Assembly: GCA_039715185.1 (NCBI GenBank)
Contig: JBDLIA010000024.1
Span: 1-40,569 of the forward strand
Reading direction: 5' to 3'
DNA length: 40,569 bases
DNA from: Gemmatimonadota bacterium
Lineage (GTDB): Bacteria > Gemmatimonadota > Gemmatimonadetes > Longimicrobiales > RSA9
Part shown: one piece after another, positions 1 to 40,569 of the stretch
Layout: each line of letters starts with the position of its first letter
Numbering within the stretch: the stretch's first letter is position 1
Position numbers and translations under genes: made by a program
Notes under the pieces: generated by a model
Database searches by the model: none
Told to the model about the DNA's origin: nothing
Seen by the model: only the letters and a program-made list of their open reading frames with translations

Positions 1-345
1 GCTCGCGCGGCTGTGGCGCCTCAGCCAGTTCTGGGCCAGTCGCACCGCTATGGTGGCGAGCCACGGATAGAACGGCCGTTTCTCGTCGTAGAGGTCGAGC
101 CGCGTAAAGGCTCGCATGAACGCATCCTGCGTCACCTCCTCGGCTGCCTCCGGGACGCGGACCATCATCAGCGTCAGGCCGAAAAGCCGCCTTTCGTATA
201 GCTCGACCAGCCGTCCGAACGCCTCCCGATCGCCGCTGCGGACCGCACGGACCGCGGCGCGCACCGAGGAGCCCTCTGAGGTCTCGATCGCGTCAGCCGC
301 GGAACGCTCGGACTCGTCCGGGTCGCCAGGATCGGAAAGAGTCAC
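1..345 (-). CDS. ECF-family RNA polymerase sigma factor, N-terminal part (runs off window)
   Basis: Reading the minus strand from a GTG at 345 gives 115 open codons that continue past base 1. After an acidic, variable N-terminus of about 35 residues comes a typical sigma-70 region 2: GDREAFGRLVELYERRLF, then a VPEAAEEVTQDAFMRAF helix and FYPWLATIAVRLAQNWLRR, the part that binds core polymerase and the -10 element. Region 4 lies outside the window. An in-frame stop at 364-366 limits how far upstream the start can lie, so GTG 345 is a good choice. It begins 8 nt after the stop of the small membrane protein gene at 354-677, so the two are probably cotranscribed; that neighbour may be connected with control of this sigma factor (inference). 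The family call is secure; the regulon is unknown. Confidence 0.88.
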   Translation of the reverse strand, partial: MTLSDPGDPDESERSAADAIETSEGSSVRAAVRAVRSGDREAFGRLVELYERRLFGLTLMMVRVPEAAEEVTQDAFMRAFTRLDLYDEKRPFYPWLATIAVRLAQNWLRRHSRAS

Positions 346-353
346 CTGCCTGG

Positions 354-677
354 CTAATCGGCGTCATCCACGAGCCCCAGACCCATCGACGCCCAGACGA
401 CCTTGCGCGCTCCGTAGAACAGCGGGAAGGGCCCGATCAGGAGAAGCGGCGGGAATACCAGGCCGAGCAAGCAGATGACCAGCCCCTTGAGCGCGAGATC
501 GACCGCGTCGCGCTTCTCCTCGTCGGAACGCGGAGCGGCCCTGAGATACGAGCCCACCGAGGGGTAGCCCATGCGCGTGGCCTTGCGCCGCAATCTATTC
601 GAGACACTCACGGCGAGGACGATGAGGACCACAGTTGCCGTAATGCCAAGAGCAAGGACCAGGTTGGCAACGCTCAC
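354..677 (-). CDS. Small membrane protein upstream of ECF sigma factor
   Basis: A 107-residue protein from GTG 677, with AAGGAG 9 nt upstream. One hydrophobic segment lies near residues 5-25 and a second hydrophobic stretch near 64-90, separated by a basic linker (NRLRRKATRMGYPSVGSYLR) and an acidic patch. I do not recognise a named family. It stands directly before the sigma factor gene and behind the 39-nt promoter-like element at 737-775, so it is the first gene of that transcription unit. Anti-sigma factors often sit beside ECF genes, but usually downstream and with a cytoplasmic zinc-binding domain, which this one lacks. Its role is unknown. Confidence 0.7.
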   Translation of the reverse strand: MSVANLVLALGITATVVLIVLAVSVSNRLRRKATRMGYPSVGSYLRAAPRSDEEKRDAVDLALKGLVICLLGLVFPPLLLIGPFPLFYGARKVVWASMGLGLVDDAD

Positions 678-736
678 GATATAGAACTCCTTCCTGGAAG
701 AACTGATGGGCCGGCTCGTCGACTGCGGCCGAACAC

Positions 737-775
737 CTCTACCGTATGTACAACAAGGTTGTCGATCCGGTTGAC
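737..775 (-). promoter_or_regulatory. Shared 39-nt promoter-like element, copy 1
   Basis: On the minus strand this reads GTCAACC-x-GATCG-N8-GTTGTACAT-x-CGGTAGAG, and 30 of 39 positions agree with the copy at 2492-2530. The mismatches are concentrated in the 8-nt middle, as expected for two conserved binding blocks with a neutral spacer. About 15 nt separate GTCAAC from GTTGTACAT, similar to -35/-10 spacing. The element ends about 60 nt before the start of the small membrane protein/sigma operon. It may be a promoter read by that ECF sigma factor (inference), or an operator, since TGTACA is a perfect palindrome. Confidence 0.5.
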
Positions 776-794
776 GGACATGCTCGAGAGCGGC

Positions 795-2465
795 TCAATC
801 ATCGGACCGCCGGCTGCCCTTTACCTTCCTGCCGCCCTGATGGAGCACCAAATCGGGTCCGTGCCCGGCCTCGAATGCTATCCTGATGCTCGCGTCGCTC
901 GAGGACCTGAACTCGCCCTCACCCTGATAGAGAAGCCTGGTCGGGGGCCGGCCCGCTGGCTGCATGAAGAGACGGCCGTCCTGCTCGAAGATCTTCGCCT
1001 CGATATTGAAGCGCTCCAGAAAATACGTCCCGCCGAAGCGCGCTACGTCATCAGCGCTCGGGGCTAGATCGACGAGGGACAGACGGCCGCCTTTGACCCG
1101 TCCGCCCCCCTGGTGGAGTACGAAGTCCTGCCCGCTCTCGGGATCGAAGACGATCCTTATGCTCGGTTCGTGCGAAACCCGGAATTCGCCCCGCCCTTGG
1201 TAGAGCAGTTTGGTGACGCGCTGACCCGTAGGCTGCATGAAGAGGTAGCCATCCTGCTCGAAGATCTTGGCCTCGCGATCCATACCCTCGAGTGCGTACA
1301 GCCCACTGAACCGCGCGACGTCCTCCTCGCTCGGCGTGAGGTCGGCGACGGACTCGTCTGCGCCGAACGCCGCCGCGGCGATGTCCCGCGCCAGCAATTG
1401 GGCGGTCCCCTCGCCGAAGACGTTGGCGATGACCGCGATGTGCAGGTCCTCGTCGGGAACGTGCACCAGCATCGCGGAGAAGCCGAAGACGCCTCCGCCG
1501 TGACCGATCGTGCGGTGGCCCCTCGTTTCTCCGCGCTTGAGTCCGAAGCCGTACCCGGTCGATGCGCCGCTGGGCAGAATGATCGGCGTGATCATCTGCT
1601 CGAGCGATTCGGCGCCGACGACCTCGCCTCCGATCAGGGCCATGCCCCACGTCACGAGATCGTGGGCGGTAGAAATGATCATGCCCGCCGCGCCGGCGTT
1701 GCTCATGCTGATCAGGCCGTCGTTGACGAGCTTGCCGTCCTCCAGTCCGTAGCCCTGAGCTCGATTGGGAATGATGTCCGCGTTGGAGTCGCAGCGGGTG
1801 CGGCCAAGGCCCAGACGCGTGAAGAACTCGTTCTGCAGGTACTCGCAGTAAGGCACGCCCGATGCCTGTTCGATGATCGCCCCGAGCATGTAATAGCCGG
1901 TGTTGCTGTACTTGAATTGCTGTCCTGGCGTGAAGTCGAAATCCGCGTCGTCGACGTACGCGAGCAGCTCGTCGGCGCTCAGATCCCGGGCCGCGCCGGT
2001 TTCCCAGAACTCTCCGACGCCCGTGTAGCTCTTGATGCCCGACGTGTGGGTGAGCAGGTGGCGGATGGTCACCGTGTGCCCCTGCGTGGGGTAGTCGGGA
2101 TAGTACCTGGTCAGCTCGTCATCGAGGGAGAGCTTGCCCTGCTCGAGCAGCCGCATGATGGCCGCGGCCGTGAACTGCTTGGTGACCGAGCCGATGCGAA
2201 AGCTCGTCTCTGCGTCAGCGGCGACATCGTGCTCGAGGTCCGCCAGTCCGTAACCTTTCGCGAGGAGCATTCTGCCGCCTCGCGCGACGGCGACGGAAAA
2301 CCCGACGGCTCCCGGTTCTTGCAGCCGCATGGCAGCCAGGGCATCGACCTCGCCCGCGAGCTGCTCATCGGAGGATTGGGCGCCGGCCGCGGGGCGCGCC
2401 GTCCCCAATGCCAGGGACAGCATCGCTAGAGATAGCGCTCGTGTGATTCGGTGCATTGGGTTCAT
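795..2465 (-). CDS. Secreted serine hydrolase (class C beta-lactamase/DD-peptidase fold) with duplicated C-terminal domain
   Basis: A 556-residue secreted protein. Residues 1-29 form a signal peptide (basic MHRITRA, then LSLAMLSLALG, ending AAGA). The hydrolase domain shows the class C/DD-peptidase motifs: S93-V-T-K96 with the nucleophile serine, Y186-S-N188, and H322-G-G. HLLTHTSGI is also typical. After residue 370 come two tandem copies of an 80-residue module, about 380-459 and 471-550, sharing EDVARF/DDVARF, AKIFEQDG, LFMQP, LLYQG and LVLHQGG. Members of this family hydrolyse peptides, esters or lactams in the periplasm; the substrate cannot be read from the sequence. I chose ATG 2465 because it directly precedes the signal peptide; ATG 2456 is an alternative. 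The reading frame extends further upstream, but through the promoter element. Real beta-lactam resistance is only one possibility. Confidence 0.9.
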   Translation of the reverse strand: MNPMHRITRALSLAMLSLALGTARPAAGAQSSDEQLAGEVDALAAMRLQEPGAVGFSVAVARGGRMLLAKGYGLADLEHDVAADAETSFRIGSVTKQFTAAAIMRLLEQGKLSLDDELTRYYPDYPTQGHTVTIRHLLTHTSGIKSYTGVGEFWETGAARDLSADELLAYVDDADFDFTPGQQFKYSNTGYYMLGAIIEQASGVPYCEYLQNEFFTRLGLGRTRCDSNADIIPNRAQGYGLEDGKLVNDGLISMSNAGAAGMIISTAHDLVTWGMALIGGEVVGAESLEQMITPIILPSGASTGYGFGLKRGETRGHRTIGHGGGVFGFSAMLVHVPDEDLHIAVIANVFGEGTAQLLARDIAAAAFGADESVADLTPSEEDVARFSGLYALEGMDREAKIFEQDGYLFMQPTGQRVTKLLYQGRGEFRVSHEPSIRIVFDPESGQDFVLHQGGGRVKGGRLSLVDLAPSADDVARFGGTYFLERFNIEAKIFEQDGRLFMQPAGRPPTRLLYQGEGEFRSSSDASIRIAFEAGHGPDLVLHQGGRKVKGSRRSDD

Positions 2466-2491
2466 CCGGTTCGGTGCTTCCCGCCGACGGT

Positions 2492-2530
2492 CTCTACCGG
2501 ATGTACAACGCCAACGCCGATCTGGTTGAC
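2492..2530 (-). promoter_or_regulatory. Shared 39-nt promoter-like element, copy 2
   Basis: Second copy of the element at 737-775, the same length and orientation, with the outer blocks GTCAACC-x-GATCG and GTTGTACAT-x-CGGTAGAG conserved and the 8-nt middle diverged. It ends 27 nt upstream of the serine hydrolase start codon at 2465. A transcription start shortly after the GTTGTACAT block would leave a leader of about 20-30 nt. Two genes 1.8 kb apart therefore probably respond to the same regulator. Confidence 0.5.
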
Positions 2531-2544
2531 AAGAGACCTTGGAC

Positions 2545-2566
2545 GCCCCGGCGATCCGACCGGGGC
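2545..2566 (-). terminator. GC-rich hairpin after the lipoprotein gene
   Basis: GCCCCGG and CCGGGGC form a perfect 7-bp stem with an 8-nt loop, 6 nt past the stop codon of the minus-strand gene at 2573-3499. The sequence that follows is only moderately T-rich (GTCTCTTGT), so this may be a weak or Rho-assisted terminator that separates the lipoprotein gene from the promoter element at 2492-2530. Confidence 0.4.
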
Positions 2567-2572
2567 CCACTC

Positions 2573-3499
2573 CTACCGCTCCCGCACCTCCCTGACCACG
2601 TCCGCCGTCAACGGGATCTCGCCCAGCCCCTCCACGCGCAGGGTCCCGGTCAGGCGGCCGCTGGCACGGTAGTGCAGCAGGCGCTGCAGGCCCACGTCCC
2701 ACAGCGCGCTGCGCCGGATGGTGCCGCGCAGCGACTGGGTCGACGGCTCGTCCACGCCTCCGCTGGTGGTCCCGCGCACGGTCGTCTCGGTCACCGATTC
2801 CAGCGTCAGTACCACGCGGCCCGAGGCGTCATCGGCCTCCGCGACGCGCGTGCGCACCACGGCGGTCGTGGACTGGCTGACCCCTGGCGTCTCGTCGCTG
2901 GTCCGCACGGTGTCCACCCACTCACTCCCCACCTCCGCCGCCGCGTCGGGCAGGGGGATGAACAGCAGGCGCAGCAGATCCCGGGTGCCGACGACCGCCA
3001 GGACCTCGTCGCTCAGGTCGGGGACCGAACGCGTCTCTGGCTTCCCGTCGCGGCTCAGCGCCAGGTCCCACTCGCCGTCGACGTCGGCCAGCGACGCGCG
3101 CGTGGAGCCGGTGGTGGGGTTCGAGACGTGGCCCTCGAACTCGAGCAGGCGCGCGTTCACCCGCAACTCGCCCGCTTCGTTCCGGTAGCGCAGGCGCGCC
3201 AGCCCGCGGTAGCCGGCCTCCGTGGCGAAGCGCACGCGCTCGCCGTCGGTCTCGACGCGCACGGTGTCTGCAAACTCGTAGGTGACGCGCCCCCCCAGGG
3301 GCAGCGCGTGCGCGAGGACGGGTGGAGGCGGCGCCGGCGGCTCGGGGTCCGGCGGAGGGGCGGACGCGCACGCCCAACTCGCGGCCACGCCGAGCCACCA
3401 CGGCCCGCCGCGCGGACCGCTGAGCCACGATCGCTGCAACCTGGGTCGAATCAATCCGGGGTCGCCTTCGTATCTGTGCTCATGCCGCTCGGCATCCAA
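2573..3499 (-). CDS. Probable secreted lipoprotein of unknown function
   Basis: Up to 308 residues from position 3499. The early part holds a hydrophobic stretch (WWLGVAASWACAS) with a cysteine that could be lipidated, although S-W-A-C is a poor lipobox; a proline-rich linker follows. A TTG at 3439 in the same frame would shorten the N-terminus by 20 residues and place the hydrophobic stretch nearer the start, so the true start is uncertain. The rest is rich in beta-strand-like sequence (VTYEF, LRYRNEAGELRVNARLLEFEG, GRVVLTLESVTETTVRGTT) with no catalytic motif I can see. It resembles the group of secreted proteins annotated as DUF6263-like, but I would not assign it. It lies divergent to lepB. 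Confidence 0.6.
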   Translation of the reverse strand: MDAERHEHRYEGDPGLIRPRLQRSWLSGPRGGPWWLGVAASWACASAPPPDPEPPAPPPPVLAHALPLGGRVTYEFADTVRVETDGERVRFATEAGYRGLARLRYRNEAGELRVNARLLEFEGHVSNPTTGSTRASLADVDGEWDLALSRDGKPETRSVPDLSDEVLAVVGTRDLLRLLFIPLPDAAAEVGSEWVDTVRTSDETPGVSQSTTAVVRTRVAEADDASGRVVLTLESVTETTVRGTTSGGVDEPSTQSLRGTIRRSALWDVGLQRLLHYRASGRLTGTLRVEGLGEIPLTADVVREVRER

Positions 3500-3630
3500 C
3501 CTGGGGCGGAAAGTTGGCGCCCTGGCGTGGTTCCGCCATGGCGGTCAAACTGGCAGCGCGAGATCCCGGGCGCCCCAGCGGTGTATCGGGGTGGCTCGAA
3601 ATCGGGTACGCGGATGGAGAACCATAGATC

Positions 3631-4434
3631 GTGAGTTCCAAGAAATCGGCCAGAGGCGGCTCCAAGGGCTCCGCGAAGAGCGCTCCGGACAAGCAGGAGC
3701 GAAGGCGCGGTCCGCGAAAGGCGGCCGGAGCGGACCAGGCGGCCGCCAAGGAGGGCCGCCGTCGGTGGGCCACGGAGTGGGTCAAGACGCTGCTCATCGC
3801 CATCCCGCTGTTTCTGCTGCTCCGCACCTTCCTCTTCCAGACCTTCGTGATCACCTCGGGCTCCATGGAGCGCACGCTGCTGGTGGGCGACTTCCTGGCG
3901 ATCAGCAAGGCCGCCTACGGCACGCGCATCCCCGGGACATCGGCGCGGACGCCGGGTTACTCCACGCCAAAGCGAGATCACATCATCGTCTTCCGCCGCC
4001 ACAACCCGGAGCTGGACGTGGTCAAGCGGGTCGTCGGCGTGCCCGGCGACACGATGGAGATGCACGGCAAGGAGTTGTTCCGAAACGGCGAGCGCATGGA
4101 TGAACCGTACGTCCGTCATTCGGACCCCGCGGGCAACCCCCGTGACCCGGAGATGGACTGGCAGCTTCCCTTCCTCGTGCCCGGCAGCAGGCCCGCCGAC
4201 TTCAGGCCCACGCGAGACGAATGGGGGCCTGTGGTGGTGCCCGAAGACCACTTGATGGTCATGGGCGACAACCGCGACGACAGCATCGACTCGCGCTATT
4301 GGGGCTTCTTGGACCAACAGGAGCTGAAGGGGCGGGTCCTGTTCATCTACTACAGCTACGACCGCGAAGCTTTGGCGCCGTTTCCTCTGGTCACCGAAGC
4401 GCGCTGGAGCAGGATCTTCGACGGTGTCCGCTGA
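3631..4434 (+). CDS. lepB: Signal peptidase I
   Basis: The membrane-bound protease that removes signal peptides from exported proteins. The 267-residue product has a lysine/arginine/serine-rich cytoplasmic head of about 45 residues, one membrane segment (about 50-70) and the S26 domain. The catalytic dyad is visible as S78 in SGSMERTL and K132 in VVKRVVGVPGD. The box D sequence GDNRDDSIDSRYWG is present near the C-terminus. The start is GTG 3631, with GGAGA about 10 nt upstream. The end overlaps the start of the PhzF-family gene by 11 nt. The single membrane anchor and about 100 residues between dyad and box D fit a Gram-negative-type enzyme of ordinary size. Confidence 0.95.
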   Translation: MSSKKSARGGSKGSAKSAPDKQERRRGPRKAAGADQAAAKEGRRRWATEWVKTLLIAIPLFLLLRTFLFQTFVITSGSMERTLLVGDFLAISKAAYGTRIPGTSARTPGYSTPKRDHIIVFRRHNPELDVVKRVVGVPGDTMEMHGKELFRNGERMDEPYVRHSDPAGNPRDPEMDWQLPFLVPGSRPADFRPTRDEWGPVVVPEDHLMVMGDNRDDSIDSRYWGFLDQQELKGRVLFIYYSYDREALAPFPLVTEARWSRIFDGVR

Positions 4435-5239
4435 GGCCCCGCGCTCGCTCGTGGTCGTCCAGGTAGACGCCTTCTCCTCCCGTCCGTTCGGCGGCAACCC
4501 CGCGGCCCTGTGCGTCCTGGACGACTACCCCGCTGACGCCTGGCTGCAGGCGGTCGCGCGCGAGATGAACCTGTCAGAGACGGCCTTCCTGCGTCGTCGG
4601 GACGACGGCTGGGACTTGCGCTGGTTCACGCCCGCGGGGGAGGTCGACCTGTGCGGGCACGCAACGCTCGCTTCCGCCCACGTGCTGCTGGAGGACGGCC
4701 TGGACGCGGGACCCGCGATCCGCTTCTTCACGTTGAGCGGCGAGCTCGGAGCGCGGCGCGACGGCGACTGGCTCTACATGGACTTCCCGGCCGAGCCACC
4801 TGTCGCGGGCGAGCCGCCCGACGGGCTGCTGGAGGCGCTCGGCCTGGACCCCACCGAGGTCACCTACACGGGGCGCAACCGCCTGGACGAGCTGGTCGCG
4901 ATCGAGGATCCGGCCCGCCTGCGCACGCTGGAGCCGGCCATGACCGCGCTCGCCGTCATCGGCATGCGCGGCGTCGTCGTGACCTCTCCCTCCGATACCG
5001 ACGGGGTCGACTTCCTGTCGCGCTACTTCGCCCCCGCGTTCGACGTGCCCGAGGACCCCGTCACGGGCTCCACGCACTGCTGCCTGGCGCCGTTCTGGAC
5101 GCAGAGGCTGGGGCGCGACCGGCTGGTCGGCTACCAGGCCTCGCGGCGCGGAGGAACGGTGCGCGTGTATGCGAGCGGCGACCGCGTTGAGCTCGGCGGC
5201 CAGGCGGTGACGGTGATGCGGGGCACGCTCACGCCGTAG
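4424..5239 (+). CDS. PhzF-family isomerase/epimerase
   Basis: A 271-residue member of the PhzF (phenazine biosynthesis-like) family, which has the diaminopimelate epimerase fold. Visible signatures are VDAFSSRPFGGNPAALC, the proposed general acid/base glutamate E52 in NLSETAF, CGHATLASAH near residue 78, and EDPVTGSTHC with the second conserved block. Characterised relatives isomerise 2,3-dihydro-3-hydroxyanthranilate, but most bacterial members have no known substrate, and no phenazine genes are present here. The start is GTG 4424, inside the end of lepB (11-nt overlap), so it is probably translated by coupling. Its 3' end is followed after 12 nt by the palindromic element at 5252. Confidence 0.92.
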   Translation: MSAEAPRSLVVVQVDAFSSRPFGGNPAALCVLDDYPADAWLQAVAREMNLSETAFLRRRDDGWDLRWFTPAGEVDLCGHATLASAHVLLEDGLDAGPAIRFFTLSGELGARRDGDWLYMDFPAEPPVAGEPPDGLLEALGLDPTEVTYTGRNRLDELVAIEDPARLRTLEPAMTALAVIGMRGVVVTSPSDTDGVDFLSRYFAPAFDVPEDPVTGSTHCCLAPFWTQRLGRDRLVGYQASRRGGTVRVYASGDRVELGGQAVTVMRGTLTP

Positions 5240-5251
5240 GCGCGGCCCTTC

Positions 5252-5324
5252 CTAGTGTGCCGGCGCGGAAGTCCCGTGTGCACCGAGGCGCGTGATGCGC
5301 CCGCGGGGCAAGACGGTACACTAG
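5252..5324. mobile_element. MITE-like palindromic element, copy 1 (internally deleted)
   Basis: A 73-nt element bounded by CTAG at both ends, which reads as a 4-nt target duplication. Inside, the ends are inverted (TGTGCCG at the left, CGGTACA at the right). Compared with the reverse complement of 26243-26326, the first 40 nt differ at one position and the last 11 nt are identical; copy 1 lacks about 11 nt in the middle, including the right-hand repeat of GAAGTCCCGT. The right CTAG contains the TAG stop codon (minus strand) of the outer-membrane protein gene that ends at 5321. No transposase is present; mobility would have to be supplied in trans. IS5-type transposases are known to use CTAG targets, but the parent family is not established here. 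Confidence 0.65.
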
Positions 5325-5947
5325 AAGAACCTGACGCGGAAGCCGGCCGTGACCGGCACCATCCAGAGCGTGCCTCCCGTCGGCTCCTCGGAGCTCGTGC
5401 GGGCGAAGATCCCAACCACGTGCCCGCCAACGAACACGTTGAGCCGCCGGGAAAAGTCATAGCCGACCCGCAGGCCCGCCTCGGCGGCGGCACTGGTCCC
5501 GATCTCGGAGATGTCGGGGAACCCGTCGAGCGACTGGTCGAGTTCTCGGTCGACGAAGCTGCCGAATCCCCCGCCTGCGTTCAGGACGACGGTGAGAGGC
5601 ACGAGGCCCGGAATGATCACGTCGACCTCGGCGCCGACCGAGAAGCGCCACAGGCGCACGTTCGGCAGTTCGACCGACACGGTGCCCCCGCTCCCCGGGA
5701 GCACGCCCAGATCCAACGTCTCGCCGCCCAGCTCGTCCAACGCGCCGTCGACCCGAAGGCTGATTCTCGGGTGCACCCGAACCGCCACGCCGAGGCCGAA
5801 GGAAAGCCCCGCCTCGACGTCATCGGCCAGGCTACTCACCGGCAGCGCGATCCCGACCCGCGGATCGATGGTGATTTCCTGCGCGCTCAGCGGGCCCGCG
5901 ACCAGCGCGGCGAGCGCCGCCACGGCGGCCCTTCCCATGAACCTCAC
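5321..5947 (-). CDS. Predicted outer-membrane beta-barrel protein
   Basis: A 208-residue protein with a signal peptide (MRFMGRAAVAALAALVAGPLSAQ, cleavage after Ala-22 or so) followed by alternating hydrophobic/polar strands and glycine-rich turns. It ends in FRVRFF, the C-terminal aromatic typical of barrels inserted by the BAM complex. The size fits an 8-stranded barrel. No enzymatic motif is seen, and function is unknown. Its stop codon TAG lies in the right-hand CTAG of the repeat element at 5252-5324. It is divergent from lon, with a 252-nt spacer in which I see no convincing promoter. Confidence 0.8.
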   Translation of the reverse strand: MRFMGRAAVAALAALVAGPLSAQEITIDPRVGIALPVSSLADDVEAGLSFGLGVAVRVHPRISLRVDGALDELGGETLDLGVLPGSGGTVSVELPNVRLWRFSVGAEVDVIIPGLVPLTVVLNAGGGFGSFVDRELDQSLDGFPDISEIGTSAAAEAGLRVGYDFSRRLNVFVGGHVVGIFARTSSEEPTGGTLWMVPVTAGFRVRFF

Positions 5948-6199
5948 GTCGTCCCCCCTTATTGCGTCAGATCTGTCGCGTCGCGCTGCCGTTCTGACAG
6001 CACCCGACCTCGATGACTACCTTACGCAGCCGGGCCCGCCGGTGTCCGATCCCGGAACGGCACGCGCCGCTTGGGTTTCTACGATGGTACCGGCGCGCTG
6101 GCAAGCTACCTGCTCAATAGACTGGATCACGCGCGACCGAGACAACGCGTCCCGCCAGACCGGCCGACTCCGGCCTGGAGGGGACCTGGAGGTTACAAA

Positions 6200-8809
<2,610 letters not shown>

Positions 8810-8837
8810 GCCCCATAGGAGGCCGGGCGATGTGGAC

Positions 8838-8868
8838 GACGCCCCGCGGCCGAGAGTCGGGGGGCGTC
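8838..8868 (+). terminator. Terminator hairpin after lon
   Basis: GACGCCCC and GGGGCGTC form an 8-bp perfect stem around a loop of about 15 nt, followed by TTCGCAT. It begins 29 nt past the lon stop codon. The T-run is short, so efficiency is uncertain. Confidence 0.6.
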
Positions 8869-8999
8869 TTCGCATCTACGTAGAATCCCTGCCCCGTCTA
8901 CATACTCCACGCAGCCTTTTGCGCCAGTCGAAAGCCGATCGTGGAAGCACGAGTCGGGGCGACTCACGCCCTGGCCGGGCTTCCTACGTGGAGGTTCTC

Positions 9000-9551
9000 A
9001 TGTCGTACCGCACGATTCTCGTCTCGGCCTGCGCGGCGCTGGCCGCCGCCGCGCCCCTGGCCGGCCAGTCCACGGAGATCGGCGTCTCCTCCGGCCTGAG
9101 CGTGTTCACCGCCGAGGGTGCCGACGCGCTGACGGTCTTCAGCACCCCGGGCAGCGGATCCCTGCTGCCCACATCGTCCTTCTACGTGACAGCGTTCCCC
9201 TCGCCCAACGTGTCGATCGAGCCGCAGATCGGCTTGCTCGTGGCTGCCAGCGGAGGGGCCACCGACTGGATGGGTAGCTTCGGAGCGCAGATTGCCTACC
9301 ACTCACGCGGAGGGGCGGACAGCTCACCCTACTTCGGCGGCAACGCCTCGTGGGTGAGGGATCTGGCGGAAGACAACAACTTCACGCTGGGTGCCGTCGT
9401 GGGCTACCGCTGGATAGTCCCGCCCGGGCTGGGCTTGCGGGTGGAGGCCGGCTACAAGAGGTGGTTCACGGGCGGCGAGGACGGATTCGATCCGCCGGAC
9501 CTCAATCAGTTCGGACTGACAATCGGCATCGGCGGGTTGGTCGGCGGATGA
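9000..9551 (+). CDS. Small secreted/outer-membrane barrel-like protein
   Basis: A 183-residue protein from ATG 9000, with GTGGAGG 7 nt upstream. Residues 1-22 are a signal peptide (MSYRTILVSACAALAAAAP, cleavage near LAGQ). The mature part has glycine-rich amphipathic strands (SIEPQIGLLVAASGG, FTLGAVVGYRWIVPPG, GLRVEAGYKRWF) and a final LTIGIGGLVGG, consistent with a small outer-membrane barrel, though the last residue is not aromatic. I know no closer family. It stands alone between the lon terminator and the hairpin at 9589-9627. Confidence 0.72.
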   Translation: MSYRTILVSACAALAAAAPLAGQSTEIGVSSGLSVFTAEGADALTVFSTPGSGSLLPTSSFYVTAFPSPNVSIEPQIGLLVAASGGATDWMGSFGAQIAYHSRGGADSSPYFGGNASWVRDLAEDNNFTLGAVVGYRWIVPPGLGLRVEAGYKRWFTGGEDGFDPPDLNQFGLTIGIGGLVGG

Positions 9552-9588
9552 TGCTCGGCTGATGGGCTGGTTCGCTCAGCCAGCGAAC

Positions 9589-9627
9589 GGCGGGGGCAGG
9601 GGCGGGTCATCCGGCCCCTCCCCCGCC
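9589..9627 (+). terminator. Strong hairpin after the small barrel gene
   Basis: A GGCGGGGGCAGGGGC arm pairs with GCCCCTCCCCCGCC, with one bulged base and a 10-nt loop, 38 nt past the stop at 9551. There is no T-run after it. It is probably a terminator or transcript-end stabiliser. The rest of the spacer up to 9762 shows nothing else I can name. Confidence 0.5.
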
Positions 9628-9762
9628 ACGAGGGCCCCGAAGGCCCGTCGACCCTGCAGGCACCCGATCCCCGATCTGGCGCGCGCCGCCAGCGGTTCCG
9701 AGGTTGGAGGCCGCCCCGGCCGGCTCCGGGCGGGCGCGGTCACTAGCTTGACGGAGGATGAC

Positions 9763-11568
9763 ATGGGTCGGCCGATTCGGGCCCGCAGGCAGCGCCAGGC
9801 CGCAAGTGCCATCGGCGTGCTGATCGTATCCCTCACCACGACCCCGGCCTCAGCCGCCACCCAGGACGGCGGCGCAGCCGACTCCACCGCCGCGATGGCG
9901 ACCTTCCGCTCCAACATCGACGCGATCCACAAGCGCGACCGGGCGCGCTACCTGGAGCACTACCTCCGGTCGCCCAGCCTGGCGGCGGTTGGCGTGGGCG
10001 GGCCGCAGTTCGGCTACGACTCGTTCGCGGAGGGCGCCGGCGGGGCGTGGCCGGACACGCTCGTCGCGACGCACTTTCGGCTGACGCCGCTCGCCGACGG
10101 CGTGGCGTACGGCGCATACCGCTACCGCTTCGTGCAGGGCGACACCGACGTGAGGGGCGTGAGCGAGCGGGTGCTCGTGCGCACGCCGGAGGGCTGGCGT
10201 GTCGCCGTGACCACGGCCTTCCCCGCCGACGCATCCACACCGCCACCACCGTTTGCGCTGGTGGGCGCCACGGTGGTCGACGGAACCGGCGCGGCGCCGG
10301 TCTCGGACGCGGTGGTGGTCATGCGTGAGGGGCTGATCGAGTGCGTGAGCGCGCGCGCGGAGTGCCCCATCGCTGACGACGTCGAGGTGGTGGATGCGGC
10401 CGGCCACTGGATCATGCCGGGGCTGGTGGACGCGCACGTGCACCACAGCCAGACAGGCTGGGCGGATGGCCGCCCGGACGCCCTGGACCTCAGGGAGCAG
10501 TACCCATACCGGGAGACGATACGGGACCTCGAGGCGCACCCCGAGCGGATTTGGCGCTCCAACCTGTGCTCCGGGGTGACCGCGACCTTCGACGTGGGCG
10601 GCTTCCCGTGGACCTGGGCGCTGCGCGAGCGGGCAGCCCGCAGCACCCGGGCTCCCCATCTGGCGATCGCCGGCCCGCTGCTCTCGACCTTCGACCACTG
10701 GCTCAACCTGCCCGCCGAGCGGCAGTTCATCCACATGGCCGGCGTAGACGCCACGCTGGAAGGCACACGCTACCTGATCGCCGGCGGCACCGACGCGATC
10801 AAGGTGTGGTTCCTCGCCCTCCAGGCTGAAGCCGAGGCTCAGGGCTACCTGGACGCGCTGATGGCGGCCGGTGAGGAGGCGCGCGCCGCCGGCGTGCCGC
10901 TGATCGTCCACGCCACCGGGCTCTGGCAGGCCAAGCAAGCGCTGCGCGCGGGCGCGCGGTTGCTCGTGCACGGCGTCTTCGACCGGGAAGTGGACCAGGA
11001 GTTCTTGGACCTGATGCGCGAGTCCGGTGCTGTCATGACCCCCACGCTGACGGTGCGCGAGGGCTACCTCGAACTCGCCATGCGACGGTTCCGGTCCGAC
11101 GACGTGCACATGCCCTGCGTCGACCCGGTTACCGCGGCCAAGGTGCTGTCCACTGACACGGTGCCCGGCGAGCCGTCAGGGGAACGCGCGCTGCTCGAGG
11201 AGAGCCTCCGGCTCGCCGCCACCAACGTGCGCCTCATGCACGAGGCGGGGCTGCCCATCGCCGCGGGCACCGACGCGGGCAACCCGCTGACGCTGCACGG
11301 GGTGTCCATCAACTCCGAGCTCGAGGCGCTCCAGGAGGCGGGCCTGTCTCCCTCGGACGTGATCGTGGCTGCGACCCGCAACGGTGCGCGGGCGATGTTT
11401 CGAGACGACTTCGGCACGCTGGAGGCGGGCATGGTGGCGGACCTGATCGTGCTCGGCGCCGACCCGACGGCCGACATCGCCAACGTCAGGGACCTGCGGC
11501 TCATCGTGCGTGGAGGCGAAATTCGAACGCGGACGGAGCTGGAGTTTCCGGACGAGCCGACGTCCTGA
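9763..11568 (+). CDS. Secreted metal-dependent amidohydrolase with extra N-terminal domain
   Basis: A 601-residue protein from ATG 9763 (GGAGG 7 nt upstream); the open frame extends to 9562 but without ribosome-binding site or family similarity. Residues 1-31 are a signal peptide (basic RPIRARRQRQ, then a hydrophobic core, ending ASA). Residues about 38-150 form a separate module (NIDAIHKRDRARYLEHYL, YRFVQGDTDVRGVSERVLVR, TPEGWRVAV) that reads like a SnoaL/DUF4440-type alpha+beta cone. The amidohydrolase part follows, with the metal ligands H225 and H227 in DAHVHH, IVHATG, LLVHGVF, AAGTDAGNP with the catalytic aspartate, and a typical C-terminal ATRNGARAM...GTLEAGMVADLIVL. Relatives are imidazolonepropionase- or prolidase-like enzymes acting on cyclic amides or dipeptides; the substrate is unknown. 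The N-terminal fusion is unusual. Confidence 0.9.
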   Translation: MGRPIRARRQRQAASAIGVLIVSLTTTPASAATQDGGAADSTAAMATFRSNIDAIHKRDRARYLEHYLRSPSLAAVGVGGPQFGYDSFAEGAGGAWPDTLVATHFRLTPLADGVAYGAYRYRFVQGDTDVRGVSERVLVRTPEGWRVAVTTAFPADASTPPPPFALVGATVVDGTGAAPVSDAVVVMREGLIECVSARAECPIADDVEVVDAAGHWIMPGLVDAHVHHSQTGWADGRPDALDLREQYPYRETIRDLEAHPERIWRSNLCSGVTATFDVGGFPWTWALRERAARSTRAPHLAIAGPLLSTFDHWLNLPAERQFIHMAGVDATLEGTRYLIAGGTDAIKVWFLALQAEAEAQGYLDALMAAGEEARAAGVPLIVHATGLWQAKQALRAGARLLVHGVFDREVDQEFLDLMRESGAVMTPTLTVREGYLELAMRRFRSDDVHMPCVDPVTAAKVLSTDTVPGEPSGERALLEESLRLAATNVRLMHEAGLPIAAGTDAGNPLTLHGVSINSELEALQEAGLSPSDVIVAATRNGARAMFRDDFGTLEAGMVADLIVLGADPTADIANVRDLRLIVRGGEIRTRTELEFPDEPTS

Positions 11569-11610
11569 GTCCTGCCGACGGTCGGGCGGTCGGCCGCGCC
11601 CACGACGCTC

Positions 11611-11639
11611 TTGACGAGTGCCCGACGATCGTGCATCAT
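11611..11639 (+). promoter_or_regulatory. Promoter of the BlaI-type gene, probably leaderless
   Basis: TTGACG (11611-11616), a 17-nt spacer and CATCAT (11634-11639) match the sigma-70 consensus at 5 of 6 and 4 of 6 positions. The -10 ends 8 nt before ATG 11648, and there is no Shine-Dalgarno sequence, so the transcript should start at or almost at the start codon. A weak dyad CATA-N6-TATG at 11637-11650 covers the expected start site and could be an autoregulatory operator (speculative). Confidence 0.5.
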
Positions 11640-11647
11640 AGTGGTGT

Positions 11648-12046
11648 ATGCTAAAAAAACAGCATAACCCCTTAGAGGGGCTGAGTCGCCGCGAGCGGCA
11701 GATCATGGACGTGCTATACCGGCGCGGCCGGGCGAGCGTGGCCGAGGTACGCTCGGGCATCGCGGACCCGCCCAGCTACTCCGCGGTGCGCGCGCTTCTG
11801 CGCGTCCTCGAGGACAAGGGCCACGCCCGCCACGAGGAAGAGGGTCCGCGCTACGTATACCTGCCCACGGTGCCGCGCACCGAGGCGAGGGACTCGGCTC
11901 TCAAGCACATGGTCCGCACTTTCTTCGACGGGTCGACAGCACAGGCCGTGGCAGCCCTGCTAGGCGAAGCCCGGACCGACCTCTCCGCCGAGGAGCTGTC
12001 GGCCCTCTCCCAACTGATAGAGGAAGCCAAAGACGAGGGCCGGTAG
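11648..12046 (+). CDS. BlaI/MecI-family transcriptional repressor (orphan)
   Basis: A 132-residue winged-helix regulator of the BlaI/MecI type. LSRRERQIMDVLYRRGRASVAEVRSGI and SYSAVRALLRVLEDKGHARHEEEGPRYVYLP are the recognition helix and wing; the C-terminal half (KHMVRTFFDGSTAQAVAALL...LSAEELSALSQLI) is the dimerisation helix set, where the classical members are cleaved by their cognate BlaR1/MecR1 metalloprotease. No M56-type BlaR1 gene lies next to it or elsewhere in this window. The only nearby candidate target is the DUF5916 gene downstream, 207 nt away. The start ATG 11648 is preceded by a -10/-35 pair and no ribosome-binding site. Family assignment is sure; the target is not. Confidence 0.92.
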   Translation: MLKKQHNPLEGLSRRERQIMDVLYRRGRASVAEVRSGIADPPSYSAVRALLRVLEDKGHARHEEEGPRYVYLPTVPRTEARDSALKHMVRTFFDGSTAQAVAALLGEARTDLSAEELSALSQLIEEAKDEGR

Positions 12047-12053
12047 AAGACGA

Positions 12054-12117
12054 CCGGGCCGGAAATCAAACGAATGCAGCTTTGACTGCATCTCAAGCAG
12101 AGTAGCTTCCAGCCCGG
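12054..12117 (+). other. Possible three-way-junction RNA structure
   Basis: Beginning 8 nt after the BlaI-type stop codon, CCGGGC-c-GGA (12054-12062) can pair with TCC-a-GCCCGG (12109-12117, reading inward), giving a 6 bp + 3 bp stem with one mismatch. It encloses two small hairpins: ATGCAG/CTGCAT (12074-12079 with 12086-12091) and AAGC/GCTT (12095-12098 with 12105-12108). The structure could be a terminator without T-run, a processing signal, or a leader element for the DUF5916 gene at 12254. It matches no riboswitch that I recognise. Folding was done by eye only. Confidence 0.35.
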
Positions 12118-12253
12118 CCCCGACGGTCCGTCCAGGATCTGAAACTCGGAAGTCGGCAAGGCCGTAGGACAAAAGCGGGGCGAAGAGTAGCGGGCCGAAT
12201 GGCTCTTTTCTTTGCGCCAAGTGTGCAGGTTTTTTAGCACAGGAGCCGGATTC

Positions 12254-14947
12254 ATGACCAAGCCGATGACACGCGCCGCGCGGTGGCTCTCGCTCGCCGC
12301 CCTGATCCCCGCCGGGCTGACCGCCCAGGCGCAGGTGGATCGTTCCCTGTCGGGCGGCGCCTCCGCGGCCGCCGCGAAGACGCTCAGCGTCGAGACCGTC
12401 GCGGGCGGCATCACGGTGGATGGTCGCCTGGACGAGGCCGCGTGGTCGAGCGCCTCGGTGGCGACCGGCTTCGTGCAGAATCAGCCGCGCCCCGGATCGC
12501 CCGCGTCTCAGCGCACCGAAGCGCGCGTCCTGTTCGATGGCGAGGCCCTGTACGTGGGTATGCGCCTCTACGACGACGATGCGGCCGCGATCGCGTCGCA
12601 ACTGACCAGGCGGGACGCGACCTCGGGCTACTCCGACTGGGCCGGGGTCATAATCGACAGCTACCACGACCGTCGCACGGGCTTCGCGTTCTACGTCAAT
12701 CCGCGGGGGGTGCGGCGCGACCTGTACCTGTTCAACGACAACGACGACGACGAGGGCTGGGATCCCGTCTGGGCCGCCGCGGCCGCCGTGGATTCGGACG
12801 GCTGGACCGCGGAGATGCGGATCCCGCTCTCTCAACTTCGCTTCAGCGCCACCACGGGCACCGAAGAGACGACCTGGGGCGTGAACTTCTACCGGGAGCT
12901 CGCGCGCGAGGACGAGGAGGCCTACTGGTCGGCCGTGCTCCCGGACGTGGACGGATTCGTCTCGCGCTCGGGCACCCTGGTGGGCCTGAGGCAGCTCGAT
13001 CCGCCGCGCCGCCTGGAGATCGAGCCGTACACCTCGGCCAGCCTGACGCGGGCGCCGGGCGACGCGGCGAACCCCTTCTTCGAGAGCAGCGACTTCGGCG
13101 GCAACGTGGGCGCCGACCTGAACTGGGGCGTCACGCCGGACCTGACGCTGTCGGCCACAATCAACCCCGACTTCGGCCAGGTGGAGGTCGATCCGGCGGT
13201 CGTGAACCTGAGCGCCTTCGAGACGTTCTTCCCGGAGAAGAGGCCGTTCTTCCTGGAGGGCGTCGACATCTTCAACAGCTTCGGCCGCACGCGCACGTTC
13301 AACAACTTCGGCGGCCAGACGGTCTTCTTCTCGCGACGCATCGGCCGCCAGCCTCAGCGGGGCGTCCCCGGGGCGGCGTTCGACGACGCACCGGACCAGA
13401 CCACCATCGCCGCCGCCGCCAAGCTGAGCGGCAAGACCAGCGGCGGCTGGTCGATCGGCGTGCTCGACGCGGTCACGCTGGAGGAAACGGCGTCGTTCGT
13501 GGACGGCGACGGGGTCCGCGGTGAAACGCCCGTGGAGCCCGCCACCAACTACTTCCTCAGCCGCGTACGCAAGGACATGCGCGAGGGCAACACCGTGGTG
13601 GGAGGCATCTTCACGGCCACCAACCGGGACATGGGCGGGGACCTGTTCGACGGCATCCTGCACACCGATTCCTACTTCGGCGGCGCGGACTTCGAGCATG
13701 CCTGGGGCGACCGCGCGTACACGGTCAGCGGCTACCTGGGCGCCAGCCTGGTGCGTGGCTCGGAGGAGGTGCTGCTGCGCACGCAGACCTCCAGCGCCCG
13801 CTACTTTCAGCGGCCCGATGCCGACCACATAGAGGTGGATTCAACGCGCACCTCTCTCGGCGGCTGGGTCGGCGAGATATCGGCCGCCAAGACGAGCGGT
13901 GACTTCCAGGCGTCGGCCACCTATCGCGAGGCGAGCCCGGGTCTGGAACTGAACGACCTGGGCTTCATGAGCCAGACCGACCAGCGCTCGTTCTCCACGC
14001 TCGTCTTCTATCAGGAGACCGATCCCGGCGCCTGGTTCCGGGAGTGGGACGTGGGGGCGTTCCACAGCTTCGCCTGGACCACCGACAACGAGAAGCGCTT
14101 CAACGGCGCCGGCGCGTTCATCGAGGGCACGCTACACAACTTCTGGGAAATCGAGCTGGACGGGGGCTACAACGGCGCGAGCTTCAGCCAGTTCCTCACG
14201 CGCGGCGGCCCGCTGATGGAAGTAGTCCCGGCGTGGAGGGTCGAGCTGGAGCTCGAGACCGACCGCCGCAAGACGATTTCTTTCGACGCGGGATTCTTCT
14301 ACCGGGAGGACGAGGCGGGAGAGTTCGACAAGGTGGCCTTCGGCGGCGTGCTCGCCCGGCCCGGGCCGAACGTGCAGATCCGCTTCGACCCGTTCCTCTC
14401 CTTCGAGCGCGACGTCGACCAGTTCGTGACCCGACAGGTGGATCCGCTGGCGACCTCTACGTTCGGTACCCGCTACGTCTTCGCAGACGTGAACGATACG
14501 TCCCTGGGCCTGGACACGCGGGTGGATTGGACCTTCGCTCCCGATCTCACCTTGCAGCTCTTCGTGCAGCCGCTGATCAGCCGTAACGAGTTCACCAACT
14601 ACAAGGAGTTCCGCGAGCCGGAGACGTTCGACTTCGACGTGTACGGCCAGGACCGCGGCACCTTTGAGCGCGACGGCCAGACGCTCACCGTCGATCCCGA
14701 CGGCGACGGCCCCGCGGAGTCCTTCCAGTTCTCCGAGCGGACCTTCAACTTCCGCTCGGTCCGGGCCAACGCCGTGCTGCGCTGGGAGTACCGGCCGGGC
14801 TCCGAGCTGTTCGTGGTGTGGCAGCACCTGCGCAGCGACGTCGGGCCACAAGGCGACTTCGACTTCCGCCGCGACTTCGACTCCCTGTTCGCCGCCGAGG
14901 GAACCAACGTGCTCGTGATCAAGGCGACCTACTGGATGGGGTTGTAG
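12254..14947 (+). CDS. DUF5916-family outer-membrane protein with CBM9-like N-terminal domain
   Basis: An 897-residue secreted protein from ATG 12254 (AGGAG 9 nt upstream). It has a signal peptide of about 26 residues ending TAQA, then a CBM9-like beta-sandwich (about 40-220: GGITVDGRLDEAAW, EARVLFDGEALYVGMRLYDD, DWAGVIIDSYHDRRTGFAFY, WTAEMRIPLSQLRF, WGVNFYREL). The rest is the DUF5916 region, with the family hallmark NPDFGQVEVDPAVVNL and FFPEKRPFFLEG, followed by repeated aromatic/acidic strands that look like a large barrel and end in TYWMGL. Such proteins are frequent in Bacteroidetes and Gemmatimonadota; their substrate is unknown. Occasionally they are annotated as carbohydrate-binding. 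It follows the BlaI-type regulator and may be its target. A strong hairpin follows at 14978. Confidence 0.9.
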   Translation: MTKPMTRAARWLSLAALIPAGLTAQAQVDRSLSGGASAAAAKTLSVETVAGGITVDGRLDEAAWSSASVATGFVQNQPRPGSPASQRTEARVLFDGEALYVGMRLYDDDAAAIASQLTRRDATSGYSDWAGVIIDSYHDRRTGFAFYVNPRGVRRDLYLFNDNDDDEGWDPVWAAAAAVDSDGWTAEMRIPLSQLRFSATTGTEETTWGVNFYRELAREDEEAYWSAVLPDVDGFVSRSGTLVGLRQLDPPRRLEIEPYTSASLTRAPGDAANPFFESSDFGGNVGADLNWGVTPDLTLSATINPDFGQVEVDPAVVNLSAFETFFPEKRPFFLEGVDIFNSFGRTRTFNNFGGQTVFFSRRIGRQPQRGVPGAAFDDAPDQTTIAAAAKLSGKTSGGWSIGVLDAVTLEETASFVDGDGVRGETPVEPATNYFLSRVRKDMREGNTVVGGIFTATNRDMGGDLFDGILHTDSYFGGADFEHAWGDRAYTVSGYLGASLVRGSEEVLLRTQTSSARYFQRPDADHIEVDSTRTSLGGWVGEISAAKTSGDFQASATYREASPGLELNDLGFMSQTDQRSFSTLVFYQETDPGAWFREWDVGAFHSFAWTTDNEKRFNGAGAFIEGTLHNFWEIELDGGYNGASFSQFLTRGGPLMEVVPAWRVELELETDRRKTISFDAGFFYREDEAGEFDKVAFGGVLARPGPNVQIRFDPFLSFERDVDQFVTRQVDPLATSTFGTRYVFADVNDTSLGLDTRVDWTFAPDLTLQLFVQPLISRNEFTNYKEFREPETFDFDVYGQDRGTFERDGQTLTVDPDGDGPAESFQFSERTFNFRSVRANAVLRWEYRPGSELFVVWQHLRSDVGPQGDFDFRRDFDSLFAAEGTNVLVIKATYWMGL

Positions 14948-14977
14948 AAGCCGGCTGAGGGCGGTCCGCGGGTACCT

Positions 14978-15007
14978 CGCCGAGGGGGTGCCCGCGCCCC
15001 CTCGGCG
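14978..15007 (+). terminator. Terminator hairpin after the DUF5916 gene
   Basis: CGCCGAGGGGG and CCCCCTCGGCG form a perfect 11-bp stem with an 8-nt loop, 30 nt after the stop codon at 14947, followed by GATATTGT. There is no long T-run, but the stem is very stable. It separates this gene from the SURF1 transcript. Confidence 0.65.
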
Positions 15008-15021
15008 GATATTGTCCAGGA

Positions 15022-15050
15022 TTGCGCGACCTCCGACTTTCGGCGATTAT
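15022..15050 (+). promoter_or_regulatory. Candidate promoter of the SURF1 gene
   Basis: TTGCGC (15022-15027), a 17-nt spacer and GATTAT (15045-15050). The -10 ends 11 nt before ATG 15062, which leaves a leader of only a few nucleotides; no Shine-Dalgarno sequence is visible. Confidence 0.4.
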
Positions 15051-15061
15051 TCGGGTCGCCG

Positions 15062-15844
15062 ATGCCTACCTCGCCCACCACCAATTTGACCCGCTCGGGA
15101 CTGCTCGGCACCGTCGTGGTGCTGTTGGTCGCCGCGGGTTGCGTGCGCCTGGGGCTCTGGCAGTTGGACCGGCTCCAGCAGCGCCGCCAGGCCAACGAGC
15201 TCATCGAGCAGCGCGTGGCCATGGAGCCGATCGAGCTGTCCGGCGCTCCGACCGACACGGCCGGCCTCGATTTCCGCGCCGCGCGACTGCTCGGCGTCTG
15301 GGATCACGATCGCTCCATGGCTTACGCCGCCCGCAGCAGAGGCGGGGTGCCGGGGGTGCACGTGCTCACCCCGCTTCGGACCGAAGACGGCCGCGCGGTG
15401 CTGGTGAACCGCGGATTCGTACCCGCGCCGGATGCGGCCACCGTCGCGCTGGAGCCGCTGCGCGCCACGGGCGCGGCGAGCGTTGTCGGCCGCCTGCGGG
15501 CGCTCCCAACGGAGGGCGGGCAGGGTTCGCTGAAATCTCACGCGGACTCGCTGCGCGCCATGCCCACCTGGTTCGCGCTCTCGCTCGGCGGGATCGAGGA
15601 GCAAGTCCCCTACGCCATCGCCCCCGTGTACCTCGTCGCCGAAGAACGCACCGGCCCGGACCCCTACCCCGCGCCCGCCCGAGTACCGGAGCCCGACGAA
15701 GGACCGCACCTGGGCTACGCGCTGCAGTGGTTCAGCTTCGCGGTGATCGCCGTGGTCGGCTGGGTGGCGCTGCTCGCCAAGGGCGGAGCGGCGCGTGGCA
15801 GAGGCCGCGTGCGGAGCGCGGACCCGCCGGAGCACGAAGCATGA
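15062..15844 (+). CDS. SURF1-family cytochrome oxidase assembly protein
   Basis: A 260-residue inner-membrane protein with the SURF1 plan: N-terminal membrane segment (about 12-30) ending in LGLWQLDRLQQRR, a periplasmic domain with the family block GVPGVHVLTPLRTEDGRAVLVNRGFVP, and a C-terminal membrane segment preceded by HLGYALQWFSFAVIAVVGW, the most conserved SURF1 signature. SURF1 proteins help insert heme a into cytochrome c oxidase. No oxidase genes are in the window. Its stop overlaps the start of the M20 peptidase gene by 4 nt (ATGA), so the two are translationally coupled although their functions look unrelated. The haem genes a few kb away are consistent with aerobic respiration. Confidence 0.9.
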   Translation: MPTSPTTNLTRSGLLGTVVVLLVAAGCVRLGLWQLDRLQQRRQANELIEQRVAMEPIELSGAPTDTAGLDFRAARLLGVWDHDRSMAYAARSRGGVPGVHVLTPLRTEDGRAVLVNRGFVPAPDAATVALEPLRATGAASVVGRLRALPTEGGQGSLKSHADSLRAMPTWFALSLGGIEEQVPYAIAPVYLVAEERTGPDPYPAPARVPEPDEGPHLGYALQWFSFAVIAVVGWVALLAKGGAARGRGRVRSADPPEHEA

Positions 15845-17004
15845 GCGGGCCGGCAGAGATCAGGCGCTGGCTCGAAGCGCGCCGGGAAGAGCTGGTGGCG
15901 CTGGTCGTGCGACTGGCCGAGCTGGAATCGCCTTCCACCGATCCGGGCTCGCAGCGGGCGGTCATGGACGCCATCGCGGACGCCCTGGCGCTCGCCCGAA
16001 TGCGCTCCCGGCGACGCGCGGGCAAGTCGTCCGGCGGGGTCCTGCTGGCGACCCGCCTGGAGCGTACCCACTGCGCCCCCTACCAGCTCCTCCTGGGCCA
16101 CTGCGACACCGTGTGGGCCCACGGCACGCTGGTGGACATGCCGGTCACGGTGGAGGGCGACGTGGTGCGCGGCCCCGGCACCTTCGACATGAAGGCCGGC
16201 ATAGCGATCGGCGTCTACGCGCTGCGGGCTCTGGCGGAGCTGGGCGTCCCGGTCGAGGTGGAGCCCGCGCTCATGATCACGAGCGACGAGGAGGTGGGCA
16301 GCAACGAATCGGAGCGCTGGATCCGGCGGCTGGCGCGCGCGGCCGACCGCGTGCTGGTGTTGGAGCCCGCGTCGGGCCCTCGGGGCCTGATCAAGACGGC
16401 ACGCAAAGGGGTCGCCGACTTCCGGCTCGTGGTGGAGGGGAGGGCGTCTCACGCGGGACTCGATCCCGAGGCGGGGGCGAGCGCGATCCACGAGATGGCG
16501 AACCTCATCCCCTGCATCAGGGCGCTGGCCGACGGGCGCGAAGGCGTCACGCTCAACGTCGGGCTGATAGAGGGCGGGGAGAGAACCAACGTAGTCGCCC
16601 CCCGCTGCAGCGCAGCGCTGGACGTGCGCTTCGCGCGGCTGGCCGACGGCCGCGCGGTGGAGGAGGAACTGCGCGCCCTCGAGACCGGGATTCCGGGGAC
16701 GACCCTGCACGTCACCGGCGGGTTGGACCGGGCGCCGCTGGAGCGGACCCCCGCCAACATCGGCCTGTGGGAGCTCCTGCGGCGGCGCGCCGCCGACGTG
16801 GGCGTGCCGCTGGAGCAGGCGGACATCGTGGGCGGCGGCTCGGACGGCAACCTGACGAGCCCGCTGGCGCCCACCATCGACGGGCTCGGGCCGGTGGGCG
16901 ATGGCGCTCACGCGCGGCACGAGCACGTCCTGGCGAGCTCGCTTCCGGAGCGCGCCGCGGTGCTCGCCTGGCTGCTCGCGGCGCCTCCCGTCCGCGAGGC
17001 GTAA
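15841..17004 (+). CDS. M20-family metallopeptidase (glutamate carboxypeptidase-like)
   Basis: A 387-residue cytoplasmic di-zinc hydrolase of the M20 family, nearest to the carboxypeptidase G2/ArgE/DapE group. Zinc ligands and catalytic residues are visible: H87 and D89 in LLGHCDTVW, D116 in GPGTFDMKAG, and E150-E151 in TSDEEVGS. The dimerisation (lid) domain follows with KGVADFRLVVEGRASHAG and LNVGLIEGGERTNVVA, then GGGSDGN and GDGAHARHEHV at the C-terminus, which supplies the last metal ligand. No signal peptide is present. The start ATG overlaps the SURF1 stop by 4 nt. The exact substrate (an N-acyl amino acid or a peptide) cannot be decided. The radical SAM gene begins 2 nt downstream. Confidence 0.92.
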   Translation: MSGPAEIRRWLEARREELVALVVRLAELESPSTDPGSQRAVMDAIADALALARMRSRRRAGKSSGGVLLATRLERTHCAPYQLLLGHCDTVWAHGTLVDMPVTVEGDVVRGPGTFDMKAGIAIGVYALRALAELGVPVEVEPALMITSDEEVGSNESERWIRRLARAADRVLVLEPASGPRGLIKTARKGVADFRLVVEGRASHAGLDPEAGASAIHEMANLIPCIRALADGREGVTLNVGLIEGGERTNVVAPRCSAALDVRFARLADGRAVEEELRALETGIPGTTLHVTGGLDRAPLERTPANIGLWELLRRRAADVGVPLEQADIVGGGSDGNLTSPLAPTIDGLGPVGDGAHARHEHVLASSLPERAAVLAWLLAAPPVREA

Positions 17005-17005
17005 G

Positions 17006-19156
17006 GTGGCGGCAGGCGCCGGCTCGGGCGGCGGGCACCAGCGAGGCCGCGACCTGCCCGTCATCAAGGGCCGCGGCACCAACGTCAGCCCGGCCGGGCG
17101 TTTCGAGCGCTACGCCTTCGAGGTAGACCCGGAATCGATCGACCCGGACGGCCCCGGCCCGGCCACCGAGCTGATCGACGACCCGTCCCGAAGCATAGTC
17201 TCGACCAACAACAGCCCCGACGTAGGTTTCGACGCCAGCGTGAACCCCTACAGGGGGTGCGAGCATGGGTGCGTCTACTGCGTGGACGGGGACACGCCGG
17301 TCCTGATGGCAGACGGCGCGACCAAGCCCATGGCGGCGATCGAGCCCGGGGACGCGATCATCGGGACGAACAGGGACGGCTGGTACCGGCGGTATGTGGA
17401 GGCCTCCGTGACGGATCACTGGAGGACGACCAAGGCGGCCCACCGCGTTACCCTGGCCGATGGCACGGAGCTGATCGCCGGAGCCGACCACCGGTTTCTC
17501 ACCCTGAGGGGTTGGAAATTCGTTACGGGCAGGTCACAGGGTGCGGGAAGACGTCCGCATCTGACAGCGAACGACAAGCTCCTCGGCACAGGTCGATTCT
17601 CCAACCGACCGGGCGGCGGCGAGGACTATAGACTCGGCTACCTGGCGGGCCTGATTCGCGGTGACGGCCGCCTCGCGAGCTACCACTACGAACGCGAGGG
17701 CCGCGCGCACGGCGACCAGCACCAGTTCAGGCTGGCGCTCGCCGACGATGAGGCCCTGGATAGGGCTGCATCGTTTCTGCGAGAGTTCGGAGTCGCGACC
17801 ATTCATTTCGGCCTCTCCGCGGCGACCGAGGCCAGGCGCCGGATCGACGCCATACGGACCAGCTCCCGCGACCTCGTCGATCGCATTCGACGCCTTATCG
17901 AGTGGCCTGCGGAACCGACTCCAGCTTGGTCAACGGGATTCCTGGCGGGCATCTTCGATGCCGAAGGAAGCTACTCGGGTGGGATACTTCGCTTTTCGAA
18001 CACCGACCCGCGGATAATCGACGCGACCCGGCGGGGCCTTTCCCGGCTCGGACTTCCGTACGTCGTGGAGGACGTTCGGCGGGAGCAGGGCCGGCAGGCC
18101 CGCGGCCCGCTGCGCGTGGTCCGCGTGCGCGGCGGACTGAAGAGCGCCCTGGCCTTCTTCCACGCCACCGGACCGGCGATCCGCCGCAAGCAGGTGATCG
18201 CCGGGAAGGCGCTGAAGAGCTCGGCGCCCCTCGGGGTCGTATCGATCGAACCGCTCGGCCGCCGCGAGCTGTTCGACGTGACCACCACCACCGGCGATTT
18301 CATCGCCGACGGAGTGGTGAGCCACAACTGCTACGCTCGCCCGACGCATGAGTATCTGGGCTATTCGGCGGGCCTCGACTTCGAAACGAAGATCCTGGTC
18401 AAGCGGGACGCGCCGGCGTTGCTGAGGAAGACGCTGTCGTCTCCGCGCTGGCGGCCGCGGCTGGTCGCGATGAGCGGCGTCACCGATCCTTACCAGCCGG
18501 CCGAGCGAAAGCTGCGCATCACGCGCGGGTGCCTCGAGGTGCTGAGGGATTTTCGCAATCCCGTCGGGGTCATCACCAAGAACCACCTGGTCACCAGGGA
18601 CGCGGACGTGCTCGCCGGGCTCGCGGTGCATGGAGCCGCGGGCGTCTACCTGTCGGTGACGACGCTGGACCGCTCCCTGCAGCGCGCCATGGAGCCGCGC
18701 ACGTCCAGCCCCGAGAGGCGCCTGGAGGCGATCCGTCGGCTGGCCGCCGCCGGCGTCCCCGTCGGCGTCATGGTGGCCCCCGTGATTCCGGGGCTGACCG
18801 ACCACGAGGTGCCGGCGATAGTGGATGCGGCGGCCGACGCGGGAGCGCGCTCGGCCGGCTGGATAATGCTGCGCCTGCCGCACGGAGTGAAGGAGCTGTT
18901 CGAGGATTGGCTCGAGGCCCACCTCCCGGACAGGAAGGCTCGCGTGCTGAACCGCATTCGCGAGGTGCGCGACGGAGTCCTGAACGACCCGAAATTCGGC
19001 CGCCGGCAGCGTGGCACGGGACAGTACGCCCAACAGATCGGCGCGCTCTTCGACGCCGCGGTGCGCAAGGCGGGCCTCCCGGGAATGCCCGACCTGTCTG
19101 CGGCCGCGTTCCGCGTGCCGGATCCGGCGGGCCAACTGGGTCTGTTCGGGGCCTGA
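17006..19156 (+). CDS. PA0069-type radical SAM protein interrupted by an intein
   Basis: A 716-codon gene; removal of the 350-residue intein leaves a 366-residue radical SAM protein. The N-extein (LPVIKGRGTNVSP, SIVSTNNSPDVGFDASVNPYRG) and C-extein (CYARPTHEYLGYSAGLDFE, MSGVTDPYQPAERKL, RGTGQYAQQ) match the PA0069/Rv2578c group, related to spore photoproduct lyase and often called SPL-family. The [4Fe-4S] motif CxxxCxxC consists of C85, C89 and a third cysteine, which is the first residue after the intein (codon 442). The function of the family is unknown; DNA repair is often suggested. The start is taken as GTG 17006, 2 nt after the M20 gene; no ATG is available close by. The frame is open through the whole intein with no stop, so precursor synthesis is possible. 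Confidence 0.92.
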   Translation: MAAGAGSGGGHQRGRDLPVIKGRGTNVSPAGRFERYAFEVDPESIDPDGPGPATELIDDPSRSIVSTNNSPDVGFDASVNPYRGCEHGCVYCVDGDTPVLMADGATKPMAAIEPGDAIIGTNRDGWYRRYVEASVTDHWRTTKAAHRVTLADGTELIAGADHRFLTLRGWKFVTGRSQGAGRRPHLTANDKLLGTGRFSNRPGGGEDYRLGYLAGLIRGDGRLASYHYEREGRAHGDQHQFRLALADDEALDRAASFLREFGVATIHFGLSAATEARRRIDAIRTSSRDLVDRIRRLIEWPAEPTPAWSTGFLAGIFDAEGSYSGGILRFSNTDPRIIDATRRGLSRLGLPYVVEDVRREQGRQARGPLRVVRVRGGLKSALAFFHATGPAIRRKQVIAGKALKSSAPLGVVSIEPLGRRELFDVTTTTGDFIADGVVSHNCYARPTHEYLGYSAGLDFETKILVKRDAPALLRKTLSSPRWRPRLVAMSGVTDPYQPAERKLRITRGCLEVLRDFRNPVGVITKNHLVTRDADVLAGLAVHGAAGVYLSVTTLDRSLQRAMEPRTSSPERRLEAIRRLAAAGVPVGVMVAPVIPGLTDHEVPAIVDAAADAGARSAGWIMLRLPHGVKELFEDWLEAHLPDRKARVLNRIREVRDGVLNDPKFGRRQRGTGQYAQQIGALFDAAVRKAGLPGMPDLSAAAFRVPDPAGQLGLFGA
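17279..18328 (+). other. Intein with LAGLIDADG endonuclease domain in the radical SAM protein
   Basis: A 350-residue in-frame intein. It begins with cysteine (CVDGDTPVLMADG, block A) and ends VVSHN, followed by cysteine as +1 nucleophile. Block B is present as IAGADHRFLT, but with Gly where the usual TxxH has Thr. Two LAGLIDADG motifs, LGYLAGLIRGDG and TGFLAGIFDAEGS, both retain their acidic residue, so the homing endonuclease may be active. The end has LFDVTTTTGDFIADG (block F). Removal joins CVY to CYARP and restores the CxxxCxxC iron-sulfur motif. The boundaries are given by the conserved terminal residues and by the extein alignment and should be exact. Confidence 0.93.
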
Positions 19157-19172
19157 GGAGGGAGCAAGCGAC

Positions 19173-19586
19173 ATGGCGGGCTACTCGGGCACACCGCTGC
19201 CGCGCAAGCTGGGCATCAAGCCAGGGCACAGGGTCGCGCTGCTGGGCGCGCCCGAAGGCTTCTCCGCGGCGCTCGGCAACCTGCCCGAGAGGGTGCGGAC
19301 CACGCGGCGCGCGGCCGCCGGACCCTACGACGTGATGGTGCTGTTCGCCGATCGCCGGTCCCGGCTGGCGCGGCGGATCGGTGCCGCGAAGGCGAAGCTC
19401 GCGCCCAACGGCGGGCTGTGGATCTGCTGGCCGAAGAAGTCGTCGGGCGTGCCCACCGACCTCGCGGACGGGGTCGTCCGGGAGGCCGGCCTCGCCTCTG
19501 GCCTGGTGGATAACAAGGTGTGCGCGGTGGACGACATCTGGTCGGGCCTCCGGTTCGTCTATCGTCTGGCCGATCGCCCCGGCTAG
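19173..19586 (+). CDS. DUF3052 family protein
   Basis: A 137-residue cytoplasmic protein from ATG 19173, with GGAGG upstream, 16 nt after the radical SAM gene. The sequence GYSGTPLPRKLGIKPGHRVALLGAPEGF, DVMVLFADRRSRLARRI, GGLWICWPKKSSGVPTDL and NKVCAVDDIWSGLRFVYR is typical of DUF3052 proteins, about 130-140 residues long, found widely in bacteria. Function unknown; no catalytic motif is evident. The spacing suggests cotranscription with the M20 and radical SAM genes. Confidence 0.88.
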   Translation: MAGYSGTPLPRKLGIKPGHRVALLGAPEGFSAALGNLPERVRTTRRAAAGPYDVMVLFADRRSRLARRIGAAKAKLAPNGGLWICWPKKSSGVPTDLADGVVREAGLASGLVDNKVCAVDDIWSGLRFVYRLADRPG

Positions 19587-19614
19587 AGCCGTGCTTCCAC
19601 CGACAGGCCGCCGG

Positions 19615-20451
19615 TCAGGGCGCCGAAACCGCCCAGAAGTCCATGGTGGCGGTGTCCGTGTTGCCTTCCGCCGGCCGCCGCGCGCGTTCCGCGTCGAAGC
19701 CACGGTTGGTGTCCAGGTCGAACACGGCGTGAATGGCCGTGGCTCGGGTCTCGTTCGCGAACAGCCTGTAGGTCTCGTAGTAGGTGGGGATCACCAGATC
19801 GTCCACGCGCGCGTACTCGGTGAAGACGTGGGCGTTCGGTCCCAGCGGCTGGCCGGGCACCTGCATCATGGCGGGGTGCGTGATGTTGAACTCTATCGCC
19901 CGCAGCAGGTGCGACTCGGGGTCGATGTAGAGCCGGTAGAAATCGCCCGGCATCACCGCCGACCGGGCGCCCTTGGTCATCCGCACCGTTACGTAGTCCG
20001 TGTCGTCGTTGGGCAGCCGGTGCGACTCGGGGGCCTCGATCACGAACGGCTCCACCTGCGTCTGGAACGGCATCGTGATGAAGCTGTAGGTCAGCCGCGT
20101 GAAGAACCCGGGCGGCAGCGGGAGCGGCCACCCCACGCTCCACACCTCCTGGCCGTCCCAACCCACGCGCGAGCCGAGCACGGGCCAGTCCAGGTACGCG
20201 CGCCCGGTGCGGACGTCGGTGGTCTCCCTCGACAGAAACGCCGAGTTGGCGTTGCCCACGAGCTTCGTGAAGAACATGAAATCGACCGTCTCCACGCGGT
20301 CCCACGCGGCCATGCCGCCGTGCGCCTCCACCATGCGCTCGACGACGGCGCGCGCTTCGTCGCTCTGGTAGGTGGGTGCGGACTGCGCCGCGAGCGGCAG
20401 GGCGACGACGGCCGCGGCGGCCAGCGCCAGCCTCGAGCTATTCGAGATCAT
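19615..20451 (-). CDS. Secreted protein of unknown function, lipoprotein-sorting (LolA)-like
   Basis: A 278-residue protein from ATG 20451, with AGAGGA 6 nt upstream; the frame is open further upstream, but the signal peptide (NSSRLALAAAAVVALPLAAQ) begins right here. The mature part starts with ARAVVERMVEAHGGMAAWDRVETVDF, followed by beta-strand-rich sequence with the pattern seen in outer-membrane lipoprotein-sorting-like proteins (FYRLYIDPESHLLRAIEF, DLVIPTYYETYRLF). No catalytic residues are recognised. The gene is convergent with the DUF3052 gene (28-nt spacer) and divergent from hemE, with 232 nt between them in which I see only the hemE promoter candidate. Confidence 0.75.
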   Translation of the reverse strand: MISNSSRLALAAAAVVALPLAAQSAPTYQSDEARAVVERMVEAHGGMAAWDRVETVDFMFFTKLVGNANSAFLSRETTDVRTGRAYLDWPVLGSRVGWDGQEVWSVGWPLPLPPGFFTRLTYSFITMPFQTQVEPFVIEAPESHRLPNDDTDYVTVRMTKGARSAVMPGDFYRLYIDPESHLLRAIEFNITHPAMMQVPGQPLGPNAHVFTEYARVDDLVIPTYYETYRLFANETRATAIHAVFDLDTNRGFDAERARRPAEGNTDTATMDFWAVSAP

Positions 20452-20645
20452 GGGTCCTCTGTGTCGTTCGGTGACGGAAGTAGCCGGCGCGCCGGAGATG
20501 GAGCGCTCGCGCACTAAGACGCGAAGTGTCGGGGGAGGTTGGCCGTGCTGGGGCCGGATCCTGGCCCGCCTGGGATGAAACCGCCGCTGAGCGGGACGAA
20601 CGAACGCGGGTCGCGCCAGTCACTCGCCGAAAGCGGGCCGCATCC

Positions 20646-20674
20646 TTGACGAGGTCTTCCGGCGCCGCGATGCT
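20646..20674 (+). promoter_or_regulatory. Promoter of the hemE-hemH operon, probably leaderless
   Basis: TTGACG (20646-20651), a 17-nt spacer and GATGCT (20669-20674). The -35 is good (5 of 6) and the -10 weak (3 of 6). The -10 ends 9 nt before ATG 20684, and no Shine-Dalgarno sequence is present. Confidence 0.45.
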
Positions 20675-20683
20675 GCGCGTCTC

Positions 20684-21763
20684 ATGAACGATCGCATTGT
20701 TCGCGCGCTGCGCCGCGAACCCGTCGACGCCACCCCGGTGTGGTTCATGCGGCAGGCGGGCCGGTCGTTGCCGCGCTACCGAGAGCTGCGCGGGGACGTC
20801 GGCATGTTCGAGATCCTGCGCGATCCCGAAGCCGCCGCCGAGATCACCCGGCTGCCGCTCGAGTACTTCCCGGTGGACGCGCTGGTGCTCTACAACGACA
20901 TCTCCACGCCGTTCTTCGGGGCGGGCCTGGACGTTGAGATCCACCCCGGGCTGGGGCCGGTCGTGGATCGGCCGATCGAGGGCCCGGACGACGTGGGCCG
21001 CCTGCGCGCGCACGACCCGCGCGCGACGATGGACTACATCATGGACCAGATCCGGCTGCTCGTGAGCCGGGAGAGCGTCCCGGTGCTCGGCTTCGTGTCG
21101 GCGCCGTTCACGCTGTGCACCTACCTCATCAAGGGCGCCAAGGCGCGCAACGTGGACGAGACCAAGGCGTTCATGTGGCGCTGGCCGGACGCCTGGGCCC
21201 GCTTGGCCGGCTTCTGGGCGGACCACCTGGGCGATTTCGCGGTCGCCCAGGCTGAGGCTGGGGCCGGCGCCGTGCAGGTCTTCGATTCGTGGGCGGGAGC
21301 CCTATCGCCCGGAGACTACGAGCGCTTCGCGCAGCCCTACACGCGGCGCATCCTGGAACGGCTCGCGGCCGCGGGCGTGCCCTCCATCAATTTCACCACG
21401 GGAAACCCGGCGCTGCTGCCGCTCGTGGCGGCTGCGGGCGGCGACGGGCTGGGGGTAGACTGGCGCGTGCCGCTGGATGAGGCCTGGAGCACGGTGGGCC
21501 ACGACCGCGCCATCCAGGGCAACCTGGACCCCGCGACGCTGGCCGCGGGGCGCGACGCGGCGCTCGCCGCCGCCGCGGACGTGCTGCGCCGCGCGGGCGG
21601 GCGGCCGGGACACATCTTCAACGTGGGTCACGGGCTTACCCCGGACGCGGACCCGGAGGTAGTGCGCGCGGTGGTAGACTTCGTGCACGAGAGCACCGCC
21701 GCGTCCCAGGTTCCGGCCGGGCGGGTCGCGTCGGGGCCAGCGGCCATCGGAGGAGAGTCATGA
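20684..21763 (+). CDS. hemE: Uroporphyrinogen decarboxylase
   Basis: Catalyses the fourfold decarboxylation of uroporphyrinogen III to coproporphyrinogen III in the cytoplasm. The 359-residue product has the N-terminal signature PVWFMRQAGRSLPRYRE with the substrate-binding arginines, LYNDISTPF with the catalytic aspartate, GFVSAPFTLCTYLIKG, VQVFDSWAGALSPGDY and FNVGHGLTPDADPE with the conserved histidine near the end. The length is normal. The C-terminus is slightly extended (about 20 residues, Ala/Gly/Ser-rich). The gene ends in ATGA, overlapping the start of hemH by 4 nt, so uroporphyrinogen decarboxylase and ferrochelatase are made together. The start is ATG 20684 without ribosome-binding site. 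Confidence 0.98.
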   Translation: MNDRIVRALRREPVDATPVWFMRQAGRSLPRYRELRGDVGMFEILRDPEAAAEITRLPLEYFPVDALVLYNDISTPFFGAGLDVEIHPGLGPVVDRPIEGPDDVGRLRAHDPRATMDYIMDQIRLLVSRESVPVLGFVSAPFTLCTYLIKGAKARNVDETKAFMWRWPDAWARLAGFWADHLGDFAVAQAEAGAGAVQVFDSWAGALSPGDYERFAQPYTRRILERLAAAGVPSINFTTGNPALLPLVAAAGGDGLGVDWRVPLDEAWSTVGHDRAIQGNLDPATLAAGRDAALAAAADVLRRAGGRPGHIFNVGHGLTPDADPEVVRAVVDFVHESTAASQVPAGRVASGPAAIGGES

Positions 21764-22854
21764 AGGTCGCCGTAATGGTGCTGAACTTCGGGGAGCCCGA
21801 GTCGCCCACGATGGAGGCCGTGGTGCCGTTCCTCGAGCGCATTTTCCGCATGAACGGCTCCCTCGACGCCGGCGACACCACGCCCGAGCAGATCGAGGCT
21901 CGCGCCAGGCGGCTCGCGGAGGCCCGGGCGCCCGGCCTCATCGAGGAGTACGAGGCGATAGGCGGATCTCCCCTGCACGCGCAGGCGCGGGAGCAGTCCG
22001 TTCTGCTGGGTGAGGAGCTCCGCCGCAGGGGGCACGACGCCGCCACCTACCTCGGCTACCAGTTCACCGACCCGAGCATAGCGGATGCCGTATCGGCCGC
22101 GCGCGCCGCCGGCGTCGACGTCGTCGTCGGCCTGCCCGTCTACCCCCTGTGCGGTCCGTCCACCAGCGTCGCGGCGCTCGACGAGCTGGACGGCGCGGTG
22201 AACGCGGCCGGCTGGGACGTGCGGCTCGCTCACATCTCGGGCTGGCACCGCCACCCGGCGTACGCGGACCTGCGGGCGCGCGCGGTCCGTGGAGTGCTGG
22301 AGCGCGACGGCCTGAGCCTGGCCGACCCCGGCACGCGCCTCGTTTTCTCCGCCCACGGCACGCCCATGAAGTACCTGCGCGAGGGCAGTCGTTACGACGT
22401 ATACGTGCACGACCACTGCCGACAGCTCGCGAGCTCGCTCCACGTATCAGAATATGAACTCGGATTTCAGAATCACTCGAATCGTCCCGTGGAATGGACC
22501 CAACCGGACATCGACAGGGTGATCGAAGAGGTGGACGCGAGCGCGGTCGTGGTCGTGCCCGTGAGCTTCATGCACGAGCAGTCGGAGACCCTCGCCGAGC
22601 TCGACCACGAGCTGCGTGAGGTGGCCGAGGGCCGTGGCCTGTCGTTTCACCGGGTGCCCGTTCCGCACGCCGACCCGGCGTTCATTGGCCTGCTGGCGGA
22701 TCTGGTCGAGGGCGCCCTGCACGGCGGCGCCGCCGCGGGCGAGGAAGTGGCGGGGCTACCTCTTCAGCAGTGCCGGTGTAGGCCGGATTCGAACACCTGC
22801 TGCATGAACGCGTCCCTGGAGCGCGCCGAGAGCCTGCCGCTTCCGGAGCTCTAG
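21760..22854 (+). CDS. hemH: Ferrochelatase with C-terminal cysteine cluster
   Basis: Inserts ferrous iron into protoporphyrin IX, the last step of haem synthesis. The 364-residue product begins at ATG 21760, preceded by GGAGGAGA in the end of hemE. Family features: VMVLNFGEPESP, GGSPL, GLPVYPLCGPSTS, ISGWHRHP, and VFSAHGTPMKYL with the active-site histidine, and the metal-site glutamate region EQSETLAELDHE. Four cysteines (338, 340, 347 and 348) near the C-terminus (QCRCRPDSNTCCMN) fit the [2Fe-2S] cluster carried by some bacterial and animal ferrochelatases; whether this protein has one is inference. Its stop codon overlaps the stop of the convergent oxidase gene in a CTAG. Confidence 0.96.
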   Translation: MKVAVMVLNFGEPESPTMEAVVPFLERIFRMNGSLDAGDTTPEQIEARARRLAEARAPGLIEEYEAIGGSPLHAQAREQSVLLGEELRRRGHDAATYLGYQFTDPSIADAVSAARAAGVDVVVGLPVYPLCGPSTSVAALDELDGAVNAAGWDVRLAHISGWHRHPAYADLRARAVRGVLERDGLSLADPGTRLVFSAHGTPMKYLREGSRYDVYVHDHCRQLASSLHVSEYELGFQNHSNRPVEWTQPDIDRVIEEVDASAVVVVPVSFMHEQSETLAELDHELREVAEGRGLSFHRVPVPHADPAFIGLLADLVEGALHGGAAAGEEVAGLPLQQCRCRPDSNTCCMNASLERAESLPLPEL

Positions 22855-24158
22855 GAAGCGCCGCTTCCCGGCTTCAACGTCTCGGCGAGGCTCGCGGCGA
22901 CGGCGCGCGCCTGGGCCAGGCGCCCGGGCACGCCAGGACGCGACTCCCAGTTCGCGCACGCGTGCACCCCCTCGGGCCACCGCAGTCCATCCAGCGCGTT
23001 CCAGGAGTGGTCCCAGGCGGGCATGCGCGTGCGCGCCACCGAGATCGGTTCCGCGGCGAGGCCCGTCACGCGCTCGAATTCCTCGCTGGCCAACGCCCCC
23101 AGCCGGTCGTCGGGCAGCCCCACCACGTCCGGCGCAGCCGCGCCGCCCAGGTACGCCGTGTACACCCCGGCGCGATCGGCGCCCGGGAACAGGGCGTCGT
23201 TCCAGGTGACGCCGCGGGTCGCAAGCGGCTCCCTGAAGGAGACCTGGTAGCCGAGCCCCCGCGGGCCGGAGCCGGCCGCGTCGGCGTCGGCCCCGTGCGC
23301 GGCGAGCAGATGGACGACGGCCAGGGGATTGTACCGGAGTCTGCCCAGGCGGGAGGCGACCTCGGGGTCGAGCCTGGCGACGAGGCCGCCCGCGACGTCC
23401 GCGGGCAACGTGAGGACGACCGCCCGGCAGCGGACCGGCCCGCCCGCGGTCCCGACGACCAGCTCGGCGCCTTCGCGCGTGATCGTCCCAGCGGCTTCGC
23501 GCAGCGCGAGCCGGCTCCCGGCGCTGCGGGCGAGGGCGTCGGTGAGGGTCTGCATGCCGTCGCGGAACGAGCAGGCCGCGGGCACCTCGCCGCTCCGACG
23601 AAGCAGCCACAGCACCACGCTGCGGCCGACGCCGAACTCGCTCAGCGTCCGGGCGAGCGCGAAGCGGGCGGGCATGTCGGTGGGCCGCGACGCGTACAGC
23701 CCGCCGTAGAGCGGGCCGAGCATGTCGTCGTACGCCTCGCGCCCGAACTTGCGGATCAGGAAGGCGCCCGCCGTCTCGTCGGGGCGCAGGCCGCCGGTGA
23801 GCGGCTCGAGCGCCATGCGCATCCGCGTGCGCCAGCCCAGCAGGTCTGAGCGCAGCACCTCCCGCGCCGTGGTGGGGACCCGCCGGAGGCGTCCTCTGGC
23901 GTAAACGAACACGGACAGGTCGTCGGGCGCGGGGATCAACTGATTCTCGATGCCGAGCTCGGCCACCAGCTCGCGCAGCGGCTGGGTCAGCCGGGTGCGC
24001 TGCGGCCCCCATTCCAGGACACGGTCTCGAACGCGTCCGCTGCGCACGATCCCGCCGGCCCGGTCGCCGGCCTCGAGGACGACGTGGTCCAGGCCGCGGA
24101 GGTCCAGCTCTCGTGACAGGGCGAGCCCACTGAGGCCGCCGCCGACGACGGCGATCAC
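22851..24158 (-). CDS. hemY: FAD-dependent protoporphyrinogen oxidase
   Basis: Oxidises protoporphyrinogen IX to protoporphyrin IX, the substrate of HemH, using FAD and oxygen. The 435-residue product starts at GTG 24158 with the dinucleotide-binding motif AVVGGGLSGLALSRELDLRG and EAGDRAGG. EWGPQRTRL, KFGREAYDDMLGPLYGGLYAS and the C-terminal GVHACANWESRPGVPG support the HemY-type (oxygen-dependent) assignment rather than the flavodoxin-type HemG. Many databases call the same family hemG. It starts 1 nt after the thyX stop codon, with no ribosome-binding site of its own, so it is probably translated by coupling with thyX. The gene is convergent with hemH and overlaps it by 4 nt. Confidence 0.92.
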   Translation of the reverse strand: MIAVVGGGLSGLALSRELDLRGLDHVVLEAGDRAGGIVRSGRVRDRVLEWGPQRTRLTQPLRELVAELGIENQLIPAPDDLSVFVYARGRLRRVPTTAREVLRSDLLGWRTRMRMALEPLTGGLRPDETAGAFLIRKFGREAYDDMLGPLYGGLYASRPTDMPARFALARTLSEFGVGRSVVLWLLRRSGEVPAACSFRDGMQTLTDALARSAGSRLALREAAGTITREGAELVVGTAGGPVRCRAVVLTLPADVAGGLVARLDPEVASRLGRLRYNPLAVVHLLAAHGADADAAGSGPRGLGYQVSFREPLATRGVTWNDALFPGADRAGVYTAYLGGAAAPDVVGLPDDRLGALASEEFERVTGLAAEPISVARTRMPAWDHSWNALDGLRWPEGVHACANWESRPGVPGRLAQARAVAASLAETLKPGSGAS

Positions 24159-24159
24159 G

Positions 24160-26184
24160 TCAGGAGGGGCGATCCACGGAGGGCACCGCGCGGCTCATCT
24201 CCTCCTCCACCGAGGCGGCGTCCCGCATGGAGGACATGTCCAGTTCGAAGTCGGGGCGGGCGGGCTCGACGAGCTTGGCGAGCAGCTCGCGGCGCTCGCG
24301 CGCCGACAGCCCCAACTCCTTGAGTTCGTCCACGGAGAGCGCGGCGCCGGACACCGCGCGCAAGCCGGTGTCCTCGTCCGCCTCGACGAGCCGCGCTATC
24401 GCGGCGCGCTCCATCCGACTGAGCGGCGCGGACGCCAGCCCGTAGTCGACCCAGGCCTCGTAGCTCAGGGGCGCCACGCGCTTGACCATCCCCGCAATCA
24501 CGCCGGCGAAAGCCCGGATCTCGTATTGCGCGTGCGGATCCACCCTCAACGTCAGGAAGTGCAGCAGGTTGTGCAGGTTGATCTTCCAGTACCACTGGGT
24601 ATAGGTCGACACGGGCAGGTCGATGCGGGCGATCTCCCGCGCCACGTCGTTCTCCACCAGCCAGCCGTAGGTGTCGCTCGCCTGGCGCCGGATCTCCTCC
24701 CAGCGTTGGATCGCCTCCTGTCGAAGCTCGGCCGACGCGGCGCCTTCCTGCCGGCCCTGCTTGTTGTCGGGGCTCTGTAGCGAGAAGTGCTCCGGTTCGG
24801 GAGTGTAGAACAGCAGCGGGAGCAGCGAATAGCGGGCGCTATACTCGTTGATGCTGTTGTGGGTGACGATCCCGTTCGCGACGAAGTTGTGGTGGGGGCC
24901 GGTCACCTCCAGGTCGAACGTCTCCTTCACTCCCACGAATTCGAATGAACGGATCCGGACCACGCGGGGCACCGTCAGGCGATTCCAGGCGATCCGTGGG
25001 CGCGGCTGATATTCCGCCTTCACCGGAGGACCGCCGAGCGCCTTCACGTGATCCAACTCCCGGCCGGCGATGTCGCGGTGACACGGGCCGCAGAGGGTCG
25101 TGAGATTCGACTCGTCGCGCGCCAGATCGACATCGGCCCAAACCGGAACGACGTGGTGGCAGTGCAGTTCCGGATGGTGCTGGCCACAGAGCTGGCACGT
25201 CCATCCGTGACGCCGGTGCACGGATGCGGCGCGCTGAGTGGTCCACCGGCCTATCGACTGCCGGCCATCCGCTGTGCCGCCCCGCCAGAAGTTGCCGCCG
25301 CCGCGACCGGGCTGCTGCAGCGCGTGCCGCGCAATCCACTTCCGGATTGTGTGATAGGAGCACGAGCACTGCTCCGCGAGACTGGCGATTGAGCGTTCGC
25401 GCTCGACGTACTCACGACGTAGCCACTCCGGGTCCCGGTACAACGCCGGCACCAACGTCTGCGTGCCGTTGACGTGAACCAGGTGCTCCCCGTCCGTCCA
25501 CACCGCCTTGCCGCCATGCTCGTGCAGGCCGGTGGCTTCGCGAAGGGTCTTCCAGCCATCGGCGAACATGAAGCGATGGTCGGCCGTAGCCTCGATCGCT
25601 TTGCCGTCCTCGAGGAGCATGCGGAACACCGGCTTAGAGCCGTTTCGGAAGACGTCCGCAACCCTGGTGTGACCGAGCTTGCCGCTGGACTCGTTCAGAT
25701 TCCGGGCCCGCATACCCCGCACCCGGCTACGCTTGAAGTACGGATCCCGCTGTTTGTCGGGCCGCGTTCGGTTCCTCGTCGGCTGGAACTTCGCCCACAG
25801 CTCCTCGAGCGTCAGCTTGTAGAGCTGATGGCCCCGCCTACCGATGCCACCCGGAAGATCGAACCAGACCTCGGTGTCTCCGGCGAGGCAGGCGGTCCGG
25901 TGCCGCACCCATTGGCGCGCCACGAACATCGGCATGGAGCAGTGGAACTTGAACTCCACCATCTCGCTGGGCGTGGTATGCAGGTGCCGCCGCAGGTAGC
26001 GGACCAGCCCCCGCGTCTGGCTGCGCGCGCGGGTGCCGTACCCGTAGCTGACCCGCGCGGCCTGCTCGACGCTGTCGTCCCCGCCCATGTAGTCGACGAG
26101 GGACACGAATCCGTGGTCCAGGACCGGGAAGTAGCCGCCCAGGATCTCCTCGGCGGCGGGGTTGGTCGGGCGGCGCGTGTCCAT
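24160..26184 (-). CDS. thyX: FAD-dependent thymidylate synthase ThyX, interrupted by an intein
   Basis: Makes dTMP from dUMP using methylenetetrahydrofolate, FAD and NADPH. The gene encodes 674 residues; without the 345-residue intein, 329 remain, about 80-100 more than most ThyX proteins because of a long C-terminal tail after GVIAGMVKRVAPLSYEAWVDYG. The ThyX signature RHRxxSxxxxSxR is split: RHRTA (94-98) is followed by the intein, and S444-INEYSARYS continues. Splicing gives RHRTASINEYSARYS. The flanks (TPSEMVEFKFHCSMPMFVARQ, NLHNLLHFLTLRVDPHAQYE) are canonical. I chose ATG 26184; the open frame continues to 26274 but runs into the palindromic element. A promoter with no leader is proposed at 26194-26222. 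hemY starts 1 nt downstream. Confidence 0.96.
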   Translation of the reverse strand: MDTRRPTNPAAEEILGGYFPVLDHGFVSLVDYMGGDDSVEQAARVSYGYGTRARSQTRGLVRYLRRHLHTTPSEMVEFKFHCSMPMFVARQWVRHRTACLAGDTEVWFDLPGGIGRRGHQLYKLTLEELWAKFQPTRNRTRPDKQRDPYFKRSRVRGMRARNLNESSGKLGHTRVADVFRNGSKPVFRMLLEDGKAIEATADHRFMFADGWKTLREATGLHEHGGKAVWTDGEHLVHVNGTQTLVPALYRDPEWLRREYVERERSIASLAEQCSCSYHTIRKWIARHALQQPGRGGGNFWRGGTADGRQSIGRWTTQRAASVHRRHGWTCQLCGQHHPELHCHHVVPVWADVDLARDESNLTTLCGPCHRDIAGRELDHVKALGGPPVKAEYQPRPRIAWNRLTVPRVVRIRSFEFVGVKETFDLEVTGPHHNFVANGIVTHNSINEYSARYSLLPLLFYTPEPEHFSLQSPDNKQGRQEGAASAELRQEAIQRWEEIRRQASDTYGWLVENDVAREIARIDLPVSTYTQWYWKINLHNLLHFLTLRVDPHAQYEIRAFAGVIAGMVKRVAPLSYEAWVDYGLASAPLSRMERAAIARLVEADEDTGLRAVSGAALSVDELKELGLSARERRELLAKLVEPARPDFELDMSSMRDAASVEEEMSRAVPSVDRPS
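24856..25890 (-). other. Intein with HNH endonuclease domain in ThyX
   Basis: A 345-residue intein at residues 99-443 of the precursor. It starts CLAGDTEVWFDLPGG (block A, Cys-1) and ends FVANGIVTHN with the penultimate His, followed by Ser+1. Block B is canonical: IEATADHRFM with T-A-D-H. Its endonuclease is of HNH type: CQLCGQHHPELHCHHVVP, then ESNLTTLCGPCHRDIAG with two CxxC zinc knuckles. Before it lies a helix-turn-helix-like stretch (SIASLAEQCSCSYHTIRKWI) that may help recognise DNA. All key residues are present, so splicing and possibly homing should work. It belongs to a different intein subclass from that at 17279-18328. Confidence 0.93.
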
Positions 26185-26193
26185 GAGGCGTCG

Positions 26194-26222
26194 AATAGAC
26201 GCGCGCCGCCGGTACGTGGCAA
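26194..26222 (-). promoter_or_regulatory. Promoter of thyX-hemY, probably leaderless
   Basis: On the minus strand, TTGCCA (26222-26217), a 17-nt spacer and TCTATT (26199-26194). The -10 ends 9 nt before ATG 26184. There is no Shine-Dalgarno sequence. The arrangement is the same as for blaI-like and hemE genes. Confidence 0.5.
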
Positions 26223-26242
26223 GGAGCGAGCGCCGGCTCGCT

Positions 26243-26326
26243 CTAGTGTACCGTTGCAGAAGTCCCGTAGGCATTCGGCCCGCGCTGCGCCTCAGTGCAC
26301 ACGGGACTTCCGCGCCGGCACACTAG
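26243..26326. mobile_element. MITE-like palindromic element, copy 2 (full length)
   Basis: An 84-nt element with CTAG at both ends and 26-nt imperfect terminal inverted repeats (20 of 26 matching) that share TGT-x-CCG, then GAAGTCCCGT. It is inverted relative to copy 1 at 5252-5324. Its right CTAG contains the TAG stop codon of the PDZ protein gene (26323-26325, minus strand). The left end lies 59 nt upstream of the thyX start codon and just 20 nt beyond its proposed -35 box. Transcribed, the inverted arms would form a long hairpin and could act as terminator for the PDZ gene. No open reading frame lies inside. Confidence 0.68.
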
Positions 26327-27582
26327 CTTCCCTTCTCCGTAAGCTTCAGGCGAATCCAGCTACCCGCGGACAGGATGATCAGTTCGCCTGTTTCCGCGTC
26401 GTAGGATGTGTTCGCGGGCGCGCCGCGTACCTCCACTCCCACATCGCCGATCACGCCCGTGTAGCGCAGCGGGGAGTCGGAGGTGGCCGTCGCGATCCCG
26501 GACGCGCTCCCGAGCGCGCTGTAGTAGGCCTCGGCCGCCTGGGCATAGCTGGCGCGCGCGGCCAGTTGGGCAGCGCTTTCCTGTGCCCGAACGTAGGCGT
26601 CCGCGGCGCGCGAGTACGCACGATGCGCCGCGCGCAGTGCTTCCGGACTCGGCCGAGGCGTTGGGGCGAGGCGGGCGGCGGAGTAGCTCTCGAGGGGAGC
26701 CGGGGGCGAGTCGGTGGGGGTGACCGATACGGTGCGACTCCGGCCGTCGCGTTCGAACGTTATGTCGATCGCCTTCCCGGGCTCGATGTTCGAAAAGCGC
26801 TCCCACCCCTCCGGGGCGGTGATCCTCGCACCGTCCACGGCGAGGATCCGGTCCTCCACGCGCAGTCCCGCCAACCAGGCCGGGCCGTCCCTTGAAACCA
26901 TGCTGAGGACAGGCGGCTCGGAGAACTCCCAGGTCAGGCGGGGAGGTGCATCGTCGCCATCGCCGGGCGGCTCCACCATGCGCATCGCGCACCCGCCGCA
27001 GCGAAAGCTGACGCCCAGAAAGCCACGATCCTGTCCGAGCGCCGGCGGCACCGGGGCGATCGCCGCGACGCCCACGTTGGGCAGCCTTGGCACGGGCGGA
27101 AGGGGCGGAGCGCTGGGCGCCCGTCCGGACCTCGCCCGGGGCGGCGCCGGCGGAGCGGGAGGCGTCCGCAGGCACTCCTCGTCAGCGCGGATTCGTATGT
27201 CGCGCTCTTCGCCGTCCCGACGCACTCGAAGCTCGACCCATTCGCCGGCCTTCACCGACTCGAGGCGGCGCCACGCAGCCGACGTCGTGATCAGGCTGCC
27301 GTCGATCGACACCAGCACGTCGCCCCTGGCCAGTCGCCCGGCGGCCGGCCCCTGAAGGCGCACCCTGCCGACCGCGGGCTCGGTCCGGAACTCATACCAG
27401 ACCCGTCCGTCGGCGTCGGTGCGGATGTTTCCCGAGCGAATGTGCCACGAAGCGATACCGAGTGACGGCACCTGGACGCAATCGCCTGCCCTGCCACGCG
27501 GCGCATCCTGGCCCGCGAGGTCGCTTCCGAGCGCGATCGAGAATGTCATGACGGTCAACGCCGCCGTCCGAATCGAGTTCAT
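26323..27582 (-). CDS. Secreted protein with two PDZ domains
   Basis: A 419-residue exported protein from ATG 27582, with GAGGAG 5 nt upstream and a signal peptide ending near DLAGQ (24). PDZ-like domain 1 spans about 70-132 (VGRVRLQGPAAGRLARGDVL, VSIDG) and domain 2 about 187-288 (GFLGVSF, GPAWLAGLRVEDRILAVDG). Between them is a Pro-rich linker; then an alanine-rich helical stretch (about 310-360) and a C-terminal beta-rich part. No protease domain is present, so it is a binding or sensor protein rather than a DegP-type enzyme. It follows the ECF sigma/anti-sigma genes by 45 nt and is probably in their operon, which suggests a role in sensing envelope state (inference). Its stop TAG is part of the palindromic element. 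Confidence 0.82.
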   Translation of the reverse strand: MNSIRTAALTVMTFSIALGSDLAGQDAPRGRAGDCVQVPSLGIASWHIRSGNIRTDADGRVWYEFRTEPAVGRVRLQGPAAGRLARGDVLVSIDGSLITTSAAWRRLESVKAGEWVELRVRRDGEERDIRIRADEECLRTPPAPPAPPRARSGRAPSAPPLPPVPRLPNVGVAAIAPVPPALGQDRGFLGVSFRCGGCAMRMVEPPGDGDDAPPRLTWEFSEPPVLSMVSRDGPAWLAGLRVEDRILAVDGARITAPEGWERFSNIEPGKAIDITFERDGRSRTVSVTPTDSPPAPLESYSAARLAPTPRPSPEALRAAHRAYSRAADAYVRAQESAAQLAARASYAQAAEAYYSALGSASGIATATSDSPLRYTGVIGDVGVEVRGAPANTSYDAETGELIILSAGSWIRLKLTEKGS

Positions 27583-27627
27583 ATCTGCTCCTCGCCGGCC
27601 CCGCGCCGGCCATCGGCGTTCATATGA

Positions 27628-28209
27628 TCAAAACCAAACCGTCTGCGTCGCGGGGTCGCCCCCCCCGCTAGGGCCCACCGGACTCGCCGTTAGTAGCGAC
27701 AGGACCTGGTGCGCCCTCTCGTTTTCCGGCGCGAGTCGGGTCAGCTCCACGGCGGCAGCCGTCAACGCCGCGAGTCCCGCGGCCTCGCCCTGGTCCAGCA
27801 CCGGATCACCGACGCCCGTCTGCGTCCGGTCGGCGAGCGCGGCCAGCGCCTGCACGTAGGCCGAGCCCGCCCGCTGGACCAACTCCGCGGTCGCCTCCGA
27901 GTCCGCCTCGCGAAAGGCGATGATCGCGTCGGCGGTGGAGCGCGACCCGGTGAACTGGCCGGCCGCGAACCCGGCGACGAAGAGCGCGATGGAGGCGGCC
28001 GCCGCCAGCGGCACCAGGCCGCGCGATCGCCACCGCCAACCCGTCGCTTCGAGCGGCGCGACGGCGGCTCCGCGGCCGGTCCGGCCGGGCGCTACCTCGC
28101 CCAGCAGCCCCTCCGTGTACAGCGCCTCGACCACGCGCTCCTCCAGCTCGGGCGGCGGGGTCGCCGCCGGCAGGACCTGCTCCGGTCCCGACTCAGTGTC
28201 TCGCGACAT
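27628..28209 (-). CDS. Probable anti-sigma factor, single-pass membrane protein
   Basis: A 193-residue protein from ATG 28209, with GAGGAG just upstream, overlapping the end of the ECF sigma gene by 17 nt. It has a cytoplasmic N-terminal part of about 60 residues (LEERVVEALYTEGLL), one membrane segment (GLVPLAAAASIALFVAGFAAG, about 64-85) and an Ala/Glu-rich periplasmic helix region. Topology and position are those of an anti-sigma factor, but there is no zinc-binding HxxxCxxC motif and sequence alone does not prove the role. Confidence 0.72.
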   Translation of the reverse strand: MSRDTESGPEQVLPAATPPPELEERVVEALYTEGLLGEVAPGRTGRGAAVAPLEATGWRWRSRGLVPLAAAASIALFVAGFAAGQFTGSRSTADAIIAFREADSEATAELVQRAGSAYVQALAALADRTQTGVGDPVLDQGEAAGLAALTAAAVELTRLAPENERAHQVLSLLTASPVGPSGGGDPATQTVWF

Positions 28210-28792
28210 CTTCTCTCTCCTCGGCCCCTACCGAGAGCAGCCGCCGCATCGCGCGGCGCGCTTGGTGGAGCTGACTCTTGGAGGTGCCCGGCGAAATGCC
28301 GAGCCTCTCCCCGATTTCCGCGTGGGTGTAGCCCTCCACGTCGTGCAGAAGGAGCACCGTCCGATAGCCCGCAGGCAGCTCTGCCAGCGCGCGCTCCAGA
28401 TCGACCCGGGCGTGGGTCACCGGCCCGTCCGAGGCGGTAGCCCGCGCTCCTTCCGCCAGCGCGGCCTCGAATCCGCCGCCAACTGCTTCACGCTCCTGAC
28501 GGCGCGCCCCGGAGCGCCGACGTTCGCGGGCGCAGTTGAGCACTATCGCGGTCAGCCAGGAGCCGAACGCCGCGCGCCATTCGAAGCGGTCCAGCGACCG
28601 CACGGCGCGCAGCCACGCGTCTTGCATCACGTCGTCCGCCACGTCGGTGGCGCCGTCGGCCGCCCGCAGCGCCATGGCGTACGCCCGCGGCGTGTGGCGC
28701 CGGTAGAGTGCGCGGAACGCGACCTCGTCCCCGTGTGTCAGGACTCGGTCCGCCAGCTCGCGATCGCTGAGGTCCATCGACGTGTGCCTCAT
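28193..28792 (-). CDS. ECF-family RNA polymerase sigma factor
   Basis: A complete 199-residue ECF sigma factor. Region 2 is seen in DEVAFRALYRRHTPRAYAMALRA, ATDVADDVMQDAWLRAVRSLDRFEW and FGSWLTAIVLNCARERRR; region 4 in ALAELPAGYRTVLLLHDVEGYTHAEIGERLGISPGTSKSQLHQARRAMRRLL, where the helix-turn-helix binds the -35 box. The two are joined by an about 35-residue linker. The start is ATG 28792; ATG 28777 (MDLSDRE) is also possible. It heads an operon with a probable anti-sigma factor (17-nt overlap) and the PDZ protein. A perfect palindrome lies immediately upstream (28795-28809). No copy of the 39-nt element found at 737 and 2492 occurs here. Confidence 0.95.
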   Translation of the reverse strand: MRHTSMDLSDRELADRVLTHGDEVAFRALYRRHTPRAYAMALRAADGATDVADDVMQDAWLRAVRSLDRFEWRAAFGSWLTAIVLNCARERRRSGARRQEREAVGGGFEAALAEGARATASDGPVTHARVDLERALAELPAGYRTVLLLHDVEGYTHAEIGERLGISPGTSKSQLHQARRAMRRLLSVGAEEREDVARH

Positions 28793-28794
28793 TC

Positions 28795-28809
28795 GATCAC
28801 TAGGTGATC
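28795..28809. promoter_or_regulatory. Palindrome just upstream of ECF sigma start
   Basis: GATCAC-TAG-GTGATC: 6-bp perfect arms around 3 nt, ending 2 nt before ATG 28792. It could be an operator or overlap a promoter (TAGTGA on the minus strand would be a -10, but no good -35 exists). The position would block transcription or translation initiation. Confidence 0.35.
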
Positions 28810-28862
28810 CGAGGCGGGTGAATGGTTGTGCGGGGTGTTCAGCACGGCGGCCAACCCGCGTG

Positions 28863-29885
28863 TCACAACTCCAGTTCAGTCCCTTCGCGGGCGATCTCGA
28901 AGCCCGCCTGCCGAACGGCCGCGGCCTCGGGACTCGCGGAGTCGAGCGCGGGGTTCGAGTTGTTGAGGTGCGTGAAGATCACGCGAGTATGCCGTGCGGG
29001 GACCCTCAGCCTCTCGATGGAATCCGTGATCAGGGGGTGAGGAATGTCTTCGATGCTGCGACCCGGGACCTCGTCGGCCGAGTAGAACGTGCCGTCCAGC
29101 ATGGCGGTGTCCACCTCCGCCACCACCTGAGCGATGTCCCGGTCCCAGCGGCTCCAGCGATCGATGTCGGGCAGGTAGAGCAGCGAGCCCCGGGGGCCCT
29201 CGAAGATCCACGCCACGGTGTCGCTGAATTCTTCCCGATGGGGAACCAGGATGCACCGGGCGGACAGCGAGTCGTCGACGCGGCGCACGCGTCCGGGCTC
29301 GAGCGGCTGCAGATCCAACCGACCTTCGTCGACGAGCAGGCTCCAGGGGGCGTTGGCCGCCAGGAAGTCGGCCATGCGCTGGGTGCAGTGTACCGGCGTC
29401 CGGGCGGTTGCGAGCGCCTCGCGTCCGAGGTGGGCCAGGCCCAGGTAGTGTCCCATGTGCGCGTGGGTCAGGAAGACGCCGTCGAAGGGCCGGCGCTCGC
29501 CGCCACGCGCCCGGAAGGCGGGCTCCCGATCCGCCAACAGGTCCATCTGCCGTGGCAGATCGGGGCTCGCGTCGACCAGGTAGAAGTTGGGGGACACGCC
29601 CGCTCCGCCCGGCCGGGTCACGACGCCCAGCGAAGCCACGAGGCGCGGCCGGTCGGCGTCGCGGGCCTTCTCGCACGCGGCCGAGTAGCAGCCCGCCTGC
29701 GGCATGCCGCCGTCCTGGGCGGAGCCGAGAACCAGCGCGTAGGCCCCGCCCACGATGCGCGCCGCGCGGACGGGCCGGCCGGCGCTCGCGGCGGCGGGTG
29801 ACGCGCCCAGCGACAGCGCGCCGACGGAGGCGGATGCGATCGAGAGGAAGTCGCGGCGATCGATGGTCGGTCTGCGGTTGGTCAT
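28863..29885 (-). CDS. Tat-exported PqqB-like metallo-beta-lactamase-fold hydrolase
   Basis: A 340-residue protein from ATG 29885; the open frame extends to 30047 but the twin-arginine signal (IDRRDFLSIASASVGALSL) starts here. The mature part opens YALVLGSAQDGGMPQAGC, the glycine-rich start shared with PqqB, and contains THAHMGHYLGLAHLG, the metal-binding HxHxGH variant. ILVPHREEF, LLYLPDIDRW, AMLDGTFYS and THLNNSNP continue the fold with further histidine/aspartate ligands. PqqB acts in pyrroloquinoline quinone synthesis, but no other pqq genes are here and PqqB itself is cytoplasmic, so this is more likely an exported hydrolase of unknown substrate. TATTGT lies 6 nt before the start as a possible -10. 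Confidence 0.85.
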   Translation of the reverse strand: MTNRRPTIDRRDFLSIASASVGALSLGASPAAASAGRPVRAARIVGGAYALVLGSAQDGGMPQAGCYSAACEKARDADRPRLVASLGVVTRPGGAGVSPNFYLVDASPDLPRQMDLLADREPAFRARGGERRPFDGVFLTHAHMGHYLGLAHLGREALATARTPVHCTQRMADFLAANAPWSLLVDEGRLDLQPLEPGRVRRVDDSLSARCILVPHREEFSDTVAWIFEGPRGSLLYLPDIDRWSRWDRDIAQVVAEVDTAMLDGTFYSADEVPGRSIEDIPHPLITDSIERLRVPARHTRVIFTHLNNSNPALDSASPEAAAVRQAGFEIAREGTELEL

Positions 29886-29950
29886 CGAATCACAATACGC
29901 GGTTGGCGGCGCCGGCCGTCCAGCGCCGCCGGCGGGGTCCGTATGTGACG

Positions 29951-30748
29951 TCAGATCGATCGGTCGCGCAACTCGCGGGAACGGTTGCGACTGGCCATGA
30001 CCCGCTCGCCGCTGCTCAGGTGCACCTGGAGCCGCGATCCGTCCCACGGAACGAACGCCTCAACGTGGTCCAGGTTGACCACGTGGGACCGGTGCACGCG
30101 CACGAACCGGTCGGCGTCGAGCCGGGCCAGCAGGTCGCGCAGCCGCACGTGCACCAGGTGGCGGGCGCCCTCGGCGTGGATGAGCACGTAGTCGCCGCGC
30201 GCCTCCAGACGCTCGATCCGATCGACCGCCAGAGGGGTGATGCGGCCGCGCTCGCGCACGAACAGGCGGCGCAGCGGTTCGGCGCCGAGGGCGGCGCGCG
30301 AACGCTCTGCTCCGCCCGCCCCGGACTCGTCCGCCGCGCCGGAGCCCGCGGCCCGCTCGGAGCGCTCGCGCAGGAGGGCGCTGCGCGCGCGCTCCATCGC
30401 GGAGCCGAACCGTTCGGCCCCGAACGGTTTGAGGAGGTAGTCGAGCGCTTGCAGCTCGAACGCGGTCACCGCGTAGCGGTCGTAGGCGGTGGTGAACACC
30501 ACGTGCGGGTCGTGACTGATCCTGTCGAGCACCTCCAGGCCGGTGGCGCCGGGCATGCGCACGTCCAGGAACACCAGATCGGGTCGCAGGTCGTCGATCG
30601 CGCGGACCGCGGCTGGCCCGTCCGCGGCCTCGTCGACCTCGGTGACCCAGTCCACGTCCTCCAACAGGGTCCGTAGCCGCGACCGAGCCAGCGGCTCGTC
30701 TTCCGCGATCAGCACCCGCGCGCGCAGCGGCGTCTCGGGGGCGCTCAC
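29951..30748 (-). CDS. LytTR-type response regulator
   Basis: A 265-residue transcription regulator from GTG 30748. The receiver domain has E16-D17 and phospho-acceptor D62 (LVFLDVRMPG), the conserved TTAYD and LLKPFG with the invariant lysine. A 40-residue Ala/Glu/Ser-rich linker leads to a LytTR DNA-binding domain (about 160-262: RLFVRERGRITPLAVDRIERL, GDYVLIHAEG, FVRVHRSHVVNLDHVEAF). It overlaps the histidine kinase gene by 4 nt (GTGA), so the two are a coupled pair. Targets are not deducible; LytTR binding repeats were not found by eye in this window. Confidence 0.94.
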   Translation of the reverse strand: MSAPETPLRARVLIAEDEPLARSRLRTLLEDVDWVTEVDEAADGPAAVRAIDDLRPDLVFLDVRMPGATGLEVLDRISHDPHVVFTTAYDRYAVTAFELQALDYLLKPFGAERFGSAMERARSALLRERSERAAGSGAADESGAGGAERSRAALGAEPLRRLFVRERGRITPLAVDRIERLEARGDYVLIHAEGARHLVHVRLRDLLARLDADRFVRVHRSHVVNLDHVEAFVPWDGSRLQVHLSSGERVMASRNRSRELRDRSI

Positions 30749-31800
30749 GGATCCCCGTCCTCGAGTGGCACCCGCACCACCACCTCGCAGCCTTCGCCCG
30801 GCGCGGTGAGCACCGCCACGCGCGCGGCGCCCCCGTATCTCGCGCGCAGGCGCTGACGCAGCGCGCGCAGGCCGATGCCGGGAGCGGCCTCCACCGCGCC
30901 CGGGTCCGCGCCCGGACCGTCATCGCCGACGCGCAGGTTGAGCTGTCCAGCGGTCACGCCGGCGGTGATGCGCACCACGCCTCCCTCGGGGCGCGGGTCG
31001 ATCGCGTGGCGCACGGCGTTCTCCACCAGCGGCTGCAGCGTGAACGGCGGCACGGACGCGGCGAGCGCCTTCTGTTGCAGGTCGCTCTCCACCCGTAGTC
31101 GGGCGCCGAAGCGCAGCCGCTCCAGCTCCAGGTAGTCGCGCGTGAAGGACCACTCGTCGGCGAGGGTCACCACGCCGCCCGCGTCGTCCAGCGAGTAACG
31201 CAGGAGCCCGCCGAGCCGCTCCACGGCCGTCTCCGCGCTGGCCGGGTCCTGGCGGATGAGGTGCGCCAGCGAATGCAGGCAGTTGAACAGGAAATGCGGG
31301 TTGAGTTGCGCGCGCAGCGCCTGCATGCGCGCCTCGACGGCCAACGCCTCCGCGCGCGCCGCCAGGGCCTCCTGCTCGCGCAGCCTGCGTCTATTCCGGA
31401 GCGCGTAGGACACGCCCGCGACGAGCCCGTACAGGATGAACCCCAGGAGGAACTGCCAGCCGAGGGCGTCCGCCGCCTGGATCGCGCCCCAGAAGGACGT
31501 GTCCATGCTCAGGGCTTCGATCGCGAACCCTACCAGGTTCCAGAGCGCCGAGTACGCGGCTGCCGCGGCCAGGTGCACTACGTAGAACCGCACCCGCATG
31601 TACGCGGGCCACGCGTAGCGTCCGGAGAACCACCAAACGCCGATCCCCAACAGCGCCGCGACGCCGAACTCGCTCACGGCGGACTCCACGGCGTCGGCGA
31701 AGGACGCGCGCTCCACGTAGGTCAGGATGAAAAGCGCCCAAAGCGCGGCGAAGGGCAGCCACGCCAGAGCCACGAGCAGGATCGTGCGAAGTCGTTTCAC
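30745..31800 (-). CDS. LytS/YehU-type sensor histidine kinase
   Basis: The 351-residue protein from GTG 31800 has four membrane segments (about 7-28, 43-60, 70-95, 112-134), a short coiled linker (RNRRRLREQEALAARAEALA) and a His_kinase (PF06580-like) domain with the phospho-accepting histidine in LNPHFLFNCLHSLAHLI (H169), LVENAVRHAI (N box) and DDGPG (G box). This is the partner of the LytTR regulator, which it overlaps by 4 nt. The frame is open to GTG 31896, giving 32 extra residues (Arg/Gly/Pro-rich); I prefer 31800 because the hydrophobic part begins just there, but this is uncertain. No periplasmic sensor domain is present, so the signal is probably sensed in the membrane. Confidence 0.92.
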   Translation of the reverse strand: MKRLRTILLVALAWLPFAALWALFILTYVERASFADAVESAVSEFGVAALLGIGVWWFSGRYAWPAYMRVRFYVVHLAAAAAYSALWNLVGFAIEALSMDTSFWGAIQAADALGWQFLLGFILYGLVAGVSYALRNRRRLREQEALAARAEALAVEARMQALRAQLNPHFLFNCLHSLAHLIRQDPASAETAVERLGGLLRYSLDDAGGVVTLADEWSFTRDYLELERLRFGARLRVESDLQQKALAASVPPFTLQPLVENAVRHAIDPRPEGGVVRITAGVTAGQLNLRVGDDGPGADPGAVEAAPGIGLRALRQRLRARYGGAARVAVLTAPGEGCEVVVRVPLEDGDP

Positions 31801-31957
31801 CCATTGAAGCTGTCCTCGATGCCGCCGCCGCGCCACGCCCCCAGGCGGCGGTTCGCCGAAGCCCAGCGACCACTCGCCGAGGCCCCGTTGTCGCACTCAG
31901 GCGCGCGGGCGGGTGTTGGAGGGAGGCATTTCACACATCCGCAGGGGAGTCGCACAT

Positions 31958-33511
31958 ATGAGGACGAAGCATTCTGCGCTCATCGCGCTGCTCGGGACCT
32001 TGGTTCTAGCCGTCGCCGCGTGCGGCGGCCCTCCGGGCGCCGACGCCGCGCAGCATTCCGACGGGGACGCGCTCGGCAGCTACCAGCGCGCCCGGGCGGC
32101 GCTCGGCCACGTGGTCGAGGCGCTGGGCGGCGAGGCCCGGCTGCGCGGCCTGACGTCGGTGGCCTACGCGACCGAAGGCACCATTTTCGGCCGCGGCCAG
32201 AGCGCGTCGCCCACCAGCGAGTACGAGGCGCAGCCTCACGAAGCGCGCTTCGTCTACGATGTGGCGGGGGACCGGACCTTCACCGAATGGGAGACCTGGT
32301 TCAGGGGCGGCCTGCACCAGCACTTCCGCAGGGTGTTCGACGCGGACAAGGGCTGGGCGCACGACCTGGCGCGAAACGGCCTGAAGCCGGTGTCCGCGCT
32401 CGACGTGAGCCTGCTGAAGGTCGTTCCCGCCTTCTACCCGGCGCGGCTCCAGCCGGCGCTGCTGGCGCGCGCCGCGCTCGGCTCGGCGTCGTCGCTGCGC
32501 TGGGCCGGAGAGGGCGATGGACCGCCGCGCATCGGATTCACGGACGCGGACGGGTTCGCCACCACGCTGGTCCTCGACCCCGCGACCTGGCTGCCGACGG
32601 CCGCGGAGCGAGTGGGTAGCGACCCCGTGCGCGGGGACGTTCAGAACGAGGTGCGTTACGGCGACTATCGCGCGGTGGATGGCCTCATGGCACCCCATAC
32701 GGTGGAGGTCCTCGGAGCCGGTGAGGTGCTCGAGTCGTGGACCGTGTCGGAGGTCTCCTTCGACGCCGAATTGGACGGCGCCGCGTTCGACCCTCCCGCC
32801 GATCTCGAGCTGCACCAGCCCCTCCAGTGGTGGGTGCCACACCGGCTGGCCGACGGCGTATGGTGGCTGAGGATCTGGTCCAGTGGCAACGCCAGCTACA
32901 ACATGCTGATCGTGGAATTCGACGACCACCTGGCGATCGTCGAGGCGGCGCTCTCCGACCTGCTCTATCCGGCGATCGCGCCCGTTCTGGCTTCGCTCGC
33001 CCCCGGGAAGCCGGTCCGCTGGGTGGTTCCGACGCACTATCACGCCGACCACACCAATGGCATTCGCGCCTACATCGCGAACGGCGCCACCGCGGTCGTC
33101 GCCCCCCAGATGGCCGACTACGTGCGCGCGCTCGCCCAGGCGCAGCACACGCTGCAGCCCAACCCGATCGCCGACGTGGACGTGGAGGAGCGCCTGAGGG
33201 TCTTCGAGAAGCGCAAGACGCTCACGGACGGCTCGAGGACGATGGAGCTGTACCAGGTGGGGCCGGGGCCGCACGTCGACGAGATGGTCATCGTCCACCT
33301 TCCCGAGGAGGGCATCCTGTTCACGAGCGACCTGTTCACCGTCCCGGACGTGGGCGACTACCGAGCGCCGTCTCCCACCCTGCGGGACTTCGCCCGTGTG
33401 CTAGGTGAGTTGGACCTGAACGTCACGACGATTGTGCCGGGCCACGGCCGCCCCGGGACGATGGACGACCTGCGCGATGCGCTGGCGGGCGCGGAGGCAG
33501 CCGTGGACTAG
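31958..33511 (+). CDS. MBL-fold lipoprotein (secreted metallo-hydrolase)
   Basis: A 517-residue protein from ATG 31958 (GGGGAG about 10 nt upstream). The signal peptide ends in the lipobox VAAC (CGGPPG after cleavage), so it is probably anchored in the outer membrane or inner membrane outer leaflet. The first half (about 40-290) is a beta-rich domain resembling outer-membrane lipoprotein-sorting-type proteins. The second half carries a metallo-beta-lactamase fold with THYHADHTNGIRAYI, DEMVIVHLPEEGILFTSDLF and VTTIVPGHGRPG, which provide the zinc ligands. Similar combined proteins occur in several phyla; the substrate is unknown. It is divergent from the histidine kinase, 157 nt apart. Confidence 0.87.
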   Translation: MRTKHSALIALLGTLVLAVAACGGPPGADAAQHSDGDALGSYQRARAALGHVVEALGGEARLRGLTSVAYATEGTIFGRGQSASPTSEYEAQPHEARFVYDVAGDRTFTEWETWFRGGLHQHFRRVFDADKGWAHDLARNGLKPVSALDVSLLKVVPAFYPARLQPALLARAALGSASSLRWAGEGDGPPRIGFTDADGFATTLVLDPATWLPTAAERVGSDPVRGDVQNEVRYGDYRAVDGLMAPHTVEVLGAGEVLESWTVSEVSFDAELDGAAFDPPADLELHQPLQWWVPHRLADGVWWLRIWSSGNASYNMLIVEFDDHLAIVEAALSDLLYPAIAPVLASLAPGKPVRWVVPTHYHADHTNGIRAYIANGATAVVAPQMADYVRALAQAQHTLQPNPIADVDVEERLRVFEKRKTLTDGSRTMELYQVGPGPHVDEMVIVHLPEEGILFTSDLFTVPDVGDYRAPSPTLRDFARVLGELDLNVTTIVPGHGRPGTMDDLRDALAGAEAAVD

Positions 33512-33603
33512 CGCCGGACGCCCACCCACCGGCGGCTGGCGACGCGAGGGACCGCGTGTAGGTTGCGGGGTTCGCCCGAGCGTTGACCAGCCACCGGTAT
33601 CAC

Positions 33604-36492
33604 ATGTCGCCCCGCTTACTCCGCGGACTGCTTCCGCTCGTCCTCCTCGCCCCCGTCACCGTCGCGGCCCAGGACGCCGCGGCCGTGCCCACGCCGGTCG
33701 AGTTCTTCGGCCACGAGCTCGGGGCCGACTACCAACTCGTCGATTACGAGGGCCTGAGCCGGTACTGGGAGGCGCTCGCGGGCGCCTCGGAGCGTCTGGT
33801 CCTGGACACCATAGGCGCCACCCAGTTGGGGCGGCCACAGCTCATGGCCATAGTCACCGCCCCGGCCAACCACTTGCGCCTCAATGACATCCGCCAGATC
33901 GCCTCGAGCATGGCCTCCGGCCGGCATGTGGAAAACTCCACCGATGCGTCGAATCTGGCGCAACGGGGGCGCGCAGTGGTGTGGATCGACGGTGGACTAC
34001 ACGCGACCGAGACCCTCGGTGCTCAACAGTTAATTGAAACGGTATTCCAATTCGCTTCACGCACCGACGAGGAGACGATGCGGATCCTCGACGAGGTTGT
34101 GATCCTGTTCGTGCACGCGAACCCGGACGGCCACCAGCTCGTCGCCGACTGGTACATGCGGCGCGACGACGAGGAGGAGCGGTCGCTGTCCGACCTGCCG
34201 GTCCTGTACCAGCACTACGCCGGACACGACAACAATCGCGATTTCTACATGGCCAACCTGGCCGAAACGCGAAACATGAATCGGGTGATGTATCGGGAGT
34301 GGTACCCCCAGGTCGTCTACAACCACCACCAGAGGGGCCCGCGCGGGACCGTGATGTACGCGCCGCCGTTCCGGGGCCCGGCCAACTACCACCTGGATCC
34401 GATGGTGCTGCTGGGGATCGACCAGCTCGGATCCGCCATGCACCTGCGTTTTCTGGCCGAGCGCAAGCCGGGGACCGTGATGCGCTCGGCGGCGGGCTAC
34501 TCCACCTGGTGGAACGGCGGGCTACGCACCGCGCCGTACTACCACAACATGATCGGCCTCCTCACCGAGACCATCGGCGAGCCCGGCCCCATCGACATCC
34601 CGTACGCGTGGAACCGCTACCTCCAGACCAACGACACGCCGCTGCCCATCGAGCCGCAGACGTGGCACATGCGGCAATCGGTCGACTACTCGGTGACCGC
34701 CAACTACGCGGTGCTGGACTACGCCGCGCGCAATCGCGAGCACCTGCTCTACAACATCTGGCGCATGGGCAGGAACGCGGTCGAGGCCGGCGCGACGGAC
34801 ACCTGGACCGCGTACCCGCACCGGTGGCAGGCGGCCAGGGCGGCCTCCTCCGGCGGCGACGACGAGGAGGCGAGCGACCGGGACACCTTCGACTCGTTCT
34901 TCCGGCACCCCGACCTGCGCGACCCCCGCGCCTACGTGATCCCCGCCGATCAGGGCGACTTCCTGACGGCGACCAGGTTCGTGAACGCGCTGATACGCAC
35001 CGGCGTCGCGGTCCATCGGGCGACGGCGCCTTTCGAGCTGCCCGGGTCCTCCATCGGCGCGCCCGCGATCCCTCCGGGCGGAGCCATGCCGTGGGAGGAA
35101 GACGCCCCGGATCCGGTGGCCGACGCCGGTGACGACGGCGACGGCGCTCCCGGCGGCAACAACGGCCCCCAAGACGCACCAGTGGACGCAAGCTACCCGG
35201 CCGGCAGCTACGTGGTCTTCACCGGTCAGGCCTTTCGCGCGCAGGTGCTGGACATGTTCGAGCCGCAGGATCACCCCGACGACATCCCGTTCGAGGGGGC
35301 GCCCCCCGTCGCCCCGTACGACAACGCCGGCTGGACGCTGGCGTACCAGATGGGAGTGCGTTTCGACCGGGTCCTGGAGGGCCTCCCGGACGCGCTGCCT
35401 CTGGAGGAGCTGCCCGACGAGGTTCGTCCCGAGGGCGTCGCCGGGAGTTGTCCGTGCCTGCCATCTGGCGAGGTGCACGCCGAAGGGGGAAGGGCGGGCT
35501 GGCTGCTCGAGCGCTCGTCCAACGACGCCTTCGCGGCGGTCTACGACCTGCTGGCGGACGGCGTCCGGATTCGCGGCGTGACGTCCGGCGAGGACGGCTT
35601 CGCGGCGGGCGCCTTCTGGATCGACGCCTTCGACGGCGACGACGGGCGTCTGGGGGAGCTGGCCTCCGCGCTGGGCGTCTCGTTCGCGGGACTCGCGGCC
35701 GCGCCGGGCCCGCTTTCGGCCCCGCTCGAGCGACCGCGTATCGCCCTGCTCGATCGCTACGGCGGCTCGATGGAGTCCGGCTGGACTCGCTTTCTTCTGG
35801 ACGAGTTCGGGATCGAGCACGACGTTCTGTTCGGCCCGGACGTCGATGGGGGAGCGCTGGATTCCGCGGACGTCCTGATCGTGCCGCCGGGGCTGATCCG
35901 CGAGGAGGATCCCGACGACGGCGATTTCGACCTGCCCGATCCCGACGACGTGCCCGAGGAGTACCACGACCGACTCGGGCCGATCAGCGTGGAAACGACG
36001 GTCACGCGCATCCTCGATTTCGTGCGCGCCGGCGGAACCGTCGTCGCCGTCGGCAGCTCGGCAGAGCGACTGGCGGAGCACGCGGCGCTGCCGCTGTCCA
36101 GCCACCTGGTTACGGTGGGCGATGACGGCCAGGAACGGAGCCTGCGCAGAAGCGAGTTCTACGTACCGGGCTCGGTCGTGTGGGTGCGCCTGGCCGCCGA
36201 GCACCCGCTCGCCCACGGTCTGCCCGAGCGCATAAGCGCGCTCTTCCGGCGCAGCCCGGTGTGGCGCGTCGGGCCCGAAGCGCGCGCCGCGGGCATACGC
36301 GAGGTGGGCTGGTTCGACACCGGCGCGCCGCTGCGCAGCGGCTGGGCGTGGCGGCAGCAAAGGCTGCGCGGCGGCGCCGCGATCCTGGACGCCCAGCTCG
36401 GAGACGGCCGCATGGTGCTGTTCGGCCCCGAGGTGACGTTCCGTGGACAGTCGCACCAGGCGTTCAGGATGCTGTTGGCGGCGTTGTACTGA
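33604..36492 (+). CDS. Secreted M14-family zinc carboxypeptidase with C-terminal amidotransferase-like domain
   Basis: A 962-residue protein. ATG 33604 directly precedes a signal peptide (PRLLRGLLPLVLLAPVTVAAQ); a TTG at 33583 is the alternative. The peptidase domain begins about residue 40 and shows the zinc ligands H133 and E136 in WIDGGLHATETLG, VHANPDGHQL, GHDNNRDFYM and VVYNHHQRGPRGT. HNMIGLLTETIGEP may hold the catalytic glutamate. An acidic, Gly/Asp-rich linker (about 495-525) leads to a C-terminal half with IALLDRYGGSMESGWTRFLLDEFGI, DVLIVPPG and ILDFVRAGGTVVAVG, a class I glutamine amidotransferase-like fold. This architecture is common in secreted M14 peptidases of Gemmatimonadota/Bacteroidetes. 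It heads the next two genes (25 nt to the serine hydrolase). Confidence 0.9.
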   Translation: MSPRLLRGLLPLVLLAPVTVAAQDAAAVPTPVEFFGHELGADYQLVDYEGLSRYWEALAGASERLVLDTIGATQLGRPQLMAIVTAPANHLRLNDIRQIASSMASGRHVENSTDASNLAQRGRAVVWIDGGLHATETLGAQQLIETVFQFASRTDEETMRILDEVVILFVHANPDGHQLVADWYMRRDDEEERSLSDLPVLYQHYAGHDNNRDFYMANLAETRNMNRVMYREWYPQVVYNHHQRGPRGTVMYAPPFRGPANYHLDPMVLLGIDQLGSAMHLRFLAERKPGTVMRSAAGYSTWWNGGLRTAPYYHNMIGLLTETIGEPGPIDIPYAWNRYLQTNDTPLPIEPQTWHMRQSVDYSVTANYAVLDYAARNREHLLYNIWRMGRNAVEAGATDTWTAYPHRWQAARAASSGGDDEEASDRDTFDSFFRHPDLRDPRAYVIPADQGDFLTATRFVNALIRTGVAVHRATAPFELPGSSIGAPAIPPGGAMPWEEDAPDPVADAGDDGDGAPGGNNGPQDAPVDASYPAGSYVVFTGQAFRAQVLDMFEPQDHPDDIPFEGAPPVAPYDNAGWTLAYQMGVRFDRVLEGLPDALPLEELPDEVRPEGVAGSCPCLPSGEVHAEGGRAGWLLERSSNDAFAAVYDLLADGVRIRGVTSGEDGFAAGAFWIDAFDGDDGRLGELASALGVSFAGLAAAPGPLSAPLERPRIALLDRYGGSMESGWTRFLLDEFGIEHDVLFGPDVDGGALDSADVLIVPPGLIREEDPDDGDFDLPDPDDVPEEYHDRLGPISVETTVTRILDFVRAGGTVVAVGSSAERLAEHAALPLSSHLVTVGDDGQERSLRRSEFYVPGSVVWVRLAAEHPLAHGLPERISALFRRSPVWRVGPEARAAGIREVGWFDTGAPLRSGWAWRQQRLRGGAAILDAQLGDGRMVLFGPEVTFRGQSHQAFRMLLAALY

Positions 36493-36517
36493 GCCTTCAT
36501 TCCCCTCGAGAGGCACC

Positions 36518-37759
36518 ATGACAAGGATTCCGCCGCGGCCGTCGTTGGGCGTCGCGTTCGCGCTCGCCCTCACCGCCGGCCCCCTCGCCGCCCAGTACGT
36601 ACCGGGTCCCGGCGACGACTGGGAGCGCAGGACGCCCGAGCAGCTGGGCCTGGACCCGGCGGGCGTGCAGGCCGCGGTCGATTACGCGCTGGCGCACGAG
36701 TCGCCGGTGCCCCGCGACCAGGAGCAGTCGCAGGCGGCGAGCTTCGGCCGCGAGCCGTTCGGCCACGGCGTCGGCCCGTTCAGGGTGCGCGGGGGGCCCG
36801 CCGGCGTGATCGTCAAGGACGGCTACATCGTGGCAGAGTGGGGCGACGTCTGGCGCGTCGACATGACCCACAGCGTCTCCAAGTCGTTCCTGTCGACCGT
36901 GGTCGGGCTGGCCTGGCAGGACGGCATGATCGCGCTGGACGAGCCCGTCCTGCGCTACATGGCGCCGGTGGACGTGCCCGCGGGAGACGGCGAGCCCGGC
37001 GTCGACCGCGTGGCCTTCGGTGAGCCGGACCCGGCGACCATGTTCGAGTCCGAGCACAACCGGCGCGTCACGTGGGACGACATGCTGCGGCAGTCTTCGG
37101 ACTGGGAGGGGACGCTGTGGGGCAAGCCCGACTGGGCCGACCGCCCGGACCGGGACGCCTCCACCTGGCTGACCCGCGAGCGCGCCGAACCCGGCACCGT
37201 CTTCGAGTACAACGACACGCGCGTGAACGCGCTCGCGCTGGCGGCCACCAACGTGTGGCGTCGGGCGCTGCCGAAGGTGCTGAAGGAACGGGTGATGGAC
37301 CCCATCGGCGCCTCCCCCGCGTGGCGCTGGCACGGCTACGAGAATTCCTGGATCACGCTGGACGGCGAGAAGGTCCAGGTCGTTAGCGGCGGCGGCCACT
37401 GGGGCGGCGGCATGTTCATCAGCGCGCGCGACCAGGCGCGTTTCGGGCTGTTCACGCTGCGTCGCGGCCGCTGGGGCGAGCGCCAACTGCTGGCCGAGGA
37501 GTGGTTCGACATGGCCGCCACCCCCGGTCCGGCGAACGCCTCCTACGGCTTCATGAACTACTTCCTGAATCGGCCCGGCGAGGAGGGCCAGCGCCGCTAC
37601 CCGAGCGCCCCGGAGGCCTCCATCGCCCACCTGGGCAACGGCACGAATCTCGTCTACGTGGACCCCGACAACGACCTGGTCGTCGTGGCGCGCTGGATCC
37701 CGCCGCGGGACATCGACGGGCTGCTGGCGCTCGTGGTGGGGGCGATAGAGAGCCGATGA
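36518..37759 (+). CDS. Secreted serine hydrolase (class C beta-lactamase fold)
   Basis: A 413-residue protein from ATG 36518, with GAGAGG 6 nt upstream and a signal peptide (about 1-26) ending LAAQ. The nucleophile and general base are S119-V-S-K122 in MTHSVSKSFLS; the second motif is FEYNDTRVNAL (Y-N-D) and GHWGGGMFIS corresponds to the third. It differs from the hydrolase at 795-2465 in lacking the duplicated tail and in a longer insert after the nucleophile. It follows the M14 peptidase and overlaps the Rieske-TPP gene by 4 nt, so the three are likely cotranscribed. Substrate unknown; peptide, ester or amide hydrolysis is possible. Confidence 0.9.
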   Translation: MTRIPPRPSLGVAFALALTAGPLAAQYVPGPGDDWERRTPEQLGLDPAGVQAAVDYALAHESPVPRDQEQSQAASFGREPFGHGVGPFRVRGGPAGVIVKDGYIVAEWGDVWRVDMTHSVSKSFLSTVVGLAWQDGMIALDEPVLRYMAPVDVPAGDGEPGVDRVAFGEPDPATMFESEHNRRVTWDDMLRQSSDWEGTLWGKPDWADRPDRDASTWLTRERAEPGTVFEYNDTRVNALALAATNVWRRALPKVLKERVMDPIGASPAWRWHGYENSWITLDGEKVQVVSGGGHWGGGMFISARDQARFGLFTLRRGRWGERQLLAEEWFDMAATPGPANASYGFMNYFLNRPGEEGQRRYPSAPEASIAHLGNGTNLVYVDPDNDLVVVARWIPPRDIDGLLALVVGAIESR

Positions 37760-39720
37760 GCGCGTTGGTCGTGTGGGAAAAGGCTCTGGACCTGGACGAG
37801 CTTGCCGAGGGGCGAGTCAAGCCGGTCACGTGCCATCGCGCGACCGTGTGCATGACGCATTTCGAGGGGCAGTACGCCGCGCTCGACAACCGCTGTCCCC
37901 ACCAGGGCGGCCCGTTGGGCGAAGGCTCGATCGAGAACGGTTGCCTGCGCTGTCCGTGGCACGGCTGGGACTTCGACCCCATCACCGGCATAGCCCCGGG
38001 CGGCTTCGACGACGGCGTGCCGACCTACCCGGTCGAGGTGCGCGACGACGGCGTGTACGTGGGCTTCGAGCGGGAGGACGAGCGCGTCCGGACCGTCTCG
38101 GATCTCATGGCCGAGACCATGGTCAACTGGGGCATCCGGCACGTCTGGGGCATGGTCGGGCACTCCAACCTGGGCCTCGCCGACGCCATCCGGATCCAGG
38201 AGGAGAAGGGCGCGCTGGCCTACTACGGCATCCGCCACGAGGGCGCCGCGTCGTTCGCGGCGTCCGCCTACGGCAAGCTCACGGGGCGCCCGGCGGCGTG
38301 CCTGGGCATCGCGGGTCCCGGAGCCACCAACCTGCTCACCGGGCTGTGGGACGCCAACGTGGACCGCTCGCCGGTGCTCGCGCTGACGGGCCAGGTGGAC
38401 ACGCAGGTGCTGGGGCCGGGCGCGTTCCAGGAGGTGGACCTGGTGGCGGCGTTCGGCAAGGTGGCGCAGTGGAGCCAGACGGTCCTGCACACGAGCAAGC
38501 ACGCCGAGCTGGTCAACCTGGCCTGCAAGAGCGCCGTCCTGAACCGCGGCGTCAGCCACCTGATCTTCCCCGACGAGGTGCAGAACCTGGCCGAGCCGGA
38601 AGGAGACAAGCCGGGCGGGCCGGAGGGCAGGGTGGCGGAACGGACCATCGCGCCGCCGGCCGACGCGCTGGAGGCGGCCATCGCCATGCTGCGGACGGCG
38701 AAGCGGCCGGCGATCATCGTGGGGCACGGCGCGCGCTTCCGCATGGACGGCGTCGTCGCGCTGGCGGAGGCGCTGCGCTGCCCGGTGATCACGACGTTCA
38801 AGGGCAAGGGCCAGATCAGCGACCACCACCCGCTGGGTTGCGGCGTGCTGGGGCGGAGCGGCACCCCCATCGCGAGCTGGTTCATGAACGAGGCCGACGC
38901 GCTGCTGGTGCTGGGCGCGAGCTTCTCCAACCACACCGGCATCACGCCCAAGAAGCCCACCATCCAGGTCGACTACGACGCCATGATCCTGGGCAAGTTC
39001 CACGCTGTGGACGTGCCCGTCTGGGGCGAAATCGGTGTCACGGTGGCGGCCCTGCGCGCGGCCCTGGCGGATGGCGCCGGCTCGGTCGATCACACCGGCG
39101 AGGTGGCCGAGCGCTGGCGGATCTGGCGCGAGGAGAAGGAACGTCGCTCGCACGAACGTCGGGGCGGCGGGCTGGACTCGGCGTCGCTGTTCGCGGCGCT
39201 GACGCGGGTCGTGCCCGGCGACGCGATCATGCCTGTGGACGTGGGCAACAACACCTACTCGTTCGGGCGCTACTTCGAGTGCGACCGGCAGACCGTGCTG
39301 ATGTCGGGCTACCTGGGGTCGATCGGCTTCGCGCTGCCCGCGGCGCTGGGCGCCTGGGCCGCCACGCAGGAGGCGGACACGCCGTTCGCCGGCCGCAAGG
39401 TCGTGTCGATCTCCGGCGACGGGGGCTTCGGCCAGTACATGGGCGAGCTCACCACCGCGGTGAAGTACGGCATGGACGTCACGCACGTCCTGCTGAACAA
39501 CGCCGAGCTGGGCAAGATCTCCAAGGAGCAGCGCGCGGGGAACTGGGACGTCTGGCAGACGTCGCTGCACAACCCGAACTTCGCCGAGTACGCCGAGCTG
39601 TGCGGCGCCCTCGGTATGCGCGTCACGGAGACCGACCAGCTCGACACGGCGCTCGAGCGGGCGATCGCCCACGAGGGTACCGCCCTCGTGGAGGTGATGA
39701 CCGACCCGCTGCTGGTCTAG
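37756..39720 (+). CDS. Rieske [2Fe-2S]-thiamine pyrophosphate enzyme fusion
   Basis: A 654-residue cytoplasmic protein made of two domains. Residues 1-105 are a Rieske ferredoxin-type domain with C47-P-H49 and C66-P-W-H69 as cluster ligands, and the GCLRCPWHGWDFDPITG block. From about 112 the protein is a full thiamine diphosphate enzyme of the pyruvate oxidase/acetolactate synthase type: E162 in IRHEGAASFAASAYG activates the cofactor; IAGPGATNLLTGL and a central domain (GHGARFRMDGVVALAEAL) follow; the cofactor-binding motif GDGGFGQYMGELTTAV (554 onward) is followed by LLNNAELG. The usual long flavin-contact segments are not obvious. It overlaps the serine hydrolase gene by 4 nt. Pyruvate or another 2-oxo acid is a likely substrate, with the Rieske centre accepting electrons (inference). 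Confidence 0.9.
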   Translation: MSALVVWEKALDLDELAEGRVKPVTCHRATVCMTHFEGQYAALDNRCPHQGGPLGEGSIENGCLRCPWHGWDFDPITGIAPGGFDDGVPTYPVEVRDDGVYVGFEREDERVRTVSDLMAETMVNWGIRHVWGMVGHSNLGLADAIRIQEEKGALAYYGIRHEGAASFAASAYGKLTGRPAACLGIAGPGATNLLTGLWDANVDRSPVLALTGQVDTQVLGPGAFQEVDLVAAFGKVAQWSQTVLHTSKHAELVNLACKSAVLNRGVSHLIFPDEVQNLAEPEGDKPGGPEGRVAERTIAPPADALEAAIAMLRTAKRPAIIVGHGARFRMDGVVALAEALRCPVITTFKGKGQISDHHPLGCGVLGRSGTPIASWFMNEADALLVLGASFSNHTGITPKKPTIQVDYDAMILGKFHAVDVPVWGEIGVTVAALRAALADGAGSVDHTGEVAERWRIWREEKERRSHERRGGGLDSASLFAALTRVVPGDAIMPVDVGNNTYSFGRYFECDRQTVLMSGYLGSIGFALPAALGAWAATQEADTPFAGRKVVSISGDGGFGQYMGELTTAVKYGMDVTHVLLNNAELGKISKEQRAGNWDVWQTSLHNPNFAEYAELCGALGMRVTETDQLDTALERAIAHEGTALVEVMTDPLLV

Positions 39721-39748
39721 GCGCCGCGCGAACCGCGACGCGGCCCCG

Positions 39749-40198
39749 CTAGGCCGACGCCTTGCGCCCGGCGAGACGCGCGCCGAACACCGCGCCGATC
39801 ACGCCGATCACCGGGTTTAGCCAAGCGACCCAGCGGGGCTGGGCCACCGAGCCCATCGCCTCGAACATGCTCACGTCCTCGGGGCGCGGGCCGAGCGCGA
39901 GCCCTGCCTCGGGCAGCGCCGACAGGACGCCCAGAACCACGATCAGGGCGATGAGGATGTAGAGGGCGTTCTGATTCGGGGCCATCCTGGCGCACGACCA
40001 CCCACCCGCCACGGCCGCGACGAGGCCGAGCACGATGGACGCCGCGATCCATGCTCCCGACACGTCCCAGCTGCCGGGCTCGAAGGCGCCGTCCGGCCCC
40101 AGGATCTGCCACACGATCGTAAACGCCACGAACACGACCACTACCATCACCAAGTAGCCGAATACCGCCGCCACGATGTTCTTCAGGGTTGGGTTCAT
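39749..40198 (-). CDS. Small four-helix membrane protein
   Basis: A 149-residue membrane protein from ATG 40198, with AGGAGG 6 nt upstream. Four hydrophobic segments are visible, near residues 8-33, 48-69, 77-95 and 124-143, and the N-terminus is MNPTLKNIVAAVFGYLVM. It may be related to uncharacterised integral membrane proteins of about 150 residues. No functional motif is seen. The gene converges with the Rieske-TPP gene (28 nt apart) and is divergent to gyrA. Confidence 0.75.
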   Translation of the reverse strand: MNPTLKNIVAAVFGYLVMVVVVFVAFTIVWQILGPDGAFEPGSWDVSGAWIAASIVLGLVAAVAGGWSCARMAPNQNALYILIALIVVLGVLSALPEAGLALGPRPEDVSMFEAMGSVAQPRWVAWLNPVIGVIGAVFGARLAGRKASA

Positions 40199-40392
40199 CG
40201 TCGCCTCCTCCTGGTGGGTCCTACCGATCCTTCAAAGTTAGCCCCGCCGGCCCCGGCTACGCACACCCCGCTTGCCTCCACCGCTCCAATCTCCGAACAA
40301 TAAGATAGCGGCCCGGCCTCCCCGGCCGAGTCGCGCCGCGCCGTAGCTACCCCCGCCCGAAGGCGACGAAGAGTGGAGGAGGATCGGGTCCG

Positions 40393-40569
40393 ATGGTGAT
40401 GCCCCAGAAAAGGGAACGTGTGGTCTCCCGCATGATCGAAGACGAGATGCGGGAGTCGTTCATCGACTACTCGATGAGCGTGATCGTGCAGCGGGCGCTG
40501 CCCGACGTGCGGGACGGGTTGAAGCCGGTGCACCGGCGCATCCTGTACGCGATGAGTGAGTTGGGACTG
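40393..40569 (+). CDS. gyrA: DNA gyrase subunit A, N-terminal part (runs off window)
   Basis: The first 59 codons of a type IIA topoisomerase A subunit, open to the end of the window. [20 protein letters not shown] and [17 protein letters not shown] are the strongly conserved N-terminal blocks of GyrA/ParC; the sequence favours GyrA, though ParC cannot be fully excluded with this length. ATG 40393 is preceded by GGAGGAGG about 11 nt upstream; ATG 40399 is a near alternative. GyrA cuts and rejoins DNA through a tyrosine that lies beyond the window. The 194-nt spacer upstream is divergent and AT-richer around 40295-40305 (AACAATAAGATA), a possible promoter region. Confidence 0.93.

Follow-up and report, generated by a model that had tools for sequence, protein, structure and literature searches.

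Inteins that interrupt the cysteine motif of radical SAM proteins are already curated at NCBI, where the NCBIfam model NF038136 describes an "intein-containing Rv2578c family radical SAM protein". MoaA of Pyrococcus abyssi, which also carries an intein, is a radical SAM enzyme. Splicing of the P. abyssi MoaA intein is controlled by a native disulfide between Cys-3 and Cys1 (PMC3922620; PMC10663303), and in the mycobacterial intein DnaBi1 splicing is stopped by oxidation of the catalytic cysteine (PMC6195587) and blocked reversibly by zinc bound to that cysteine (PMC7360933). In the SufB intein, a conserved histidine at position -5 assists N-cleavage (PMC8891592). The locus described here lies in a 40,569-nucleotide stretch of DNA from a Gemmatimonadota bacterium (hereafter the window). 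As in the proteins of NF038136, a homologous, full-length intein occupies the same place in the radical-SAM cysteine motif; however, the host half in the window is of the PA0069 type (NF033668), and the whole protein scores below the NF038136 cut-off.

The host gene is read in two parts on the + strand. The N-extein of this PA0069-family radical SAM protein occupies positions 17006..17278 and matches NF033668 from 17066; its start was taken as the GTG at 17006, the longest open reading frame beginning at an ATG (16901) inside the upstream gene. The C-extein, assigned to the same family by profile search, occupies 18329..19156 (+). Together the exteins score 455 bits against NF033668 (rSAM_PA0069), exceeding its cut-off of 360, and the C-extein part alone scores 382.7 bits. 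Direct reading of the + frame gives NPYRGCEHGCVY, then CVDGDTPVLM...FIADGVVSHN, then CYARPTHEYLG, with no stop as far as 19156, intein included. The insert comprises 350 codons, from the C of CVDGDTPVLM at 17279 to the N of FIADGVVSHN at 18328, and is flanked by GCEHGCVY upstream and CYARPTHEY downstream. CEHGCVY (17258..17278, +) supplies the cysteines at -7 and -3, the first two of the CxxxCxxC motif, and Cys+1 (18329..18331, +) supplies the third after splicing. Nine genomes of the same family contain an intein-free gene in which the motif is uninterrupted at the junction point, and the DNA of several of the empty alleles compared is continuous at TAC|TGC or at synonymous codons. Because the empty alleles read through the motif there, both intein boundaries are fixed by alignment, and they fall exactly where the initial annotation had placed them. 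Its proposal that the +1 cysteine has a double role, first as a splicing nucleophile and later as the third motif cysteine, is likewise borne out by the reading and the empty alleles.

Reading, profile matches, alignment and an AlphaFold2 model agree on the nature of the insert (17279..18328, +), which extends from Cys1 to His349-Asn350. Profile searches matched LAGLIDADG models to it, as well as intein-splicing models with scores below their curated cut-offs. Two LAGLIDADG motifs were located by alignment, LAGLIRGDG at intein residues 122-130 (17642..17668, +) and LAGIFDAEG at residues 222-230 (17942..17968, +), the latter with a PF14528 match over cut-off, and the acidic residues of both motifs are retained. 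The AlphaFold2 model has a mean pLDDT of 93.7; a structure search returned PI-PfuI and VMA inteins as its best PDB matches, and the endonuclease part matches the I-DmoI domain with a TMt of about 0.7. The insert is thus confirmed as a class 1 intein with a Hint fold and a LAGLIDADG homing endonuclease domain.

The class 1 residues found in the window intein are Cys1 (17279..17281, +), H71, D333, H349-N350 and C+1. Cys1, Block B His71, Block F Asp333, His349 and Asn350 are invariant in an alignment of 70 of 70 complete inteins at the site, for which the search patterns partly require Cys1 and Asn350; with a pattern leaving residue 1 free, this residue was still Cys in all of the matches (58/58), none of them having a non-Cys residue there. 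Since C1, H71, D333 and H349-N350 are shared without exception by 70 inteins, chance is excluded as their source. The Thr of Block B TxxH, a common but not obligatory residue, is absent from the window intein (Gly68), and across the 70 inteins this position is Ser in 59, Gly in 10 and Thr in 1. Among relatives, dN/dS of the intein was 0.07-0.31 in 15 pairs, with purifying selection on intein and C-extein alike, a pattern consistent with selection to keep splicing. A histidine also stands at -5 of the junction, in GCEHGC of the N-extein (17264-17266, +). The Mycobacterium tuberculosis SufB intein is similar in having an iron-sulfur protein as host and an N-extein His at -5, and by that analogy the histidine of the window may aid splicing; SufB, however, is a cluster-assembly scaffold rather than a radical SAM protein, and its insertion is not in the motif interrupted here. 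In one relative, Geodermatophilus obscurus (L154), a frameshift lies close to the 3' end of the intein that occupies the corresponding radical SAM site; the sequence is in error there or the precursor is broken.

Comparison with NF038136 shows that the arrangement in the window is known already and only its carrier is new: many bacteria have an intein of this family at the identical position, and NCBI curates the family. The isolated window intein scores 223.5 bits against this model (model positions 76-334, covering the whole intein length), and the model is also matched by each of the 33 relatives in the alignment. The complete precursor scores 494.5 bits, below the curated cut-off of 700 set for the Rv2578c host, the probable reason being a host half of the PA0069 type instead of the Rv2578c type. 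A scan with site patterns, using one genome per species, returned at least 119 stretches. Among the matches listed, at least 78 carry an NF038136-lineage intein at the exact site (at least 67 complete, at least 10 cut by the end of the stretch and at least 1 frameshifted); at least 36 others are empty and at least 5 unrelated or unclear. The carriers among the matches listed include members of Actinomycetota, Pseudomonadota, Omnitrophota, Binatia and Trueperaceae, and CYARP C-exteins like that of the window host this intein in other phyla as well. PA0069-like C-extein hosts with an intein of this lineage, besides the window, are L048, L051, L119 and L159. The intein of the window belongs to the NF038136 lineage, and the window is one further carrier. 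The initial annotation, which took an intein at this site to be unrecorded in this radical SAM family, is corrected on that point: the curated model already describes the site, covers homologous inteins at the same junction, and the arrangement is widespread. None of the papers in the library searched combines Rv2578c or spore photoproduct lyase with an intein.

Carriers are distributed unevenly. In the order of Amycolatopsis, about 51 of 299 sampled genomes carry the intein (58 matches, 7 of them empty by sequence), and in the phylum of the window it was found in 3 of 390 genomes. These three carriers are the window itself, with a full intein of 350 aa, L039, with a 200-aa intein that has an internal endonuclease deletion, and L015, with a mini-intein of 149 aa. 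Rarity together with three states of decay within one phylum is as expected of a mobile intein. Intein lengths in the rest of the set cluster at 137-168, 261-310 and 328-350; among the matches listed, the identity of the window intein to others is at most 58%, and in the intein tree the window copy adjoins a Pseudomonadota copy (support 100/90). Judged from these sequences, patchy presence and stages of decay form the pattern that would be left by a homing intein spreading across phyla and then decaying. Carriage of the intein by a phage or plasmid was considered and rejected: no relative of the window intein was found in the viral contigs searched, and the plasmids and phages searched gave weak matches only, at or below about 37% identity, and no close copy.

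Several neighbouring cases were also recorded. The inteins of four carriers of the Actinoplanes group (L111, L155, L074 and L161) are 291-301 aa long, form a long separate branch and have no recognisable second LAGLIDADG motif; their endonuclease domain may be different or rebuilt. In a Bacteroidetes MAG (L104), GCEHGCIYCFLYETPMNIG is followed by a stop after 22 residues, and no C-terminal half was located further downstream; this is either a truncated gene or an assembly break. The window itself contains a second intein, 345 aa long (24856-25890, -), within a ThyX open reading frame (24160-26274, -) and 6.5 kb from the radical SAM intein. It has Cys1, Ser+1 and an HNH nuclease domain, and splits the FAD-dependent thymidylate synthase at RHRTA|SINEYS.

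On the evidence of sequence comparison, a full-length class 1 LAGLIDADG intein of the NF038136 lineage, mobile and capable of splicing, has very probably inserted itself into a PA0069-family gene, within its radical-SAM cysteine motif. In the proposed course of splicing, Cys1 would take over the N-terminal peptide bond, Cys+1 would attack the resulting thioester, and Asn350 would cyclise as the exteins join, yielding an enzyme with uninterrupted RGCEHGCVYCYARP. The endonuclease would carry the element into empty alleles at the conserved site and would then decay. We propose two reasons for the persistence of the intein: it splices, and at an essential cysteine no deletion other than an exact one would be tolerated. 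All that was observed is explained by a selfish intein in a conserved position; that the intein splices in this cell, that its endonuclease homes and that it has no regulatory role is what we infer.

A regulatory role was nevertheless weighed, beginning with the unspliced protein. The precursor reads CEHGCVYC, so that Cys-7, Cys-3 and Cys1 of the intein themselves form a CxxxCxxC motif in which Cys1 stands at the position of the third cysteine. The earlier claim that the unspliced protein cannot bind its cluster does not follow, because the precursor keeps the motif through Cys1; loss of enzyme activity before splicing is likely. In one regulatory reading, oxidising conditions would drive Cys1 into a disulfide with Cys-3 (or with Cys+1) and block splicing, so that an oxygen-labile enzyme would be made only in a reducing cell, a scheme already put forward for the P. 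abyssi MoaA intein. The window has a cysteine at -3 that could pair with Cys1 (CEHGCVY|C; its presence is what was recorded); the logic of the site itself accounts for both cysteines, residue 1 is Cys throughout the free-residue-1 matches, and the MoaA disulfide and oxidised DnaBi1 are precedents. The comparison with P. abyssi MoaA rests on a radical SAM host, a native Cys at -3 and Cys1; however, host enzyme and organism are different, and it is for MoaA that redox control is known. By this analogy, oxidation-sensitive splicing at the window site is plausible. As a redox switch, however, the arrangement is unlikely: Cys1 is an ordinary class 1 nucleophile, it is the only cysteine within the window intein, no second one is conserved among relatives, and endonuclease loss and sporadic absence suit a selfish element. 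Moreover, conservation of Cys-7, Cys-3 and Cys+1 is no evidence of regulation or sensing, because the host enzyme fixes them, as the splicing mechanism fixes Cys1. An internal disulfide in the window intein is ruled out, as no second cysteine is present.

A broader proposal, in which the Cys1 of the intein rebuilds CxxxCxxC, the precursor binds a metal or cluster or forms a disulfide, and cells thereby couple enzyme maturation to their redox or iron state, is in our judgement decidedly improbable. In its metal form, iron, zinc or a cluster on Cys-7, Cys-3 and Cys1 would tie up the nucleophile and prevent splicing for as long as the metal stays bound. The directly read CEHGCVYC of the precursor and the zinc precedent in DnaBi1 speak for such a gate; however, the intein domain may turn Cys1 away from the two extein cysteines, and 350 residues inserted into the loop of the barrel should perturb the site of the cluster, making a gate of this kind very doubtful. 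A reading of the insert as a decayed element that no longer splices and inactivates the gene, which the frameshift in L154 and the replacement of Block B Thr/Ser by Gly in the window could suggest, is scarcely credible, given an intact frame, the presence of all other catalytic residues and both LAGLIDADG motifs, the purifying selection that acts in relatives on both intein and C-extein, and Gly at the same Block B position in 10/70 inteins.

The window itself adds one carrier, from a phylum in which the intein is rare. The significance of the site lies in a single cysteine that serves first as a splicing nucleophile and later as a cluster-motif cysteine, which makes it a natural test bed for claims that inteins act as sensors, and full, decayed and mini-inteins in many carriers at one junction allow comparison.
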